Source: Phytoactinopolyspora mesophila
GTDB lineage: Bacteria > Actinomycetota > Actinomycetes > Jiangellales > Jiangellaceae
Length of the DNA stretch: 64,000 bases
Direction: 5' to 3'
Assembly (NCBI RefSeq): GCF_010122465.1
Contig: NZ_WLZY01000001.1
Coordinates: 248,001-312,000 of the forward strand
Positions 1 to 64,000 of the stretch are shown piece by piece. The translations under genes were made by a program, and so were the position numbers. Below the pieces are notes generated by a model, which worked only from the letters and a program-made list of their open reading frames with translations, was not told the DNA's origin and did not search any database. The first letter of the stretch is position 1, and each line of letters begins with the position of its first letter.

Positions 1-2
1 CG

Positions 3-167
3 TTCGGTGCACGTGTGTGGGAGTTGCGTGACAACGTCACATCGTATGACGCCTGGTATGTGGCTGTGGCCGAGCACTTGACGGCGCCGATGGTCACTCT
101 CGATCGGAAGCTGGCCAAGGCGTCCGGTGTTCGATGCAGCTTTCGTGTCCCGCCGAACTATGGCTGA
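3..167 (+). CDS. PIN-domain (VapC-type) toxin, C-terminal part
   Basis: The reading frame is open from the window edge and ends in TGA, giving 54 residues of the C-terminal half of a PIN-domain protein. It shows the typical pattern of an Asp in SYDAWYVAVAEHL followed by VTLDRKLAKASG, where family members carry the last acidic residues of the RNase active site. VapC toxins are Mg-dependent RNases neutralised by a small antitoxin usually encoded just upstream; that gene and the N-terminus lie outside the window. Assignment rests on this motif pattern only. A ParDE pair follows 280 bp downstream, so toxin-antitoxin genes cluster here. Confidence 0.7.
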   Translation, partial: FGARVWELRDNVTSYDAWYVAVAEHLTAPMVTLDRKLAKASGVRCSFRVPPNYG

Positions 168-214
168 TGTACGTCAGGCCCTGATGCGCCTGCGGTGCAG
201 CTCAAATCAAGGAC

Positions 215-258
215 GGCGGTGTGGGTGAGGCTAGGTGGACAAGTCCTTCCTTGGACAC
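215..258 (+). repeat. Dispersed ~44-bp element, copy A
   Basis: The core reads GTGGGTGAGGCTAGGTGGAC, then AAGTC and a variable stretch ending TTGGACACA. Near-identical sequence recurs in the same orientation at 4975-5018 and, more diverged, at 7304-7341. Flanking DNA differs, so this is a discrete element, perhaps a solitary insertion-sequence end or a MITE remnant. No transposase is adjacent. The 185 bp between it and parD contain nothing recognisable. Confidence 0.6.
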
Positions 259-443
259 AAATCGAACCGACCGTTTTATTATACGGAATGATCGGGTCCG
301 GATCGCCTGTTGGCGTCGTTCCACCGGAGGGCTGGGTGGAGCGAACAGTTGCCTGGGGCTGCGGTGTGTCCTCGGAGTGAATACGTGGCGGACTGCGTGT
401 GGATGCTTGGCAATTTTTGCCATCCGCTCGTAGTCTTTGAGGC

Positions 444-683
444 ATGGGGACGATGAACATCTCGCTGCCGGATCAGCTCCGGGCATTCGTGGACGAACAG
501 GTCGCGGAGAAGGGCTACGGGACGAGCAGTGAGTACATGCGTGAGTTGATCCGGCGGGATCGGGATCGCCAAGTTCTGCGGAATCTGGTGTTGGAGGGTG
601 CTGCGTCTGCTCCGTCTGGTCCTGCGGATGCGGCGTACTTCGATGGGCTACGCGAGCGCGTTCGTGGACGTGCCCAAGAGTGA
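444..683 (+). CDS. parD: ParD-family antitoxin (type II TA)
   Basis: This 79-residue protein has an N-terminal ribbon-helix-helix segment (NISLPDQLRAFVDEQV) and the family signature GYGTSSEYMRELIRRD at roughly residues 27-42, followed by a flexible C-terminus that would wrap the toxin. ParD proteins bind DNA as RHH dimers, repress their own operon and inactivate the ParE toxin. The gene overlaps the toxin gene by four bases (GTGA), the usual translational coupling. ATG at 444 or at 453 (MNISLPDQ) could be the start; the second matches family N-termini better. Confidence 0.85.
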   Translation: MGTMNISLPDQLRAFVDEQVAEKGYGTSSEYMRELIRRDRDRQVLRNLVLEGAASAPSGPADAAYFDGLRERVRGRAQE

Positions 684-1006
684 GTCCGAAGCCGGTCATC
701 CCGCGTGAGCAGGCCAACCGGGATGTCGATGATGCGGTCGCCTACTACGTGAAGGAGCGTGCGCAGCAAGCGGCGCTTGATCTGGTTGACGCGCTGCAGG
801 ACGCCTATGCACACATTGGTCGTCGTCCCGGGATGGGATCGCCTCGCTATTCCCACGAGCTTGACATCCCCGAACTGCGGACCTGGCCGCTGGCTCGGTT
901 CCCCTACCTGGTCTTCTACGTCGAGCGCGCAGTCCATGTCGACGTGTGGCGCGTGCTGCACACCCGACGCGACATTCCACCTCTGATGCAAGAACCCTCG
1001 GAGTAG
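680..1006 (+). CDS. parE: RelE/ParE-superfamily toxin
   Basis: This 108-residue RelE/ParE-fold protein has an N-terminal helical hairpin (REQANRDVDDAVAYYVKERAQQAALDLVDALQDAY). The family core follows: GMGSPRYSHELDIPELRTWPLARFPYLVFYVERAVHVDVWRVLHTRRDI. ParE toxins poison DNA gyrase, while RelE relatives cleave mRNA; which applies cannot be told from sequence. It starts at GTG inside the antitoxin stop region (4-base overlap), so the two form one operon probably repressed by the ParD-ParE complex. Length and motifs look intact. Confidence 0.87.
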   Translation: MSPKPVIPREQANRDVDDAVAYYVKERAQQAALDLVDALQDAYAHIGRRPGMGSPRYSHELDIPELRTWPLARFPYLVFYVERAVHVDVWRVLHTRRDIPPLMQEPSE

Positions 1007-1371
1007 GGACTGGAAGGTGGAACCACGATGACATCCGAGCCGGCCGTACCCAGCGCCTCGCCGCGTCGTCGTGCCGACGATGCGGGCGCCGGACTAAGAG
1101 CATCCGTGGTTGGGGACGTCGTCGATTTGGCATCCGTTCAAAGTTCATCCTTTCCGGAGGCTTGAGCACGAGATCGGGTCGTTGTCCTAGCCGCGATCTT
1201 TGAGTTGAGAGCGAGAACCGTGATCCGCCACTTCAGCGTCCGCGGCCGTCGTTGACGACCAGGACCGCGCCCTGCTGGTGCAGCATGTCGGCGGCGCGTG
1301 AAAACTGACCCCCAGGCGGCAAGGCTGGAAACCACCCTGCCGCGAAGGGGTCAGAATTCAGGCGCCGTTGA
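1007..1371. other. Gene-poor stretch after parE
   Basis: No convincing gene is seen. A 45-codon open frame (1028-1165, plus, starting MTSEPAVPSASPRRR) follows a GGAAGGTGG ribosome-site-like sequence, but it resembles nothing I know and could be chance. At about 1294-1308 the sequence TGAAAACTGACCCCC resembles ends of IS21-type elements; this is a weak resemblance only. The next recognisable item is the duplicated metallo-hydrolase 3' end. Confidence 0.35.
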
Positions 1372-1505
1372 CACGCGACGCCAAAGCCCGCCTGCGCAGC
1401 GACACGCGGCCTGGGCACGAGGCGACTACGACCATCTCACTGGTCCAGGCTAACGTCGCGATAGGAGATCTCTCCGAGCTGTCCGCGTACCGGCGCACTG
1501 AAGCA
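1372..1505 (+). repeat. Duplicated 3' end of MBL-fold gene, copy 1 (gene relic)
   Basis: The sequence from about 1380 to 1505 is nearly the same as 9080-9217. It covers the last ~25 codons of the metallo-hydrolase gene, its stop codon and ~50 bp downstream. Copy 1 lacks 10 bases that are present in copy 2 next to a short GCGCAG repeat, so it is the decayed copy. The copies are in the same orientation about 7.7 kb apart. That could support deletion or amplification of the intervening segment by recombination. Confidence 0.85.
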
Positions 1506-1631
1506 ATTGGCGGCCCACTCGGGATCGTTCAAGATCGATGAAAGCCAGTCGTCGAGGCTGCCTACGATCGCCTTTTCGCGCACGTAGATGTCGTTCGGGT
1601 GGTCTCTGAGGAATGCCGCGATGAAGACCGC
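1500..1631 (-). pseudogene. Large serine recombinase C-terminal fragment
   Basis: On the minus strand a stretch of about 44 codons reads FIAAFLRDHPNDIYVREK, then AIVGSLDDWLSSILNDPEW. The pattern 'HP..IYVRE..I...LD.WL..' is characteristic of the coiled-coil segment after the zinc ribbon in actinobacterial large serine recombinases. There is no catalytic resolvase domain or zinc ribbon. The fragment is cut exactly where the duplicated MBL segment begins. It is a relic of an integrated element. Assignment is by motif memory. Confidence 0.5.
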
Positions 1632-1711
1632 CGAAGTGCTCTGACGTGCACACTGACCGGGACGTCCCCGGAGGCACCGCGATCCGCTGAGTACGGAGGG
1701 GCAGGGCAAGG

Positions 1712-2128
1712 TCACGAGCGGGTTCGGTGCAGGCCGATCATCTGTGCGACGGCGAAGCCGAGGACGACGACTGCCTGGAGCACGGCCCATACCCTTCCCG
1801 CCGGGGTCAACCAGTCGGCCGTGATCATGTGGATCACGGATGCGGCGGACCACGCGGCGTTCATGACGATGGCGAACCACACGCCCGCAGGAGGGATGGA
1901 TCGCGCCCGACTGACCAGCAGGATCACAATCGCGTAGCTTGCCAAGAACACGCCGATGCCGATCAGAAAGGGCACCGGTGGCCCCAGCACAGTGGTCAGC
2001 AAGGCGGCCGCGACGACGTAGGCGAGGCCGTTGGCTCCGGTCACTGCGGCGTCGATCAACATGGCCGCACGCAGCCACCGTTCCTTCATCGGCGGGCGTA
2101 AGGTCGAGGACGAAGTAGTGGTACTCAT
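1712..2128 (-). CDS. Small integral membrane protein, four predicted TM helices
   Basis: The 138-residue protein has a short Ser/Thr-rich N-terminus and then four hydrophobic segments: about residues 20-42 (AAMLIDAAVTGANGLAYVVAAAL), 47-69, 82-103 and 110-130. Two arginines and RTRS close the C-terminus. It resembles small uncharacterised actinobacterial membrane proteins and I cannot give a function. The ATG at 2128 follows an AAGGGAG ribosome site on the minus strand. A short dyad TACCTCAGAGGTA lies 38 bp upstream of the start (2166-2178) and might be an operator. Confidence 0.7.
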   Translation of the reverse strand: MSTTTSSSTLRPPMKERWLRAAMLIDAAVTGANGLAYVVAAALLTTVLGPPVPFLIGIGVFLASYAIVILLVSRARSIPPAGVWFAIVMNAAWSAASVIHMITADWLTPAGRVWAVLQAVVVLGFAVAQMIGLHRTRS

Positions 2129-2393
2129 GCCGTCAGACTCCCTTTGCGGGGGTAGTCGTGTCGATTACCTCAGAGGTAGTGGAACCGTTGGGAGGATTCG
2201 GCGGCAATGACGCTGCGAGTCTTTCTGCCGTGTGTGATGCGCGACCGGTTGCCAGCCTGTCGGCCGGACAGTTGAGCCGGCACTGGCGGGGCTCGACGCA
2301 GAAGCCAGATGGACCTCGCGCAGGGGGTCGGCATCTCGCCCCGACACCTCAGCTTCCGTCGTCGTCATCGCGAGCGTTGGCGCCTGGGCTGTC

Positions 2394-3665
2394 TCAGTGT
2401 GGGGAAGGCGTTTCCCAGAGTGCGCTGATCGGTATGGCGCGAAAGCGAGGGCCGAAAGGGAGGGTTTGTTGCCCGATGTAGAGGACCGCGCCGACGATGA
2501 GGTCATGGCCGAGGCGTTCGGCTAGGTGGCGAAGCCCGCGGAAGTCTTCTGCCTTGACGGTGGAGGCGGCCTTGACGTCGATGGCGACGACCTGGCCGCG
2601 GCGATTCTCCAGCACGATGTCGACCTCGACCTTGTCTTTGGTGCGGTAGTGGTACATGTCGGCGCGTTGGTGGGACCAGGTCAGCTGTCGTGCGATTTCC
2701 ATAGCGGCAAAGCCTTCGAGCAGCGGACCGAGGGGGCTGTTGGGCTGGCGCAGGCGGTGGCTGTCCAGGCCGAGGAGGTTTGCAGCGACGGCGGAGTCGA
2801 CCGTAGCGACTTTCGGTGTGGCGATGGCGCGTGTGCTGAGGTTTCGTGACCAGGCGGGTATTCGTCTGATCAGGAAGACTTCCTCGAGAAGGCCGAGGTA
2901 GCGGGTGATGGTTGGCCGGGGGAGGCCAAGTTCGTTTGCCAGTGTGCCCGGTACGAGGAGTTGGCCTGACCGTGCGGCGAGGATGCGTGTCAAGGTTCGC
3001 ATTTCGGGTGCGCGTTCGATCTCGGAGAGCTGGATGACGTCGCGATTGATGATGTCGGCGACGTAGGAGTCAAGGAACCTTTCTCTTCGCCGGGGTGTCC
3101 GGGAGGCGGCCTCTGGAAAGCCGCCGCGGGTCAGCCGTTGGATGTAGCCGTCACGGGTCTCATCGGATGTGTGGTGTAGGTCGGTGCCGGCGTCGAAAAG
3201 GGCGTCGACAAAACCATCTGGGCGATCGTCGATCTCTCCTTGCGACAGAGGCCAGAGTTCGATGGTCTCCATGCGGCCCGGCAGCGCGTCGGGGACACTG
3301 CGGAGGCCGAGCAAACGCGCGGAGCCGGTCAGTAGAAATCGGCCGGGTCGCGGGTCGGCGTCGACGGTTTCCTTGATCGCAAGTAGGAGTTCCGGAACTC
3401 GTTGGACTTCGTCGATCACCATGGGGGCGTCGCTGTTGACGAACTCTGTGGGGTCGTATGCTGCAGCCTGGCGGGTGGCGGCTCGGTCGAGGCTGTGCCA
3501 CTCCGCGCCTCGGTCATGGCCGATCTGGCCGACCAAGGTGCTCTTTCCGGATTGGCGGGCACCATTGATGAGTACGACGCGGGTGTCTTCGAGTGCTTCC
3601 TCGACACGTGCGGCGGCTTTGCGTGGGATGATGCGACCGATCGGTGACTGAGGAAGGTGTGCCAT
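2394..3665 (-). CDS. AAA ATPase with DUF4143 (AAA_14 family)
   Basis: The protein begins RIIPRKAAARVEEALEDTR and has a Walker A motif GARQSGKSTL at about residue 35. A Walker B-like VIDEVQRVPELLLAIK and sensor-type GRFLLTGSARLL follow. The C-terminal half matches DUF4143: a winged helix, then a PD-(D/E)XK-like KVEVDIVLENRRGQVVAIDVKA. Family members are common in accessory DNA and their role is unsettled. I chose the ATG at 3665 (MAHLPQSP) because it is close to the family N-terminus; an in-frame ATG at 3704 is possible. A 23-bp-period repeat array overlaps the upstream ATG region. Confidence 0.85.
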   Translation of the reverse strand: MAHLPQSPIGRIIPRKAAARVEEALEDTRVVLINGARQSGKSTLVGQIGHDRGAEWHSLDRAATRQAAAYDPTEFVNSDAPMVIDEVQRVPELLLAIKETVDADPRPGRFLLTGSARLLGLRSVPDALPGRMETIELWPLSQGEIDDRPDGFVDALFDAGTDLHHTSDETRDGYIQRLTRGGFPEAASRTPRRRERFLDSYVADIINRDVIQLSEIERAPEMRTLTRILAARSGQLLVPGTLANELGLPRPTITRYLGLLEEVFLIRRIPAWSRNLSTRAIATPKVATVDSAVAANLLGLDSHRLRQPNSPLGPLLEGFAAMEIARQLTWSHQRADMYHYRTKDKVEVDIVLENRRGQVVAIDVKAASTVKAEDFRGLRHLAERLGHDLIVGAVLYIGQQTLPFGPRFRAIPISALWETPSPH

Positions 3666-3689
3666 ATGGTCAATATGACACGTGGTGTG

Positions 3690-3771
3690 TTCGATTGGCC
3701 GCACTAATTGCGTTCGCCTGGTCGCAAATGGCGTATTCGTCTGGTCGCTCGCTAAGTGTTCGTCTGGTCGC
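3690..3771. repeat. Four iteron-like direct repeats with exact 23-bp period
   Basis: The 13-mer TTCGTCTGGTCGC occurs at 3736 and 3759, with TTCGCCTGGTCGC at 3713 and a diverged TTCGATTGGCCGC at 3690. All four start exactly 23 bp apart, with unrelated 10-bp spacers. The period is not a multiple of three, so it is not a coding repeat. The array lies just upstream of the DUF4143 ATPase. Such arrays serve as multi-site operators or replication/partition iterons. No Rep gene is present, so an operator is more likely. Confidence 0.7.
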
Positions 3772-3976
3772 CGTGGCTCCGTGGAGCAGGTGCGACACGC
3801 CCAAGTGTGGGGACGTGAACCCCCATCGTCCTTGCGAAGGCTCGCCTGCAGATCCTGTGTTGCTCTGAGTGTGTGCGATTCCCTTTCGGCAGTTCAGGTT
3901 GCTGGGGCGTCTCCGCGACGCTATCCGCCGCCACTGACCTGCGAGCCAGGGCTGGTGTTTAGAGGACGACACCTCA

Positions 3977-4042
3977 CTACAGCACCGCGCGGATCATAGC
4001 GTCGAGCGCGCCGAACGACTTGTCGAGCAAGTACCCGCGCGC
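3977..4042 (-). pseudogene. Possible response-regulator fragment
   Basis: Read on the minus strand, a short open stretch gives ARGYLLDKSFGALDAMIRAV, Leu, then stop. This resembles the 'GARGYLLK....L..AIR.V' segment of NarL-type receiver domains. It lies directly 3' of a broken histidine kinase on the same strand, as expected for remains of a two-component pair. At 21 residues the assignment is tentative. The remaining sequence between 3772 and 3976 shows no gene. Confidence 0.3.
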
Positions 4043-4074
4043 GAAACCCTAGGCCCACATGTGTCACTGGTCAC

Positions 4075-4655
4075 TCAGTCGCGGTGCAGCAGCGGCAGGG
4101 TCAGCCGGAAACAGGCGCCCTCGCCGCAGGTGGTCGTCAGCTCGATGTCACCGTCGTGTGCTCTAGCGAGGGAGCGGGCGATGGCGAGCCCGAGTTCGGT
4201 GTTGGCACCGCTTGAGCGGTCTCGGGACCGGTCGGTGCGGTAGAACCGGTCGAAGACCCGGTCTGCTTGCTCGGCTGTCATGCCGGGTCCTTGGTCGGCT
4301 ACCTCGAGCACTGCGTATCCGTCCACGGTGCCGACGCTGATGCGGGCTGGGGTGCCGGGGCGGCGTGTGGCTGGCGGTGTTGCCGACGAGGTTGACCACG
4401 ACCTGCCGTAGTCGGGCCTCATCGCCGTACACGGGGGAAGCGGCGGGAGGACCGCTGCCGCCCGGCCCGGTGAACTCCACCGGTCGGGATGTGTCGAGCG
4501 CGTGCAGGTCATGCCGGGCGTCGTTGGCCAGGGTGCGCAGGTCCATCGGGGCCCGGTCGAGCTGCCCGTCCGGTGCCTCGTCCGGCTGGGCGAGTAGCAG
4601 CAGGCCCTCGGTGAGAGTGGTGAGCCGGTTGGGGAAGCCGTCACCGGCCTTTTTT
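4075..4655 (-). pseudogene. Sensor histidine kinase C-terminal fragment, frameshifted
   Basis: The C-terminal part has a clear HATPase_c domain: DEARLRQVVVNLVGNTASHTP (N box), VADQGPGM (G1 box), RFYRTDRSRDRSSG, GLAIARSLARAHDGDIEL (G2 box) and FRLTLPL. The N box and the G1/G2 boxes lie in different reading frames, so a frameshift sits near 4365-4375. The 5' end breaks at about 4655, leaving no HisKA domain start, sensor or membrane part. This is a dead fragment of a two-component kinase. Sequence from 4655 to 4960 on the same strand has no gene I recognise. Confidence 0.75.
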
Positions 4656-4974
4656 CGAGCGGGTTATTCGTGAAGGCGGTGGTGATGCGTCGACCATCCT
4701 GTACGTCGGTGATCGGCCGGATAACGACGCGCGCCCGGCGATGGAGGCCGGTATGAAGACGTGCCTGATCCGGCGCGGTCCGTGGGGTCACATCCTCAAC
4801 ATCCCAGCGGTCTTTGATCAGTGCCTGCTCCCGTATCGATTCGCTGGACGAACTCCCGGGCCTGGTTGTCAGGCACAACGCGGCGTGCGGCCAACTTGGC
4901 GAGGACGCGGAGGAGAGCACGTCGAAACACCCACATGAAGAGCCGTTGCCGCACGTCACGGCAAGTCGAGTATG

Positions 4975-5018
4975 GCGGCGTGGGTGAGGCTAAGTGGACA
5001 AGTCGGTCCTCGGACACA
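4975..5018 (+). repeat. Dispersed ~44-bp element, copy B
   Basis: The copy matches 215-258 closely (GGCGGCGTGGGTGAGGCTAA, then GTGGACAAGTCGGTCCTCGGACACA). It has the same orientation as copies A and C. It is followed by tRNA-arm-like sequence. Confidence 0.6.
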
Positions 5019-5060
5019 TTGTGGGGCTCTGACCTGCAACAACACTGCCTGTTGGTGCAG

Positions 5061-5180
5061 GGGGGACTTGAACCCCCGCCCGGGCATGTCGGCAGGCGGG
5101 CCAGGTCGACCCTAGGACTCGACAGGCTTCTGAGCTGCGAAAATGCTAGTCAAGTCGGCTAGGGGGCCGACTTGAACCCT
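5061..5180 (-). other. Two tRNA T-arm-like hairpins, no intact tRNA
   Basis: On the minus strand GGGGGTTCAAGTCCCCC (5061-5077) is a perfect 5-bp stem with a TTCAAGT loop, followed by CTGCACCA-like bases. About 100 bp away a second T-arm-like sequence, GAGGGTTCAAGTCGGCCCCC, lies at about 5161-5180 in the same orientation. Neither has a matching acceptor strand or anticodon arm that I can find. They could be attachment-site remnants from elements that integrated at tRNA 3' ends. Confidence 0.35.
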
Positions 5181-5385
5181 CACGTGGTTATGGTTCGCGC
5201 AGGTCTGGGTTCTGATGCTGCGAGTGGCCGAGCATAAGCAATGGGACCTTCATTGGACACCGCTCGGCGTCTCAGGGTCTTTGGGCTGCCGCGTCTGATG
5301 GATGGGTTTGTGCTGACGGTCGAGACAGTGTGTTCTATAAGCTGGTTGGGGGAGCGATTCGGCTGCGGCGCGGCGCATACGTGCG

Positions 5386-5556
5386 GTGTTCGACATGTAC
5401 GAGTTTGGTGAGCAGATGTATCGCGCCAGGCTGCGCCGTGAGTGGCCGGAAGCCGCTGCGGACGAGATCGAGGAGCTTGTTAGGGACTGGCGGATGGACC
5501 GGCCGGGCGCGCCGAGGGGGGATGCGGTGGGGCGGTTCTCCACCCGGTTCGGATGA
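5386..5556 (+). CDS. Small acidic helical protein, possible partner of a lost nucleotidyltransferase
   Basis: The frame gives VFDMYEFGEQMYRARLRREW, then PEAAADEIEELVRDW, RMDRPGAPRGDAVGR and a short tail. This resembles ~70-residue actinobacterial proteins of the form '..E.A..M.R..LRR..P.A...EI...V..W...RPGA..GD..GR', which often precede nucleotidyltransferase-domain (AbiEii-like) genes. Here a following ATG overlaps the stop (ATGA) but ends after 11 codons, so the partner seems deleted. The frame is open back to 5341 with no good start; GTG at 5386 or ATG at 5395 are candidates, so the 5' end may also be lost. Confidence 0.45.
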   Translation: MFDMYEFGEQMYRARLRREWPEAAADEIEELVRDWRMDRPGAPRGDAVGRFSTRFG

Positions 5557-5613
5557 ACCAGCTGGAGGCAGAAGTCGGGAAGCCGTGATAGTTCGTTGCC
5601 CAGGGCAAAGGCT

Positions 5614-6411
5614 TTAGGTTCGGCTGTGGATCATCGAGATCAGCAATTCATGGGTCTCGGTGTCAGCGGCTGCCACGAGTCCACGGCTGGTCTGATCGAT
5701 CGGGTCACCGTTGATTCCGGTCACGATGCAGCCAGCGGCCTGGCACACGGCGATGCCGGCGGCGAAGTGCACGCTCTCGGGCAGGTCGTTGCCATCGGTG
5801 ACGTAGGCGGCACGCTTGCCGGCGGCGACCCAGGCCAGCGCCAACGTCGTGGATACGACACGTGGTCGGAAACTCTTGACGAACTCGGGGTGGGTGAGCA
5901 GGTCCGCGGCCCGGAACTCGGGCGCGCTGGGAAACGGCGGGTCCAGGTTGAGGTCTACCAGTTTGGGTTCGGGTGAGGGCGCCAGCTCCGTGTCGATGTC
6001 GTGGTGTCGTACCCAGGCCGTTTCAGCGTTGGTGAAGAAGACCTCGCCGCTGAAAGGGTCGGCGACGGCGGCGGGCCCGTCGAGCAGCGCGACGTTGACG
6101 GCGACGAGCATGGTGCCGACGGCGTAGTTCAGCGTGCCGCACAAGGGATCCACCAGCCACTGGCGCCCAGACACCGCGGCGCCCTGCTGCCCGCCTTCCT
6201 CGCCGAGCACGGCGTCGTGGGGACGGGCAGTACGGATGATGTCGAGGATCGTCGTCTCGGCCTGGATGTCGGCGTCGGTGGCGAAGTCCCCGCTGCCCTT
6301 GTCGATGCGGGAGAGCTGCTGGCCGTACATGGTGCGCACCGTGCCCGCGCCGGCCTGTGCTGCAGCTACCGCAACCCTGGCATCGTCAGAGTTCGCGTAC
6401 GAATTGATCAC
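5614..6411 (-). CDS. Inositol monophosphatase-like protein with altered metal ligands
   Basis: The 265-residue protein follows the IMPase fold order: D/E motif FATDADIQAET (about residues 43-53), GEEGG (70-74), WLVDPLCGTLNYAVG (85-99) and, near the C-terminus, VHFAAGIAVCQAAGC. IMPases dephosphorylate inositol-1-phosphate or related sugar phosphates using two or three Mg ions. Here the metal-binding Asp of the canonical DP(I/L)DGT motif is Cys91, and the Asp of the C-terminal WD..AAG motif is His, so activity may differ. GTG 6411 is chosen as start; GTG 6468 would add 19 residues. No obvious operon partner. Confidence 0.8.
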   Translation of the reverse strand: MINSYANSDDARVAVAAAQAGAGTVRTMYGQQLSRIDKGSGDFATDADIQAETTILDIIRTARPHDAVLGEEGGQQGAAVSGRQWLVDPLCGTLNYAVGTMLVAVNVALLDGPAAVADPFSGEVFFTNAETAWVRHHDIDTELAPSPEPKLVDLNLDPPFPSAPEFRAADLLTHPEFVKSFRPRVVSTTLALAWVAAGKRAAYVTDGNDLPESVHFAAGIAVCQAAGCIVTGINGDPIDQTSRGLVAAADTETHELLISMIHSRT

Positions 6412-6494
6412 CCCGTGCAGACTACCGGGCAGGCACAGCCGTATCCGCAGGGCACGCGTGCTCGACACAATCCATGATGGCGACGAGTATCCGC

Positions 6495-7220
6495 TCACTG
6501 AGAGGGTTTGTCGGCGATGGCGGCGAGTACGGGTGGGACTTGTTGCCATCCTGGCGTTGGGCCGGGCACTTCTTGGATGTGTCGGAGGGTGAAGCCTGCG
6601 TTGATGAGGGTGTTGAGGTAGGTGGTGAGTGTTCGGTGGTGGGCGCCGACAATGCGTGGTGGGCCGGTGCGTCGGTCTGAGGTCCAGAAGCCTTCGGTGA
6701 AGTAGTCGGTGACGGTGCGGTGGTGGTGGCCGGTGTCGTCGATGAGTTCGGCGCTGCGGGGTGCGTTGAAGCATGGGTGGAAGGTTGAGAAGGCGAACCA
6801 GCCTCCGGGGCGCAGGATCCGGTATGTGCTGCTGATGGTGGCTGTGAGGTCGGGGATGTCCAACAGCGCCATGTTGCAGATCACGCCGTCGAATTCGGCG
6901 TCCTGGCAGCTGTCGAGGGTGTGGGCGTTGTCGTGGCGGTACTCGACAGAACGGTGATCGCTGTTGTAGCGGGCGGCGATGGTGAGCAGTTCGGCGGAGG
7001 CGTCGATGCCGACGACGTTTGCTCCGTGGGTGGCCAGGGTTCGTGAGATTCGGCCTTGTCCGCAGGCGAGGTCGCAGATTCGTTGGTTTGCGAGGTCGCC
7101 GGCGAGGTCGAGGAGTGGGGTGAAGTAGGGGTCGTCGTGGGCGGTGTGTGCGTTGCCGACCAGGTTGTCGTACCAGTGTGCGATCGAGTCGTATGCCGCG
7201 TTGGTGGCTGTAGGCGTCAT
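6495..7220 (-). CDS. Class I SAM-dependent methyltransferase
   Basis: The protein has the Rossmann methyltransferase motifs in order: motif I ICDLACGQGRISRTL (about residues 47-61), acidic NVVGIDASAELL, EFDGVICNMALLDIPDL (motif II/IV region) and RILRPGGWFAFSTFHPCF (motif III). About 241 residues is typical of stand-alone small-molecule methyltransferases. The substrate cannot be inferred. ATG 7220 follows an ACGAGAG sequence; a GTG at 7268 would add 16 residues. The gene lies 84 bp upstream of the IMPase-like gene on the same strand and may be cotranscribed. Confidence 0.85.
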   Translation of the reverse strand: MTPTATNAAYDSIAHWYDNLVGNAHTAHDDPYFTPLLDLAGDLANQRICDLACGQGRISRTLATHGANVVGIDASAELLTIAARYNSDHRSVEYRHDNAHTLDSCQDAEFDGVICNMALLDIPDLTATISSTYRILRPGGWFAFSTFHPCFNAPRSAELIDDTGHHHRTVTDYFTEGFWTSDRRTGPPRIVGAHHRTLTTYLNTLINAGFTLRHIQEVPGPTPGWQQVPPVLAAIADKPSQ

Positions 7221-7303
7221 GCTCTCGTACGGTAGCCCCGCAATCGGGCCTTGATGGCCTTGGTTCACTACGAGGCGAACAGCTCCGCGCGATAGATCGA
7301 TCC

Positions 7304-7341
7304 GGTGGTGAGTCTAGGTGGACAAGTCGGTGCTCGGACAC
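7304..7341 (+). repeat. Dispersed element, copy C (diverged)
   Basis: The core GGTGAGTCTAGGTGGACAAG, then TCGGTGCTCGGACA, matches the copies at 215 and 4975 in the same orientation. The ~40 bp after copies B and C also share scraps (CTGACCTGCA, a GGGGGA.TTGAAC motif), so the repeated unit may originally have been longer. Confidence 0.55.
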
Positions 7342-7454
7342 GCCGCAGGTCTGTGACCTGCAGGACTGTGTGGATCTTTGATCGGGTGGGGGATTTGAAC
7401 GGTTCTTCACAGTTGAGGGTGTAGCGCGGTCTGGCGTGTCGGTCCGGGGACGCG

Positions 7455-7742
7455 GGCTCCCAAGTCTCCTCGCCTTCAACAAGCTCACCGACTTGGAGAA
7501 CGTCGGCGACGTGGGCTCCGCGAACCGTGCCCTGGCGAACAGCCTGCTGGCGAACGTGGGACACGAGGATCGTCTACCGGCAAGAGACCAACCAGCTCGG
7601 CCCGGCCGCCGCAGCGCTCGGCCTCACCAACACCCAACAACGGCTCCGACCTGGTCTCGGTGCTGGGCAAGGGCCTGTGGCGAAATCAAGGACCGGTCGT
7701 ACGTGATCCAGAGCCAGCTCCGCCCGCCGAGCTGGCGGCATG
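7455..7742 (+). pseudogene. Conjugative transfer ATPase (VirB4/TraG-like) fragment
   Basis: Three reading frames together give DLENVGDVGSANRALANSLL, then TRIVYRQETNQLGPAAAALG, LTNTQQ, and IKDRSYVIQSQL. This matches the C-terminal region of actinobacterial conjugal-transfer ATP-binding proteins, with the pattern 'DTRVIYRQE.DQ.......LGLT..E..LLP.L..G.GLWRI..R.F.V.H'. At least two frameshifts and missing ends show it is dead. It implies that an integrative conjugative or mobilisable element once occupied this region. Assignment is by motif memory. Confidence 0.6.
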
Positions 7743-7781
7743 AAGATAACTGCGAATCAATAGCGTCGTCGTCTCGCGTAG

Positions 7782-8228
7782 CTATCCATGCGGGAATATG
7801 CGGCGGGCGCCCGAGCCCTGTGTAGCGAGTTGGTCGTCGGGGTTGTAGATGGCGCACTGTCTCATGGAGAGGCAGCCACAGCCGATGCATTTGGAAAGCC
7901 CGTCGTGGACCTGTTCGAGTTCGCGGATGCGCTGCTCGAGTCGAGGCTTCCACTCGCGAGCGAGGCGTACCCAATCTCGTTTGGTCGGTGCGTGGTCGGA
8001 CGGGAATCTTGCGAAGGCGTCGCGTATCTCAGCGAGGGAGATGCCCACGTGCTGTGCAGCTTGGATCACCGCGATGCGGCGGAGGACCGAGCGAGCGAAG
8101 CGACGTTGGTTGCCGCTGGTCCGTTCGCTGGAGATTAGCCCCATCGTCTCGTAGTGGCGGATTGCCGAAGTGGCGACCCCTGCGCGTGCTGCGACCTCCC
8201 CGATGGTGAGCTCATCTTGCATGCTCAC
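7782..8228 (-). CDS. soxR: Redox-sensing MerR-family regulator SoxR
   Basis: The 148-residue protein opens with a MerR winged-helix (LTIGEVAARAGVATSAIRHYETMGLI). A dimerisation helix follows, and then CIGCGCLSMRQC with Cys at 114, 117, 119 and 125, the exact [2Fe-2S] spacing of SoxR. In actinomycetes SoxR responds to redox-active compounds and activates a small regulon. It is divergent from an MBL-fold hydrolase gene, with a SoxR-box-like dyad between them, so that gene is the likely target. The start is ATG 8228 or 8222 (MQDELTIG). Confidence 0.93.
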   Translation of the reverse strand: MSMQDELTIGEVAARAGVATSAIRHYETMGLISSERTSGNQRRFARSVLRRIAVIQAAQHVGISLAEIRDAFARFPSDHAPTKRDWVRLAREWKPRLEQRIRELEQVHDGLSKCIGCGCLSMRQCAIYNPDDQLATQGSGARRIFPHG

Positions 8229-8248
8229 ATCTTGCCGGCTTCATCCGG

Positions 8249-8270
8249 TTGACCTCAAGTGCACATGAAG
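8249..8270. promoter_or_regulatory. Putative SoxR box in divergent promoter
   Basis: CCTCAAGTGCACATGAAG (8253-8270) has a left half identical to the CCTCAAG half-site of actinomycete SoxR boxes and an imperfect right half (5 of 7 positions symmetric). TTGACC at 8249-8254 could be the -35 hexamer of the rightward promoter, overlapped by the box as usual for MerR-type activators. It is the only such dyad in the 77-bp soxR/MBL intergenic region. Confidence 0.55.
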
Positions 8271-8305
8271 TTTCACACTGGGGCTTCCGAGCACAAGGAG
8301 TACAT

Positions 8306-9163
8306 GTGAACCACAACGCCCCAGGCCCAATGGATTTGTCCGTGTCAGTCAGACAATGTGAGATTTGCGGGGTCGAGTACGACTCCGCCTCCCTTCCTGA
8401 TGTCTGTCCGATCTGTGCCGACGAACGTCAGTACTTGGCCGAGGATCGACGACAGCGCTGGGTTGACCCCGCGGATTACACCGGTCGCATCGAGGTCTTG
8501 CCGGCCGAGCCAGGGCTGTGGTCGGTCCGTGTCGGCGGTGGGCCCGGGATCGATCAACAGGCCAAGGTCATCGTGACAGAAGCGGGCAACGTGATGGTCG
8601 AGGTGCCCGCGTCGATGACGAACGATGCGGTCGAAGCGGTGCGGGCTTTGGGACCGCTCCGAGCGATCATCGCGTCACACCCGCACATGTACGGCCTCCA
8701 GTCGCTGTGGTCTCGCGCGCTCGGGGATGCTGTGGTGTACGTGTCGTCACTCGATCGCGAATGGCTCGGCCTCACACCTGCCTCGGTGGCCTTCTGGGAT
8801 GGGGAGATCGAGCTCGTTCCGGGAGTAGTGGCGTCCCAGCCGGGCGGACACTTCCCCGGCAGCAGCGTGGTGCATTGGGCGGGCGAGGACGGCGCCGGCG
8901 TGCTGTTGACCGGCGACACAGTGGCTGTCAATCCCGATGGTGAATCGCTGGCCTTCATGCGGTCGTACCCGAACCGCATCCCGCTGTCATCATCGGTCGT
9001 GCTGCGCATCGCTGATCATCTAGAACGCTACGAGTTCGACCGGATCTACGGCAACTTCGGCCGCGCGATCACGCACGACGCCAGCGCCCGCCTGCGCAGC
9101 TCCGCGCAGCGACACGCAGCCTGGGCACGAGGCGACTACGACGAACTCACTGGTCCAGGCTAA
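8306..9163 (+). CDS. MBL-fold metallo-hydrolase with N-terminal zinc ribbon
   Basis: An excellent AAGGAG site lies five bases before GTG 8306, giving 285 residues. The N-terminus has CEIC..13..CPIC (Cys 18, 21, 34, 37), a rubredoxin-like zinc ribbon. A metallo-beta-lactamase fold follows with IIASHPHMYGLQ in place of HxHxDH, then GGHFPGSSVVHW and GVLLTGDTVAV. The 'HPH..G' form occurs in a subgroup of actinobacterial MBL proteins of unknown substrate, and the Asp-His pair is missing. Divergence from soxR suggests redox-stress control. The last ~25 codons are duplicated at about 1380-1452. Confidence 0.85.
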   Translation: MNHNAPGPMDLSVSVRQCEICGVEYDSASLPDVCPICADERQYLAEDRRQRWVDPADYTGRIEVLPAEPGLWSVRVGGGPGIDQQAKVIVTEAGNVMVEVPASMTNDAVEAVRALGPLRAIIASHPHMYGLQSLWSRALGDAVVYVSSLDREWLGLTPASVAFWDGEIELVPGVVASQPGGHFPGSSVVHWAGEDGAGVLLTGDTVAVNPDGESLAFMRSYPNRIPLSSSVVLRIADHLERYEFDRIYGNFGRAITHDASARLRSSAQRHAAWARGDYDELTGPG

Positions 9164-9217
9164 CGTCGCGATAGGAGATCTCTCCGAGCTGTCGCGCCTA
9201 CCGGCGGATTGAAGCAA
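9080..9217 (+). repeat. Duplicated MBL 3' end, copy 2 (intact)
   Basis: Matches 1380-1505 over the gene's end, its stop and ~50 bp downstream (TAACGTCGCGATAGGAGATC and onward). This copy retains the 10 bases missing from copy 1 and is in frame with the full-length gene, so it is the source copy. Confidence 0.85.
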
Positions 9218-9255
9218 GGCATGGTGCCACAGAAGAACCCGCGAACCGGTCCTCT

Positions 9256-9486
9256 TTGCGCGATCTCACTGTTTCCGGTGCCGCAGTGGGCGAGCAAGGC
9301 ACCTTCGACCGCGCATCTCTTGGCCAGGCGACCGTCGGAGTGATGTTCCACGAAAGCTACGACGTCTCGGTATGCTGCTTCGCCCGACTGGTGGAGAACC
9401 TCTGCGCCGTCCTCGAGCCCGACGGCGAGCACCTCCAGCGCGCATCCCGCGACATCGACGTGGTCATGAACCGTACCGAGCCGTGA
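9256..9486 (+). CDS. Small protein of unknown function
   Basis: A 76-codon frame reads LRDLTVSGAAVGEQGTFDRA, then SLGQATVGVMFHESYDVSVC and a helical tail ending DIDVVMNRTEP. Codon usage is normal for this genome and the segment looks like a genuine helical protein, perhaps of the small WXG100/EspC-like type, but no diagnostic W-x-G motif is present. The frame stays open upstream into the duplicated segment without a good start or ribosome site; TTG 9256 is only a nominal start. It may be a truncated gene whose 5' end was lost at the duplication junction. Confidence 0.4.
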   Translation: MRDLTVSGAAVGEQGTFDRASLGQATVGVMFHESYDVSVCCFARLVENLCAVLEPDGEHLQRASRDIDVVMNRTEP

Positions 9487-9530
9487 CGCGTCGAAGGGAC
9501 ATCCACTATGCGCCAGCGAGAGGACCGGCG

Positions 9531-10253
9531 ATGCACCTGGGTCGAGCATTCTCGGTGGTGGTTGCCGTGCTCGCACTTACGGGCTGCGGCGGAGGCGGGT
9601 CCGGCGAGGACCCCGACGGTGACGATACGACGGCGCCTATCGAGCTCGACGTCGTCCTCGACGCGGAACTCGGTGTCGGCGCTCCCACCGGACCCGACTA
9701 TCCGCCGGAGACGTCCGGCCTGGTCGCCGAGTACACCGTCACCAACGACGCCGAGGTCGCCGTGCTCGTGGTAGAACGACGACCAGCGCAGGTCACACCC
9801 ACGATCGATGTTCCCCTTCCGGACACCGAGGAGTCCAGCTGGGTCTACAGCGACGACGCTGGGACCGTCCTCGTCACCAAGGAGATCTTTGCCACCAGCC
9901 GTAGCAGCGGAACCGACAGCAACACCGGTACCGCCTATCGGGCGCCCGCCGTGCGGCTGGAACCCGGTGAGAGCGTCACCGGCCGCGCCTTCGCTCTAAC
10001 CCCGTTGCGCCGGATAACGCCCGATACCGACGTCTTCGACGTGCCGGGGCCGAGCAGCCTGCCGACCCAGGCGACGTCGTGGTCCTTCTGTGTACAGGTG
10101 GCGCCGGACCCCGGCGAAAGCGGCGCGCCGACCATGGCCGATCACAGCCCGGACCGTCGGCTCCTGTGTTCGACGGGCACCGACCTATCCCCGGGTGAAG
10201 CTCAGGACCCTGGACCTCTCGGACACGATCCATATCGTGCCGATGTGGTCTGA
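9531..10253 (+). CDS. Secreted lipoprotein of unknown function
   Basis: The 240-residue protein has a short signal peptide MHLGRAFSVVVAVLALTGC with lipobox LTGC at residues 16-19, then an acidic linker and a beta-rich domain (LVAEYTVTNDAEVAVLVVER, LEPGESVTGRAF). The ribosome site GAGAGG sits seven bases before ATG 9531. It would be anchored to the outer face of the membrane. The last ~20 residues run out of frame through a pyridoxamine-phosphate-oxidase relic that starts at about 10209, so the original C-terminus was probably replaced when the two sequences were joined. Confidence 0.7.
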   Translation: MHLGRAFSVVVAVLALTGCGGGGSGEDPDGDDTTAPIELDVVLDAELGVGAPTGPDYPPETSGLVAEYTVTNDAEVAVLVVERRPAQVTPTIDVPLPDTEESSWVYSDDAGTVLVTKEIFATSRSSGTDSNTGTAYRAPAVRLEPGESVTGRAFALTPLRRITPDTDVFDVPGPSSLPTQATSWSFCVQVAPDPGESGAPTMADHSPDRRLLCSTGTDLSPGEAQDPGPLGHDPYRADVV

Positions 10254-10512
10254 GCGGGTGGGTTCACACATCCACGTCCCGACATCGCACGTCACTCGCA
10301 AGTACCGCAATCTTGTCGGCCACCCGTTCGCATCGGTCATGGTGGACATCTCTCGCGCGGGCCGGGACCTGCGAGGAGTACTGATCCGGGGCTCGGTCGA
10401 CCTCGTCGGAGGAGACGAGGCAAGAACGCTCGATCCATCGACGCTACGTGACGGACGAAGGGCTGCGTCAGCCGGAGGTGGCCGCCTACCTGTCCGAGGA
10501 GCGGCCGGCGGT
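10209..10512 (+). pseudogene. PNPOx/F420-dependent flavin-reductase-like fragment
   Basis: One frame gives TIHIVPMWSERVGSHIHVPT, then SHVTRKYRNLVGHPFASVMVD and GVLIRGSVDLVGGDEAR. After a frameshift near 10430 another continues RSIHRRYVTDEGLRQPEVAAY and LSEERPAVQL. This is the split-barrel pattern of the pyridoxamine 5'-phosphate oxidase-like (PPOX class) family. The N-terminus is missing and the 3' end runs into the desaturase gene on the opposite strand. A decayed gene, not functional. Confidence 0.7.
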
Positions 10513-10517
10513 TCAGC

Positions 10518-11609
10518 TCAGCTGCGGTACTGGGTGGCGAGCGGGCAGCGAAACGGGTCCATCGTGGCGTGTTCGACGGCGTTGAGGTAGCGGACGATGA
10601 CGCGGTAGGCGCCGGCCAAGCTGGTTTCGGTGTAGTGGATGTTGTGTTTGGCGCAGTGTTCCCGGACGAGGGGTTGTGCTCGACGCAGGTTGGGACGGGG
10701 CATGTTGGGGAACAGATGGTGTTCGATCTGGTAGTTGAGCCCTCCCATGGCGAAGCTGGTGAGCCTACCTCCGGCGATGTTGCGTGACATCAGTACTTGG
10801 CGCTGCAGAAAGTCGATCTTGAGGTCGGGCGGGACGATCGGCATGCCGACGTGGTTAGGTGCGAAGGCACCGCCGAGCAGGAGGCCGAACAGGGCCATCT
10901 GGACCCCGAAGAAGGCGGCAGCCTTGCCTGGTGGCAGAACGAGCAGCAGTACGGTGACGTATCCGCCGAAACGACCGGTAATGAATACTGCTTCCCACCA
11001 GCGGTGCTTGAGCTGTTGCCGGTGCATGAGCCGCTGGATGCTCGCGATGTGGAGGGCGAGTCCCATGAACAGGATGAGCGGGACGAAGTAGCCCTGCCAC
11101 CGGGTGAGGCGGGCAGTCAGTCCGCGGCGGTTCTGCGCGACGGTAGGGGTGAAGGCGAAGGCGCTGGGCCCGATGTCGGGGTCCGCGCCTTCCTTGTTCG
11201 GGTTGGCGTGATGGCGGCTGTGTTTGTTCATCCACCAGCCGTGGCTGAGCCCGACGAATAGTCCGGACAACACCCGGGCCGTCCAGTCGTTCCAATGGTG
11301 GGACGCGAAAATCTGCCGGTGTGCGCTGTCGTGGCCCAGGAACGTCAGTTGGGCCAGCACGACCCCTAGCCCTGCGGCGAGCACCAGCTGGAACCAGGAG
11401 TCACCGAGGAACGCGAACACCACCCAGATCCCGGCGAATGCCGCGATTGTTCCGATGATCTTGGTCCAGTAATACGCATAGCGCCGTCGGAGCAACCCAG
11501 CCGCCCTTACCTGGTGAGCTAGTTCGGTGTACGTGCTCACGTACCGCGTGCGCCGGGGCACGGTATCGGTTGCCGTCGCGGCTGCCGGGCTCGGCGAAGT
11601 CGGACTCAC
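10518..11609 (-). CDS. Membrane fatty-acid desaturase (acyl-lipid/acyl-CoA type)
   Basis: The 363-residue protein has the three diiron histidine boxes of membrane desaturases: GHDSAHRQ (HxxxH), HSRHHANP (HxxHH) and QIEHHLFPNMPR (QxxHH). Hydrophobic segments flank the boxes (GTIAAFAGIWVVFAFLG, LVLAAGLGVVLAQLTFLG, others). The QIEHH box and size resemble the actinobacterial DesA3/linoleoyl-CoA desaturase-like group. It would introduce a double bond into membrane acyl chains using O2 and reduced electron carriers. GTG 11609 follows GGGAG; an earlier in-frame start at 11663 is less likely. Confidence 0.9.
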   Translation of the reverse strand: MSPTSPSPAAATATDTVPRRTRYVSTYTELAHQVRAAGLLRRRYAYYWTKIIGTIAAFAGIWVVFAFLGDSWFQLVLAAGLGVVLAQLTFLGHDSAHRQIFASHHWNDWTARVLSGLFVGLSHGWWMNKHSRHHANPNKEGADPDIGPSAFAFTPTVAQNRRGLTARLTRWQGYFVPLILFMGLALHIASIQRLMHRQQLKHRWWEAVFITGRFGGYVTVLLLVLPPGKAAAFFGVQMALFGLLLGGAFAPNHVGMPIVPPDLKIDFLQRQVLMSRNIAGGRLTSFAMGGLNYQIEHHLFPNMPRPNLRRAQPLVREHCAKHNIHYTETSLAGAYRVIVRYLNAVEHATMDPFRCPLATQYRS

Positions 11610-11853
11610 ATGGAGCTCCCAGCAAACGACAGCATTCTGTTCGTGCTGGAACGAGGCCACCAAGCCCTGTCGAGAACCCGCACGTCACCATTGATTGCTG
11701 GGCTGAACGCCGCTCGCACATCGGTATCAATCGACTTTGTGTCGGGCAGTCGCATGACCACGCCCGTCTTCGGCCTCTACGACCGATATACATCGTGCCG
11801 GCGTGGCTGGAGCCATCAGCGCCTCCGTGTCCAACGCCTCTCAATCACACTAC

Positions 11854-11875
11854 CCCGCGACCTCATGGTCGCGGG
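11854..11875. terminator. Hairpin between glycosyltransferase and desaturase genes
   Basis: CCCGCGACC-TCAT-GGTCGCGGG forms a perfect 9-bp stem with a 4-base loop, placed 33 bp past the glycosyltransferase stop on the minus strand. No U-tract follows, as is common for actinobacterial terminators. The rest of the 300-bp gap (11610-11907) has no recognisable gene. Confidence 0.6.
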
Positions 11876-11907
11876 AATCTCGATCCCGGCCGGCTGCCCG
11901 CCCGCGC

Positions 11908-13038
11908 CTACGCTGCGGCAGGGGTCACGGGGTTGCTCGGCCCGACCGGGATCGGTCTGTCTACCGATGGTGCGGCCACGAGCTCTTCAAGTTGCCTAAT
12001 GATGGTTGCCGGGGGGATCGGCAAAGGCCGGGTGAATACGTCGAGCAGCGTGTTTACGGATTGCTCCACGGTGAACCTCGTGCCGGCGCTCGGTCGGACG
12101 GACATCGGGAGTGGCCCGGCCACCGCTGCCGCATGGATGCCCCAGGCGAGTGCCTCCGCGTCGTCGGGTTCGACCAGAGTCATGCCCCCGCAGTCGGTCT
12201 CCGGCAGGCCGCCGTCGTCGGAGGCGATGACCCGGCAACCGGCGTGCTGGGCTTCGATCGAGACGATGCCGAAGGTCTCGTGCCAGTACTGACTATTGGA
12301 CGGCATCACCACGATGTCGTGATCGGCCATCAGCTCCGCCATCGCGGCCGGTGTCTTACGGGTGGTGACCACGGAGATCCCGGGATGCGCGTCGAGCAGC
12401 CGTTCGATGATCTTTCCTTGCGGTTTGTCGGCGCCCGCGGTCGTCGCTGTGAAGACGAGGTCCGAGTCGTGGTCGATGACGTCGATGTGCAGGGTCGACA
12501 AGAGGGTGTAGATGCCCTTCTCCGGGCTCAGCCGGCCGGCGAACAACACACGGGTCAACCCGCTGTCGTTGACCGGCCTGAGCTGTGTGGCGAAGCACGG
12601 CTCGGCGAACGGGTACACCACCTTGATGGTCGACACATCGACATCGAGGAACCGCGACCATAACCCGGCCGCATACCGGCTGGTAGCGATCAGGATGCGA
12701 TCTCTGGTGCCGTCGGCGGCGAACGCCTTCTCCCGTTCCCGGATGGGCGGCGGGTTGTGCAGGATCAGGAATGCTTGGAACTTGGTCGACACGATGTGTG
12801 GTTCGTTGACGAAGACGACGGTGCCGTCCAGTTCACCGACCTCGGCCAGCCTCGACAGGGACCGGAACGGTATGTCGATGAAGTCGTCACGGCCGTCGGC
12901 GGTTCCCAGGCCGACGGTGACTACCTGCGCCGGAACGCCACGGCGGTTCAGTTCTCGAACCTGACCGACGGTGTAGTTCTCCGAACCGCCGGTGCCGGCC
13001 GGCAGCGGATTTCCTGGAGACCAGATGAATGAGATCAA
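11908..13038 (-). CDS. Family-4-type glycosyltransferase (GT-B fold)
   Basis: The protein starts near LISFIWSPGNPLPAGTGGSE, the usual N-terminal donor-loop pattern. It continues with a Rossmann fold and VLFAGRLSPEKGIYTLLSTL, then WHETFGIVSIEAQHAGCRVI and ASDDGGLPE, the E-x7-E-like acidic motif of retaining GT4 enzymes. It would transfer a sugar from a nucleotide donor to an unknown acceptor. TTG 13038 (Met-Ile-Ser-Phe-type start) fits the family and sits after GGGTGG; an in-frame GTG at 13086 is the alternative. It stands alone, ending at a hairpin. Confidence 0.85.
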   Translation of the reverse strand: MISFIWSPGNPLPAGTGGSENYTVGQVRELNRRGVPAQVVTVGLGTADGRDDFIDIPFRSLSRLAEVGELDGTVVFVNEPHIVSTKFQAFLILHNPPPIREREKAFAADGTRDRILIATSRYAAGLWSRFLDVDVSTIKVVYPFAEPCFATQLRPVNDSGLTRVLFAGRLSPEKGIYTLLSTLHIDVIDHDSDLVFTATTAGADKPQGKIIERLLDAHPGISVVTTRKTPAAMAELMADHDIVVMPSNSQYWHETFGIVSIEAQHAGCRVIASDDGGLPETDCGGMTLVEPDDAEALAWGIHAAAVAGPLPMSVRPSAGTRFTVEQSVNTLLDVFTRPLPIPPATIIRQLEELVAAPSVDRPIPVGPSNPVTPAAA

Positions 13039-13313
13039 CGTGCACCACCCAAGGGGGGTTGGTTGTTTCGGACATTTACAGGGCACGTGGCCGGTATAGC
13101 CGTGGTTGCGCGCCTGGCGGCAACGACAGGCCGCGAGGGTGGCACCCGTACGCAGCCGGCCGCACGTGAGTGGAGAAGAACGTCAAGGCCAGCGGAACCC
13201 GAGACCCGGGTCACGGCGCATGACCCACAAATATCGTTGAAGTAAACAACGATCACAACTACTCGGACAGTAGCACGCCGCACTGTGATCAAGGCTGGGC
13301 TGAGCCCGGCGCG

Positions 13314-13339
13314 CTCGAGACCGAGACTCGAGACCGAGA
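13314..13339. repeat. Tandem 13-bp duplication
   Basis: CTCGAGACCGAGA occurs twice back to back. It lies in the 459-bp gap between the glycosyltransferase and the ACR3-like gene. That gap also holds an open plus-strand stretch (about 13285-13420: AEVLAADDVNLVRRGPNS and flanks) that looks protein-like but resembles nothing I can name. It may be a gene relic. Confidence 0.5.
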
Positions 13340-13396
13340 TCGCGGAGGTTCTGGCGGCGGACGACGTCAATCTAGTTCGCCGCGGGCCGAATTCCA

Positions 13397-13468
13397 CGAC
13401 TTTGATACCGCCAGGTGGCGTTCACGGTCTGTAGCTGCCCTGAACGCAACCTGGCGGTATCAAAGTCG
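13397..13468. repeat. 28-bp-arm inverted repeat (REP-like hairpin)
   Basis: The left arm 13397-13424 (CGACTTTGATACCGCCAGGT, then GGCGTTCA) and the right arm 13441-13468 are complementary at 27 of 28 positions around a 16-base loop. It lies 30 bp beyond the stop of the ACR3-like gene, so it could terminate that transcript. Single-arm relics of the same sequence occur at 40496-40516 and 49213-49231. This suggests a dispersed palindromic element rather than a simple terminator. Confidence 0.8.
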
Positions 13469-13497
13469 CGTGACGTTGGGCAGCAGGTCGGACTTCC

Positions 13498-14208
13498 TCA
13501 GTCCGGCTGTTTCGCGCGGTCGGGGAACAAGACGCGGGGTACGAACCATAGGTAGAAGATCATGCCGAGCAGTTCGACGAGCGACTGCATCACGATGACG
13601 ACGGGCAGCAGGTGGGCATCGTCTCGGGCCGGGCCGCTGTGAGCCGCGGCGACCAGGAAGATCACGGCTGCCAGCGACGGGACGGGCCACCAGCCCAGAT
13701 GGGCGCGCAGGCGTTGGCGGGTAGGACGTCCGGAGGCCCAGATCTCGGTGATCGCCGCGGCGATCAAAGGCGCGAGGATGACCACGAACGCGGGCCAGAC
13801 ATCTCGGATGGTGAACACCGCGATGAGGTCGGTGCCGCCGATGAGGCGCAGGTATACGGGTAGCAGGAGCAGTTGCAGGATAAGTGTCGGCGGTGTGAGG
13901 GCGATGGCTCGTGCGGAGTCTGCCCGCCCGAGTTGGCTGAAGGTGATGAACCAGTCGGTGCATGGCACCACGAGAACGAGGAGCAACCCCAGCCGCAGCG
14001 CATCGATGTCCGGTATGAACTGGACAAGCCCCCACACGATGGCCGGAAGTACTACGGAGTTGCCCGCCAGGGCCGTGGCCAGGAACCGGCGGTCGGTGAA
14101 CGCGGAACGGATCGAGGTCAGTGGCACCTGGGTGAAGGTGGCATACAGCAGAATCACCAGCACCGGCCAGACCATGGATTCCAGCGTGCCTCCGGCCTGT
14201 GGCCACAA
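13498..14208 (-). CDS. ACR3/bile-acid:Na symporter-like arsenic permease, N-terminally truncated
   Basis: The hydrophobic protein (about eight TM segments) carries VPCTDWFITFSQLGRADSARAI, the conserved Cys region of the ACR3 arsenite efflux group, and VVLPAIVWGLVQF. The start of the fold is missing. In frame, LAAVAFGLGFGTLWPQ follows directly after a stop at about 14229, whereas relatives have 10-15 more residues completing TM1. TTG 14208 is the only nearby start. It follows a MerR regulator gene on the same strand, suggesting a metal(loid) resistance pair, but the truncation may have inactivated transport. Confidence 0.6.
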   Translation of the reverse strand: MWPQAGGTLESMVWPVLVILLYATFTQVPLTSIRSAFTDRRFLATALAGNSVVLPAIVWGLVQFIPDIDALRLGLLLVLVVPCTDWFITFSQLGRADSARAIALTPPTLILQLLLLPVYLRLIGGTDLIAVFTIRDVWPAFVVILAPLIAAAITEIWASGRPTRQRLRAHLGWWPVPSLAAVIFLVAAAHSGPARDDAHLLPVVIVMQSLVELLGMIFYLWFVPRVLFPDRAKQPD

Positions 14209-14275
14209 CGTCCCGAAACCCAGCCCGAATGCGACAGCCGCGAGCTAGACCCACAGCTGGTGGCGTTCTAGCGAG

Positions 14276-15013
14276 TCACGACGCACATGCACCCACGTCC
14301 GGCTGCGCGGTCGCGTCCGCGGGGACACCGATGAGGTCGTCGAGCATCGGCATGCCTTCTGACGGTGCGGTAATGGTCAGGAAGAACACCACACCGTGCA
14401 GGCTGATGTCGAAGGTGAAGAACGGGCAGCACTGCTGTTCGGCCACGGCCAGCTCGCTCACGGCCGCCAGGGCGGTCATGGGCAGCTCGACACGCACGCC
14501 GCCGGTGAAACGTTGTAGCGGGGCGCCGATCAGCGCCCGGCGCCACTGTTCGACGCGTTCGTGCTGGCCCGAACCCAGCGAACATGCCACTGGCGGCTCG
14601 GCGACGAGGAAAGCGCACTCAGGGCTGCACCGTTCATCACGTTCGGGCAACTGGTCAAGATGCCGCGCCGCGGCGGCCAGCCCATGCCGAATGCGCATCA
14701 GCTCGGCGATCCCGGACTCGATGGAAGCAAGCCGGCCACTGAGCAGGGGACGCAACTGAGCCTTGACCGACGCGCATGGATCGGACTGCCACACTTGTAA
14801 CAACGACGCGATCTGGTCCAGCGGCAAACCCAGCTGTTTCGCCGCGGTGATGAACCGCAGCCGTTCCAGCACCGTGGCGTCGAACACCCGGTAGCCGTTG
14901 GCCGCCCGCTGCGCAGCCAGGAGCCCAACGTCCTCGTAATAGCGCAACGTCGTCGCAGGCACGCCGCTACGCGACGCGACGTCGGAAATCCGCAGTTCTT
15001 CCATGGCCTTCAC
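14276..15013 (-). CDS. MerR-family metal-type regulator with Cys-rich C-terminal domain
   Basis: The 245-residue protein has a MerR winged helix (LRISDVASRSGVPATTLRYYEDVGLL) and a dimerisation helix, then an unusually long C-terminal half with CSPECAFL and AEQQCCPFFTFDI. Paired cysteines suggest thiol ligation of a soft metal or arsenite. ATG 15013 or 15004 (MEELRISD) is the start. A MerR-type promoter with a dyad between -35 and -10 lies directly upstream, pointing to autoregulation. The ACR3-like gene 44 bp downstream is the expected output. Confidence 0.8.
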   Translation of the reverse strand: MKAMEELRISDVASRSGVPATTLRYYEDVGLLAAQRAANGYRVFDATVLERLRFITAAKQLGLPLDQIASLLQVWQSDPCASVKAQLRPLLSGRLASIESGIAELMRIRHGLAAAARHLDQLPERDERCSPECAFLVAEPPVACSLGSGQHERVEQWRRALIGAPLQRFTGGVRVELPMTALAAVSELAVAEQQCCPFFTFDISLHGVVFFLTITAPSEGMPMLDDLIGVPADATAQPDVGACAS

Positions 15014-15043
15014 GGTAAACCTTCAACCTGACTCGAAGGTCAA
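15014..15043 (-). promoter_or_regulatory. MerR-type operator/promoter
   Basis: On the minus strand TTGACC (-35) and TTTACC (-10) are 18 bp apart. The spacer region contains an imperfect 22-bp dyad at 15019-15040 whose ends are ACCTTC and GAAGGT. An over-long spacer filled by a dyad is the hallmark of promoters twisted into activity by MerR proteins. It directs transcription of the MerR gene itself. Confidence 0.7.
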
Positions 15044-15199
15044 GTGCGCGGATCTTTGTCTCTACTGTGAGAGTGCTGGTGGACGGGGGTTCGTTACCGG
15101 AAATGTCTGATGAGGCGGTATGAGGGCTGGCGCTGGCAGAAGCGTCGGGAGGGAGTTCTTCGTCGTCGAACGGGACTGGGGTCGGGAGTGAGGCGTAGT

Positions 15200-16297
15200 T
15201 CAGGCCGTGGTGGTTCCCTCGGCCAGTTCGCACGCGATCCGCTCCTGCTCGGCGGGTTCGCCGAACGCCTCGAGCCGGCGCAGCAGCATACGAACGGCCG
15301 CGGCACCGATCTCGCGGCTGGGCGTTTTCAGCTGGGTGAGCGCGGGGTCCGGCGACAGTACGTTCTCCCGATCGCCGTGGTCTCCGAGACCGGCGATGCT
15401 CAATTCCTGTGGAACGGCGAGGTTCTGGGCGAGCGCGGCCTGGTAGATGCGATGCGCGACGTACGACGACTCGGCCACGACGGCTGTGCAACCAACCTTG
15501 TCTGCGAAGGTCAGCACACCGTCCTCGTCGGCGACATGGGGGACCTGCGGTAAATCCGGATTGACTGCGCCGAAGGCGACCATGTGTGCGCGCTGGCGGC
15601 CCAATCGATGACGTTTGCAGGCGGCCGTGAACCCGAGCCGGCGTTCGATCAACGTCTCGTGGGTCCGGCGCCCGACCACCATCAGGATCCGCCGGTGTCC
15701 GAGTGCATGGAGGCGGTCGACCACCGCCTCAGTGCCGGATTCGTAATCTGCCGCGACCCACGAGATGTCGGGGCCCGCCACCTCGTGACGGCCGATGACC
15801 ACAAACGGATAATCGTCCTCGACCAGGCGCCGGATCTCGTCGCCGTCGATCTTGCCGCCGACGAGTATCGCTCCGTCGGCGAGCCTGAGCATGTTGGTGT
15901 CACGGCCGAAGATCGAGCGTTCCCCCTCTTCGTTGCGTGCTCCGGTGAACAGCAGGAGGTTGTGCCCCACCGCTTCCGCTTCTTCCTCGATGCCCAAGAG
16001 GAACTCGTAGTAGAAGTCGCGAGACTCTCGGGGGAAGAGCCGGTGGTAGGTGAAGGCGCCGATGATCCGGTTGCGTCCTCCGGCCAGATTCTGCGCGGCC
16101 ACGTTCGGGACGTAATTGAGCTCGCGAATGGCCTGCCAGACCCGGGCGCGGGTTTGCTCGCTTACCCGGATCGACGCCGCCTTGTTGTTGACCACCGTCG
16201 ACACGATGGCCGTGGACACGTTGGCAGCCCGCGCGACATCACTCTGAGTCACGCGCCGTCCGCCCACCCGCGGGCGTTGAGCCACGAGTACCTCCAA
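15200..16297 (-). CDS. LacI-family transcriptional regulator of the adjacent glycan locus
   Basis: The 365-residue protein has an N-terminal LacI helix-turn-helix (VTQSDVARAANVSTAIVSTVVNNK, about residues 16-39) and a hinge (VAQNLAGGRNRIIGAF). The periplasmic-binding-protein-like effector domain includes VAADYESGTEAVVDRLHALGHRRI and SIAGLGDH. It would repress the divergent importer operon until a sugar ligand binds. Operator-like repeats lie between the genes at 16357-16387. The 186 bp downstream to the MerR promoter contain no gene I recognise. Confidence 0.9.
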   Translation of the reverse strand: MEVLVAQRPRVGGRRVTQSDVARAANVSTAIVSTVVNNKAASIRVSEQTRARVWQAIRELNYVPNVAAQNLAGGRNRIIGAFTYHRLFPRESRDFYYEFLLGIEEEAEAVGHNLLLFTGARNEEGERSIFGRDTNMLRLADGAILVGGKIDGDEIRRLVEDDYPFVVIGRHEVAGPDISWVAADYESGTEAVVDRLHALGHRRILMVVGRRTHETLIERRLGFTAACKRHRLGRQRAHMVAFGAVNPDLPQVPHVADEDGVLTFADKVGCTAVVAESSYVAHRIYQAALAQNLAVPQELSIAGLGDHGDRENVLSPDPALTQLKTPSREIGAAAVRMLLRRLEAFGEPAEQERIACELAEGTTTA

Positions 16298-16356
16298 ACG
16301 CCAGACGAAGATGCGGCCGAGCTATTGACGACCACAGCATGATGAGCCTAGCATCT

Positions 16357-16387
16357 GCTAACGCGCTTAATCATAGCGCTTAATCAT
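16357..16387. promoter_or_regulatory. Tandem LacI-type operator
   Basis: GCGCTTAATCAT occurs at 16363-16374 and again at 16376-16387, one base apart. The first overlaps a partly palindromic CTAACGCGCTTA core typical of LacI-family sites. It lies 60 bp from the regulator gene start and 120 bp before the binding-protein gene, so it can control both. Confidence 0.6.
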
Positions 16388-16507
16388 CCGGTGAGGAGCC
16401 ACGATGCATCCTGAACCGCCGGCAATCCCGACTTCTGCCGCCGTCCGACAAGAGCCTCCGGCAACAGCGCAGTTCGCAGTTCCACGACCAAACAGAAAGG
16501 AACACCG

Positions 16508-17944
16508 ATGACCATCCGGCCTTCGCGCGGACTTGACCGTCGCGCTTTCCTCCGGCTCAGTGGAACCACCGCAGCGGCGTTCGCTGCTGGCTCACTGGTG
16601 AGCTGCGGCCAGGCCAATGACGCTGATACGCCTTCAGGCAGCGGCTCGACGGGTGCCCCGAGCACCGAGCCCGACGCTGACAACCCGTTGAACGTTTCTG
16701 CTGACGAACCGCTGGAGACGGTGATCTTCAAGGGCGGATATGGCGATCAGTACGTCATCGACGCGCAGGCGATCTACACCGAGCGGTTCCCGAATGCGGA
16801 GATCAAGCACCAGGGCGGCCAGGAACTCGGCAAGCAACTGCAGCCACGCTTCATCTCCGGGGACGTCCCCGACCTGATCGACAACTCCGGGGCGGGCAAC
16901 CTGCCCATGGCGGCGTTGGTCGCTGACGGTCAGCTGATGGACCTGACGCCGCTGCTGGACGCACCGGCGATCGGCGCCGACGGCAAGACAGTGCGCGAGA
17001 CCTTGATCCCCGGTGTGGTGGACCTCGGCTCTTTCGGAGGGACACCGCATGCGCTGTACTACGCGTTCGTCGTCCACGGCATCTGGCACAGCAGGTCCCT
17101 GTTCGAGGAGAACGGCTGGCCGGAACCCGAAACCTGGGACGACATGCTGGACCTCTGCGCGGAGATCAAATCCACCGGCATGTCGCCGTGGACGTATCAG
17201 GGGAAGAACCCCGGCTACATCCTCACGCCTATCCTCATGGCAGCGGCCAAGGCCGGGGGCCTGGACGTGCTCAAGAACATCGACAACCTCGAGGCCGGGG
17301 CATGGACGGCGCCGCCGGTGATGGCGGCCGCGGAGGCCTTCTACCAGCTCGTCGAGAGGGATTACATCCTTCCCGGGACGTCGGGCATGACGCACACCCA
17401 GGCCCAGACGTACTGGGCGACGGGGGAGGCCGCCTTCATTCCGTGCGGCTCCTGGCTGGAGAGTGAGCTGGGCGACGTCACGCCGGATGGATTCGACATG
17501 GTTGTCACCACGACGCCAGCCGTGACGTCGTCCGACGCACTGCCCGGCACGGCGATCCGCGGCATGGGCTCCGAGCCTTACATCGTTCCGTCTCAGGCCA
17601 AGAATCCCATGGGTGGCATGGAGCTGCTGCGGATCATGCTGTCGCCGGAATCAGCGACGAACTTCACCGATCAGACGCAGACGCTGACATCTCTGGCCGA
17701 CTACGAGCCCACCGACGTCGGATCCGGCCTCACGTCCGTCCGCGAGGCGCTCGCGGCATCCGGCGACGACACCTTCTTCTGGCTCTATAACCAGTGGTAC
17801 AGCGAGCTTTCCGCGAGCGTGAACGAGACCACCAGCCTGCTGATGACCGGTGAGATCAACCCCGACGAGTGGGCGCAGCAATGCCAGAGCGCGGCCGATG
17901 CCGTCAAGGACGACGACTCCGTCACCAAGTTCCAGCGAGACTGA
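16508..17944 (+). CDS. Carbohydrate ABC transporter substrate-binding lipoprotein (NgcE-like)
   Basis: The 478-residue protein has a Tat-type signal (LDRRAFLRLSG) with lipobox LVSC at residues 30-33, so it is a membrane-anchored extracytoplasmic binding protein. The mature part has the family-1 pattern: TVIFKGGYGDQYVIDAQAIY, SGDVPDLIDNSGAGN, WHSRSLFEENGWPEPETWDD and AAFIPCGSWLESEL. The overall look is closest to binding proteins for N-acetylglucosamine or chitobiose (NgcE type), but the beta-helix and esterase genes downstream suggest a plant or microbial polysaccharide product. A GAAAGGAA ribosome site precedes ATG 16508. First gene of the operon. Confidence 0.88.
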   Translation: MTIRPSRGLDRRAFLRLSGTTAAAFAAGSLVSCGQANDADTPSGSGSTGAPSTEPDADNPLNVSADEPLETVIFKGGYGDQYVIDAQAIYTERFPNAEIKHQGGQELGKQLQPRFISGDVPDLIDNSGAGNLPMAALVADGQLMDLTPLLDAPAIGADGKTVRETLIPGVVDLGSFGGTPHALYYAFVVHGIWHSRSLFEENGWPEPETWDDMLDLCAEIKSTGMSPWTYQGKNPGYILTPILMAAAKAGGLDVLKNIDNLEAGAWTAPPVMAAAEAFYQLVERDYILPGTSGMTHTQAQTYWATGEAAFIPCGSWLESELGDVTPDGFDMVVTTTPAVTSSDALPGTAIRGMGSEPYIVPSQAKNPMGGMELLRIMLSPESATNFTDQTQTLTSLADYEPTDVGSGLTSVREALAASGDDTFFWLYNQWYSELSASVNETTSLLMTGEINPDEWAQQCQSAADAVKDDDSVTKFQRD

Positions 17945-17951
17945 CGCATCC

Positions 17952-18869
17952 ATGCGGCAGGGAAGATACCGTTTCATCGTCGGTGCGCTGGCCGGCCCGA
18001 TCGTGCTCTACGCCGTCCTTGTGCTCTGGCCGTACCTGCAGTCGTTCTATGTTTCGCTGACCGACTGGAGCGGCTACACGTCGGAACGACGGCTCATCGG
18101 GCTGGCCAACTACGAGCGGCTCCTGAAGGACCCGGTCTTCTGGATCTCGCTGAGGCACAACCTTCTTGCCGCAGTGGTGTTGCCGGTGTTCTCGATCGGG
18201 CTCGGCCTGTTCTTCGCCACGATGCTGAACGTGGCCGGCCGGGCGAAGAAGGCCGCGGTTCAAGGTGTGCGCGGCGCGTCCTTCTATCGCATCGTCTATT
18301 TCTTTCCGCATCTGCTGTCGATCGCCGTGATCGGCGTCCTCTGGTCCTTCGTCTACGATCCCACCGGCAACGGGCTGCTCAATGGGTTCCTGGGGCTCAT
18401 CGGCATCGATCCGGTGAACTGGCTGGGGAGCACCAAGACGGCGTATTGGGCGATCCTGGCCGTGATCGTCTGGGTGTCGGTCGGGTTCTACGTGCTGGTG
18501 TTCACCGCCGCGATCGGGTCGATCCCGCCTGACATGTACGAGGCGGCGATGCTGGACGGCGCCAGCCGCTGGCGCATCTTCTGGCGGATCACGGTGCCGC
18601 TGATCTGGGACACCGTTCAGGTCGCGCTCGTCTACGCCGGCATCAACGCACTGGACATGTTCGCCATCGTCAACGTCATGTCGGCGGCCGGGGGGTCGGG
18701 TGGTCCCAACAACTCGACCCAGGTCTTGGGCAACTACATCTACCTGACGGCTTTCGAGCACGGCAGGTTCGGATATGCCACCGCCCTGGGGGTCGCCCTG
18801 TTCGTCGTGACCATCTTCCTGGCGGTGATCACGTTGCGATTCATGCGGCGTGACCGCGTGGTGTATTAG
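17952..18869 (+). CDS. Sugar ABC transporter permease, MalF type (NgcF-like)
   Basis: The 305-residue protein has six hydrophobic segments starting FIVGALAGPIVLYAVLVLWPYL. The permease EAA motif is MYEAAMLDGASRWRIFWRITVPLI, where the ATPase docks. ATG 17952 lies seven bases after the binding-protein stop. It pairs with the next permease to form the membrane channel of the importer. No ATPase gene is in the operon, so a shared MsiK-type ATPase encoded elsewhere is expected, as is common for actinobacterial sugar importers. Confidence 0.92.
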   Translation: MRQGRYRFIVGALAGPIVLYAVLVLWPYLQSFYVSLTDWSGYTSERRLIGLANYERLLKDPVFWISLRHNLLAAVVLPVFSIGLGLFFATMLNVAGRAKKAAVQGVRGASFYRIVYFFPHLLSIAVIGVLWSFVYDPTGNGLLNGFLGLIGIDPVNWLGSTKTAYWAILAVIVWVSVGFYVLVFTAAIGSIPPDMYEAAMLDGASRWRIFWRITVPLIWDTVQVALVYAGINALDMFAIVNVMSAAGGSGGPNNSTQVLGNYIYLTAFEHGRFGYATALGVALFVVTIFLAVITLRFMRRDRVVY

Positions 18870-18878
18870 GAGCCGTCG

Positions 18879-19796
18879 ATGAGCGTCCACAGCCAGCCTC
18901 GAGCACTCGACCCGAATCACCCGGTGCCTGCCGAACCAGCCCGGCGCAGCGGACGGGACCAGGCGGATCTCGGCGGGCGAACCCTCAACGTCTTCTCTCA
19001 CGCCTTTCTGCTGACCTGGGCCGTCCTCGTCATCTTGCCGTTGCTCTGGACGGTGCTGAACTCCTTCAAGTCCGACGACGAGATCCTCACTAGCGCGTGG
19101 TCCCTGCCCGGATCGTTCAGCCTGGACAGCTTCGTCCGGGCCTGGACGACGGCGAACATCGGGCAATACTTTCTCAACACGGCGGTCGTGGTATCCCTGG
19201 GAGTATTCCTCACCCTGGGGCTGGGATCTCTCGTGGCCTACGTTATCGCCAGATATCCGTTCCCGGGCAACAGAGTGATCTATTTCCTGTTCGTGGCCGG
19301 CCTGACGTTTCCGGTATTCCTGGCAATCGTTCCGCTGTTCTTCGTGGCGCGATCTCTGCAACTGGCAAACTCGCTCCCCGGGCTCGCCCTGATTTATACC
19401 GCGTACTATCTACCATTCGCGGTGTTCTTTCTTACCGCCTACTTCCGCACCCTTCCGGATTCGATAGCCGACGCCGCCTTCATCGACGGCTGCGGGCACT
19501 GGCGCACATTCTTCTGGGTGATGCTGCCGATGGCCCGGCCGGGAATGATCAGCGTCGGGATATTCGTCACCATCGGCCAGTGGAATCAGTTTCTGTTGCC
19601 TCTGGTGCTTCAGACGGATCCGGACAAATACGTGATAGCGCAGGGACTGGCGTCGCTCGCCGTGAGCCAGGAATATGCGAGCGACTGGAGCGGGCTGTTC
19701 GCGGGCCTGACCTTGTCCATGATCCCCGTCCTCGTGGTCTACATCGTCTTCCAGCGGCAAATCGAATCCGGCATGGTGGCCGGCGCCGTCAAGTGA
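18879..19796 (+). CDS. Sugar ABC transporter permease, MalG type (NgcG-like)
   Basis: The 305-residue partner permease has six TM segments from VFSHAFLLTWAVLVILPLLW and the EAA-type loop IADAAFIDGCGHWRTFFWVMLPM. A hydrophilic ~35-residue N-terminus precedes the first helix. It starts nine bases after the first permease, with AGGAG before ATG 18879. The two permeases and the lipoprotein form one importer. The C-terminus QRQIESGMVAGAVK is typical of MalG-like permeases. Confidence 0.92.
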   Translation: MSVHSQPRALDPNHPVPAEPARRSGRDQADLGGRTLNVFSHAFLLTWAVLVILPLLWTVLNSFKSDDEILTSAWSLPGSFSLDSFVRAWTTANIGQYFLNTAVVVSLGVFLTLGLGSLVAYVIARYPFPGNRVIYFLFVAGLTFPVFLAIVPLFFVARSLQLANSLPGLALIYTAYYLPFAVFFLTAYFRTLPDSIADAAFIDGCGHWRTFFWVMLPMARPGMISVGIFVTIGQWNQFLLPLVLQTDPDKYVIAQGLASLAVSQEYASDWSGLFAGLTLSMIPVLVVYIVFQRQIESGMVAGAVK

Positions 19797-19875
19797 CCTG
19801 ACACCAGCGCGACCGAACCAGCACAAGTCCGTACTGACAGACAGGGCGTGCCCATGCGCCCGGAGAGGACGCACC

Positions 19876-21462
19876 ATGAGCACTTCTTCCGGCTTGAGCC
19901 GCAGATCCTTCCTCGGGGCGGCGGCACTGGCTCCTGTCGCAGGGCTGGCGACGGCGACGGTCGCAACGGCCGGCGCGTCGTCCGCGGCGTCGCACCTGGC
20001 CGCGCAGTACCCCACGTTCAATCTGCGCGCCGACTTCGGCGCCGTGGGCGACGGTCAGACCAACGACACGGCCGCATTCCAAGCCGCGGCAGCAGCGATC
20101 ATCGCGGCCGGCGGCGGCACTCTCATCATCCCGCCCGCCACCTACATCGTCGGTATCCAGGGGGTGGACAACAGCCCCGGCACCCCGTACTACCCAATGC
20201 AGGACATCTTCTTCATCCCGCGGACCACGCCCGTGCAGTACCTGCGGATCGAAGGGGCCGGAGCCACCATGCGGCTGGCCTCCGGGTTGCGTTACGGCTC
20301 GTTCCACCCCGAGACCGGCGCCGTTTTCGACCCACCGCCGGGCAACTTCTGGGACGAGGCCTACGCGGCCGAGGTGCGCTGGATGATCGGCGTGGAGGGC
20401 AGCACCAACGTCACCATCGACGGCTTGGAGCTGGACGGCAACAGCGCCAACCTGGTGCTCGGCGGGCGGTGGGGCGACACCGGGCGGCAGATGAAAGGCA
20501 CGGGCATCCGCATCCTCAGGTGCAGCGATGTGGCCATCAGCAACATGTACACACATCATCATGCGCTGGACGGTGTCACCATCGGTTATGGCGGGCTGAC
20601 CAGCGCCAGCCCGGCCACGCCGCACACGCTCAGCAACGTAGTGTCGGAGTACAACGGCAGGCAGGGCCTCTCCTGGACCGGCGGACGCGGTCTGACGTGC
20701 GTGAACTGCTCGTTCAACCACACCGGACGCGGCGCCATCCGGTCCGCACCGGCCGCCGGCGTCGACATCGAGCCGGAGAGCAGTGTGACCTTGGACGGGC
20801 TCTTCATCGGATGCGACATGATCAACAATGCCGGGTGGGGCCTCAACGCCGCCAATGACCAATTTGGAGAGGGCGGCCACTCGAGCTTTGAGGATTGCAC
20901 GTTCTGGGGAACCACCACATACAGCTGTTACACGAACTACCCCGGGATGAAGTTCGGGGAGTGCCGGTTCTACGGCGCGGCGAACGTCGGTTACGGCTCA
21001 AGCGATGCCAGCCTGGCGGCGCGCTATACGGACTGCGTGTTCGAAGACCGGGCATGGACGAATGGCCAGGTGTATCGCGAAGGAGCGGCCGGAGTCATCC
21101 TGTCCGATTCCGGAAACACCGGTCAGAACGTCGCCTACACCAACTGTTCGTTCATCGCTCGCGGTGGCCGAGGCATCTACTTCACCTCGAACTCGGCGAT
21201 CAAGAGACTCACGGACTGCGAATTCCTGCACGGTCATGCGGGGGTCACCGCGGACTCGTACCAATCCCGGGTCTACGGCGCGGTGGTGGCCGGGTGCCGG
21301 TTCACCGAAGACATGCCGGCCGGAACGACGACGCGCTGGTCCATCCTCATCTCCGGAGTGACCGTGACCAACGGGTCCGACGGACGCCGGACACATGTGA
21401 CAGGTCCCACGGTCCGCTGGGGGTCGGTCAACGGACCCGTCGGCGACATCCCGAACACCTGA
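19876..21462 (+). CDS. Tat-exported right-handed beta-helix protein (pectate-lyase_3/GH28-like)
   Basis: The 528-residue protein has a Tat signal (SRRSFLGAAALAPVAG, residues 8-23). The mature part opens with FNLRADFGAVGDGQTNDTAAFQAAAAAI and GGTLIIPPATYIV, the standard entry of pectate-lyase-3/polygalacturonase-like beta-helices, and continues as a right-handed beta-helix (NVTIDGLELDGNS, DVAISNMYTHHHALDGVTIG). Such proteins cleave or bind polysaccharides outside the cell. The exact activity is not evident; relatives include lyases, GH28-type hydrolases and epimerases. Its position in the importer operon suggests it generates the imported oligosaccharide. Near-miss stop at 19796 and an 80-bp gap separate it from the permease. 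Confidence 0.85.
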   Translation: MSTSSGLSRRSFLGAAALAPVAGLATATVATAGASSAASHLAAQYPTFNLRADFGAVGDGQTNDTAAFQAAAAAIIAAGGGTLIIPPATYIVGIQGVDNSPGTPYYPMQDIFFIPRTTPVQYLRIEGAGATMRLASGLRYGSFHPETGAVFDPPPGNFWDEAYAAEVRWMIGVEGSTNVTIDGLELDGNSANLVLGGRWGDTGRQMKGTGIRILRCSDVAISNMYTHHHALDGVTIGYGGLTSASPATPHTLSNVVSEYNGRQGLSWTGGRGLTCVNCSFNHTGRGAIRSAPAAGVDIEPESSVTLDGLFIGCDMINNAGWGLNAANDQFGEGGHSSFEDCTFWGTTTYSCYTNYPGMKFGECRFYGAANVGYGSSDASLAARYTDCVFEDRAWTNGQVYREGAAGVILSDSGNTGQNVAYTNCSFIARGGRGIYFTSNSAIKRLTDCEFLHGHAGVTADSYQSRVYGAVVAGCRFTEDMPAGTTTRWSILISGVTVTNGSDGRRTHVTGPTVRWGSVNGPVGDIPNT

Positions 21463-21497
21463 GCATCGAACGAGCGAATCGCAGAAGGGACAGCGTA

Positions 21498-23462
21498 GTG
21501 GGTGTTCGGATCAGTGGCTTCGGCCCGTGCCTCGACGGCTTTTATGATCCGTCGCTGCAGGTGCAGATGAATGTCTACGCTCGAACGGCGGAGCAGATCG
21601 ACGCCGGGCGGGCAGCGAACGATTCGCTGCGCACAGCCGAGGACGTCCGTGCCCGGCAGAAGATCCTGCGCGAGTACGCCGATTCGGTTCTGGGCGGGCT
21701 TCCCACCGACCGCCCGGTGCCGGTCGCCCGGCTGGCCGGCACCGTGGAACGCCCGTCCTTCCGGATCGAGAAGGTCGTGCTGGAGAAGGCGCCCGGACGA
21801 CTCGTCACGGCCAATCTCTATCTGCCCCGGAACACCGGTGAACCCACCGGCGCGGTCCTTTTCCTGTCCGGGCACTCCGAAGCGGGCAAGGCGGCGCGGA
21901 GGTACCAATCGTTCTGCGCTCGGCTGGCACGCAACGGCCTGGTGGTTCTGGCGATCGACTCGATCGGCCACGGCGAGCGCAAGAGTTACCTGGATTCGGC
22001 CGGCCGCGAAGAGGTCCGCCCCAACGTGGTGGAACACAACCACGCGGGCGTGCAGTGCTGGTGGATCGGCGACACCATCGCCAGATACTTCGTCGACGAC
22101 GCTCGCCGGTCGATCGACTATCTGTGCACGCGGCCCGAGGTGGATCCGGCGCGCATCGGCGTGGCCGGGAACAGCGGGGGCGCCACTCAAGCGACCTGGC
22201 TGATGCTCGCCGAGCCGCGCATCACCGCCGCCGCCGTGGGCTGCTTCATCATGTCCAGAAGCTCGTACCAGTGGTCGGGTGGTGCCCAGGACGCCGAGCA
22301 GATCCTCCCCGGCGGCGCCCAGGTCGGTGTCGATCACGAGGACTTCCTGATCGCCATGGCACCGCGTCCGGTTCTGGTGATGTCCGCGAACTACGACTTC
22401 TTCCCGGTAGAAGGTGCGATCGACACCGTCGAACGAGCCGGCCGGGTGTACGGGATTCTCGGCAACCCGGACGGGCTCGGCCATGTCCGGGTTGATCATC
22501 CGCACGGTTTACGTGCTGAGCTGGCCCGGGCGGCGGCCGGGTTCTTCGTTCGCCACTTGGGTGACGATGCGGGGGCTCCGGTCGATCATTCGGATCCCGA
22601 ACTCATTCCCGAGGCGGACCTGCAATGCACCGCCTCGGGACAGATACGGCTCGACCATCCGGATGTGAGCCAGGTCTTCGAACTCAACAGAGGGCGCTTC
22701 GACGTGCTCCGGTCGACCCGCTCGTCGTCGCCCGCGCAATGGCTGGCCGACCAGGTGGGGGAGCATCGGCGTACCCCGGCGGAGTTCTTCGCCAGATGGC
22801 AGCCGCCGCAGCGCCATCGTGTCGGCGCCGTCGAGCTGATCAGCAGGAAAGCGGTGTGGTGGTCAGAGGTCGACGTCGTGAACGCGGGTGTTTTTGTCCG
22901 GCCCGCTCAGGATCCGATGACGGCGGTCGAGATCGCCTGCTTCGACGGTGGAACGTCGGAGCTCGCGGACCGGACCACATGGCTGGCTGAGCGCGTGGGG
23001 CGGGGGATCGGCATCCTCGCCGTCGATGTGCGTGGCATCGGCGCGCTCGCGCCGCATCCGATCAATCCCTTTCCGCTCGAGGAGAACTACGGCACGGTCT
23101 ACAAGCTGATGACCGACCTCATCTGGCTTGGCGACAGCCTGGCCGCCGCGCGCGTATTCGACGTCTTGCGGGCAGTCGAGTTCGTCACCCAGGAGCAGGC
23201 AACCAGCCATGGCGGGCCCGGGATCCAGTTCTTCGGTGCGGGTGCGGGCGCCTTCTTCGGCTACCTGGCCGCCGCGATCGAACCGCGGATACGTCGGATA
23301 GAGCTCGAGACGCCGCCTCTGGACCCCGAATCCATCATCCAGACCCGCCTGCACGGCCCGCAGAGCACGTGGCAACACGTCATCCCGGGCATGGCCGTGC
23401 ACTGCCCACTGGACGACCTCCTGCCCGAATTCAGCGGGCGTGACCTGCACATACACACCTGA
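21498..23462 (+). CDS. Alpha/beta-hydrolase, acetylxylan-esterase/dienelactone-hydrolase-like
   Basis: The 654-residue protein (GTG start 21498, weak AGAAGGGA site) has an alpha/beta-hydrolase domain. LYLPRNTGEPTGAVLFLSGH begins the core. GIGVAGNSGGATQ-type sequence places the nucleophile elbow G-N-S-G-G at Ser226. A candidate acid lies in VLVMSANYDFFPVE and a His in GHVRVDHPHG. No signal peptide is visible, so it is probably cytosolic, removing acyl groups from imported oligosaccharides. A second ~250-residue C-terminal part with HPINPFPLEENYG and FFGAGAGAFFGYLA looks like a degenerate second hydrolase domain. Part of the glycan operon. Confidence 0.8.
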   Translation: MGVRISGFGPCLDGFYDPSLQVQMNVYARTAEQIDAGRAANDSLRTAEDVRARQKILREYADSVLGGLPTDRPVPVARLAGTVERPSFRIEKVVLEKAPGRLVTANLYLPRNTGEPTGAVLFLSGHSEAGKAARRYQSFCARLARNGLVVLAIDSIGHGERKSYLDSAGREEVRPNVVEHNHAGVQCWWIGDTIARYFVDDARRSIDYLCTRPEVDPARIGVAGNSGGATQATWLMLAEPRITAAAVGCFIMSRSSYQWSGGAQDAEQILPGGAQVGVDHEDFLIAMAPRPVLVMSANYDFFPVEGAIDTVERAGRVYGILGNPDGLGHVRVDHPHGLRAELARAAAGFFVRHLGDDAGAPVDHSDPELIPEADLQCTASGQIRLDHPDVSQVFELNRGRFDVLRSTRSSSPAQWLADQVGEHRRTPAEFFARWQPPQRHRVGAVELISRKAVWWSEVDVVNAGVFVRPAQDPMTAVEIACFDGGTSELADRTTWLAERVGRGIGILAVDVRGIGALAPHPINPFPLEENYGTVYKLMTDLIWLGDSLAAARVFDVLRAVEFVTQEQATSHGGPGIQFFGAGAGAFFGYLAAAIEPRIRRIELETPPLDPESIIQTRLHGPQSTWQHVIPGMAVHCPLDDLLPEFSGRDLHIHT

Positions 23463-23506
23463 CACGTAGTCACCGTTTCCGATCCCAGCCTCCACAAGGA
23501 GTTGAG

Positions 23507-26363
23507 ATGAACGAGAAACCGACCATCGACCGGAGAACCGTCCTTCGAGGTGGCGTGGCGACGGCCTTCGCCGCCGTGGCCGCGAGCCTCTCGGCGCCGG
23601 CGGCAGCCTCCGCATTACGTCCGGCTGACCGGCCATCGGGGCCAGCACTGGTGGACAAGGGCAGACCGCGAGCGGTCATCGTCGTCGCCGGGGATGCCAC
23701 CGAGAAGGAGTTGCTGGCCGCCGACGAGTTGCAAACGCATATCGAACTGATCACCGGCGCCACCCTGCCCATCAGCACCGGTGTCTCCGGTGTATCCGCC
23801 GTCCCGATATACGTCGGGCAGGCATGTCCGGATCCGATCGCCGATGACCTCGAGCCGGTCGAGGGCAGCGGCGACTCGTTCCGGCTGATCGTCGGGCCGT
23901 CGGCCATTCAGATGGCTGGCGTGGACGAAAACGGGACACTGTTCGCCGCCTACGAGCTCCTGGAGCAGTTGGGGATCCGCTGGCTGATGCCTGGCCCGCA
24001 CGGGACGGTGGCGCCCGAGTCCACCACGCTCAAAGCGGCGATTCAGGACACGGTGCAGATCCCGACCTTCGCCAGCCGCCAGATGCACTTCGTCGACAAC
24101 TATCTGAGCACCCTTCCTCCCGGCGTCGACCGTTATGAGGGCGTCGACTGGGCACGGCGTCACCGGCTGCGTGGCACGTCGTGGAACGCGCACGGCATTC
24201 CGTTGCTGCCCCCGGCGAACAGCACGACCGAGCCCGAATTGTTCATGTCTGAGAACGGACAGCCGACGGCCCAGTTGGACGTGAGCCATCCAGAGGTTCT
24301 CCGCCGTGCCATCGCGGCCGCGCGGGCCCTCCTCGCCGAGAATCCGGACCTGCGGTTCTTGCGAATGGGCCCGGCCGACGGCCACGGCTTCGGCACCAGC
24401 GACTGGGACGCCGGTGACTACGACACGCTGGCCGGACTGCCGAGCGTGACGGACCGGTACATCAAGTTCTTCAATCTGGTGCTCGACGATGTGCAGCAGG
24501 ACTATCCGGATGTCGGGCTGGCCTTCTTCTGCTACGACACGTACATGCTGCCGCCCGTCCGGGAGATTCCGAACCGCAAGATCGTCCCGGCGCTGGCTCC
24601 GATCAACGTCGACCGGATGCACACGGCGGCGGATCCCGCGGGGTGGGAACGGCGGTACTTCCTCCGGCTGGCGGACCGCTGGAGCGAGCTGGTGGACGCG
24701 TGGAGCTACCGCGGGTACCTGTTCAACCTGGCCGATCCGGGGTTTGCCGTTCTGCGGCATCGGTCCCGCCCGGGACGAGTTCCCCTTGATGGTGGAGCAC
24801 GGCTCGTCGGAGGGGCTGCGGGTGGAGGTCTCGGCCAGTTGGGGTTACGACGCTCCAGCCTTCTACCTCGCCACCAAGCTCATGTGGCAGACCGACGCCA
24901 ACCCGGTGCCGATTCTGCGGGAGTTCATGACGGCGGCGTATGGTCCCGCCGCCGCACCGATGGCGCGGTACTACGCGGCGATCAGCGATGCCATGGCCGA
25001 CGCCCCCTACTCAGCGGGGCGCTGGTTCGACCACACTGAGATCTTCCCCGCAGAGCTGATGGCCTCGCTCGACGACGAACTGTCCGCCGCTGAGTCCATA
25101 GCCGAACGCAGCGGCGACGCCGGCATCGTCGACCGGGTGCACGTCGCCCGCCTCGCCTTCGATGTCGGTGATGCCTTCCTGAAGTCCCTGCGCCACTGGC
25201 GCGACCTGGAGTTCGCAGAGGCGAAGGCCGAACATCAGAACGCGGCTGACGCTTTCACCGAAGCCGTGAGCCACAAGCCGGTCGCTCTGTATCCGCTGCG
25301 GAGAAACTTCCTGAACCTGTTCAGCGATCCGGTCAGCCAAGCCGCGGAAAGGTCCTCCGGCGGAAATCAGATTGCCGCGATGCTGCCGGACACCTGGTCG
25401 GCGCTCCTCGATCAAGACGACGCCGCCGAAGCCGATCAGGTCTATGCCGCCGACGTGCCGACGGACACCTGGCGCGAACTACGCACCAGAGGCGGATCCT
25501 GGTCTGCCCAGGGGCTTCGCTACTACCGAGGCGTGATGTGGTATCGGACAACGGTCACCGTCGATCCAGCCTGGTCCAGCCGGAAGCTCACCCTCTGGCT
25601 CGGTTCGCTGGACGAATCAGCGCGGGCATGGGTCAACGGGCATGAGGTGCCGCTGGTGGCCGGAAGCAGGGTCTTCCAGCCGTGGGAGTTCGACGTCACC
25701 GGCTTCCTCCAGTTCGACGGTCATGATGAGTTCACCCTCAAGATCACCAACGTCCGGCTGCAAGAGCTGGGTACGGGCGGGCTGACGGGCCCCGCGTTCA
25801 TCTGGGCGAGCCCGGACGTCGTCGATCCTGGTGCGGCGCCCGCTCCGTACCGGCGCGGCGACGGGTACCGTCAGCTGGACATCCCGGTTCCACCGGTCAC
25901 CGTGGACCTGGAGGGCCGACGCGTCGAGACCGAACTGCCGGACACCTGGTTCGCCATGGTGGACCCGAGGGGAGACTGCGCGAACGTCGGGCTGTGGGAG
26001 AGCGTGATTCCCACCGAGAGCCTGTGGATGTCGCTGGATACCCGCAGCCGCACCTGGCCGCAACAAGGCCTCGGCTATTTCAACGGGGGACTGGCCTATC
26101 GGACGGATGTCAGGCTCAACGGCAGCCAAATCAGCCGGGAAGCACGGCTACTGTTCACCCGGCTGAACGGCACGGCGCGCGCGTGGGTCAACGATCACGA
26201 GCTTGAGGTCGCGGCGGACGGCACGGCCTCGAGTGTCTGGGAGTTCCATGCCGGTGGGTTCCTCAGGGCCGGCACGAACTCGATTGTCGTTTCCGTCGCA
26301 GATCCGCAGCCCTCCGACGAACGACCCGGTGGTATCGCCGGACCGGCGTATCTGCTTCGTTAA
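23507..26363 (+). pseudogene. DUF4838 Tat-exported protein, interrupted by one frameshift
   Basis: Read as one gene of about 951 codons it has a Tat signal (DRRTVLRGGVATAF), then an alpha-glucuronidase-N-like domain (AADELQTHIELITGATLPI, ENGTLFAAYELLEQLGIRWLMPG) and a DUF4838 domain. Two C-terminal beta-galactosidase-like jelly-roll modules follow (SLDESARAWVNGHEV and RLNGTARAWVNDHELE). The frame changes at about 24739-24745 in CCGGGGTTTG: NLADPG is in the first frame and LPFCGIGPARDEFPLMVEH in the +1 frame. One extra base in the G or T run explains it. This may be a sequencing error or a recent mutation. The product is predicted to act on glycans with the preceding genes. Confidence 0.8.
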
Positions 26364-26373
26364 GCCCAGCAAG

Positions 26374-26459
26374 AACCCGTGCGAATAGGGAGTCGCCGGC
26401 CTTGCCAGCCGGGCGACCGCCCCGCTCACTATTCCGGCGCCCCTATTCGCGCGGGGGTT
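26374..26459. terminator. Complex hairpin between convergent genes
   Basis: The outer arms AACCCGTGCGAATAGGG (26374-26390) and CCCTATTCGCGCGGGGGTT (26441-26459) pair with one bulge or mismatch. An inner hairpin GTCGCCGGC...GCCGGGCGAC sits in the loop. Placed between the DUF4838 gene and the convergent WXG100-partner gene, it likely terminates both. Confidence 0.65.
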
Positions 26460-26547
26460 CAGTCCACATTCCACCGCTTCTCCGACGCGCGGCCGCCCAT
26501 TGCGACGACCTCGGTGGCGAAGTTGATGATGTCCTGGCCGCCGGCCT

Positions 26548-27900
26548 CTACGGGTTGGAGGACACCCACACGCCGTCGTGGCGGTACTCGCGGCTCAAAT
26601 GCTGCCGTTGGACGGTGTCGAGCCCTGCGCTGCCACCGACATCCAACCCCTTGACCTGGCCGTTGGCGAATGCACCGAACTCGGAGTCTCCGAGAGCGTA
26701 GGTATCTCGGTAGATGAATCCCCGCTCCGCGATCTCGGTCGTCAGTCGGTCTGCCGCCGTGGCGGCCATGGGGCTGGTTGGGTCCTCAAGGCTACTCAAC
26801 GTGTCGCCGATGAGTTCGGCATCGGCGGGCCAGTCGATCGGAAGCTCATAGGTGAGCTCTACGTATCGTGGATCGTCGGTGCCCAGGATGGTCTCGCCTT
26901 GCTCGCGAACGTACGCTTCACCGATCCCAGCTGCTTGGAAACGAAGCGCGGTCGGATTGCCGTCAGCGTCCAGGTCCAGCTCGACGAGGACCTCACCGTC
27001 CAGGGCGAAACCCGCCTCAACGTCGCCTGGAATCGTGTGCACGCCTGCTGCCCACTCGGCGGTCCCACGCAGGTAAACCGTTGCGGTGCCGTCGCGGCGA
27101 TACGTTCCGCCAAGGTAGGCACCAACGGCTGCTTCGCCACCTATCGTGTTGATGATCCCCATGGCTCGTATTTGGCCTTGGCCTTCGACCCCAACCTCGG
27201 CGAACCACTCGTCTGCCTCAGGCGTCCATGGTGTCTGCTGTTTGATCCATGGGTGGAACGGCCTGAGAACTGGCGACATGTTGAGGGCAATCGTCGTCGC
27301 CCCGTTGAGGACGAGGAATCTCTGGACTTCGGCTAGGTCATCGAAATAGTAAGTCGTCCCTTGTTTGAACGACAGCATCACATCGGCTGAGGCGGAGGCG
27401 CCTATGCCGTATTCCTTGCCGTCGATGATGACACCGGCCTCCAGGCCGACGCCGACGCCGGCACCGGCCGCGAACCCTTGGCCGTCGGTAACCCGGAATC
27501 GGCCGTCACTCAACTCCTCGACCAGCACGTTCTCGCCGGTCTCAAGCGTGACGACCACGGTCGCGGACACATCCACACCGCCGCCGAAAGCTCGTTGGGT
27601 GACCGGATCGGTGAGTTCGTGGTTGAACGCCGCCTCGGAGAGGTTGACCACGGGGCGGTTGTCACCCGCGCTGGCCTCGATTGCCTCGGCCAGCCGGAGC
27701 CGCTCACGCAGGCCCGGCAGTTCTTCTTGGGTCCATTGTCCGATGTCGGTGATCTGACGGAGCTCACCCGCCGCCAGACCGTGGTAAGACGCACGTGAGC
27801 GCAGCCGCGAGGCTGCGTCCAGCAAGCCCTCGCTGCCGTCCTCGAGTGACCCGATCATCGACCGCATCGCCGCGATATCGATCTGCGAGATGTCGTTCAC
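26548..27900 (-). CDS. Large WXG100-associated protein of unknown function
   Basis: The 450-residue protein begins with ~80 helical residues (DIAAMRSMIGSLEDGSEGLLDAASRLRSRASYHGLAAGELRQI) like WXG100/EspC or LXG-type N-termini. A long beta-rich acidic domain follows, with Gly-rich stretches (GFAAGAGVGVGLEAGVIIDG, GIGASASADVMLSF) and alternating strands. No catalytic motif is visible. It forms an operon with the smaller WXG100-like gene 20 bp upstream. The arrangement resembles a type VII-type secreted substrate and helper, but no ESX core gene (EccC, EccB, MycP) is in the window. It could instead be a cytosolic antigen 84-like protein. Confidence 0.65.
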   Translation of the reverse strand: MNDISQIDIAAMRSMIGSLEDGSEGLLDAASRLRSRASYHGLAAGELRQITDIGQWTQEELPGLRERLRLAEAIEASAGDNRPVVNLSEAAFNHELTDPVTQRAFGGGVDVSATVVVTLETGENVLVEELSDGRFRVTDGQGFAAGAGVGVGLEAGVIIDGKEYGIGASASADVMLSFKQGTTYYFDDLAEVQRFLVLNGATTIALNMSPVLRPFHPWIKQQTPWTPEADEWFAEVGVEGQGQIRAMGIINTIGGEAAVGAYLGGTYRRDGTATVYLRGTAEWAAGVHTIPGDVEAGFALDGEVLVELDLDADGNPTALRFQAAGIGEAYVREQGETILGTDDPRYVELTYELPIDWPADAELIGDTLSSLEDPTSPMAATAADRLTTEIAERGFIYRDTYALGDSEFGAFANGQVKGLDVGGSAGLDTVQRQHLSREYRHDGVWVSSNP

Positions 27901-27920
27901 CTGTTCATAGCCCTTCGTGC

Positions 27921-28244
27921 CTAGTAGTCGCGATTTCCATCAAGCAGCATCTGCAGCGCGGTAGCCTCACTCTCGGGCACCTCGGCTTCGGTGTTCTGCA
28001 TTCTGGTGTCGATCTGGCCGAGGATGGTTTCGACCACGTCGCGCAGCCATCGATGGTGGCCGTCGAGTTCGGCCTCGAAGGCAGTGGCCGTGGTTCGGCC
28101 CCGCCACGCGCCGTTTTCCAGCTCCTTCATAGCACCCGACAGGGCATCGCCAATGTCTGGTGCGACCTGGTCAAGAGCATTGCGTAGCTGCTGTAGGTCT
28201 GTATAGACGGGGTTCGGTACCAGAGGTTCTTCGGGGTCGCTCAT
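27921..28244 (-). CDS. WXG100/Esx-like small protein
   Basis: The 107-residue protein is almost wholly helical. Its central turn is ELENGAWRGRTTATAFEAEL, where W-R-G matches the W-x-G hairpin of WXG100 proteins, flanked by two ~40-residue helices. ESAT-6-like proteins are secreted as helical dimers through type VII systems. A typical YxxxD/E export signal is not clear at the C-terminus (the sequence ends LLDGNRDY). First gene of the two-gene minus-strand operon. The ~180 bp upstream probably hold its promoter; I see no clear motif there. Confidence 0.7.
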   Translation of the reverse strand: MSDPEEPLVPNPVYTDLQQLRNALDQVAPDIGDALSGAMKELENGAWRGRTTATAFEAELDGHHRWLRDVVETILGQIDTRMQNTEAEVPESEATALQMLLDGNRDY

Positions 28245-28423
28245 CTGGCCTCCACGTAGCCCAGCTGTCCTGGGACCCCCGCTTGATGATCATAAGCGAC
28301 AAGGAAGTTGGACAGTGATCGCGGTCCTCGGTTCGTTGCCAAGTGACTTCGCCGGAACACGCATCGACGCGGATGAGGCTCAGCTCTTGGTCGGGTTGCC
28401 GCGAAAAAGGCAGGCGGTGGTGA

Positions 28424-29041
28424 TCAGGCCTCCGGCTCGGTCTCGGGGGTGGCGCCGTTGCTGGGTACGGGCGTCTCCCGGATCCGGGCCGTCATCAAGC
28501 GCAAGATTCTCTTGAACTCGGAGATCTCCTCCTCTGTCAGGTCATCGATGATGATGTCTTGTCCGGACACCGAGAGCGGGTAGATGGCGTCGTGGGTTTC
28601 GACGCCGGCGCGCGTCAGGTACATCGGCCGCGAGCCGCGCGGGCCATCGGAGAGCACGATGAGGCCGCGACTCGCCAGAACGTTGACGCTTTTGGAGATG
28701 ACAGCCTTGTTGAGACCGACGAATTCCGAGACCTCAGTGGCGGAGGCACCTGGGTAGATCGCCAAGGACGACAGGACTCGCCAGTCGTTGGTACCAAGCC
28801 CGACGTGCTCACGGAGGAGAGTCGACTCGCGCCAGACAAGTGCATTGGAAACAAGCGCCAGCAGCCGGGGGATGAAGTTGTCCGGGTCGATGGTCGGCAC
28901 CGGCTCAGTCACCGCGTTCGGAGGCGGTGCGTGTTTCCTCCGTACGCGACTGCGGCTGGCCTTGTGCGTTTTCTCCTTGTCTTGGTCCGGGCTGTTGACG
29001 CCGGGGGCTGGCGTGTTTCTTGGGGGGCGTGGGAGGTCCAT
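28424..29041 (-). CDS. MarR-family transcriptional regulator
   Basis: The 205-residue protein has a basic, disordered ~45-residue N-terminus and a MarR winged-helix domain: LALVSNALVWRESTLLREHV, LGTNDWRVLSSLAIYPGASATEVSEFVGLNKAVISKSVNVLASRGLI and DGPRGSRPMYLTRAG (wing). ATG 29041 starts five bases after the aldehyde dehydrogenase stop, so the two are translationally coupled. The likely target is the palindrome at 30606-30619 between that operon and the divergent transketolase genes, with a pathway sugar or aldehyde as ligand. Confidence 0.87.
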   Translation of the reverse strand: MDLPRPPRNTPAPGVNSPDQDKEKTHKASRSRVRRKHAPPPNAVTEPVPTIDPDNFIPRLLALVSNALVWRESTLLREHVGLGTNDWRVLSSLAIYPGASATEVSEFVGLNKAVISKSVNVLASRGLIVLSDGPRGSRPMYLTRAGVETHDAIYPLSVSGQDIIIDDLTEEEISEFKRILRLMTARIRETPVPSNGATPETEPEA

Positions 29042-29046
29042 GAGGG

Positions 29047-30540
29047 TCAGTGAGCCGCCTGTGCCAGGGCTTGCTGGTCCAGCGTGCCGATGGAGTGGGT
29101 GTCCTGGAACGCCCGGACGCCGTGAATGCCCTGCTCCCGACCGAACCCGGACTGCTTCATTCCACCGAACGGGGCGCGCAGGTCCAGCCGGGGCGCGCCG
29201 TGGTCGTTGATCCACACGTACCCGCAGGCGAGCTTGGCGGCGACACGTTGGGCGTCGGCCTCGCTCGCGCTCCACACCGAGCCACATAGACCGCCCCAGG
29301 TGTCATTCGCCAATGTCACGGCCTCCTCTTCGGTGTCGAATCCGATCACGGGGATGACCGGGCCGAATTGTTCCTCGGTGACTACCCGTAGGTGCACGTC
29401 AGCGCCGACCACCAAAGTCGGGCGCACGAAGTTCCCGGCCGCCATCTCCCCATCGGGCAGCTGACCGAACTCTCGCACATCCGCACCGGCGGCCTTGGCC
29501 TCGGCGATGAGTTCTTCCACGAACCCCTTCTGGGCGGCCTGGTGCAACGGGCCCATGGTGGTGTCCTCGTCCAGCCCGTAGCCCAGGACCACGCGCTGCA
29601 AGCGCTCCTCCAACCCTGCGACGACTTCATCCAGCCGGGCACGGTGAACGAACACCCGTTTGGCGTTCATACAGATTTGCCCAGTGGTGTCGAAGATCGC
29701 GGCGAACAGCCGGTCCAGATGTGCGTCGTCGAGCGTGGCGTTTTGCAGGAAGATCGCCGGATCGTTACCGCCGAGCTCCAACGTGACTCGAGTCAGGGAT
29801 CTGGATGCCATCTCCATGATCTTCTTACCGCCGCCGACCGATCCGGTGAAGCAGACCTTGGCGACATCGGTGTTTTCGATCAACCCGGCCATGTTCTCAT
29901 CATGTCCGGTGACGACATTCAATACCCCTTCAGGAAGCTTTTCCGCCACCCGCTGAACGACCCGCGTGGTCGCCAGCGGCGCCGAGGGCGGTGGCTTGAC
30001 GATCACCGTGTTCCCTGCCAGCAATGCGTGCGGCAACGACGCGCCGAGGATCGCGATCGGCCAATTGAACGGCACGATGATCGTGACGACGCCTAGCGGC
30101 TGATATCCGACCTGAGTGGATACCGGGATTCCCGGCGCCGGGTCGAGCGTGGTGGATGCCTCGACCTCGTTGGTGTGGGCGAGCGCGAGCTGCCATCGGA
30201 TCTCGAAGACCAGTCCATCGACCCAGGCTTCTCCGCGGATCTTCCCGTTCTCCTGGGCCAGGATCTCCGCATCCTCGTCCCGCAGATCTCCGACTCCGGC
30301 AATCGCCTCCGCCATCATCGCCGAACGCTCATCCGCCGACAGCGACGACCAGTGCGCGAACGCGTCCTTTGCCGCGGCCACCGCATCAGCCACATCTCCC
30401 ACCGAGGCGGCCGACGCCTCTCCGACGACTCGGCCTGGCTTCCCAGGATCTGCCACTCGCAGTGTCTCATCGGTGAAACGCTCGCGCCCGCCAATGAACA
30501 AGCCAGTACGTACGCCGGTCTTTTCCATCTGTTCGGTCAT
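29047..30540 (-). CDS. NAD(P)-dependent aldehyde dehydrogenase
   Basis: The 497-residue protein is a full-length ALDH. It has PFNWPIAILGASLPHALLAG (N169-type Asn), FTGSVGGGKKI (cofactor loop), VTLELGGNDPAIF (catalytic Glu) and DTTGQICMNAKRVFVH with the catalytic Cys in GQIC. The C-terminus has the APFGGMKQSGFGRE motif. It oxidises an aldehyde to the acid. In this locus the aldehyde could be a two- or three-carbon product released by the transketolase or dehydrogenases. ATG 30540 follows GAGGTG. Its divergent promoter is shared with the transketolase operon. Confidence 0.93.
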   Translation of the reverse strand: MTEQMEKTGVRTGLFIGGRERFTDETLRVADPGKPGRVVGEASAASVGDVADAVAAAKDAFAHWSSLSADERSAMMAEAIAGVGDLRDEDAEILAQENGKIRGEAWVDGLVFEIRWQLALAHTNEVEASTTLDPAPGIPVSTQVGYQPLGVVTIIVPFNWPIAILGASLPHALLAGNTVIVKPPPSAPLATTRVVQRVAEKLPEGVLNVVTGHDENMAGLIENTDVAKVCFTGSVGGGKKIMEMASRSLTRVTLELGGNDPAIFLQNATLDDAHLDRLFAAIFDTTGQICMNAKRVFVHRARLDEVVAGLEERLQRVVLGYGLDEDTTMGPLHQAAQKGFVEELIAEAKAAGADVREFGQLPDGEMAAGNFVRPTLVVGADVHLRVVTEEQFGPVIPVIGFDTEEEAVTLANDTWGGLCGSVWSASEADAQRVAAKLACGYVWINDHGAPRLDLRAPFGGMKQSGFGREQGIHGVRAFQDTHSIGTLDQQALAQAAH

Positions 30541-30605
30541 CCCACTCACCTCTTTGTGATCGTCCGTCACGGTCGGGATCAACGTCTGGCCAAGATTAGA
30601 CGCAA

Positions 30606-30636
30606 ACTTGTTTACAAGTAAATAGGTTGCTGTTAA
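30606..30636. promoter_or_regulatory. Divergent promoter with MarR-type palindrome
   Basis: ACTTGTTTACAAGT (30606-30619) is a perfect 14-bp palindrome. For the rightward operon TTGTTT (30609-30614) as -35 and TGTTAA (about 30632-30637) as -10 are 17 bp apart, so a protein bound to the palindrome would block RNA polymerase. The MarR protein encoded next to the ALDH is the obvious candidate. Confidence 0.65.
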
Positions 30637-30752
30637 TGTCACCGCAATCGATTCCCTTGGCGAATTCGCTACCCGAGAAGGAAGAGCGACGGGGACGCAC
30701 TATCGACGACGCGTTGACCTCAGCATCAGGTGTCACCAATGAGGAGGCATTT

Positions 30753-31670
30753 ATGAGTCGAGAGATCCCAGCAGCTGATGAGCGCTATGAAGTGCTGGCG
30801 CAGCAGCAACTCGGTGTGGAAGAACTCGAGGATCTCGCGTATGAGTTGCGGGAGAAGCTGCTGCGCCTGTGCGGGACCTACGAGGGAGCTGTGCACATCG
30901 GGGGCGACCTGTCGGTGTCGGACATCCTCACGGTGCTGTTTCAGTATGGGTTGCGCGTGGACCCGTCGGATATCGCCAATCCGACACGAGACCGGTTCGT
31001 GCTCTCCAAGGGCCACGCGGCGGTGTGCATGTACATCGCGATGTCCCAGCGCGGATTCTTCGATTACGACGACATCGTCGCGACATACGGGCAGCTTGAC
31101 AGCGCATATGGGATGCATCCGTGCAAGGTTCAGCTCCCTGGAGTGGAGTGTTCGACCGGTTCACTCGGCCATGGGCTCCCGCTCGCGGTGGGGATGGCGC
31201 TGGCCGCTCGCGGGCGTGGCGAGAGTCACCGTGTCTTCTGCCTGCTCGGTGACGGTGAGACCGGTGAGGGTTCGGTCTGGGAGGCGGTGATGGCGGCCCG
31301 GTCGAACGCATTGGGCAACCTCGTCGCCTTCGTCGATCGCAACCGGCAACTGATGACGTCGTTCGCCGAGGAGCGGGTCGTCTTCGAGCCCTATGCGGAC
31401 AAGTGGCGCGCCTTCGACTGGAACGTGATCGATGCCGACGGGCATGACATGACCGAACTAGTCGGCGCGGTTGATGCGCTCCCCGCCCCAGACCAACGGC
31501 GGCCGACCGTGGTGATCTGCGAGACGGTCAAAGGCAAGGGCGTGGACTTCATGGAACGCAATCTTGCCTGGCACGCCGGCTCCCTGGGCAGCGAAGACCT
31601 CGAGCGTGCCCTCGCCGCACTCGCGGCGGCACGCGCTACCAGCACGTCTCGCGAGAAGGAGGCTGTGTAA
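30753..31670 (+). CDS. Split transketolase, N-terminal (thiamine-diphosphate) subunit
   Basis: The 305-residue protein corresponds to the first half of transketolase. It has LLRLCGTYEGAVHIGGDLSVSDIL, LSKGHAAVCMYIAM, CSTGSLGHGLPLAVGMALA and the TPP motif GDGETGEGSVWEAVMAARSN...LVAFVDRN. A strong GAGGAGG site precedes ATG 30753. Two-gene transketolases are typical of dedicated sugar-catabolic clusters rather than the central pentose pathway. It transfers two-carbon units from a ketose (phosphate). The substrate is unknown; no kinase is encoded nearby. Overlaps the C-terminal subunit gene by one base (TAATG). Confidence 0.92.
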   Translation: MSREIPAADERYEVLAQQQLGVEELEDLAYELREKLLRLCGTYEGAVHIGGDLSVSDILTVLFQYGLRVDPSDIANPTRDRFVLSKGHAAVCMYIAMSQRGFFDYDDIVATYGQLDSAYGMHPCKVQLPGVECSTGSLGHGLPLAVGMALAARGRGESHRVFCLLGDGETGEGSVWEAVMAARSNALGNLVAFVDRNRQLMTSFAEERVVFEPYADKWRAFDWNVIDADGHDMTELVGAVDALPAPDQRRPTVVICETVKGKGVDFMERNLAWHAGSLGSEDLERALAALAAARATSTSREKEAV

Positions 31671-32647
31671 TGCCCGTGACGTTCACTTTCGGGGAGATGC
31701 TCTCCGCCCGCTCCGTGATCGGCGCCACATTGGCTGAGCTGGGTGAGGATCACGAGAACCTCTGGGTGGTCACCCCGGATATCGGGGCGACCCTCGTGGA
31801 ATTCCGAGAGAAATACCCTGAGCGATTCCTCGATGTCGGCCTCGCCGAACAGGCCTGTGTAGGCATCGCGGCGGGCTTGGCGTATGACGGGATGATTCCC
31901 GTCGTGTCCGGGATGCTGCCGTTCCTGTCGATGCGCGCGTTAGAGCAGGTCCGCACCGATGTGTGCTATCCGAACCTCCCGGTGAAGATCATCGGAACCC
32001 ACGGCGGCCTGGTTGGCAACGGCGGTTCGACGCACTATGCGGTGGAGGACCTGTCGCTGATGTGCTCGTTGACGAATATGACCGTGACCTCGATAGGGGA
32101 CCCGCTCATGGTTGGAGACATCATCCGGCAGTCGATGACCATGTCCGGCCCGATCTACATCCGCCTCGCGGTGGGCAAGAAGGACAAGATCCTCTACGAA
32201 TCCGGCCAGCACAACGTGCGAATCGGCGAGGGCATCGTCGCCCGTGACGGTCGGGACGTCACGCTCTTCACGCACGGCACCACTGTCGCCCAGGCCCTGA
32301 CCGCTGCCGATCAACTCGCCGACGAGGGCCTGTCGGTGCGAGTGGTGGACATGTTCACTCTCAAACCTGTCGACGAGGATCTCATCGTCCGCTGTGCGGA
32401 GGAGACGACCGGCCGGTTTGTCGTGTTGGAGGATCACCTCGCCTATGGCGGCCTCGCTACTCGCGTCGCCGACGTCGTCGCCGACCGCGGCATCCGCCTG
32501 ACCTCCTTTGAACGCCTCGGCATCCCGCAGGTCTACGCCGGCTTCGGCGAAGACGAGCAGTTGCGGAACAAACACGGCTACGGGCTCACCGCGACGCTCG
32601 ATGCCGTGCGTCGAGCAGCGACGACGGCCGTGCCCGCCGGCGTCTGA
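31670..32647 (+). CDS. Split transketolase, C-terminal subunit
   Basis: The 325-residue protein has the pyrimidine-binding domain (DHENLWVVTPDIGATLVEFREKYPERFLDVGLAEQACVGIAAGLA, including the Glu that activates the cofactor). The transketolase C-terminal domain follows (VTLFTHGTTVAQALTAADQL, VRVVDMFTLKPVDED). It completes the active site with the preceding subunit. Start and previous stop overlap (TAATG), which ensures equal synthesis. The domain order and length match other split transketolases of sugar catabolism. Confidence 0.92.
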   Translation: MPVTFTFGEMLSARSVIGATLAELGEDHENLWVVTPDIGATLVEFREKYPERFLDVGLAEQACVGIAAGLAYDGMIPVVSGMLPFLSMRALEQVRTDVCYPNLPVKIIGTHGGLVGNGGSTHYAVEDLSLMCSLTNMTVTSIGDPLMVGDIIRQSMTMSGPIYIRLAVGKKDKILYESGQHNVRIGEGIVARDGRDVTLFTHGTTVAQALTAADQLADEGLSVRVVDMFTLKPVDEDLIVRCAEETTGRFVVLEDHLAYGGLATRVADVVADRGIRLTSFERLGIPQVYAGFGEDEQLRNKHGYGLTATLDAVRRAATTAVPAGV

Positions 32648-32659
32648 GAGGAGGAGATC

Positions 32660-33730
32660 ATGCGAACCGTAGCCGTGACAAAGATCGGGAACCTTCGCGA
32701 CACCGACGAGGGCAGGCGCGGGCGGATCGGCGTCGTCGACTTCCCTGATCAGCCCCTTGGCGCCGAGGATGTCCGCGTGCGGGTCGCCTACGCCGCGATC
32801 TGCGGATCCGACCCACACCTGGCCGAAGGATTCTTCGGGACCGACGTGCCCATCGGCCTCGGCCACGAGCTCTCGGGCGTGATAGAGGCTCTGGGGGAGG
32901 ATGCCGCGTCCCGCACTGGTCTACGGATCGGTGACCGCGTGGCCGGCAACTTCCTGAAGTTCTGCGGCATCTGCCGCCCCTGCCGAGACGGACGTCAGCA
33001 GTTCTGCGAACGGATCCACGATTACAACCGTCCCGGCATGGCCGAGACCGTCACGTGGCACGCCTCCCAGGTCTATGAGCTGCCCGAGGATGTCTCACTG
33101 CGTAAGGGTTGCCTGCTTGAGCCCACGTCGGTAGCGGTGCGCATCGCGGACAAGACCCGTATCCGTCCTGGCGACACTGTCGCCGTCTGCGGCGGTGGAC
33201 CGATCGGCCAGCTCGCCGCGCAGGTCATGTGCCGGTACGGTGCGACGTCGCTGACGGTGATCGAGCCGGTCGCCGCACGCCGGGAGATGGCCCTGCGGCA
33301 CGGGGCCGACCATGCCATCGACCCGACCGATGAGGACCAGCTGGAACGCGCCCGGGAAGTCACGGGCGGGCGTGGTTTCGACGTCGTCATCGACGCCTCC
33401 GGATCCCCCCGCGCCACCCGCGGCTTACTCGACATCGCCGCCTATGGAGGCACCGTCGTCTACGGCGCCATGTATCCGTCCGACTACGAGCTGCCGCTCA
33501 ACCTATCGGACTACCTCTACCTACGGGAGCTCACGCTCACCGGCGTCTTCGTCTCGCCCTACGCCTTCCCCCGCGCTCTGAACCTGCTGCCCTATCTCTT
33601 CACCGACGAACTCACCACCACCGTCTACCCGCTGGAAGACGCGGCGGACGCCTTCGCCGCACATCTCTCCGGGAATCACCCCAAGGTGCTCATCCGCTGC
33701 AACAACCTCGATGACGTAGGTGCGGCATGA
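32660..33730 (+). CDS. Zinc-dependent medium-chain dehydrogenase (sorbitol/threonine-dehydrogenase-like)
   Basis: The 356-residue MDR protein has a catalytic zinc site (CGSDPHLAEGFFG, GLGHELSG), a structural zinc lobe CGICRPCRDGRQQFC and the NAD fold VAVCGGGPIGQLAAQV. It would oxidise a secondary hydroxyl of a polyol or sugar to a ketone, perhaps making the ketose used by the transketolase. GAGGAG precedes ATG 32660, 12 bp after the transketolase gene. It overlaps the ABC ATPase gene by four bases (ATGA). Confidence 0.9.
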   Translation: MRTVAVTKIGNLRDTDEGRRGRIGVVDFPDQPLGAEDVRVRVAYAAICGSDPHLAEGFFGTDVPIGLGHELSGVIEALGEDAASRTGLRIGDRVAGNFLKFCGICRPCRDGRQQFCERIHDYNRPGMAETVTWHASQVYELPEDVSLRKGCLLEPTSVAVRIADKTRIRPGDTVAVCGGGPIGQLAAQVMCRYGATSLTVIEPVAARREMALRHGADHAIDPTDEDQLERAREVTGGRGFDVVIDASGSPRATRGLLDIAAYGGTVVYGAMYPSDYELPLNLSDYLYLRELTLTGVFVSPYAFPRALNLLPYLFTDELTTTVYPLEDAADAFAAHLSGNHPKVLIRCNNLDDVGAA

Positions 33731-35292
33731 ACGCCTCGCCAGTTCCACAAGCCCCGCTGGACTCTGCGCCGAGCCTGGTGACAGCGACTCAAGCCGATGG
33801 GTCGCCACCAGCGCTCGAGGCGCGCGGCGTCGTGAAACGCTTTGACGGCGTCCTGGCGCTCGACGACGCCCATTTTTCCGTGCGTCCCGGCGAGATCCAC
33901 GCCTTGCTCGGTGAGAACGGCGCGGGCAAGTCCACGCTCATCAAGGTGCTGACCGGGCTGCTGTCTCACGAGGCAGGTGAGATCCGGTGTGAGGGCCGGC
34001 CAGTGGCCTTCACCGGCGTCCGCGACGCGCACCATGCCGGGATCGTGGCGCTCTACCAGGAGCTGTCTGTCATCCCGACGATCAGTGTCGCGGAGAATAT
34101 CCTGCTCGGCGACACGACTCCACGGCGCGGCGGCCTGGTCCAGTGGCGCCGGCTCCATCAGCAGGCCCGCGCACAGCTGGACCGGCTCAACCAGAAGATC
34201 TCGCTGCGTCGCCTCGCGGGAGATCTCTCTCCAGTCCAGCAGACCATGGTCGCCGTCGCCCGGGCGCTGGCGACCGATGCCCGGGTGCTGATCCTCGACG
34301 AACCGACCGCGTCGCTGACAGACGTCGAGATCGAGAGCTTGTTCACGGTTCTGCGGGCGCTGCGCGACGAGGGTGTGGCGATCGTCTACGTCTCGCACCG
34401 CCTCGAGGAGGTCTTCGAGCTGTGCGACCGGCTGACCGTCATGCGCAACGGATCGACGATCACCACCCGCGATGTCGACGACGTCACCGTCGACGAGGTC
34501 ATTGCCACCATGGTCGGCCGCGCACAAGGCCAGTTATACCCGGAACGGGGGACCGCGACCGACGACGTCGTGCTGCGGGTGGAGGGGCTGACAGGTCACC
34601 GGGTCAGCGATGTGTCGTTCCACGCCTCGTCCGGAGAGGTGCTCGGGATCGGCGGGCTGGCCGGATCCGGCCGCAGCGAGTTACTGCGTCTGCTCTCGGG
34701 GGCGCAACGCCGCACGGGAGGCACGGTCTCCGTCTCCGGGCGGGGCCTAGCGCCTCGGGGGAGCGTCGGGCGAGCGCTCGACGCCGGCCTCGCCTTGGTG
34801 CCGGAAGAACGACGCAGCCAGGGCGTGATCCTGGACGCCACGATCCAGGACAACATCGCCGTGGCGAACCTCGCGGAGGTCAGCCGGATCGGGTGGGTGC
34901 TGCAGCACAGGGTCACCGGTCTGGCCCGCACGGCGCTCGACGACCTACAGATCAAGGCGCGCGGTCCGCGCCAGCATGTGAGCCAGCTCTCGGGCGGAAA
35001 CCAGCAGAAGATCGTCCTGGCGAAGATGCTCGCCCGCCGGCCCAAGGTGCTGCTGTTGGACGAGCCTACTCGGGGCATCGACGTGGGTACGAAGGCGGAG
35101 ATCTACCGGCTGATCCGCGAGCTGGCCGCCGGTGGCACCACGGTGGTGGCCGTCAGTTCCGAGCTTCCCGAGCTCATCGGCATGACCGACCGGATCCTCA
35201 TCATGCATGAAGGTCGCCTGTCGGGTGAGGTCCCCGCGGAGGCCGCAGACGAAGAGCTCCTCCTCTCTTACTGTTACGGAAGGGCTGCATGA
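33727..35292 (+). CDS. Sugar ABC transporter ATPase with two ABC domains (RbsA type)
   Basis: The 521-residue protein contains two ABC modules. The first has Walker A GENGAGKST, ILDEPTASLTDVE and SHRLEEVFELCD. The second has a degenerate P-loop GGLAGSGRSELLRL, an intact signature LSGGNQQKIVLAKML and LLDEPTRGIDVGTKAE. This is the standard RbsA/MglA layout, where one chain supplies both nucleotide-binding sites for a CUT2 importer. Coupled by ATGA to the dehydrogenase and followed two bases later by the permease. Substrate is probably the sugar or polyol catabolised by this locus. Confidence 0.94.
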   Translation: MNASPVPQAPLDSAPSLVTATQADGSPPALEARGVVKRFDGVLALDDAHFSVRPGEIHALLGENGAGKSTLIKVLTGLLSHEAGEIRCEGRPVAFTGVRDAHHAGIVALYQELSVIPTISVAENILLGDTTPRRGGLVQWRRLHQQARAQLDRLNQKISLRRLAGDLSPVQQTMVAVARALATDARVLILDEPTASLTDVEIESLFTVLRALRDEGVAIVYVSHRLEEVFELCDRLTVMRNGSTITTRDVDDVTVDEVIATMVGRAQGQLYPERGTATDDVVLRVEGLTGHRVSDVSFHASSGEVLGIGGLAGSGRSELLRLLSGAQRRTGGTVSVSGRGLAPRGSVGRALDAGLALVPEERRSQGVILDATIQDNIAVANLAEVSRIGWVLQHRVTGLARTALDDLQIKARGPRQHVSQLSGGNQQKIVLAKMLARRPKVLLLDEPTRGIDVGTKAEIYRLIRELAAGGTTVVAVSSELPELIGMTDRILIMHEGRLSGEVPAEAADEELLLSYCYGRAA

Positions 35293-35293
35293 G

Positions 35294-36292
35294 ATGGCCA
35301 AGACCGATACTCCACAAGCTGTCCCGGTATCGACCGACCGCGCCACGGCCGACCGCACCTCGATCGGCCAGCTCTTCTGGCAGGGTGGGACCGTCCTCGC
35401 GCTTGTCGCACTCATCGCCTTCTTCGGTGTGATGCGCCCTGACGCGTTCCTCACCTTCGCGAATCTGCGCAACCTCCTGCTGCAGATCGCCATCTTGACG
35501 ATCATCGCGGTGGCGCAGACGGTCGTCATGGTGGTGGGGAACTTCGACCTCTCGGTGGGGACGAACGCAACGCTGTCCGGAGCCACGGCGGCCGCGTTGA
35601 TGGTCGGTGGAACCTCGATGCCGGTGGCGATCGCGATCGGCCTGCTGGTCGGGACGCTAGTCGGTGTCGCGAACGGGATACTCGTCGCCTTTGCCGGGCT
35701 GTCGGCGCTGGTCGCGACCCTGGCATCGATGACAACGATCGGCGGGCTGGCATTCCTGGTGACTGACGGGACCACGCTCTACGGCATGCCGGAGGCGTTC
35801 GGCTGGTTCGGCCAGAGCCGTCACCTGGGCATCCCGATGCCGGTCATCTTCGCAGCGGTCATCGCACTGGTGATCTGGCTGGTGCTGCGGTTTTCCACAA
35901 CCGGCCGCCGCTGGTACGCCGTAGGTGGCAGTGCCGAGGTGGCACGGCTGTCCGGAATCAACGTGCGGTGGATGCGGTTCTTCGCCTTCACCGTGGCCGG
36001 TTCGGTGGCGGCGCTCGGCGGGATCATCCTGGTCTCCCGGCTGGGCAGCGCCAGCGCCACCAGCGCTAACAACTACATGATGCTCGCCGTCGCCGCAGCG
36101 CTTCTGGGCATGACTGTGCTGAAGTCCGGGCAGGCGAATATCGGGGGGACGCTCGTCGGCGTCGCCATCATCGGGGTGATGAGCAACGGGCTCAACATCA
36201 TCGGCGTCAACACGTACTACCAGCAGGTGCTCACGGGCCTCATCATCGTGGCTGCCGTGCTGCTCTCAGCGTTGAAGACATGCAGCAGGTAG
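35294..36292 (+). CDS. Sugar ABC transporter permease (RbsC type)
   Basis: The 332-residue CUT2 permease has about eight to ten hydrophobic segments. The conserved stretch AQTVVMVVGNFDLSVGTNATLSGATAA corresponds to the 'GIDLSVG' motif, here N-F-D-L-S-V-G. Near the C-terminus ALLGMTVLKSGQANIGGTLVGVAIIGVMSNGLNI is typical. ATG 35294 comes just after the ATPase stop. It forms the channel with the RbsA-type ATPase and the binding protein encoded next. Confidence 0.92.
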   Translation: MAKTDTPQAVPVSTDRATADRTSIGQLFWQGGTVLALVALIAFFGVMRPDAFLTFANLRNLLLQIAILTIIAVAQTVVMVVGNFDLSVGTNATLSGATAAALMVGGTSMPVAIAIGLLVGTLVGVANGILVAFAGLSALVATLASMTTIGGLAFLVTDGTTLYGMPEAFGWFGQSRHLGIPMPVIFAAVIALVIWLVLRFSTTGRRWYAVGGSAEVARLSGINVRWMRFFAFTVAGSVAALGGIILVSRLGSASATSANNYMMLAVAAALLGMTVLKSGQANIGGTLVGVAIIGVMSNGLNIIGVNTYYQQVLTGLIIVAAVLLSALKTCSR

Positions 36293-36366
36293 CTGGATAC
36301 ACACCACTGCTCTTACGTCGGAAAGCACCCGTGTCGACGGGTCGCGTCACTCAACGAGGAGTCACC

Positions 36367-37332
36367 ATGCGTCAACGACGAACACTGGCAGTCACCTCCA
36401 TCACAGCCTTCGCCATGGCAACCATGCTCAGCGCATGCACCGCTGGCGACGACGACACTTTTCGGGTCGCCGCGTTCACCGCCGGCTACGGAACTCCGGT
36501 CGGCAAGTACACGCTCGACGCTTTCGTGGAACGTGGCGAGGAACTCGGCTGGGACGTCACCCTGCATACGTCCGACTTCGACTACGACGTCATCAACACC
36601 GATGTCGTCAGCTCGATCACTCAGGGCACGGACGCGGTTCTGGCCGGCTTCCCGGATCCTCGGCAGATCGCTCCGCTGGTCAACGCGGCAGAGGAAGCCG
36701 ACGTGCCGATTTTCTCCATCGACGGCGGCGTGGAGCCGAACGACGACTTCGTCGTCGACGTGACCACGAGCCAGCAGCAGATCGCCGAGCTCACCGTCGG
36801 AGCGCTCGAGGAGGCGATGGGCGGCCTCGAAGGCAAGGAAGTCATGATCATCGGGCACGACCCGCACGTGGGGATCATGACCCGCAGCGGCATCGCCTAT
36901 GACCTGCTCACCGAGGCAGGCGCCACCGTGACCCCGGACGAGGTCCGGCAGGTACTCAACCCCGGCACCTCCCAGGAGGAGGCGCTGCAGTTCGTCACCG
37001 ACTACCTCCAGGCGAACCCCGCCGGACTGGACGGCATCTGGAACGGCTGGGACCACGCCGCCGTAGGCGCGGCGCAGGCGGCCACCGAGGCGGGGCGGGA
37101 GGACGTCGTCGTCACCGGCGTCGACGCCGTCGGCATCGCCCTGAACGAGATCGAGAAAGATGGCCCGTTCCACGCGACCGTGGTGCAGGACTGGCCGGGC
37201 ATCCTCGACATCGTCATCGGACAACTGGAGCACTACGCGGACACCAGTGAACTGCCGGAGGAGAACTTCATCGAATCCGACGTCACCCTCGTCACCATCG
37301 ACAACGTCGCCGACATCGAGCCCACGGGCTGA
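36367..37332 (+). CDS. Sugar-binding lipoprotein (RbsB type)
   Basis: The 321-residue protein has a lipoprotein signal ending LSAC (Cys20) and a family PBP type 1 fold: GTPVGKYTLDAFVERGEELG, ITQGTDAVLAGFPDPRQIAPLVNAAEEADVPIFSIDGG, EVMIIGHDPHVGIMTRSG and DGIWNGWDHAAVGAAQAA. It captures the sugar outside the membrane for the RbsA/RbsC-type transporter. GAGGAG precedes ATG 36367. The order ATPase-permease-binding protein is common for CUT2 operons. Confidence 0.92.
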   Translation: MRQRRTLAVTSITAFAMATMLSACTAGDDDTFRVAAFTAGYGTPVGKYTLDAFVERGEELGWDVTLHTSDFDYDVINTDVVSSITQGTDAVLAGFPDPRQIAPLVNAAEEADVPIFSIDGGVEPNDDFVVDVTTSQQQIAELTVGALEEAMGGLEGKEVMIIGHDPHVGIMTRSGIAYDLLTEAGATVTPDEVRQVLNPGTSQEEALQFVTDYLQANPAGLDGIWNGWDHAAVGAAQAATEAGREDVVVTGVDAVGIALNEIEKDGPFHATVVQDWPGILDIVIGQLEHYADTSELPEENFIESDVTLVTIDNVADIEPTG

Positions 37333-37347
37333 GAAGGAGTCATACAC

Positions 37348-38124
37348 ATGCGTCTGGAAGGCAAGGTCGCACTCGTCACCGGCGGAGCCAGCGGCATCGG
37401 CGAGGCCACCCTACACAAGCTGGCGCGCGAGGGCGCGCAGGTCGTCGTGGCGGACATCAACGACGACGACGCCCGCAGAGTGGCGGCCGAGATCGAGGAC
37501 GTGGGCGGGTCCGCTACGGCCGTCAAGGTGGACGTCGCGGTCTACGAGCAGGTCGAGGCAGCCGTCCAGCACGCTGTGGAAACGTTCGGCAAGCTCGACG
37601 TCATCTTCAACAACGCCGGTATCGCCGGTGGCAAGCCACTGCTGGAGCACGATCCGTCAGTGGACTACGAGCCGATGATCGCGGTGGATCAAACCGGGGT
37701 GTATTACGGCATCCTGGCCGCGGGGCGCCAATTCGTGCGGCAGGGCACTCCCGGCGTCATTATCAGCACATCGTCGATCTACGGGGAGCAGGCGGCTGAG
37801 CTGGCATTCACGTACAGCGCGGCGAAGGCGGCTGTCATTTCCTTCACCCGGTCGGCCGCCTACGAGCTGGCCGGGCACGGGATCCGGTGTGTGGCCATCA
37901 CTCCGGGCCGCGTTGGTACGCCGATCATCCAGCAGTTCGACGATGATCTGAAGGCCACGTTCGCGGCCGAGCAACTGCGGGACAGGCTGACCGAGCCGGA
38001 CGAGATCGCTAACGTTGTGGCTTTCCTCGCCTCGGACGAGGCGAACGTCATCAACGGCACGGTTGTGCACGTGGACGACGGCTACTCGGTGTTCAAACAG
38101 CGACTCGACCTCCCGGTCTTCTGA
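37348..38124 (+). CDS. Short-chain dehydrogenase/reductase
   Basis: The 258-residue classical SDR has the NAD-binding TGGASGIGEATLHKL, acidic VVADINDDDARR (Asp selects NAD over NADP), NNAGIAGG, catalytic Ser in IISTSSIYGEQ and Tyr-x3-Lys in YSAAKAAVISF. The C-terminus has the GTVVHVDDGYSVF motif. It would interconvert a hydroxyl and a ketone on a pathway sugar. GAAGGAG lies before ATG 37348, 15 bp after the binding-protein gene. Confidence 0.92.
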   Translation: MRLEGKVALVTGGASGIGEATLHKLAREGAQVVVADINDDDARRVAAEIEDVGGSATAVKVDVAVYEQVEAAVQHAVETFGKLDVIFNNAGIAGGKPLLEHDPSVDYEPMIAVDQTGVYYGILAAGRQFVRQGTPGVIISTSSIYGEQAAELAFTYSAAKAAVISFTRSAAYELAGHGIRCVAITPGRVGTPIIQQFDDDLKATFAAEQLRDRLTEPDEIANVVAFLASDEANVINGTVVHVDDGYSVFKQRLDLPVF

Positions 38125-38146
38125 ATCGGCGGGAGAGAAGAAGACG

Positions 38147-39010
38147 ATGAGCACAGCGAAGCTTGACCTGGGCTGCCACCTGAACGTGCTGGTGGCAGGC
38201 CTGGACGATCCGGGGTTACCGGCCGCACTGGATGTCCTGGCCGATGCCGGGTACAGCCGTGTAGTCCTGCCGCCGGTGGATCCCGACGCGCTCGACGCCG
38301 AGAAGCTGGGCGCCATGTTCGCCACGCGAGAGCTCACACCCGTGGCGATCGCCGGGCAGTCTCCGGATGCCGACGTCTCCTCGTTGGACCCCACAGTCCG
38401 TGCGGCCGGTTCTGCGGCATTGCGGCGAATGGTCCGCTTCACCGCCGAGCTCGGGTCGGACCAGCTCAACGGCGTGCCCTATGGCCTCTTCGGCCGGCCC
38501 GGTGGGCCGTTTCCTCGGCCGTCCCTGGAGCAGTCCGCCCAGTTGGTGGGCCACATCGCCGACGAAGCACACGAGATCGGCATCACGATGACCTTCGAAG
38601 TCCTCAATCGCTACGAGACAGCGGCCATTAACACCGCCGCACAAGCCTTGGAGTACATCCGTATGAGCGGTTCGGAGCATCTGCGCATCCATCTCGACAC
38701 CTTCCATATGGCCGTCGAGGAGGCCGATATGGCCGCTGCCATCCGCCTGGCGGCACCCAGACTCGGCTACCTCGAGCTCGGCCAGTCCGGCCGTGGCCCG
38801 CTGACGACCGGCGTGGTCAATATTCCGCGCATCGTCACCACCGCGCTCGAGGCGGGCTACACCGGTCCGTTCGGCGTGGAGGCGTTCACGCGGGATGTGC
38901 TCACCTCCGAGGCCAGCTCGGCTCTGGCCATCTGGCGTTCGCCCTATACCGACGGTGCTGCTCTCGTCGCCGATGCCGCCAGGAAGATCAACGGCGTAGT
39001 CGGAGGCTGA
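38147..39010 (+). CDS. Sugar phosphate isomerase/epimerase family (xylose-isomerase-like TIM barrel)
   Basis: The 287-residue AP-endonuclease-2-like TIM barrel has metal-ligand regions typical of ketose 3-epimerases: ITMTFEVLNRYETAAINT (Glu), HLRIHLDTFHMAVEEADM (Asp and His), LGYLELGQSGRGPL (His position replaced by Gln, usually H in 'HxxENDRG') and FGVEAFTRDV (second Glu). It probably isomerises or epimerises a keto-sugar before transketolase cleavage. Ribosome site GAGAAGAAG; last gene of the catabolic operon. Confidence 0.85.
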   Translation: MSTAKLDLGCHLNVLVAGLDDPGLPAALDVLADAGYSRVVLPPVDPDALDAEKLGAMFATRELTPVAIAGQSPDADVSSLDPTVRAAGSAALRRMVRFTAELGSDQLNGVPYGLFGRPGGPFPRPSLEQSAQLVGHIADEAHEIGITMTFEVLNRYETAAINTAAQALEYIRMSGSEHLRIHLDTFHMAVEEADMAAAIRLAAPRLGYLELGQSGRGPLTTGVVNIPRIVTTALEAGYTGPFGVEAFTRDVLTSEASSALAIWRSPYTDGAALVADAARKINGVVGG

Positions 39011-39160
39011 TGCCAGGGCGGCGTGGCACGTGCGTTGCGCTAGGACAATCCGGCAATTCGCGGGTCGAATCTCTACGAATCGCTCGACGGGTCACAAACA
39101 TCGCGACTAGCCTCAAATGCATCCATAACAGAGAGTTACGGATAGTCACGGGGAGAGACT

Positions 39161-40336
39161 ATGTCTGCAGAGCACCAATCGGCCAGTGAGTTACGCCCTT
39201 ACCTCACCCGTAGGTCGGTCCTACGACTTGCCCTCGGCGCACCCGTCGCGGCTGGACTGATCACGTTGCCATCCACAGTCCAAGCGAGTCCGGCCGGGGC
39301 GAGAATCGAGCGAATTGCCGTCGGCCGCGGCAAGCTGCGTGCAGTGGGGCGAGCGGAGCACCTGCGCGATCTCGGCAGCACGGACAGCCCGGCGCGCCGT
39401 TCCGCGGCGGTCGACATCTACGCAACCAAGCAATTCCGCACCGAGTCCTTCTCCGGGGCTGCCCTGACATGGGCCGGCGACGCGCCATCGACAGCCACCC
39501 TTTTGTTGCGCACCCGTAACCGAGGCGGCGGATGGTCGGAGTGGACGACTCTTCACGACGACGGACACGGCCCGGACCCGAACTCGCCCGAGGCCTCGCA
39601 TGCCCGTCGTGGCACCGACTTCGTCATCGCCGGCCGCTCCGACGCGGTCGAGGTCCGGATCGAAGTGCCCGCGGGCGCGATACCCGAAGACCTCAGCATC
39701 GAACTGATCGACCCCGGGCATTCGGAGGCCGACGCCGCCGCGGAAGCGATGAGCGCCGGAGGTGTGGAGACTGCCGCAGCCCGCCCCACGATCCGGTCGA
39801 GGGCCAACTGGGGCGCCGACGAGTCCATTCGCGGCAGCGCCACATACGGCCAGGTGCGCGGTGCGTTCGTTCACCACACGGCGGGGAGGAACGGCTACAG
39901 CCAGTCGGAGGTGCCGGGCATCATCCGCTCGATCTACACCTACCACGTCAATGGGCGCGGCTGGAAAGACATCGGCTACAACTTCCTCATCGACCGGTTC
40001 GGCCGCATCTGGGAAGGCCGGCACGGTGGGGTCACCCGTGCGGTGATCGGCGCGCACACGGCCGGTTACAACTCATATGCCTTCGGCACGGCCCTCCTCG
40101 GCAGCTACGGCGGCACCAATCCATCCAACGCAGCGCTCAACGCTTTCGCCGACGTCATCGCGTGGAAGTTCTCCGTGCACAACGTCGATCCGCGAAGAGT
40201 CTCCTACCCGCCGAGCCTCACGCAACAGCCCGCGATCGCCGGCCACCGTGATGCCAGCGCCACCGAATGCCCAGGAGCCCGGCTCTACGGCAACCTCAGC
40301 ACCATCCGCGGCCGGGTCGCGAACCGGCTGGGCTGA
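39161..40336 (+). CDS. Tat-exported peptidoglycan-recognition-type amidase
   Basis: The 391-residue protein has a Tat signal (LTRRSVLRLALGAPVAAG) and a ~150-residue N-terminal beta region as in actinobacterial N-acetylmuramoyl-L-alanine amidases. A PGRP/amidase_2 domain follows: SRANWGADESIRG, GAFVHHTAGRNGYSQSEV (zinc His), DIGYNFLIDRFGRIWEGRHGG, HTAGYNSYAFGTALLGSYGG and AGHRDASATECPGARLYGNL (second His; Cys in place of the third ligand, as in PGRPs). It cleaves the lactyl-peptide bond of peptidoglycan outside the cell. The 150 bp upstream hold no other gene. Stand-alone. Confidence 0.93.
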   Translation: MSAEHQSASELRPYLTRRSVLRLALGAPVAAGLITLPSTVQASPAGARIERIAVGRGKLRAVGRAEHLRDLGSTDSPARRSAAVDIYATKQFRTESFSGAALTWAGDAPSTATLLLRTRNRGGGWSEWTTLHDDGHGPDPNSPEASHARRGTDFVIAGRSDAVEVRIEVPAGAIPEDLSIELIDPGHSEADAAAEAMSAGGVETAAARPTIRSRANWGADESIRGSATYGQVRGAFVHHTAGRNGYSQSEVPGIIRSIYTYHVNGRGWKDIGYNFLIDRFGRIWEGRHGGVTRAVIGAHTAGYNSYAFGTALLGSYGGTNPSNAALNAFADVIAWKFSVHNVDPRRVSYPPSLTQQPAIAGHRDASATECPGARLYGNLSTIRGRVANRLG

Positions 40337-40495
40337 CGCGGCAGATGAACCGAACCCGGGTGATGTGCTCGGGGAGCGTCTGTGCCCCATCCTGTCAAGG
40401 TGCGGGCGAGGTTCGTGATGAGGTCTCGCTCTGTTGGCGCCAGGTCAAAAGCCACGACGGCCTAGCGCCACGGTGTGTTGCCCTTGTGCCGAGGG

Positions 40496-40516
40496 GAGGT
40501 CAATACCGCCTGGTTG
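40496..40516 (-). repeat. Relic of the REP-like arm
   Basis: On the minus strand CAACCAGGCGGTATTGACCT matches the right arm of the 13397-13468 hairpin at most positions of its CTGGCGGTATCAAAGTCG core. Only one arm is present. It lies just 3' of a TetR gene. The surrounding ~200 bp (40337-40536) show no gene. Confidence 0.4.
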
Positions 40517-40536
40517 AAGCGGAGGGCGCCCGCGAA

Positions 40537-41124
40537 TCAAGTCTTGCCGGAGTTCAGGAGTCTCATGGTGAAGCTGGCCAGTTGTGCCCGCATCGTCTCG
40601 CGCGGCACGCGCTCATGACTGACCAGGCGTTCGACGAGGTCGGCTCGGATGGCGGCGAGCAGGGCGTGGGCGGTGAAGTTGTTGTCGACGAGACCGGGGA
40701 TCTGATCCAGCATGGCCTGTAGGAGGCTGTGCCACCGGTCGTAGTGGTCTGCCTGGTAAGGGCTACTGCTCTCGGTCTCTTCCAGGGCCAGCGCGAGGTG
40801 GCGGTTGTCGAGCTTGAAGCACAGCAGGGCATCGAGCACGGCAGGTACGCGTTCGAGAGGCGCCGTGGCGGGGCCCAACGGTGGCGGGCCGGCTTTGACG
40901 GCGTTCTCGACCGGTTCGAGCCGCGCCCCGTACAACGCGCGGACCAGCCCGGTGCGGTCACCGAAGGCGCGGAAGAGCGTTCCTTTGCCGACACCGGCTG
41001 TTGCCGCGATATCTGCCATGGTGACGTCCTCGTGATTGTCGCAGCGAGACAACAGGGTGTCGGCGGCGGCAAGCACGGCCGCCCGGTTACGTGCCGCGTC
41101 CTTGCGGGGCTTGCGCTCGGCCAC
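40537..41124 (-). CDS. TetR-family repressor of the adjacent SnoaL/NmrA cassette
   Basis: The 195-residue protein has a TetR helix-turn-helix (ARNRAAVLAAADTLLSRCDNHEDVTMADIAATAGVGKGTLFRAFGDRTGLVRALYG) and an all-helical ligand domain. GTG 41124 follows GGGAGGGAA. It is divergent from the SnoaL-like and NmrA-like genes. Two identical-core palindromes lie in the shared promoter, so it likely represses both directions until an unknown ligand binds. Confidence 0.88.
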   Translation of the reverse strand: MAERKPRKDAARNRAAVLAAADTLLSRCDNHEDVTMADIAATAGVGKGTLFRAFGDRTGLVRALYGARLEPVENAVKAGPPPLGPATAPLERVPAVLDALLCFKLDNRHLALALEETESSSPYQADHYDRWHSLLQAMLDQIPGLVDNNFTAHALLAAIRADLVERLVSHERVPRETMRAQLASFTMRLLNSGKT

Positions 41125-41144
41125 TCGTTCCCTCCCTTGCAAAA

Positions 41145-41185
41145 CGGACCAGGGGTCCGTATTGTTGAAGCGGACCACGAGTCCG
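41145..41185. promoter_or_regulatory. Paired TetR operators
   Basis: CGGACCAGGGGTCCG (41145-41159) and CGGACCACGAGTCCG (41171-41185) share the arms CGGAC/GTCCG. Their centres are 26 bp apart. They lie between the TetR gene and the divergent SnoaL-like gene. Confidence 0.8.
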
Positions 41186-41213
41186 TATTCTACGCCACGG
41201 AGGACGACTGCAC

Positions 41214-41639
41214 ATGCCTGCGCATGCCACACCGGCGGACCTGTACCGCCACAGTCTGCGACTGTTGCTTGACAAGAACATCCCCGCATGGGTCGGCCTG
41301 TGGGCCGAGGACGGGATCATAGAGTTTCCCTTCGCCCCCAAAGGCTGGCCGACGCGGCTGGAAGGCAAGGAAGCCATCGCCGCGTACATGCGCCATTATC
41401 CCGACCACATCGACCTGCACGATTTCCCGGAGGTGCAGATCCATGACACCACAGCGCCGGACAGGATCGTGGTCGAGCTGCGCGGCGTGGGTCGGCTGGT
41501 GGAGACCGGCGGTCCCTTCGACATGCGCTATATCGCCGTGGTGACGGTCCACGACGGGCTCATCACCTCCTACCGCGATTACTGGAACCCGACGATCCTC
41601 CAGGAACCCGGCACTGACTTCGCGAGGAGCGCCCGATGA
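41214..41639 (+). CDS. SnoaL/NTF2-like protein
   Basis: The 141-residue protein has the cone-shaped NTF2-like fold pattern: DLYRHSLRLLLDKNIPAWVGLWAEDGIIEFPFAP, a substrate-pocket region around EGKEAIAAYMRHYP, and C-terminal strands IVVELRGVGRL, MRYIAVVTVHDGLITSYRDYWNP. Members act as isomerases, hydrolases or small ligand binders; activity is unknown. GGAGGACGACTGCAC precedes ATG 41214. It overlaps the next gene by four bases. Confidence 0.85.
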   Translation: MPAHATPADLYRHSLRLLLDKNIPAWVGLWAEDGIIEFPFAPKGWPTRLEGKEAIAAYMRHYPDHIDLHDFPEVQIHDTTAPDRIVVELRGVGRLVETGGPFDMRYIAVVTVHDGLITSYRDYWNPTILQEPGTDFARSAR

Positions 41640-42481
41640 CCCCCGACGACGCCACGCTGGTCGTCGGCGCCACCGGCACCACCGGCAGCCGGACCGCCGC
41701 TCAGCTGATCGGCGCGGGCCGCCACGTGAAGGCTGCCAGCCGTCACGCGAGCGCGGTCCCAGGCGCGGAGCCGGTCCGCTTCGACTGGTATGACCCCGCA
41801 TCTCACGTCGAGGCTCTCGACGGAGTCGACCGCGTCTACCTCGTGCCACCTGTGGGCGATCCCGGCCCGGCTTCGGTCATGCTGCCCTTTCTTCAGCAGG
41901 CTCGCGCCGCCGGCGTGCACCGCGCGGTACTCCTCAGCTCCTCGGCCATTCCCGAGGGCGGCCCGGCGGTGGGAGCCGTGCACCAAGCCTTGCCCGGCCT
42001 GTTCGACGAGTGGGCGGTGTTGCGTCCCTCCTGGTTCATGCAGAACTTCACCGGCACGCACGTTCACGCTCGCAGCATCCGCGAACACGGCAGCATCCTG
42101 ACTGCGACAGGTAGTGGCCGCGTCGGCTTCGTCGATGCCGACGACATCGCCGCCGTCGCCACGCGTACCCTGATCGATGACCCTGCCCCCAATGCTGACC
42201 TGATCCTCACCGGACCGGAGGCGCTCAGCTACGACGACATCGCCACGATCGTCACCGAGGTCACCGGTCAGCCCGTGGCGCATCACCACCTGACCTATGA
42301 TCAGTTTCGCGACCGGCTCACGGCACAGGTGTCGCCCGAGTTCGCCGCGATGCTGGCCGGACTGGACCGCGCCATCGCTGAGGGGGCCGAGGACCGCACC
42401 ACCGACGCCGTCCAGCGACTCACCGGACGCCCGCCGCGCAGCTTCCGCGAAGTCGCCGAACGGGAGATGGCACGGCAGTGA
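41636..42481 (+). CDS. NmrA-like NAD(P)-binding protein
   Basis: The 281-residue extended/atypical SDR begins LVVGATGTTGSRTAAQLIGAG (NADP-binding G-x-x-G-x-x-G). It lacks a Tyr-x3-Lys catalytic pair, as in NmrA/quinone-oxidoreductase-2-like proteins (RPSWFMQNFTGTHVHARSIREHG, FVDADDIAAVATRTL). It probably senses or reduces with NADPH. Coupled by ATGA to the SnoaL-like gene and under the same TetR operators. The operon ends at a hairpin. Confidence 0.88.
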   Translation: MTPDDATLVVGATGTTGSRTAAQLIGAGRHVKAASRHASAVPGAEPVRFDWYDPASHVEALDGVDRVYLVPPVGDPGPASVMLPFLQQARAAGVHRAVLLSSSAIPEGGPAVGAVHQALPGLFDEWAVLRPSWFMQNFTGTHVHARSIREHGSILTATGSGRVGFVDADDIAAVATRTLIDDPAPNADLILTGPEALSYDDIATIVTEVTGQPVAHHHLTYDQFRDRLTAQVSPEFAAMLAGLDRAIAEGAEDRTTDAVQRLTGRPPRSFREVAEREMARQ

Positions 42482-42489
42482 GCGATCGG

Positions 42490-42510
42490 CGCCTGATTCC
42501 CCGTCAGGCG
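42490..42510. terminator. Hairpin after the NmrA-like gene
   Basis: CGCCTGA-TTCCCCG-TCAGGCG has a perfect 7-bp stem. It lies nine bases beyond the NmrA-like stop and between convergent genes. Confidence 0.6.
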
Positions 42511-42587
42511 GACGTTCCCGCCACAAGACAACGTTGGCGCTTCCACCGCGAGCTCCGTGGGTCTCGGCTGGTTTTCCGTTCGGGCGG

Positions 42588-43178
42588 TTAGGTCGGCGGG
42601 GTCATGGCCCGCGTGACGCAGTCGCGGAGGAGGGTGCGGCGGCGGTCGTGGGCTTCGGTTGGTTCGTCGGCGGTGGCGGCGTAGACGTTGCTCACTGGTG
42701 ACCAGGCCATGGACATCGCGATGACCATGGCCATCAGGTCGAATGGGTCACCTTGGCGAACGAGACCGGCTTTCTGGGCGTCGGCGATGGCTCTCAGCTT
42801 GGCGTCGTCGACCCGCTCGTTCTGGGCGACGAGGTGACCGGACGGGCGACGTTCCATCCGTGCCCAGGTGGCTAGCCGGATGAGGTCGGGCCGGCGCAGG
42901 TACTCGTCGTAGAGGCGCACGGCCCAATCCGCCAGGTTGGTGGCATCGATGGGCGCGACGTTCATGATCCGCTGCAATGAGCCGAAGAAGATCGCGTCGA
43001 ACAGGCCGTCCTTGCTGCCGAAGTATGCATAGAGCTGGGCCTTGTTCGTCCGTGCTGCCCGGACGATTCGCTCGACCCGGGCGCCTGCGATGCCGTGCTC
43101 TGCGAACTCCTGCGTCGCGACGTCGACGATGCGCTGCCAGGTTGCGGCGCCCCGGTCTGTGGACGGCTGCTCAACCAT
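42588..43178 (-). CDS. TetR-family regulator divergent from an alcohol dehydrogenase
   Basis: The 196-residue protein has the TetR N-terminal domain (ATWQRIVDVATQEFAEHGIAGARVERIVRAARTNKAQLYAYFGSKDGLFDAIF) and a helical ligand domain. ATG 43178 is chosen; an in-frame upstream start at 43214 exists but would run into the operator region. A palindrome ACAGAC-N6-GTCTGT lies 59 bp upstream in the shared promoter with the dehydrogenase gene, its likely target. Confidence 0.88.
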   Translation of the reverse strand: MVEQPSTDRGAATWQRIVDVATQEFAEHGIAGARVERIVRAARTNKAQLYAYFGSKDGLFDAIFFGSLQRIMNVAPIDATNLADWAVRLYDEYLRRPDLIRLATWARMERRPSGHLVAQNERVDDAKLRAIADAQKAGLVRQGDPFDLMAMVIAMSMAWSPVSNVYAATADEPTEAHDRRRTLLRDCVTRAMTPPT

Positions 43179-43236
43179 GAACCCACCGTAATCGACAGAA
43201 CAGTTGGTCTGCATCTTGGTTGGCTGCTATTCTGTA

Positions 43237-43254
43237 ACAGACCGAACAGTCTGT
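43237..43254. promoter_or_regulatory. TetR operator
   Basis: ACAGACCGAACAGTCTGT has perfect 6-bp arms around a 6-bp centre, just upstream of the alcohol dehydrogenase start (43267). A related half ACAGAACAG occurs at 43195. Binding here would block both divergent promoters. Confidence 0.7.
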
Positions 43255-43266
43255 TTGTGGGTGGGG

Positions 43267-44301
43267 ATGAGAACTACGACGGGATGGCAGACGGCGGACT
43301 CTGCCTCTGGGCTTAACCGGGTGCCGCTTGAGCGACGCGACCTACGACCGGACGATGTCGCCGTTCGGGTGGACTACTGCGGCGTGTGTCATACCGACCT
43401 GCACGCCGTACGTTCAGGTGAGGGGCACCCGCTTGTTCCCGGGCACGAGTTCACCGGGGTGGTCACTGAGACCGGTCGCGCCGTCACGAAACTCGGCATC
43501 GGCGACCCGGTCGCGGTGGGCAACATCGTGGACTCCTGCGGTGTCTGCGCGATGTGCCGAGTCGGGCAGCAGAACTTTTGCCATGAGTTCCCGACGCTGA
43601 CCTATGGCGGTGTCGATCGCGTCGACGGGTCGACCACGCTGGGCGGGTACGCGCGGGAGTGCGTGGTCCGCGAACGGTTTGCCCATGCGCTGCCTGCCGG
43701 GCTAGATCCTGCGTCCGCGGCGCCCTTGTTGTGCGCGGGGATCACCGTCTGGGAACCACTTCGCGCCCTCGATGTGGGCCCGGGAAGTCGGGTCGCCGTT
43801 GCCGGCCTCGGCGGGCTGGGCCATCTGGCTGTCAAGATGGCCGTCGCCCTCGGGGCGGCCATCACCGTCATCAGCCGCTCGCCGGCCAAGGTCGACGATG
43901 CACGGAAACTCGGTGCTCATGATCTGATCGTGTCCACCGACGAAGCGCAGCTGAATGGCGCACGCGAGCGGTTCGACGTCCTGCTCGACACGATCTCCGC
44001 CCCACATGATCTCGCCCCTTACCTGCGGTTGGTGGCCCTGGACGGCACACTCAGCCAGGTCGGCTACCTTGGGCCGGTCAGCGTGGCGACCATTGACCTT
44101 CTCATCGGCCGCAAGAGGCTGACCTCGGCGGGCAGTGGAGGCTTGCCCGCCACGGCCGAGATGCTCGAGTTCTGCGCAAGCCACGGCATCACCGCGGACA
44201 TCGAACTGCTGCCGTCCGCACAGGTCAACGAGGCGCTGCAACGTCTTGCCCGCAACGACGTTCGCTACCGCTTCGTCCTAGACCTCTCCGACCTCGACTG
44301 A
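43267..44301 (+). CDS. Zinc-dependent alcohol dehydrogenase (YahK/cinnamyl-alcohol type)
   Basis: The 344-residue MDR protein has the catalytic zinc motif YCGVCHTDLHAVRSG and PGHEFTGVV, the four-Cys structural zinc lobe CGVCAMCRVGQQNFC, and the NADP fold VAVAGLGGLGHLAVKMAV. The N-terminus (RTTTGWQTADSASGLNRVPLERRDLRPDDVAVRV) matches the YahK/CAD subgroup, which reduces aldehydes with NADPH. GGGTGGGG precedes ATG 43267. Likely an inducible aldehyde-detoxifying enzyme under the divergent TetR. Confidence 0.92.
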   Translation: MRTTTGWQTADSASGLNRVPLERRDLRPDDVAVRVDYCGVCHTDLHAVRSGEGHPLVPGHEFTGVVTETGRAVTKLGIGDPVAVGNIVDSCGVCAMCRVGQQNFCHEFPTLTYGGVDRVDGSTTLGGYARECVVRERFAHALPAGLDPASAAPLLCAGITVWEPLRALDVGPGSRVAVAGLGGLGHLAVKMAVALGAAITVISRSPAKVDDARKLGAHDLIVSTDEAQLNGARERFDVLLDTISAPHDLAPYLRLVALDGTLSQVGYLGPVSVATIDLLIGRKRLTSAGSGGLPATAEMLEFCASHGITADIELLPSAQVNEALQRLARNDVRYRFVLDLSDLD

Positions 44302-44395
44302 CTTGTCCAGCCGCTGGGCCGGGTGGCACTGCGAACTTGATCAGGAGCGTGGACCGGCGGTGAAACGGAGTGGGGCCCGCATGCACGCTGCGTTC

Positions 44396-44602
44396 TCAGG
44401 GCCGTGCGGACGCGCGTATCGCCGTCGCGTCGATGCCGCCGAGTTCGAGCAGGACGACGTGGTCGTATTCCAGGCCTTTGGCGAGGGCCGCGGCAACGAG
44501 TTCTACACGTTCGCAGCCGGGCAGGACCGAATGGAGAGATTCGAGGACGTGCTCGGGCGCGATGACTCCGACGAGGCCCTCAGCGAGCAGTGCGCCTTCG
44601 AT
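44396..44602 (-). pseudogene. UvrD/HelD-type helicase fragment
   Basis: Sixty-eight codons on the minus strand read GVIAPEHVLESLHSVLPGCE, then VELVAAALAKGLEYDHVVLL. This is the 'V..A..AKGLE.D.VV..E' motif of the C-terminal superfamily-1 helicase domain, closest to HelD/HelR RNA-polymerase-associated helicases. It is bounded by stops on both sides, with no P-loop. A relic. The following 44620-44864 contain open but unassignable minus-strand scraps (for example LRDVPVAFGDHTGLGLIV). Confidence 0.6.
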
Positions 44603-44864
44603 CTACGTTGGAGCCGGTCGGGGTAGGAGTAGAGCAGCCAGCCGGCACGCGAAGGCGTTCTTCACCGCGCCTGGCCATGGCATGGCCCAGGTTGTGGTCC
44701 GGCCCAGCGCCGTCTCGGGCGACGGCTCACATCGCTAGTCCGCCGCCACCGAAACGTCGTCGATGCGGGGCACTATGAGGCCGAGGCCGGTGTGGTCACC
44801 GAAGGCCACGGGCACATCTCGGAGGGTGGAGGCGTCGCGGAGTCTGCCGAGGCCGGGCCCTGCC

Positions 44865-44990
44865 TCAGCGGTCAACGGGCAAACCAGCGCCGTTCACGTT
44901 GGCGCCCTGTAGCAGGTCCGACTTGTCGACCGGCGGATCGGTGAAGACGTCCTCGACAAGATCGGCGATCTCGATCCTGGTCACGGTCAT
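44865..44990 (-). CDS. DUF2795-like short protein, probably truncated
   Basis: A perfect GGAGG site lies seven bases before ATG 44990. The 41 residues read MTVTRIEIADLVEDVFTDPP, then VDKSDLLQGANVNGAGLPVD. The 'KSDLL..A...GA' part matches the start of DUF2795 domains; the usual ending 'LPDR.Y.....LW..LP' is missing, so a frameshift or deletion has probably removed it. The second DUF2795-like gene 200 bp away is intact. A dyad at 45124-45143 lies 134 bp upstream. DUF2795 proteins are small and of unknown role. Confidence 0.5.
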   Translation of the reverse strand: MTVTRIEIADLVEDVFTDPPVDKSDLLQGANVNGAGLPVDR

Positions 44991-45123
44991 GACAAAACCT
45001 CCAAAGTGTGATCTCTGTCCGCCGGTCAGGCTCAGCGAAAGGAGCCCGTCTGGATACCGGCTGGCTGTGATGCCCGACGGCGGGCCAAGGTGCGCCGCCG
45101 AGCATTCAGTGCGGGAGCCTACT

Positions 45124-45143
45124 ATAACGTTGCGGAAGGTTAT
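45124..45143. promoter_or_regulatory. Shared dyad, copy 1
   Basis: ATAACGTTGCGGAAGGTTAT is a 20-bp dyad with arms matching at 7 of 8 positions around GCGG. The same AACGTT-N4-AAGGTT core occurs at 45419-45434, upstream of the second DUF2795-like gene. Probably a binding site for one regulator, the MerR protein at 45541 being the nearest candidate. Confidence 0.55.
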
Positions 45144-45190
45144 CGAGCCGGGGACCAGCTGGCGGCGCGGGATGATACGGCCGCTCCAAG

Positions 45191-45400
45191 CTAGGCGCTC
45201 TCATCCGGAAGGTCTGGCAGATGCGGCCATAGGTCGCCGATTGTCCGGTAGGTAATGTCCGGCAGGGCATTGAGAGACTGCAGGACATCTACGGGTGCGC
45301 GATTAGCTGTGGCCCACGCCAGGAGGTCGGCCTTGCCCACGGATCGCGCATGGAATGCTTCCTGGACCGCTGCGGCGATGTGGGACCGGGCGACGTTCAT
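45191..45400 (-). CDS. DUF2795 protein
   Basis: The 69-residue protein reads SHIAAAVQEAFHARSVGKAD, then LLAWATANRAPVDVLQSLNALPDITYRTIGDLWPHLPDLP. This is the complete DUF2795 pattern (helical, with 'K.DLL..A....A...V...L..LPD..Y....DLWP.LP'). The function of the family is unknown; members are frequent in actinobacteria. ATG 45400 has only a weak GGTAGA site; an upstream GTG in the same frame is possible. Divergent from the MerR/RF3 operon, with a dyad just upstream. Confidence 0.7.
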   Translation of the reverse strand: MNVARSHIAAAVQEAFHARSVGKADLLAWATANRAPVDVLQSLNALPDITYRTIGDLWPHLPDLPDESA

Positions 45401-45418
45401 GGCAATGGAGTCTACCCT

Positions 45419-45434
45419 AACGTTATGGAAGGTT
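45419..45434. promoter_or_regulatory. Shared dyad, copy 2
   Basis: AACGTTATGGAAGGTT repeats the core of the 45124-45143 dyad (AACGTT-N4-AAGGTT). It lies 19 bp upstream of the DUF2795 start and about 110 bp before the MerR gene. Confidence 0.55.
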
Positions 45435-45540
45435 GCGTTATGCCTGGTTTGGCATGCTGCCAAGAGGGCTGGGTTCGTGGTTGAGTCTTCCGTTCGGTTA
45501 ACATTGGCCGTTTGTGGTCGTAGTTGTCGAGAGGTCCGTC

Positions 45541-45957
45541 GTGTCGTTGCAGCACATGCAAATCGGTGAGGTCGCCGAGCGGGTCGGACTTTCCCTGCGC
45601 ACCATCCGGTACTACGAAGAGGTGGGCTTGGTGCGCCCGTCCGCCCGGACCACGGGCGGGTTTCGCCTGTATACCGAGCCGGATGTGGCGCGGCTGCGCC
45701 TGGTGAAGCGGATGAAGACCCTGGAGTTCTCGCTCGAGGAAATGGGTGACCTCCTGGGTGTCCTGGACCGGCTCGACGAGCCGGAAACAGATCCGGAGTT
45801 GCGTACGGAATCGATCGAACGCCTGGTGACATTTCGAGTTCTCGCGCAGGAACGATGCGCCGATCTGCGGAGTCAGCTGGAGACTGCCGAGTCGTTCGCG
45901 GCAGATCTGCGCGGTGAGATCTCGCGGCAGCGGCGGCGCGTGAAGGAGGTTCGATGA
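45541..45957 (+). CDS. MerR-family regulator coupled to release factor 3
   Basis: The 138-residue protein has a MerR winged helix (MQIGEVAERVGLSLRTIRYYEEVGLVRPSARTTGGFRLYTEPDVARLRLVKRMKTLEFSLEEMGDLL). A long dimerisation coiled coil follows, with one Cys (RCADLRSQL) and no metal-binding cluster or ligand domain. GTG 45541 follows GAGAGG; ATG 45556 is also possible. The stop overlaps the RF3 start (ATGA), so the two proteins are made together, an uncommon pairing. Confidence 0.88.
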   Translation: MSLQHMQIGEVAERVGLSLRTIRYYEEVGLVRPSARTTGGFRLYTEPDVARLRLVKRMKTLEFSLEEMGDLLGVLDRLDEPETDPELRTESIERLVTFRVLAQERCADLRSQLETAESFAADLRGEISRQRRRVKEVR

Positions 45958-47537
45958 ACTCGGTCGCTGGTGTAGACGCTGAGGCGACACGTCGTCGTAC
46001 GTTCGCGGTGATCAGCCACCCCGACGCGGGTAAGTCGACGTTGACTGAGGCCCTGGCTTTGCATGCGAGGGTGATCGCGGAGGCCGGTGCGGTTCACGGC
46101 AAGGCCGGGCGCAAGGGCGTGGTGTCGGACTGGATGGAGATAGAGCAGGCTCGGGGTATTTCCATCACCTCCGCGGCCTTGCAGTTCGAGTACCACGGCA
46201 ATGTGATCAATCTGCTGGACACCCCTGGGCACGCGGACTTCTCCGAGGACACCTACCGGGTGCTGGCGGCGGTCGATTGCGCCGTCATGTTGCTCGATTC
46301 GGCCAAAGGGCTGGAGCCACAGACGCTGAAGCTGTTCGACGTGTGCCGGCATCGTGGCGTTCCGGTTATTACGTTCATCAACAAGTGGGATCGCCCCGGC
46401 CTCGAGGCGCTGGCGTTGTGTGATCAGCTGGAGGAGCGGATCGGCCTCCGGCCGACGCCCCTGAACTGGCCAGTCGGCATCGCCGGTGAGTTTGCCGGTG
46501 TGCTCGATCGTGATGACGGGCACATGGTCGCCTTCGAGCGTGCGCCAGGGGGCGCGCGGCGCTCCGTCGAGCGGCGGCTCGAGCCGGACGAGGCCGAGCG
46601 CGAGTTCGGCGATCCATGGGTGACAGCGGTCGAGGAATCCGCGCTGCTGGACGAGTACGACGAGTCGTCGTTCCTGGCGGGAAAGACAACGCCGCTGCTG
46701 TTCGGCGCCGCGGTCGCCAACATCGGAGTACGGCAGCTGCTGGACGTGCTGGTGCGACTTGCGCCGTCACCGGCACCGCGGCCAGACCGGGAAGGTGTGC
46801 CCCGGCCGCTCGACGCTCCATTCTCAGGCTTGGTGTTCAAAGTGCAGGCTGGGATGGACCGGGCACACCGGGACCGGGTGGCGTTCGTCCGTATATGCTC
46901 CGGCAGGTTCGAACGTGGCTCCGTCGTCACCCACGCCGCGACCGGACGGCCATTCGCCACGAAATACGCCCAAGCGATCTTCGGCCGCGACCGAGACACG
47001 ATCGACGTCGCCTATCCCGGAGACATCGTGGGGCTGGTGAACGCCACGGCGTTACGGCCGGGGGACACCTTGCACGATCGGGAGGCTCCGGTGGAGTTTC
47101 CCGGGATGCCGTCGTTCGCGCCGGAGAACTTCGCCGTGTGCCGAGTGGCCGACACGAGCAAAGCCAAGCAATTCCGTAAGGGCATCGAACAGTTGGACCG
47201 CGAGGGCGTGGTGCAGGTGCTCCGGTCCGACCTGCGGGGTGACGCCGCCCCGATTCTTGCGGCGGTGGGGCCGCTGCAGTTCGAGGTGACCGCGCACCGG
47301 ATGGAGAACGAGTTCGGCGCGCCGGTTCGGCTGGAACGCCTGGCGTATTCTCTGGCTCGTCGGACCCGGCCGGAGGACCGCGAGGCGTTGGATGCCGAAC
47401 ACGACGTCGAAGTGGCTGAACGCACCGACGGTGCGTGGCTGGCGTTGTTCAGTGACAAGTGGCGACTCTCGTCGGTGCAGCGTCGCCACCCCGACCTGCT
47501 TCTGGAATCCTTGGTCGCGGGCGACGTCGAGGTCTGA
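45954..47537 (+). CDS. prfC: Peptide chain release factor 3
   Basis: The 527-residue translational GTPase has G1 SHPDAGKSTLTEAL (about residues 22-35), switch I EQARGISITSAALQF, G3 LLDTPGHADFSEDTYR and G4 NKWDRPG. RF3-type domains II and III follow, ending LFSDKWRLSSVQRRHPDLLLES. RF3 recycles class I release factors from the ribosome and supports post-peptidyl-transfer quality control. The Lys-Trp in NKWD replaces the usual NKLD. It is not an EF-G or TetM paralogue: length and C-terminus are RF3-like. Cotranscribed with the MerR gene. Confidence 0.93.
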   Translation: MNSVAGVDAEATRRRTFAVISHPDAGKSTLTEALALHARVIAEAGAVHGKAGRKGVVSDWMEIEQARGISITSAALQFEYHGNVINLLDTPGHADFSEDTYRVLAAVDCAVMLLDSAKGLEPQTLKLFDVCRHRGVPVITFINKWDRPGLEALALCDQLEERIGLRPTPLNWPVGIAGEFAGVLDRDDGHMVAFERAPGGARRSVERRLEPDEAEREFGDPWVTAVEESALLDEYDESSFLAGKTTPLLFGAAVANIGVRQLLDVLVRLAPSPAPRPDREGVPRPLDAPFSGLVFKVQAGMDRAHRDRVAFVRICSGRFERGSVVTHAATGRPFATKYAQAIFGRDRDTIDVAYPGDIVGLVNATALRPGDTLHDREAPVEFPGMPSFAPENFAVCRVADTSKAKQFRKGIEQLDREGVVQVLRSDLRGDAAPILAAVGPLQFEVTAHRMENEFGAPVRLERLAYSLARRTRPEDREALDAEHDVEVAERTDGAWLALFSDKWRLSSVQRRHPDLLLESLVAGDVEV

Positions 47538-47619
47538 GCGTCGGCCCGGCACTTCAACTGCCCGCGTTGTCACAGTGAGGACGACGACGTCTGCGGGGCG
47601 GCAGGCCGGAGACACGATC

Positions 47620-47742
47620 ATGCTCAAGTGTGAGCGCTGCGGCACCGAATGGCGACGAGGCGACACTCGTGCCTTCTGCTCACCTCAGCCATCCCCGTTG
47701 TGTTCCCCGGACGCCGGCCTGGAAGCGACTACGAGCGCCTAA
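47620..47742 (+). CDS. Possible small zinc-ribbon peptide
   Basis: A 40-residue frame begins MLKCERCGTEWRRGDTRAFC and has CxxC plus two further Cys, preceded by CCGGAGACACGATC. It could be a tiny zinc ribbon or a chance frame. It ends where the broken membrane-protein gene begins to be recognisable. Confidence 0.3.
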   Translation: MLKCERCGTEWRRGDTRAFCSPQPSPLCSPDAGLEATTSA

Positions 47743-47747
47743 CGTCT

Positions 47748-48157
47748 CGCTGGCGTCGGGTGGCATCCTATGCGCTCGTGTTATCTCAGATTGGGGTGAG
47801 CTCCAGTGCCGGAACTGCGCTTTTGGCCGGGCGAGGGATCCTTGCCCTGTTCGGCGCACTGTTAGCAGCGATGTTATGTGGCTTCTTGATTTACGAATTT
47901 ATGCTTTACCGGAAGCGTCGTGGTGTTCCGTGTGGGTGTTTCGGCGGAGAAATCCGGTTACCAGGGTTTCAATTGGCAGAACCGCGCTCATGGCGACGGC
48001 GATTACAGTGGGTGTTCCGGTTATCGTAGTCGCCGGCTTCGTCCCGAGCTGGTTGCAGATAGCGGCAATCTTTGCTGTCGGCGTCGGCGGTGCACTGATG
48101 GCTCGAATTCTACCGGAATGTACCGTCTTCATGGTCCGACATTCGACACACAGGTAG
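47748..48157 (+). pseudogene. MauE/DoxX-like redox membrane protein, frameshifted
   Basis: One frame gives ILALFGALLAAMLCGFLIYE, then FMLYRKRRGVPCGCFGGE. After a frameshift at about 47945-47955 another frame continues NPVTRVSIGRTALMATAITV and four-helix hydrophobic sequence ending VFMVRHSTHR. The PCGCFGG motif followed by '..P.......R..L' is diagnostic of MauE/DoxX-type redox-associated membrane proteins. The first TM segments are also missing, so the gene is dead. Confidence 0.6.
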
Positions 48158-48247
48158 CGGTTCAGAGTCGCCCGCCGTTTGCTCGATAGCCCCCGCGCGG
48201 TCAAGATCACTCAGGGTCCGAGATCTGCGGGACTCCCTCAGCGTGGG

Positions 48248-49045
48248 TCAGGTGGTTCGGACTCGACGCCAGCCAAGCCAGATTGCCATGGACACTACGG
48301 CGAAGACACCGAACATCACGGGTAGCACCCAGGTTAGGTCGACGAACGTGCCGGCGAGTCCTCCGAGAACGGCCCCAAGTACGGCTCCGGCCAGCACTGC
48401 GACGGATGCCGGCAGCAGCCAACGGGGCAGCTCGACTCTCAGGCCCGTGCCACTCGTGGTGCTCCAGCCATGTTGCTTGACACGTCGTGCCAGGTAGATC
48501 GCTATGAAGGCGGCGAGGACAATGAGGGCTATTCCCAAACCGAACATTCCTGCCGCACGCGCCACCGGCGTATCTTCGTGCCTCGCTGACTCGCCGTTCG
48601 GCCCGACGATCTCCACGGCCTCACCGTTGAAGAGGGTGACGGTGACGTCATGGCCTGCACCCGAGAGGCCGAGGCGGTCGGCTGCGCCCGATGATATCTG
48701 CACCACAACATCGCCCTGGAAGAGCCTGGTGCCTTCTGGTGCGTCGGGAACAGCGACGTAGATGAGGGCCGTTGTCTGGCTGCCCCCCTGCTGGGGTGGG
48801 GTGCCAGTTGTGCTGTCTCTGCGTGCCGTCGTTGTCCCTGGCAGTTCGGCTTGACAGTCGCCGGAGGCCGCACCTTCTTGGCACGTCGGTGCATACGCGA
48901 AGCGTGCCATCGTGGCGAGATCTCCAGGTGCGTTGGCGGCAACCAGGAGGATCAGCACAAGCACCGGCGCGAGGGTCAGCGAAAAGGCCCAGGCTGGAAT
49001 GATGCCGAGCGAGCTCAGGGTTCCAGACTTCTTTGACTGAGCCAT
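48248..49045 (-). CDS. Membrane protein with extracytoplasmic domain, unknown function
   Basis: The 265-residue protein has one N-terminal TM helix (IIPAWAFSLTLAPVLVLILLVAANAP) and then about 110 residues of likely extracytoplasmic sequence with a Cys pair (CQEGAASGDC) and TALIYVAVPDAPEGTRLFQGD. Three further TM helices follow, ending VMFGVFAVVSMAIWLGW. GGAGGG precedes ATG 49045. Resemblance is to uncharacterised actinobacterial membrane proteins; no catalytic motif is seen. Single gene. Confidence 0.65.
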   Translation of the reverse strand: MAQSKKSGTLSSLGIIPAWAFSLTLAPVLVLILLVAANAPGDLATMARFAYAPTCQEGAASGDCQAELPGTTTARRDSTTGTPPQQGGSQTTALIYVAVPDAPEGTRLFQGDVVVQISSGAADRLGLSGAGHDVTVTLFNGEAVEIVGPNGESARHEDTPVARAAGMFGLGIALIVLAAFIAIYLARRVKQHGWSTTSGTGLRVELPRWLLPASVAVLAGAVLGAVLGGLAGTFVDLTWVLPVMFGVFAVVSMAIWLGWRRVRTT

Positions 49046-49517
49046 TTGCCCTCCGTCTTCGCATGCTTGGCGAGACTTTAGCACTCGTGTGCTAAAGGGA
49101 TTACGAATTTCGTAGTGCAAGATGACAGGAGTCAGCACCGCAAAGCGGCCATCGGTGGCAAACGCGCTGGCAAGCTACGTCAATGGGCCACGAGAACGGG
49201 CGGCCAATCAGGTCTGGCGGTATTGAAGTCGAGTTTTGGTGGACCCGCAAGGGACACTCGAGCTGCATCCACTGCCCGACGACGTGATCGCAATGCTCAG
49301 TACACCGGGCACAGCGCCGGCGCTCCACCATGGCCGCGGGTGTCCTCCTCGCCGGAGCCGGCGGCGCGCACCCGATCAGCGCTCGCTTCAGGAGAGCAGC
49401 GGTCGCTGGTCTGGGCGAGGATCCCGTTCGGGTCGGGCGTCTCTCCCCACGGGCAGAGACGAAGTTCTGACCACAGGTCGATGTGCGGTGAGACGGCGTG
49501 CCTGTCGAATTGGTGCC
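49046..49517. other. 472-bp intergenic region with a REP-like relic
   Basis: No gene is recognised. TCTGGCGGTATTGAAGTCG at 49213-49231 matches one arm of the 13397-13468 hairpin. The repeat CTTTAGCACTCGTGTGCTAAAG at about 49076 is a short dyad (TTTAGCAC / GTGCTAAA) 25-45 bp upstream of the membrane-protein start. It resembles CIRCE-type TTAGCACTC inverted repeats, so a weak HrcA-like site is possible. The promoter of the ABC exporter operon must also lie here. Confidence 0.45.
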
Positions 49518-50501
49518 ATGTTCACCACAGAGGCTCATTCGGGCGCTGACCTGGTCGTCACCGTCCGCGGACTTACCAAGTCGTACGGCGCCCGAACCGT
49601 CGTCGACAATCTCGACCTCGATGTGCACGCCGGTGAGGTGCTCGGCCTCATTGGCGCCAACGGGGCCGGGAAGACAACCAGCGTCGAATGCATTCAGGGG
49701 CTGCGGCGGCCCGACGCCGGCGAGATCCGGGTGCTGGGTCTGGACCCGACCCGGGACGCCGACCGGCTGCGGCCACAGATCGGCAGCCAGCTGCAGAGCT
49801 CCGGACTGCCCGACCGGCTACGGGTTGCCGAGGCCGTCGCGCTCTTCGCAGGACCCCAGGCCGCCGACGGCGACCGGCTGCTGGAGCAGTTCGGCCTCGC
49901 GTACCGACGAAAGTCGCCGTTCGCGGGCATGAGCGGAGGCGAGCGGCAGCGGCTGTTCCTGGTCCTGGCACTGCTGAACAAGCCGCGGCTGGTGATACTC
50001 GACGAGCTCACCCAGGGACTCGACCCGGCTGCCCGGCGCGAGGTCTGGTCGGCGGTAGCTCAGCTGCGCGACTCCGGCGCGGCGGTGCTGCTCGTGACCC
50101 ACGAGCTCGACGAGGCGGAGGCGCTCTGCGAGCGCGTGGTCGCGATGCGCGATGGCCGGGTGCTCGACCAGGGGACGCCAGCCGAGCTCATCGCGCGGCA
50201 TTCCCACGAGGTGGTCATGCGGTTCGGGCTGGCCGCTGCCGGCGCGCCGGCTGATCTTCAGCAGACTGCCTACACCCTGCAGGCTCTGAACCGGCTGCCC
50301 GGGGTCACCAGCGTGGCCCGGGAGCGCGGCGACGTCGTGATCCGCGGCACCCGCGAGGTCATCGCCCAGGTTGGCGCCTGGCTCGTCAGCACCGGCCGAC
50401 CGGCTCCCGCCGACCTCCGAGTCGAAATCCCCGACTTGGAATCTGCCCTGCTCAACCTGCTCGATAGCGACGAAACCGACCGGATCGGAGTGGCTTCATG
50501 A
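49518..50501 (+). CDS. ABC exporter ATP-binding protein (drug/antibiotic type)
   Basis: The 327-residue protein has Walker A GANGAGKTT, Q-loop QLQSSGLPDRLRV, signature MSGGERQRLFLV and Walker B LVILDELTQGLDPAARRE (DE followed by L rather than P). A C-terminal domain of about 100 residues is typical of CcmA/DrrA-like exporters. It overlaps the permease gene by four bases. With the downstream two-component system it forms a likely stress- or drug-responsive efflux unit. ATG 49518 is the first good start; the ribosome site is weak. Confidence 0.92.
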   Translation: MFTTEAHSGADLVVTVRGLTKSYGARTVVDNLDLDVHAGEVLGLIGANGAGKTTSVECIQGLRRPDAGEIRVLGLDPTRDADRLRPQIGSQLQSSGLPDRLRVAEAVALFAGPQAADGDRLLEQFGLAYRRKSPFAGMSGGERQRLFLVLALLNKPRLVILDELTQGLDPAARREVWSAVAQLRDSGAAVLLVTHELDEAEALCERVVAMRDGRVLDQGTPAELIARHSHEVVMRFGLAAAGAPADLQQTAYTLQALNRLPGVTSVARERGDVVIRGTREVIAQVGAWLVSTGRPAPADLRVEIPDLESALLNLLDSDETDRIGVAS

Positions 50502-51298
50502 CCACCACGACTCTCGACAACGGCTCCCCGGGCGGCGGGAAAGACAACGACGCGCGCCGTCGGCACCCCTCCGCCACCCGCCGACTGCTCACCGCCGAAC
50601 TGCGGCTACTCACCCGTGCCCCGCTCACGCTCACGTTCGTGCTGGGTTTCCCGATCATCTCGATGCTGATCATCGGTGGCGTCTTCGGCACTGAGCCGGA
50701 CGAGGCATTCCCGGTCAACCCGTCGCACTGGTACGTCGCGTCGTACTTCACCGTCGTGATCGGCGCGACCGGCCTGATCATGCTGCCCGTGCACATCGCG
50801 TCCTATCGCGAACTCGGAGTGTTGCGCCGCTTGGCGGCATCAGGCTTCCCACGCTGGTCATTCGCACTCGCCGAACTGGCAACGGGACTGGCAGCGATCG
50901 CGGTTGCCGGACCATTGCTGGTGGCGGTCGCGGCGCCGGTGTACGGGCTGCCCGACATCGAGGATCCGCTGCGGGTCGCGGCAGGCATCCTCGCCGGCTC
51001 GATCGCCTTCATCAGCATCGGCGTCCTGCTCGGCACGCTGCTGCCGTCGGCTCGCGCAGCGCAGTCGATCGGGCTGATGCTCTTCTTCCCGTCGTTCCTG
51101 CTCGGCGTAGGCGGCCCGCCGCCGGCCGTCATGTCGGAGCCGCTGCGCGAGATCGCCGAGAAGCTGCCGCTCGCATTGGCGACCGACGCCATCCGTGAGC
51201 CCTGGCTCGGTATCGGCAACGGCACCGGCCCGCTTCTCGCGGTCGCGGCGATCGCCGTCGTGGCGTCGGCGCTGGCGGCCCGACGAACGGCGCTGTGA
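50498..51298 (+). CDS. ABC-2 type exporter permease
   Basis: The 266-residue protein has six hydrophobic segments and the ABC-2 pattern LTAELRLLTRAPLTLTFVLGFPIISMLIIGG, YREGVLRRL-like YRELGVLRRLAASGFPRW and FFPSFLLGVGGPPPAVMSEPLREIAEKLPL. It forms the membrane part of the exporter with the ATPase before it. Substrate unknown. The two-component genes follow within 20 bp, an arrangement common in actinobacteria. Confidence 0.9.
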   Translation: MTTTTLDNGSPGGGKDNDARRRHPSATRRLLTAELRLLTRAPLTLTFVLGFPIISMLIIGGVFGTEPDEAFPVNPSHWYVASYFTVVIGATGLIMLPVHIASYRELGVLRRLAASGFPRWSFALAELATGLAAIAVAGPLLVAVAAPVYGLPDIEDPLRVAAGILAGSIAFISIGVLLGTLLPSARAAQSIGLMLFFPSFLLGVGGPPPAVMSEPLREIAEKLPLALATDAIREPWLGIGNGTGPLLAVAAIAVVASALAARRTAL

Positions 51299-51313
51299 GC
51301 CGGGCCGGAGTCT

Positions 51314-52407
51314 ATGCTCGTGGCCATGACGATCGAGCACACAGCGCGAGTCGCGGCACCAACCGCGCTCGCGCTGTTCGCCATCGTGGGCGCGGTGATG
51401 AGCGATGTGCCGATCCTGGTGGGCGTGGGGATCGCGGGTGTGGTATCGGCCGTCGCCGCCGTCCTGGCCTGGGAGCACATCACCGGTTGGCCCCTCGCGG
51501 CTACGCTGGCTCCGCTGGTGGTGGCGTCGTGGTGCTCGGCCATGGCCAGTCGGCAAACCTCGTCTGGATGTGCCTGTGCATCATCGCCGCCTGGATGGCG
51601 CTGACCTCGGCGCTGCCGGTGGTCCTCACGGCGGGCGGCATTCTCGGCGCCATCGTGATCTCGGAGTGGATCCAGGAGACCGAGGAGCCCGGATGGGCGG
51701 CGTGGTTCGTCGGAACCGCGTTCACGCTGATCGCCTGCACATTCGCTCGGCGACTGCGGATGACCGTTGAGGAGCTGCGCGAGGCACAGCACCAGCTCGC
51801 GGAGCGCAGCCGCGCTGAGGAGCGAAACCGGATCGCCGGCGAGGTGCACGATGTGCTCGGCCACGTGCTCACGGTGTCGTTACTGCACATCGGCAGTGCA
51901 CGGCTCGCGCTCGACGAAGAGCCGGACGAAGCCCGGCGCGCGCTGGGGGAGGCCGAGCGCCTGACCCGCGAGAGTCTCGACGAGGTGCGGTCGTCCGTGG
52001 GGTTGATGCGCGCCGACGGCCGAGGCGAGACGGCGCCGCTACCGGACGCGACCGCGATCCCAGAGCTCGCTGAATCGTTCCGGCGGGCCGGGACACGGGT
52101 CGAGGTCACTGTCGAGGGAGACCTTGCGGCGTTGGGCTCCACCTGCGGGCTCGTGGCGTACCGGATCGTGCAGGAGGCGCTCACCAACGCCGCCAAGCAT
52201 GCTCCCGGCGAGCCGGTGGATGTGCGGGCGGCGGTGACGGTCGACGATGCGACCGTGACCATCACCAACAATTGCTTTGTGGACGGCGCGGCGGTAGAGG
52301 GAACCGGTGTCCGCGGGATGCGTGAGCGCGCGGAAGGAGTCGGAGGACGGCTCACGGCTGGGCCGTCGATCACCGGCTGGGCCGTCGAGGCGGTGTTGCC
52401 TGTATGA
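51314..52407 (+). pseudogene. NarL-type sensor histidine kinase with a frameshift in the membrane region
   Basis: The first ~75 codons give membrane helices (VAAPTALALFAIVGAVMSDV, GIAGVVSAVAAVLAWEHI, LAATLAPLVVA). At about 51520-51535 the frame must drop back by one base to continue VVVLGHGQSANLVWMCLCII. Then come HisKA_3 RNRIAGEVHDVLGHVLTVSL (phospho-His in EVHDVLGH) and HATPase_c VAYRIVQEALTNAAKHAPGE, GTGVRGMRERA. A single missing base would restore a ~365-residue kinase, so this may be a sequencing error or a recent mutation. Start could be 51314, 51320 or 51326. It pairs with the next gene (ATGA). Confidence 0.8.
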
Positions 52408-53072
52408 CAGCCGTGGTCAGGGTGTTGCTGGTCGACGACCAAGAGTTGGTACGCACCGGACTGCGCGGGATCCTGAGGTCGCGGTTCGGATTCGAGATCG
52501 TGGGCGAACTCTCGAGCGGCTCGGGCGTAGTCGAGGCGGTCCTGTCCCTCGCGCCCGACATCGTGCTGATGGACGTGCGGATGCCAGGGGTCGACGGCGT
52601 GGAGGCGACCCGACGGCTCCGGGAGGTTGCGGACAGCCCGCCGGTGATGGTCCTCACCACCTTCGAGGACGAGGAGATCCTCGCCGGCGCACTCCGCGCT
52701 GGGGCAGCGGGATTCCTGTTGAAGAGCGTGCCGGCGGAGGATCTGCAGCGCGCGGTCCGGGTCGTGGCCGCGGGCGACTCATGGCTCGACCCCGCGGTGA
52801 CCGGGCGGGTGCTGTCGGCGTACCGCGACGGATCGGTGCCGGCACTCCCCGGCGCCGAGGTCGACATCCTCACCCCGCGCGAGCGGGAGGTGATCGCCCT
52901 GATCGGGGCGGGCCTCAGCAACACCGAGATCGCAGCCGAGCTGACCCTGGGCGAGGGCACGATCAAGACCCACGTCGGCCACATCTTCACCAAGCTCGGC
53001 TTGCGCGATCGGGCCGCCGCGGTGGTGTTCGCCTTCGACCACGGCCTGGTTCAGCCGGGCCGGCGCGGATGA
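52404..53072 (+). CDS. LuxR/NarL-family response regulator
   Basis: The 222-residue protein has a receiver domain with VLLVDDQELVRTGL (acidic pair), phospho-acceptor Asp in DIVLMDVRMPGVDGVEA, Thr in VMVLTTFEDEE and Lys in GFLLKSVPAEDL. A GerE helix-turn-helix follows (LTPREREVIALIGAGLSNTEIAAELTLGEGTIKTHVGHIFTKLGLRDRAAAV). It is phosphorylated by the preceding kinase and likely controls the ABC exporter genes. It overlaps the kinase gene by four bases. Confidence 0.93.
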   Translation: MTAVVRVLLVDDQELVRTGLRGILRSRFGFEIVGELSSGSGVVEAVLSLAPDIVLMDVRMPGVDGVEATRRLREVADSPPVMVLTTFEDEEILAGALRAGAAGFLLKSVPAEDLQRAVRVVAAGDSWLDPAVTGRVLSAYRDGSVPALPGAEVDILTPREREVIALIGAGLSNTEIAAELTLGEGTIKTHVGHIFTKLGLRDRAAAVVFAFDHGLVQPGRRG

Positions 53073-53192
53073 ATCCACTGACCGCGCGGACCGGCGCCCT
53101 AGTCCGGACAGATGAGCCTGGGAGGGCGAAAACGGTTGAGACCGAGGCTGTGGAACGCGTTCTTGCCCGGCTGCACCGATGTGAACGACTTA

Positions 53193-53224
53193 GAACCCGC
53201 GCGGGTTCTTAGGCCCGCGGGCCG
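53193..53224. terminator. Double palindrome after the two-component operon
   Basis: AGAACCCGCGCGGGTTCT (53193-53210) is a perfect 18-bp palindrome and GGCCCGCGGGCC (53213-53224) follows. They lie 120 bp past the response-regulator stop and could end that transcript. The rest of the gap 53073-53490 has no gene I can support. Confidence 0.5.
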
Positions 53225-53510
53225 AGGTCGCGTCCACGGATGCCGGCGCCAAGTTGCTGTTCGACACCTGCACCGTCACCATCGCCTTGCCCGCCACCCA
53301 TGACTTGGCCTCGTGATCCTGTGAACGATCACATCCCTGGCGGGCCGGTTGTTATCGCTCACAATCGAAATCGGTCAATGGTTGATCTCCGCGTAACGTG
53401 ACGGAGATCGAGGAGAAGATGCCTATACGGTGCTGATTTGCGGCCCATGCGGCCTCGGAGCCTCGGAGTGGACCAGCGGTCCAGTTGGCGCTTGTTGCCG
53501 TACTGTTACC

Positions 53511-53549
53511 GTTAACATCTGTCCTCCAGCGGAATGTGAAGGTTAACAT
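53511..53549. promoter_or_regulatory. Two GTTAACAT sites 31 bp apart upstream of the sugar importer
   Basis: GTTAACAT occurs at 53511-53518 and 53542-53549, that is three helical turns apart on the same DNA face, 87-125 bp before the binding-protein gene. The half-palindrome GTTAAC resembles the centre of LacI-family sites. The LacI protein at the end of this operon is a plausible ligand-dependent binder. Confidence 0.5.
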
Positions 53550-53635
53550 TCGACGCACGGAGCGGGCCCTTACAAGCGGCTACGCGCAGATTCCGGCGTC
53601 AGGGCCGGATCCAAACGAACCGAGGAGGTTCGAGG

Positions 53636-54676
53636 ATGAGGACAAAGAAGACTCTTCTCGCCGGTGTTGCGCTGCTTGGGGCCGTGACCCTGATGGCCAG
53701 CGGTTGCGGGGGTTCAGGCACGAGCGACGACGGTGCCAGCACGTCGAACGATGACGACGGCGCGAACGCGTCGACCGACGACGGTGGTGCATCGAGCGGG
53801 GACGGCCTCATCACCGTCGGCTTCGCCCAGACGGGTTCCGAGAGCGGATGGCGCAGCGCCAACACCGAGTCCATGCGGGAGGCGTTCTCTGAGGAGAACG
53901 GCTTCGACCTGGTCTTCAACGCGGCTGACAACGATCCCGCCGCCCAGATCTCCGCGGTGCGCAGCTTCATCAACCAGGAAGTGGATGCCATCGTCATCGC
54001 GCCTATCGTCGAGGACGGCTGGGACGACGTCCTTCAGGAGGCGCAGGAAGCCGGTATCCCGGTCGTCCTCGAGGACCGGACCGTCTCGTCCTCGGACGAC
54101 CTGTATGAGGCCTGGGTAGGGCTCGACTTCCGGCACGAGGGTGTCATGGCCGGCGAGTGGGCCGCGGAGACGTTCGGCGATACGCCGACCAACATGGTGG
54201 TCCTCGAGGGGACCACCGGATCGGCGCCCGCCAATGACCGTGCGGCGGGATTCGCGGAAGCGATCGAGGGAACCGCGATCACGGTGCTGGATTCGCAGAC
54301 CGGCAACTTCACCCGCGCGGACGGCAAGACCGTCATGGAGGGCTTCCTGCAGAAGCACGGGTCTGACATCGACCTCCTCTACGCCCACAACGACGACATG
54401 GCCCTAGGCGCGATCGACGCGATCGAGGCCGCAGGCCTCGTCCCGGGCGAGGATATCCAGATCGTGTCCATCGACGCGGTGCGAGACGGCATGCAGGCGC
54501 TGGTTGACGGCAAGATCAACTACATCGTCACGTGCTTCCCACTGATCGGCGACCTGGTCGCGGAGGTCGTCGCGGACGTCGTGGCCGGGAATCCGGTGGA
54601 GAAGGTCCAGTTCTTCGAGGACCGGCCGTACACGCAGGAGGAAGCGGCCGAGGTCATCGACGAGTGGCAGTACTGA
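53636..54676 (+). CDS. Sugar-binding lipoprotein (YtfQ/RbsB type)
   Basis: The 346-residue protein has a lipoprotein signal ending LMASGC (Cys24), an Asp/Ser-rich linker and a type 1 periplasmic-binding fold. It opens ITVGFAQTGSESGWRSANTESMREAFSEENGFDLVFNAADNDPAAQISAVRSFINQEVDAIVIAPIVEDGWDDVL, close to the galactofuranose-binding YtfQ group (FAQTGSES.WR..N). The C-terminus carries IQIVSIDAVRDGMQALVDGKINYIVTCFPLIG. GAGGAGGTTCGAGG precedes ATG 53636. First gene of the importer operon. Confidence 0.92.
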   Translation: MRTKKTLLAGVALLGAVTLMASGCGGSGTSDDGASTSNDDDGANASTDDGGASSGDGLITVGFAQTGSESGWRSANTESMREAFSEENGFDLVFNAADNDPAAQISAVRSFINQEVDAIVIAPIVEDGWDDVLQEAQEAGIPVVLEDRTVSSSDDLYEAWVGLDFRHEGVMAGEWAAETFGDTPTNMVVLEGTTGSAPANDRAAGFAEAIEGTAITVLDSQTGNFTRADGKTVMEGFLQKHGSDIDLLYAHNDDMALGAIDAIEAAGLVPGEDIQIVSIDAVRDGMQALVDGKINYIVTCFPLIGDLVAEVVADVVAGNPVEKVQFFEDRPYTQEEAAEVIDEWQY

Positions 54677-54742
54677 TCCAGCAGCTTCGTGAGGGAGCCG
54701 GCTACGCGTCGGCTCCCGACCAGCTCCACCGGGAGTGAAGAA

Positions 54743-56287
54743 TTGACGAATCACAAACCTGCGGGCACGGATGTCGCCATCGTCGAGATGCGCGGCATCA
54801 CCATCGGCTTTCCCGGCGTCCTGGCACTCGATGGCGTGGACTTCTTTCTGCGTCCCGGCGAGGTGCACTCGCTCATGGGCGAGAACGGAGCCGGCAAGTC
54901 CACCCTGATCAAGGCGCTGACCGGTGTGTACGCGATCGACAGCGGTTCGATCGCGGTGGCCGGGGAAGCCCGGATCTTCGCCAGCACGGCCGACGCTCAG
55001 AGAGCCGGAATTTCGACGGTCTATCAGGAAGTGAATCTCTGCGCGAACCTGTCGGTCGGCGAGAACGTGATGCTCGGGCACGAGCCGCGTAACCGGCGCG
55101 GGATCGACTGGAAGGCCGCGCACCGCATGGCGGTACACCATCTCGAACATCTCGGCGTCCGGATCGACTCGAAGTCGGTCCTGTCCAGCCATTCGATCGC
55201 CATCCAGCAGCTAGTGGCGATCAGCCGGGCGATGGTCCTCGACGCGAAAGTGCTCATTCTCGACGAGCCGACGTCGAGCTTGGACCGCGGCGAGGTCGAG
55301 CAACTGTTCGCCGTGATCCGGGACCTGCGGGACCGCGGGGTCGCGGTACTGTTCGTGAGCCACTTCCTCGACCAGGTCTACGAGATCTCGGACCGGATAA
55401 CCGTACTGCGCAACGGACAGCTCGTGGGTGAGTACTTGGTGAAGGATCTGCCACGCGGGGAACTCGTCACCAAGATGATCGGGCGGGAGCTCGACGAGTT
55501 GGAAGCGATTTCTACCAAGGCCGATCGGGTGATCGATCGAGAGGCGGCGCCCGTGTTGCGTGCGACGGGGATCGGACGACGGGGGGTGGTCGAGCCGGCT
55601 GACGTCGACGTCTTCGGCGGCGAGGTGGTCGGGATCGCCGGGCTGCTGGGTTCCGGACGCACCGAGCTCGTCCGCCTCCTGTGTGGAGCCGACAAACCCG
55701 ATTCCGGCCATATCGAAATGGACGATCGGCCGGTGAGGCTGCCGACGCCGCGTCACGCGATAGCCAACCGCATCGCCTTCTCTTCGGAGAACCGACGGGC
55801 CGAGGGGATCGTCGCGGATCTGACCGTGGCCGAGAACATCGTGCTCGGCATCCAAGCGCGTCGCGGCTGGAGACGCCGCATCCGGCGCAGCGAGCAGAAT
55901 GCGATCGTGACCGAGTACATCAAGGCCCTCGGTGTCCGGCCGGCGGACCCGGACCAGGTGGTCGGAAACCTGTCCGGGGGCAACCAGCAGAAAGTGCTCC
56001 TTGCGCGGTGGTTGGCTACCGCCCCCAAACTGATCGTCTTGGACGAGCCGACCCGCGGTATCGACGTCGGTGCCAAGGCCGATATCCAGCGCAAGGTCGC
56101 GGAGCTGTCCGCGCAAGGGCTCTCGGTGATCTTCATCTCGGCGGAACTCGAAGAAGTGCTCCGTTTGGCGCAGCGCATCGTCGTGATGAGGGACCGCCGC
56201 ATGATGGGCGAGCTCGATTCGCACGATATCGATCTCGACGGGCTCATCGACTACATCGCCAACGGGAGCGAGGGGAGTGCAGCGTGA
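54743..56287 (+). CDS. Sugar ABC ATPase with two ABC domains (YtfR type), first of two
   Basis: The 514-residue protein has Walker A GENGAGKST, ILDEPTSSLDRGE and SHFLDQVYEISD in domain 1. Domain 2 has GIAGLLGSGRTELVRL, LSGGNQQKVLLARWL and LDEPTRGIDVGAKAD. The HFLDQVY signature marks the YtfR galactofuranose-importer group. TTG 54743 after GGGAGTGAAG gives the family N-terminus; ATG 54788 is an alternative. It overlaps the permease start by four bases (GTGA). A second, similar ATPase is encoded at 58458. Confidence 0.92.
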   Translation: MTNHKPAGTDVAIVEMRGITIGFPGVLALDGVDFFLRPGEVHSLMGENGAGKSTLIKALTGVYAIDSGSIAVAGEARIFASTADAQRAGISTVYQEVNLCANLSVGENVMLGHEPRNRRGIDWKAAHRMAVHHLEHLGVRIDSKSVLSSHSIAIQQLVAISRAMVLDAKVLILDEPTSSLDRGEVEQLFAVIRDLRDRGVAVLFVSHFLDQVYEISDRITVLRNGQLVGEYLVKDLPRGELVTKMIGRELDELEAISTKADRVIDREAAPVLRATGIGRRGVVEPADVDVFGGEVVGIAGLLGSGRTELVRLLCGADKPDSGHIEMDDRPVRLPTPRHAIANRIAFSSENRRAEGIVADLTVAENIVLGIQARRGWRRRIRRSEQNAIVTEYIKALGVRPADPDQVVGNLSGGNQQKVLLARWLATAPKLIVLDEPTRGIDVGAKADIQRKVAELSAQGLSVIFISAELEEVLRLAQRIVVMRDRRMMGELDSHDIDLDGLIDYIANGSEGSAA

Positions 56288-57405
56288 AGGACATCCTGAA
56301 GCATCGGCTGATATGGCCTGTTGTCGCGCTCATCGCGCTCATTGCGATCAACACAGCCACCCGCCCGACCTTCCTGAGCGTGACGGTACGCGACGGGCAG
56401 CTGTACGGGTCGCTCATCGACATCCTGCGCAACAGCGCACCGCTCATGCTCGTTGCGCTCGGCATGACGCTCGTCATCGCCACCCGCGGTATCGACCTGT
56501 CCGTGGGCGCGATCATGGCGGTGTCCGGCGCGGTGGCGCTGACCATCATCGATGCGTCCGCCACACCGAACAGCCCAGCGACGGTCGCGGTCGCGATCGC
56601 GGCCGCCATTCTCGTCTCACTCGTGCTGGGTACCTGGAACGGGTTCCTGGTGTCGGTGCTCGGTATCCAGCCGATCATCGCAACGCTCGTGCTGATGCTT
56701 GCCGGACGTGGTATCGCGCTGCTCATCACCGGCGGTTTCATCACGACGGTGAACAGTGACCCGTATAAGTTCATGGCGCAGGGCTACATCGCCGGGTTCC
56801 CGTTCGCGTTCTATGTGTCCGTCTTCGCCGTCGCGGTCGTCGCGCTGGTCGAGCGTCGTACCGCTCTGGGCATGCTGACCGAAGCGGTCGGCATCAATCC
56901 GAAGGCGAGCCGGCTGGCAGGTGTGCGCTCGCGTGGCATCATCTGGGGCGCGTACATCGCCTCCGGCGCACTTTCCGGAATGGCCGGAATTCTGTACAGC
57001 TCCAACATCATGGCCGCTGACGCCAACGCTTCCGGGTTATTCATCGAGCTCTACGCAATCCTCGCGGTGGTGCTCGGCGGAACCGCCCTGACGGGCGGAA
57101 AGTTCAGCATTGCCGGCACTGTGATCGGTGTCCTCACCATCCAGACCCTCATCTCCACCATCACCTTCCTCGGCGTACCACCGCCGGTGAGCCCGGTCTT
57201 CATGGCCACCGCGGTGATCATCGTCGTGCTCCTGCAATCGTCACGTGTGCACAACGCTGCCCGGGCTTTCGTCGGCTTGTTTCGCGCGCGCGGTGAGCCA
57301 CCAGCGCGGAACGACACGGCGAACGGAGCGGGCACGGCGACGGATGCCGGCGCCCAGTCGTTGGGTGACACACCGGAGCGGGACGACACGAAGGTGGCGC
57401 GATGA
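56284..57405 (+). CDS. Sugar ABC permease (YtfT type)
   Basis: The 373-residue CUT2 permease starts at GTG 56284 within the ATPase stop. It has hydrophobic segments beginning LIWPVVALIALIAINTATRP and the core LVALGMTLVIATRGIDLSVGAIMAVSGAVALTI, with the GIDLSVG motif. Later LFIELYAILAVVLGGTALTGGKFSIAGTVIG is typical. A ~40-residue hydrophilic C-terminal tail is longer than usual. Followed by a second permease, overlapping by four bases. Confidence 0.92.
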   Translation: MKDILKHRLIWPVVALIALIAINTATRPTFLSVTVRDGQLYGSLIDILRNSAPLMLVALGMTLVIATRGIDLSVGAIMAVSGAVALTIIDASATPNSPATVAVAIAAAILVSLVLGTWNGFLVSVLGIQPIIATLVLMLAGRGIALLITGGFITTVNSDPYKFMAQGYIAGFPFAFYVSVFAVAVVALVERRTALGMLTEAVGINPKASRLAGVRSRGIIWGAYIASGALSGMAGILYSSNIMAADANASGLFIELYAILAVVLGGTALTGGKFSIAGTVIGVLTIQTLISTITFLGVPPPVSPVFMATAVIIVVLLQSSRVHNAARAFVGLFRARGEPPARNDTANGAGTATDAGAQSLGDTPERDDTKVAR

Positions 57406-58421
57406 CCAGACTCGAGACCCCGAGGAACGCGCGGCGCGGGCCCTCCGGGTCCTTCGGCGCCTTCATGAGCCGGCGCTCCTCGCTCATGCCGACGTTCACC
57501 GCACTCGCGATCCTGCTCCTGCTGCTCGGCGGCGCCCATGCCTACTTCGGCAACTTCGTGACGCCATCGAACCTGTCGGCGCTCCTCCTGGACAACGCGT
57601 ACCTGCTGATCCTCGCCGTGGGTGTGACCCTGGTCATCCTCACGGGCGGGATCGACCTGTCGGTCGGCTCGGTCATGGCGTTCACCGGCATTCTGTGCGC
57701 GAAGCTGCTCAGCGACGGGGTGCCTCCCATCATCGTCGTTCCCGTGATGATCGCGGGCGGAGCTCTCATCGGGCTGCTCCTCGGGGTCCTGGTGCAGTAC
57801 TTCGACGTTCAGCCGTTCATCGCCACGCTCGCGGGGTTGTTCCTGGCCCGGGGGCTTGCCTTCGTAGTCAGCCAGTCGTCGATGCGCGTCGAAGATCCGG
57901 CAATTCTGTGGCTTCAGTCGGAACGGTTCCGGCTTGGTGACTGGTACATCACGCCCACCGGCATCATGGCCCTGCTCGTCGTCGCCATCGGCGTGTTCGT
58001 CACCCAATGGACGCGGTTCGGGCGCACGATCTACGCGATCGGTGGCAGCGAGCAGTCCGCTCGGCTCATGGGTTTGAACGTCGCGCGCACCAAGGTGCTC
58101 GTGTACCTGATCAGTGGAGTGTGCGGCGGCCTAGCCGGGCTGACCCTCACGGCGTACTCGGGTGCGGGTTATCCACTCAACGGTGTGGGCACCGAACTCG
58201 ACACCATCGCGGCCGTCGTGATCGGCGGAACCCTGCTCACCGGAGGCACCGGCTACGTCATGGGCTCCATGATCGGTGTGCTGGTGTTCGGGACGATCAA
58301 GTCGGTGATCTCGTTCATGGGGGCCGAGCAATCGTGGACTCGCATCATCATCGGAACACTCCTGCTCCTGTTCATAGTCGTCCAACGGGTGATCGTCGCC
58401 AGGTCGGAACGGGGGCACTAG
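57402..58421 (+). CDS. Second sugar ABC permease (YjfF type)
   Basis: The 339-residue permease contains LILAVGVTLVILTGGIDLSVGSVMAFTGILCAKL and NGVGTELDTIAAVVIGGTLLTGGTGYVMGSMIGVL, the CUT2 motifs. With the YtfT-type protein it forms a heteromeric channel, as in the E. coli YtfQRT-YjfF importer for galactofuranose. The adjacent pair and order match that system. Starts within the preceding stop (ATGA). Confidence 0.92.
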   Translation: MTRLETPRNARRGPSGSFGAFMSRRSSLMPTFTALAILLLLLGGAHAYFGNFVTPSNLSALLLDNAYLLILAVGVTLVILTGGIDLSVGSVMAFTGILCAKLLSDGVPPIIVVPVMIAGGALIGLLLGVLVQYFDVQPFIATLAGLFLARGLAFVVSQSSMRVEDPAILWLQSERFRLGDWYITPTGIMALLVVAIGVFVTQWTRFGRTIYAIGGSEQSARLMGLNVARTKVLVYLISGVCGGLAGLTLTAYSGAGYPLNGVGTELDTIAAVVIGGTLLTGGTGYVMGSMIGVLVFGTIKSVISFMGAEQSWTRIIIGTLLLLFIVVQRVIVARSERGH

Positions 58422-58457
58422 TGTCCCACGTTGCGAGACGCACGGGATAATAGCCAG

Positions 58458-59975
58458 ATGGACGGGGCAACGCCGCTCCTGGAGGTTTCCGGGGCCACTG
58501 TGCGTTTCGGGGCCGAGACGGCTCTCGACGGGGTCGACTTCCGGTTGTTCCCCGGCGAGGTGCACTCGGTGATGGGCGAGAACGGGGCCGGCAAGTCGAC
58601 GTTGATCAAGGCAGTCACAGGCGCCTTGCCGATGGATGCGGGCGTCTTGCGTATCGACGGCCGGACCACGCGGTTCGCCGCACCCCACGATGCACAGCAC
58701 GCCGGTGTCCGTACCGTCTATCAAGAGATCGACCTGCTGCCCAACGTTTCGGTTGCCGAGAACATCATGCTCGGACGTGAGCCTCGCCGGTTCGGCATGA
58801 TCGATTGGCCCAAGACGCGGCAGATCGCCACATCTGCCCTCGGCGAGCTCGGGCTCGACGTCGATCCCGCCTCGAAGCTGGGCATGCACTCGCTCGCCGT
58901 CCAGCAGATCGTCGCGATCGCCCGCGCGATCTCGACGGACCTCAAGGTCCTTGTGCTCGACGAACCGACATCAAGCCTCGACCTTGACGAGGTCGCGGAG
59001 CTTTTCCGGGTGATCCGCGAACTGAAACTCAAAGGCGTCGCCATCCTGTTCGTCTCGCATTTCCTCGATCAGGTCTACGAAATCTGCGACCGGGTGACGG
59101 TGCTGCGCGACGGCAGGCTGGTTGGGGAGTACCTGACCCAAGAGGTGCTGCGCATCGACCTCGTCCAGGCGATGCTCGGACGCAGTGCCGCGTCGCTTTC
59201 TTCGATACCCCGTACAGACTCACCGGACGACGAGGTCGCACCGTACCTCAGCGCACGAGGCGTCACGTCGAACCCGGGTATCGAGGACGCCGACGTGGAT
59301 CTCCGGGAAGGCGAAGTGCTTGGTGTGGCCGGGCTGTTGGGCTCCGGGCGTACCCGGCTGGCCCGCGCCATCACCGGTGTCGACCGGCTCGACGCGGGCA
59401 TCATCCGCATCTCGGGAAACCCGCACCACCCGCACGGACCGCACGAAGCGATGTCGCTAGGCGTCGTATACTCCTCGGAAGACCGCCGCGCCGAAGGGAT
59501 CGTCGACGCGCTCAGCGTCCGGGAGAACATCGTGCTCGCCCTGCAGGCCGACCGGGGGATTCTGCACCGCATCTCCTCGGCTCGGCAACGCGAACTCGCG
59601 GCCAGCTGGATCGAAGCTCTCGATATCCGGCCTCCCGATATGGAACGTCCGGCCGGGACGCTGTCCGGCGGCAACCAGCAGAAGGTTCTCCTCGCCCGGT
59701 TGCTTGCGTTGTCGCCCAGAGTGCTCGTGCTCGACGAGCCCACGCGGGGCATCGACGTCGGCGCGAAGGTCGAGATCCAGAATCTCGTGGGTGATCTCGC
59801 GGGCAACGGCCTCTCGGTGATGTTCATCTCCGCTGAACTGGAGGAAGTACTGCGTGTGGGCAATCGCGTCGCCATCCTCCGGGACGGGCGCATCGTCGAC
59901 ACCGTGCGGTCCGACGACCTCACGGCCGATTCACTGCTGGCGATGGTGGCGCACCCGGATGGTGCCGATGAGTGA
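58458..59975 (+). CDS. Second sugar ABC ATPase with two ABC domains (YtfR type)
   Basis: The 505-residue protein has GENGAGKST, VLDEPTSSLDLDE, SHFLDQVYEICD, then GVAGLLGSGRTRLARA, LSGGNQQKVLLARLL and LDEPTRGIDVGAKVE. It is clearly a paralogue of the ATPase at 54743, sharing the SHFLDQVYEI and 'MFISAELEEVLR' motifs. All ATP-site residues look intact. One such double-ABC chain suffices for a transporter, so two in one operon is unusual; they may form a heterodimer or serve different permeases. ATG 58458 is chosen; a TTG at 58431 is in frame. Confidence 0.9.
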   Translation: MDGATPLLEVSGATVRFGAETALDGVDFRLFPGEVHSVMGENGAGKSTLIKAVTGALPMDAGVLRIDGRTTRFAAPHDAQHAGVRTVYQEIDLLPNVSVAENIMLGREPRRFGMIDWPKTRQIATSALGELGLDVDPASKLGMHSLAVQQIVAIARAISTDLKVLVLDEPTSSLDLDEVAELFRVIRELKLKGVAILFVSHFLDQVYEICDRVTVLRDGRLVGEYLTQEVLRIDLVQAMLGRSAASLSSIPRTDSPDDEVAPYLSARGVTSNPGIEDADVDLREGEVLGVAGLLGSGRTRLARAITGVDRLDAGIIRISGNPHHPHGPHEAMSLGVVYSSEDRRAEGIVDALSVRENIVLALQADRGILHRISSARQRELAASWIEALDIRPPDMERPAGTLSGGNQQKVLLARLLALSPRVLVLDEPTRGIDVGAKVEIQNLVGDLAGNGLSVMFISAELEEVLRVGNRVAILRDGRIVDTVRSDDLTADSLLAMVAHPDGADE

Positions 59976-59984
59976 GGCGCGGCA

Positions 59985-61052
59985 GTGAGCGCCGAGGAAG
60001 AGCCGACGAAGGCAGCGAACATCTTCGACGTCGCCCGGCTGGCCGGCGTTTCGCACCAGACCGTATCGCGGGTGATCAACAATCTGCCGAACGTCAGGCC
60101 AGCGACGCGTGCCAGGGTCGAGAAGGCGATCGCCCAGTTGCGATACAGTCCGTCTCCCGCGGCGCGTGCCCTGGTCACCCGGCGCACCCGCACCATCGGC
60201 CTGATCGTTCCCGCGGTTTCGGACTACGGTCCTACCTCCATCGCCATCCACTTCAACATCGCGGCCCGCGCCGCGCGATACAGCGTCGACACCGTCAGCG
60301 CCGTCGATGTCGATCCGGCCAGCACCCGGATGCTCGTCGAAGGCATGCTGCGCCGGCGGGTCGACGCGATCGTGCTCGTCGTGAACGACATGGCGGTTCT
60401 CGAGGTCGTGCACGCTCTCGACCTCAACATCCCGCTGGTCGCCGCCGCGGCGACGATGCGGCGCGATGCGCATCTTGTGTCGATCGACCAGTATCGTGGT
60501 GCGCGCTCCGCGGTGCGCCATCTCGCCGAACTCGGTCATACGCGAATCCTCCATATCGCTGGGCCCACTCGCGCTCCCGACACGATCGAGCGGATGCGCG
60601 GATGGCGTGACGAGCTGAGTGCTCGCCGGCTCGAAATCGTCGAGCCCGTCCACGGGGAGTGGACGGCAGCGAGCGCATACACGCTGGGACTCGAGCTCGA
60701 CATCCGACCGGATAGCGCGGTCTTCGTGGCGAACGATCACATGGCGATCGGTCTGCTCTCCGCGCTGCGTGAGCGCGACATTCGCGTTCCTGAGGACGTC
60801 AGCGTCGTCGGGTTCGACGACGTGCCCGAAGCCGGGTATCTCGTCCCCTCGCTGACGACGGTGCGCCAGGACTTCGCCGCACTCGGTGAGCTCATCATGC
60901 AGAAGGTGCTCATCTCCATCGAGGAACCCGACAGCGTCACCGAGGACACCCCTCTGGCCACGCGTCTCATCGTCCGGCAGTCGACTCGGGCCGTCGACCT
61001 GCCGGACAAGCCGGTCGATCCGCTCCTGCCCGCGCCTGCTAGGGGCGCCTAG
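59985..61052 (+). CDS. LacI-family regulator of the sugar importer
   Basis: The 355-residue protein has a canonical LacI helix-turn-helix (ANIFDVARLAGVSHQTVSRVINNLPNVRPATRARVEKAIAQLRYSPSPAARALVTRRTRTIG) and an effector domain (SIDQYRGARSAVRHLAELGHTRILHIAGP, VSVVGFDDVPEAGYLVPSLTTVRQDF). GTG 59985 starts nine bases after the second ATPase gene. It probably autoregulates the operon through the GTTAACAT sites at 53511 and 53542. Confidence 0.92.
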   Translation: MSAEEEPTKAANIFDVARLAGVSHQTVSRVINNLPNVRPATRARVEKAIAQLRYSPSPAARALVTRRTRTIGLIVPAVSDYGPTSIAIHFNIAARAARYSVDTVSAVDVDPASTRMLVEGMLRRRVDAIVLVVNDMAVLEVVHALDLNIPLVAAAATMRRDAHLVSIDQYRGARSAVRHLAELGHTRILHIAGPTRAPDTIERMRGWRDELSARRLEIVEPVHGEWTAASAYTLGLELDIRPDSAVFVANDHMAIGLLSALRERDIRVPEDVSVVGFDDVPEAGYLVPSLTTVRQDFAALGELIMQKVLISIEEPDSVTEDTPLATRLIVRQSTRAVDLPDKPVDPLLPAPARGA

Positions 61053-61134
61053 AACCAGTAGCGCGGCGGCGACGGCGGCAAGTGACCTTTTCACGCCCGC
61101 CGTGCAGCGTGCGCCTTCGTCGGATTTCGGTCGC

Positions 61135-61674
61135 CTAGCCGGACGTGCGCAGTGTGGCGTCCAAGGCGGCCATGAGCTGGGCGGCCCGACTGACGCCGGC
61201 CGGTGCGGGCGGGTATCTGTGTAGGACGCTGATCAAGGCAGGAGTGGCGCGCTGGTGGGCATATTCGATCATTTTGTCCCCGATGACGGGCTCTTCGCCA
61301 GCCACGATCTCGGCGATGCGTGCTGCGTTCGCTGCGGCGCGAAGAATGTGGGCCACTTGGTGGGCTTTGGCGATCGGGTGGAGGTAGGCGGCGGATGCAG
61401 CGTCTCCGGCGGCTTGCGCGGCCAGGCGGGAGACTTCGGTGGAGGCTTCTCTCGCGGCGCGATGCGCATCCATCGACGTGACGCGCTGGAGCTTGGTCCT
61501 GCGCGCACCGTTGACGAATTCCCAGGCAGCGTCGAGGGCGGCGCGTGGGCGAGGATCGTCGGGGTGGGCGTTCTCGAAGAGGGGGAGAACATCTTGTGCT
61601 GACTCGGCCGCGTAGCGGGCTACCTCTCGCAGCTCGTCATATGTCAGTTCGAAGTCGCCGGTCACGCTCGTCAC
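61135..61674 (-). CDS. Putative immunity protein (Imm5-like)
   Basis: The 179-residue all-helical protein reads ELTYDELREVARYAAESAQDVLPLFENAHPDDPRPRAALDAAWEFV, RRTKLQRVTSMDAHRAAREAS and AASAAYLHPIAKAHQVAHILRAAANAA. This is the pattern of the 'putative immunity protein' family (Imm5-like), whose members accompany polymorphic toxins. No toxin or ESX/Tc apparatus is nearby, so it is either an orphan immunity gene or unrelated in function. It precedes the DUF222 gene on the opposite strand. Confidence 0.75.
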   Translation of the reverse strand: MTSVTGDFELTYDELREVARYAAESAQDVLPLFENAHPDDPRPRAALDAAWEFVNGARRTKLQRVTSMDAHRAAREASTEVSRLAAQAAGDAASAAYLHPIAKAHQVAHILRAAANAARIAEIVAGEEPVIGDKMIEYAHQRATPALISVLHRYPPAPAGVSRAAQLMAALDATLRTSG

Positions 61675-61947
61675 ATTCCGATCATCTCACCGCCGGATGG
61701 AGCGAACAGCGGAAGCCCGCAGCCACCGGTGACGACGAAACCGTCGCCGCCCGACGATTCGCCGCCCGACGTGGCACCCCACGATTGGCTGTCGGTGCAG
61801 TCAGGTCCGCTTCCCGGGCCTGTCCCGTCAGGCTGGCCGCGGTGACGGCCTGTTCTCGCGGTTGAGGTTGGGTTTCTGTGTGTTTGAGGCGTGGGGCTTT
61901 GGTTTAGGTCGGTGACCTTGTCAGTGGCGACGGATAGGCTCGAACGT

Positions 61948-63663
61948 ATGTTCGATGATGGTGTTTCGGGTGATCGTCCACCCCATGTTTTGGCGGGGGT
62001 GCTGGACGCGGCTGAGGCTGTCTTCGACGAGGCCCTCGATGTAGATGCCTCGCTGGTGGGTGATGACGACCTGGTGGAGGTTCTCGCTCGGTGTCACGCG
62101 CTGGCTGCCCGCCAGGGCGAGCTGTTTCTCCGGGTGCTCGCCGAGGTCGACACTCGGGATCTCGGTCGCCGCCTCGGCGCGTCCTCCACGACCGCCTGGG
62201 TGCGTGATGCCCTGAACATCCGTCCCGGGGTGGCGAAGTCCTCGGTGGATCTGGCCCATCGGCTCACGCCCCCGGTCGAGGCTGACGACTACGCCGCCAC
62301 CCCCGACGCCGGCGCGCGGCGCGGGGCGATGCCGGCCACCCGTGCAGGCCTGGCTGCTGGGGAGGTGTCGCTGGACCACGCGACCGTGATCGCCAAAACC
62401 ATGGCCCAGCTGCCCACGGACATCAGCGCCGAGGACGCGGCCCGCGCTGAGGCCGATCTGGCCGCGTTCGCCACAGAGCACGACCCGGCCACGCTGCAGC
62501 GCCTGGCCACTCACCTGCTGCACGTGCTGTCCACCGACAGCCTCGAAAACCGTGAAGAACGTGCCCAGCGCAAACGCCGCCTGCGCCTCATCGACAATGG
62601 TGACGGCACTGTGCGCATCACCGGCCTACTGTCCACCGAGGGCGCCGCCACCGTGCGCACCGCTCTCGACCCGCTCGCAGCGCCCCAGCCCGGCGAGAAC
62701 GGCGAACGTGACCCCCGCGCACCCGACCAACGCCTCGCCGACGCACTCGTCGAGCTCTGCCAACGCCACCTGCAAGCCGGCACCCTGCCCACCAACCACG
62801 GCCACGCACCCCAGCTCCTCCTGCTCGCCGAACTGTCCACCCTGCTCGGCACCACCGGCACCGGTCCCGCCGCGGCGGCCTGCGCCCAGACAGATCCAAG
62901 CGGCGAGAACACTACCGAGGCCACATGCACCACCGGCGCCAGCTGCGCCGGCCAGCAGCACCGCAGCAACCAGGATCACCGGGACGACAAGAGCGACGGC
63001 CGCGGCAACGGTGACGGTATCCACACCGGTATCCCCGGCAGGCAACCCGAACCCGACCCGGGGTCTGCCGGCTGCGGTCACACCGCCCGTTCACCCAGAC
63101 CGGCGCGGCAATGGCTGCGAGATACGTGGGCCCAACGCTTCGGCGTCGCGCCGGCAGAACTCGGCTGGGGTGGCCCCATCTCCACCGAGACACTGCGGCG
63201 CATCACCTGCGACGCCAGCATCACCCCGGTGCTCGTGGGTCCACACGGTGTCCCCCTACGAGTCGGGCGCGCCGAGCGCATCGTCACGCCCGGCATCTGG
63301 ACCGCGCTCGTAGCCCGCGACCGCGGCTGCGCGTTCCCCACCTGTACCCGGCCACCGGCGTGGTGTCAGGCACACCACATCCGGCATTGGTCTGATGGTG
63401 GTGGTACCGATCTGGAGAACATGGTGCTGTTGTGTGCGCACCACCACCGGGTGATTCACCACGGCGGCTGGGACGTCCACATCGGACCGGACGGACACCC
63501 CGTGTTCGTGCCACCGCCCTGGATAGACCCAGACCGAACCCCCAGGCGCAACACCCGGCCCCGCCATGACCACCAGCCGCCGCCATCCGGTGAACACCCA
63601 GGCGAAAGCGACGGGCAACGCACTCGGCGACACCGAATGCGGCCACCACCACCGGACACCTGA
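61948..63663 (+). CDS. DUF222/HNH endonuclease-domain protein (13E12 repeat family)
   Basis: The 571-residue protein has an N-terminal DUF222 (ALAARQGELFLRVLAEVDTRDLGRRLGASSTTAWVRDALNIRPGVAKSSVDLAHRL and on). A variable linker and a C-terminal HNH nuclease follow: RDRGCAFPTCTRPPAWCQAHHIRHWSDGGGTDLENMVLLCAHHHRVIHHGGW. The Cys2-His motif and HH...N...H catalytic residues are intact. The family is abundant in actinobacterial genomes, often in many copies, with unknown role. The linker (about residues 280-370) is Asp/Gly/Thr-rich. ATG 61948 is chosen; 61891 and 61915 are in frame. Confidence 0.9.
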   Translation: MFDDGVSGDRPPHVLAGVLDAAEAVFDEALDVDASLVGDDDLVEVLARCHALAARQGELFLRVLAEVDTRDLGRRLGASSTTAWVRDALNIRPGVAKSSVDLAHRLTPPVEADDYAATPDAGARRGAMPATRAGLAAGEVSLDHATVIAKTMAQLPTDISAEDAARAEADLAAFATEHDPATLQRLATHLLHVLSTDSLENREERAQRKRRLRLIDNGDGTVRITGLLSTEGAATVRTALDPLAAPQPGENGERDPRAPDQRLADALVELCQRHLQAGTLPTNHGHAPQLLLLAELSTLLGTTGTGPAAAACAQTDPSGENTTEATCTTGASCAGQQHRSNQDHRDDKSDGRGNGDGIHTGIPGRQPEPDPGSAGCGHTARSPRPARQWLRDTWAQRFGVAPAELGWGGPISTETLRRITCDASITPVLVGPHGVPLRVGRAERIVTPGIWTALVARDRGCAFPTCTRPPAWCQAHHIRHWSDGGGTDLENMVLLCAHHHRVIHHGGWDVHIGPDGHPVFVPPPWIDPDRTPRRNTRPRHDHQPPPSGEHPGESDGQRTRRHRMRPPPPDT

Positions 63664-63712
63664 CACCTCAGCCCGTCCGTGTTCGGTCGGTGGGGGTGCT
63701 CGGCGGCCTTCT

Positions 63713-63988
63713 TCACGCATGGGTGTCGGCGGTGACGACACGGCGAACTGTACAGGCAAGCGATGCCGCTGCCAGTGCGGTGAGCATTAGGGCGATCGCG
63801 GCGGCACCGTGACCGGCGCCGCCGGCGATGGCTCGTCCGAGAATGGCGGCGGTGAGTGTGGACATGGTGGCGGTGGCGATCGCCTCGATCAGGATCTCCA
63901 AGGCGGCCGCCTTCGCGGGGGAGACGTCGTCCACTTCCTGGGGTATGTCGACGATGTGGTTGATCGTGTCGAGGTAGGTCAGTCCCAT
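63713..63988 (-). CDS. Small two-TM membrane protein
   Basis: The 91-residue protein begins MGLTYLDTINHIVDIPQEVD and has two hydrophobic segments (about residues 30-55 and 58-80: AATMSTLTAAILGRAIAGG, GAAAIALMLTALAAASLACTV). Function unknown. It ends 50 bp from the DUF222 gene, convergent with it. Confidence 0.55.
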   Translation of the reverse strand: MGLTYLDTINHIVDIPQEVDDVSPAKAAALEILIEAIATATMSTLTAAILGRAIAGGAGHGAAAIALMLTALAAASLACTVRRVVTADTHA

Positions 63989-64000
63989 TCCGACACTCGC

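Follow-up and report, generated by a model that had tools for sequence, protein, structure and literature searches.

RF3 is usually seen as a housekeeping and dispensable factor. In mycobacteria and streptomycetes, the WhiB7 antibiotic-response regulon holds ribosome-protection factors, rescue factors and efflux in one inducible set. The locus considered here is alike in content, but its regulator gene encodes a MerR protein and its putative operator is a palindrome. With the MerR one-component regulators (CueR, SoxR, NmlR, TipA, BmrR) it shares the MerR_1/MerR domain and a promoter dyad adjoining the regulator gene; however, here the dyad overlaps the -10 element, the candidate target set includes RF3 and HelD, and the protein has a short C-terminal region with a conserved Cys (aligned with C101 in 62 of 88 MerR rows) and reaches the cut-off of none of 20 listed NCBIfam models, metal regulators included. 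MerR binding sites are described in the excerpts of PMC5045206, and according to excerpts of the respective papers RF3 promotes peptidyl-tRNA drop-off and quality control in E. coli (PMC10192219) and HelD removes stalled RNA polymerase (PMC10719064). A further likeness is to the rifamycin-associated element (RAE) with HelR, a palindrome that stands ahead of a HelD-type gene in actinobacteria and whose regulator is described as unknown in the excerpts of PMC12802891 and PMC10719064. The RAE is 19 bp long and, compared with our 20-bp palindrome by description, may yet be the same element. Four HelD copies from our loci (L144, L212, L213 and L317; three with a site of at least 14/18 and one with 13/18) pass the HelD_BACSU model (NF041464, B. 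subtilis type, 509-533 bits, cut-off 419) and not the HelR models NF041254 and NF041258 (120-138 bits against 750 and 1100). Among the matches listed in a search of literature titles and abstracts, we found no description of a circuit joining a MerR protein, this palindrome and RF3; two of the papers listed mention DUF2795, one time each.

The DNA analysed, called the window throughout, is a stretch of 64,000 nt from Phytoactinopolyspora mesophila (assembly GCF_010122465.1, contig NZ_WLZY01000001.1, positions 248,001-312,000, forward strand). Its relevant features are collected in Table 1.

Table 1. Genes and putative operators of the merR-prfC locus, in window positions.
Feature	Position	Strand	Remarks
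merR, 133-aa MerR-family regulator, proposed regulator	45556..45957	+	MerR_1, MerR and MerR-DNA-bind over Pfam cut-offs
prfC, peptide chain release factor 3 (RF3), 527 aa	45954..47537	+	NF001964 and TIGR00503 over cut-off
Intact DUF2795 gene, 69 aa, divergent from merR	45191..45400	-	PF11387 over cut-off
Truncated DUF2795 remnant, 41 aa	44865..44990	-	Partial match to relatives' profile
Main palindromic operator (putative) ahead of DUF2795, 16/18	45412..45431		
Degenerate operator copy (putative), 13/18	45119..45138		128 nt upstream of DUF2795 remnant
Leader between degenerate operator and DUF2795 remnant	44994..45118	-	

The MerR-type winged-helix domain of the merR product is clear (PF13411, 65.7 bits; PF00376, 54.4; MerR-DNA-bind, 30.4), and in-frame alternative GTG starts lie upstream at 45541 and 45514. 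An identity as a metal-resistance regulator was rejected because the equivalogs all stay below their cut-offs, given here in brackets: CueR 70.6 (147.4), MerR 69.6 (150.85), ZntR 67.3 (167.95) and CadR-PbrR 64.4 (151.45). The protein probably belongs to a distinct MerR subfamily of actinobacteria and acts as a small one-component regulator. The product of prfC is a true RF3 (NF001964, 581.9 bits, cut-off 473; TIGR00503, 506.7 bits, cut-off 466.95; RF3_C domain PF16658), and the gene differs from known RF3 genes in overlapping a MerR gene and, in relatives, in standing behind the putative operator of that regulator. The stop of merR and the start of prfC overlap as ATGA, which agrees with the proposal of the first-pass annotation that the two are made together.

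The same annotation counted two DUF2795 genes, and of these only one stands as intact. Its match to PF11387 (34.5 bits, cut-off 25) is the sole one in the genome at E<=0.001. Two functional genes were rejected: the other reading frame is taken as a truncated remnant because it has no Pfam hit, aligns with no more than positions 1-36 of the 67 in a profile of its relatives (E 3.7e-9) and ends at 41 aa; P. halotolerans has a full-length second copy, with which it shares 69% identity over 35 aa. The leader ahead of the remnant has partial similarity to P. halotolerans, and its predicted 13-bp hairpin (z -1.62) is not clearly better than chance, as 13 of 200 shuffles fold equally well. An Rfam scan of 44500-46000 gave a single match, below the gathering score, and scans of five related loci gave tRNAs only. 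At the intact gene, the hexamer TAGACT (minus strand, 45414-45409) overlaps the main palindrome, and because the ATG is only 8 nt past this -10-like element, the gene looks leaderless, judging by sequence. An AlphaFold2 model of DUF2795 (pLDDT 82.4) has helices at 5-16, 23-32 and 37-44; Foldseek against the PDB returned no match at E<=0.001, and a profile search of PDB sequences gave at best E 0.037, to an unrelated chain.

The element linking these genes had been read as a dyad, AACGTT-N4-AAGGTT, upstream of both DUF2795-like genes. It is indeed real at both places: exact copies occur at 45126-45141 and 45419-45434 and nowhere else in the assembly of 6,512,012 bases, where the reversed control pattern has 0. 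Allowing <=2 mismatches gives 7 matches in the window, where shuffles predict 0.93, and 5 of the 7 fall on the same two places, on either strand or shifted. As the true unit, however, the dyad was rejected: the conserved form is a 20-bp palindrome, CTACCCTNACGTNAGGGTAG, of which the dyad is the right two-thirds with three flanking bases, the left side being missing. The right end usually supplies the -10-like element that it overlaps (TAGNNT in 31 of 40 listed target promoters, TANNNT in 36 of 40), and no clear -35 was assigned in these promoters. The operator overlaps the -10, unlike classical MerR spacing, so that control could be of either sign. We take the operator core, ACCCT-ACGT-AGGGT, to resemble TipA/Mta-type sites. 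As had been claimed, the second copy of the dyad lies in the divergent region, with the main palindrome 124 nt upstream of the merR ATG, but nothing further toward merR rises above chance. A separate operator over merR-prfC in the window was rejected: the register first proposed scores 5/18, and the best site between the main palindrome and merR reaches 10/18, a score attained or exceeded by 215 of 500 stretches taken at random from the window.

Across 148 genomes of the window's class, the palindrome at <=1 mismatch has 23 sites in 20 genomes against 0 for the reversed control. Seventeen of the 20 sites with loci examined adjoin this MerR subfamily and/or SulP, the remaining three of the 23 being outside examined loci. 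At <=3 mismatches in six genomes (the window's relatives) it is barely above the control, 8 against 6, which counts against it; the palindrome stands out by location, not by number.

The adjacency of merR and prfC, likewise, is not peculiar to this strain. Close relatives of the MerR lie near RF3 in Phytoactinopolyspora, Nocardiopsis, Micromonospora, Streptomyces, a Streptosporangiales MAG and many Pseudonocardiaceae, so that a strain-specific arrangement is rejected and both parts of the first-pass proposal, the linkage and (in its palindromic form) the conserved site, recur in other actinobacteria. When 98 loci were anchored on RF3, a site of at least 14/18 was found in 11 of the 12 MerR-linked loci and in 2 of the 86 others (Fisher p 8e-12, uncorrected for kinship and with some stretches cut by contig ends); at one of the two exceptions a MerR lies just beyond the examined stretch. 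That 86 of the 98 sampled RF3 loci have no such MerR in the examined stretch counts against such a circuit. Mapped onto a 120-row tree of RF3, linkage to MerR requires 10 gains or losses, and starred branches force no fewer than 7 of these; the tree leaves out RF3 matches spanning <420 residues and five duplicate loci, and L317 was labelled linked by hand. Within the window's family, 5 of the 20 genomes with RF3 have the MerR adjoining RF3 together with the palindrome, and both are absent from the examined stretch in the other 15, which include one member of the same genus.

The palindrome is conserved ahead of DUF2795 and, in many genomes, stands directly ahead of RF3 or of merR-RF3. Sites of 14-18/18 lie 12-113 nt upstream of RF3 itself in Lentzea, Saccharothrix, Amycolatopsis, Prauserella, Longimycelium, Micromonospora and G150; sites of 13-18/18 precede merR-RF3 in Nocardiopsis and Streptomyces; and two Phytoactinopolyspora loci have a second, 14/18 site closer to merR (L077 at 3927, L088 at 1308). 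This type of DUF2795 occurs in 5 of 5 genomes of the window's family that have this MerR and in 0 of 17 that do not, with the reservation that the profile was built in part from genomes later recovered with it. A site of at least 14/18 stands upstream of 14 of the 16 DUF2795 genes that we listed at MerR loci; the list omits copies behind RF3 (L090) or HelD (L216, L217), a second match in L213, weak matches in L115 and L125, and three without a site. Three of 9 strong hits of a DUF2795-anchored search (G003, G226, G290) have no 14/18 site in the examined locus, which counts against the link, and P. limicola keeps the palindrome at merR-prfC with its DUF2795 elsewhere and without one. The gene maps were drawn with our own simple caller based on codon usage; several DUF2795 genes that it had missed were later recovered by tblastn or HMM.

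A circuit limited to DUF2795, as first imagined, is not supported. Genes for RF3, HelD, DUF2795, SulP and MFS likewise follow the palindrome in Pseudonocardiaceae and Micromonospora, where at some loci it precedes an ADP-ribosylglycohydrolase or runs with RNase J; there are sites ahead of FUSC as well. In 16 genomes, ten of them drawn from the MerR set and six from the window's family, we found 8 HelD copies, each with a site of at least 14/18 that lies 5-65 nt upstream by our gene starts. In the 148 genomes, which were not chosen for MerR, HelD at E<=1e-150 occurs once, between MFS and RF3 and beside a MerR; the gene islands themselves are drawn from genomes selected for carrying this MerR. 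One further gene (L217, 9906-11534) has ABC_tran and ABC_tran_Xtn in Pfam, and we call it only ABC-F-like because it scores 348.5 bits with the ABC-F ribosomal protection model NF000355, below the cut-off of 380.

The gene identities, the linkage, and the conservation and placement of the palindrome are established at the level of sequence; from these we infer that MerR binds the palindrome, and likewise which way it regulates, what induces it and what, if anything, DUF2795 does. In our opinion, the balance tips toward a MerR subfamily that, with its palindrome, controls DUF2795 and perhaps RF3 here and a larger set for ribosome and RNA-polymerase clearing and transport elsewhere. A MerR dimer would bind the palindrome, which in the promoters under its control overlaps a -10-like element, in most cases TAGNNT. 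In P. mesophila the clear target would be the divergent DUF2795 gene, and merR-prfC may share control from the same site; an inducer would shift this control and yield more DUF2795 protein and RF3. Other actinobacteria would use the same type of regulator and palindrome with RF3, HelD, DUF2795, SulP, MFS or FUSC transporters, the ADP-ribosylglycohydrolase, and RNase J with, once, the ABC-F-like protein. The response would then consist of clearing stalled ribosomes and RNA polymerases and moving small molecules across the membrane. Its trigger would most likely be natural inhibitors of translation or transcription; translation stress as such, which had been named as the trigger, is not supported, gene content being an indirect pointer.

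It could be argued that the MerR is mainly a regulator of transporters (SulP, MFS, FUSC) answering an electrophile or a small anion, organic or inorganic, and that RF3, HelD and DUF2795 were recruited locally without any coherent rescue response. SulP is the commonest neighbour, in 45 of 80 MerR loci (examined flanks) against 38 of 80 for RF3 (tblastn E<=0.001); this does not point to translation and counts against a rescue function. The sites ahead of transporter genes fit the same argument, and the aligned Cys would suit a thiol sensor. Yet RF3, HelD, DUF2795 and RNase J recur with the operator across several families and in differing gene orders, which local recruitment explains poorly, and we consider this alternative unlikely, though it deserves to be taken seriously.

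It is less probable still that in the window's genome only the link from MerR through the palindrome to DUF2795 works, with merR-prfC a passive operon and RF3 expressed constitutively, placed there by history. The window does have its good palindrome at the DUF2795 promoter and no above-chance second site toward merR, but the sites just upstream of RF3 itself in the seven groups named above, those upstream of merR-RF3 in Nocardiopsis and Streptomyces, and the second site closer to merR in two Phytoactinopolyspora loci speak against it. As for the shared dyad being chance or a duplicated promoter fragment with no regulator behind it, a local duplication of DUF2795 with its promoter may have produced the two sites in the window; however, the conservation across families, 23 sites to 0, and the fact that the palindrome tracks the MerR gene make this explanation very improbable.

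Returning to control by MerR through the palindrome, the window locus has the look of a cut-down MerR regulon for ribosome and RNA-polymerase clearing plus transport. More tentatively, and with some doubt, we suggest an actinobacterial MerR stress regulon, scattered among families and often arranged in islands, in which RF3, HelD and RNase J (once with the ABC-F-like protein) are joined to transporters, a single small-molecule or thiol signal triggers the clearing of both stalled ribosomes and stalled RNA polymerases, and DUF2795, from a leaderless gene or one with a structured leader, is a small effector acting on one of the two machines. RF3 here looks like a stress gene that has a dedicated regulator and shares its group with an enzyme that recycles RNA polymerase. 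The palindrome is a compact candidate operator that is directly testable. If experiments confirm it, this would be a new stress circuit, with one switch linking the clearing of ribosomes and of RNA polymerases in bacteria rich in antibiotic producers, and it would give the uncharacterised DUF2795 family a functional context.

The window holds a divergent pair, with a single DUF2795 gene on one side and merR-prfC (prfC encodes RF3) on the other, and AAGGAGG stands immediately 5' of the merR/prfC overlap. The first-pass annotation had counted two DUF2795 genes here. One is a genuine member and the only gene matching PF11387 at E<=0.001 genome-wide; the other is a first half, whose full-length counterpart is present in P. 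halotolerans. The DNA between this remnant and an alcohol dehydrogenase gene gives the impression of decayed coding DNA. Phytoactinopolyspora species are the nearest named relatives in the scan with the window MerR; their family we take to be Jiangellaceae.

Features of the window locus and of the DUF2795 leaders in related loci (L numbers are fetched loci of relatives)
Feature	Position	Strand	Remark
DUF2795	45191-45400	minus	passes PF11387
merR	45556-45957	plus	overlaps prfC by ATGA
prfC (RF3)	45954-47537	plus	passes both RF3 equivalog models
DUF2795 first half	44865-44990	minus	ends after 41 residues
Possibly decayed coding DNA	44303-44870		
Leader of DUF2795 remnant	44994-45118	minus	
Leader of full-length counterpart, L076	2262-2520	minus	
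Nocardiopsis DUF2795 leader, L089	2426-2572		
Nocardiopsis DUF2795 leader, L091	2678-2823		
Nocardiopsis DUF2795 leader, L094	2161-2302		

The dyad AACGTT-N4-AAGGTT, said to tie these genes together, has two exact copies in the whole assembly, both at this locus. It is real and conserved, yet it is not the complete unit, as relatives show a longer palindrome to which it belongs. The palindrome's core, as conserved over 98 non-redundant sites, reads CTACCCTNACGTNAGGGTAG; 3 nt outside it an A (T on the opposite side) is conserved too. Scored by consensus positions matched out of 18, sites of at least 13/18 number 164 in 80 MerR loci; shuffling the bases of every locus once leaves 27. With at most one mismatch, 148 genomes of the class hold 23 sites in 20 genomes, and the reversed control none; 20 of the 23 sites were fetched with their surroundings, and of these 17 lie beside the MerR subfamily and/or SulP and three (L165, L168, L169) beside neither. 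Tandem pairs of MerR-subfamily genes stand behind a single palindrome in two genomes (L166, L167). Among six genomes of the window's relatives the excess at <=3 mismatches is slight (8 sites versus 6 controls), and six of the eight lie in the merR/DUF2795 region. Between palindrome and merR the window has no above-chance site, the best (10/18) being matched or exceeded by 215 of 500 random stretches. Two Phytoactinopolyspora loci (L077 at 3927, L088 at 1308) have an extra 14/18 site closer to merR, which the window lacks.

The adjacency of merR and prfC does recur elsewhere. Leaving aside the window's own, 97 of the 296 genomes searched yielded 98 RF3 loci, and 12 of these hold this MerR in the fetched stretch, directly upstream of RF3 on the same strand in 10 of them. 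The palindrome recurs with it: a site of at least 14/18 is found in 11 of the 12 (the exception is L249) and in 2 of the 86 loci without MerR in the stretch, one of which, L317 from genome G150, has MerR just past its end. Seen from MerR, with the 80 named loci that are the best 80 of 311 relatives and flanks of at most 4 kb (shorter where a contig ends), RF3 lies in the flanks of 38 at tblastn E<=0.001 (35 at 1e-5), and SulP, by our gene calls, in those of 45. Mapped on the RF3 tree, linkage to MerR requires 10 changes, at least seven of them forced, and so the linkage seems to have been gained or lost several times; a single origin followed by many losses is also compatible with the tree. 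Seven of ten long-branch RF3 rows are MerR-linked (L317, L276, L255, L116, L316, L130, L274) and three are not (L291, L306, L300); these long branches hint that MerR-linked RF3 may be specialised. In P. endophytica (L059 from G002, and L086) RF3 is matched in three pieces only, which means either a broken gene or assembly errors, and MerR, operator and DUF2795 are retained. Nine Cellulomonas-type loci (L078-L085, L087) place a close MerR relative between acyltransferase (by Pfam, in one copy) and guaA-like (by eye) genes, with two 13-14/18 palindromes upstream; RF3 was not matched in their fetched flanks.

In the window's family a close MerR is found in 5 of 22 genomes. The same five carry DUF2795 of this type, and the 17 without MerR, two of them incomplete, yield none at E<=1e-6; four of the five positives had contributed sequences to the profile used. 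Nine strong DUF2795 hits (E<1e-20) came from the 296-genome search, and three of their fetched loci (G003, G226, G290) have no 14/18 site; the own promoter of one P. halotolerans copy reaches 12/18 only. Of 16 listed DUF2795 genes, seven have the start codon 10-11 nt past the palindrome, a spacing that would fit a leaderless transcript; distances for the remainder run from 4 to 259 nt. In Nocardiopsis the operator is separated from the start codon by a structured leader of 142-147 nt, for which strong hairpins are predicted (z -2.4 to -4.1); none of the three leaders has an Rfam match at gathering score. By eye, a similar leader precedes the operator-less gene of G226 (L323). The leaders of the remnant and of its L076 counterpart have a hairpin-forming stretch in common, and in both a reading frame may begin some 12-15 nt past the operator.

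Beyond this locus, 20 named genomes hold 79 sites at <=3 mismatches versus 18 in the control; among the matches listed (four of the 79 absent) most are near a MerR-subfamily gene, a position that the choice of genomes favours. Behind sites in such islands stand RF3, HelD (an RNA-polymerase recycling enzyme), DUF2795, SulP, MFS, FUSC and ADP-ribosylglycohydrolase genes. In Prauserella a site precedes the run DUF2795-RNase J-ABC-F-like, the last protein falling under the NF000355 cut-off (348.5 against 380). HelD was sought in 16 genomes: the linked type is absent from all six of the window's family, and eight of the ten others have one copy each, every copy with a site of at least 14/18 located 5-65 nt upstream (the G308 match is interrupted by an in-frame stop). 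In 148 genomes sampled irrespective of MerR, a single HelD of this type reaches E<=1e-150; it belongs to G150 and is flanked by an MFS gene and RF3 beside MerR, with a weak 13/18 site before HelD and 16/18 before RF3. P. halotolerans has, after RF3, a HelR-like fragment cut by the locus end, with a 14/18 site upstream; it falls under the cut-off of every model.

How would such a MerR act? The right end of the palindrome reads TAGNNT in 31 of 40 listed target promoters and TANNNT in 36. Because the putative operator overlaps the -10, we prefer a mode in which MerR would repress from it and an inducer would relieve the repression; classical MerR activation is a less favoured alternative. Of 88 MerR rows, 62 share a Cys at the position of C101, which may be a sensor.

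Regulation of stress genes by MerR proteins is already known. A MerR associated with RF3 and HelD did not appear among the papers listed by our searches of open-access literature, and this association may be new. The strongest rival reading is a regulon of transporters with SulP at its centre, for which the frequency of SulP beside this MerR can be cited. Roles are described for two of the other members: passages of PMC10192219 give E. coli RF3 a role in peptidyl-tRNA drop-off and quality control, and passages of PMC10719064 describe removal of stalled RNA polymerase by HelD. Taken with RNase J and the transporters, these roles suggest that the proposed regulon answers compounds that inhibit translation or transcription.
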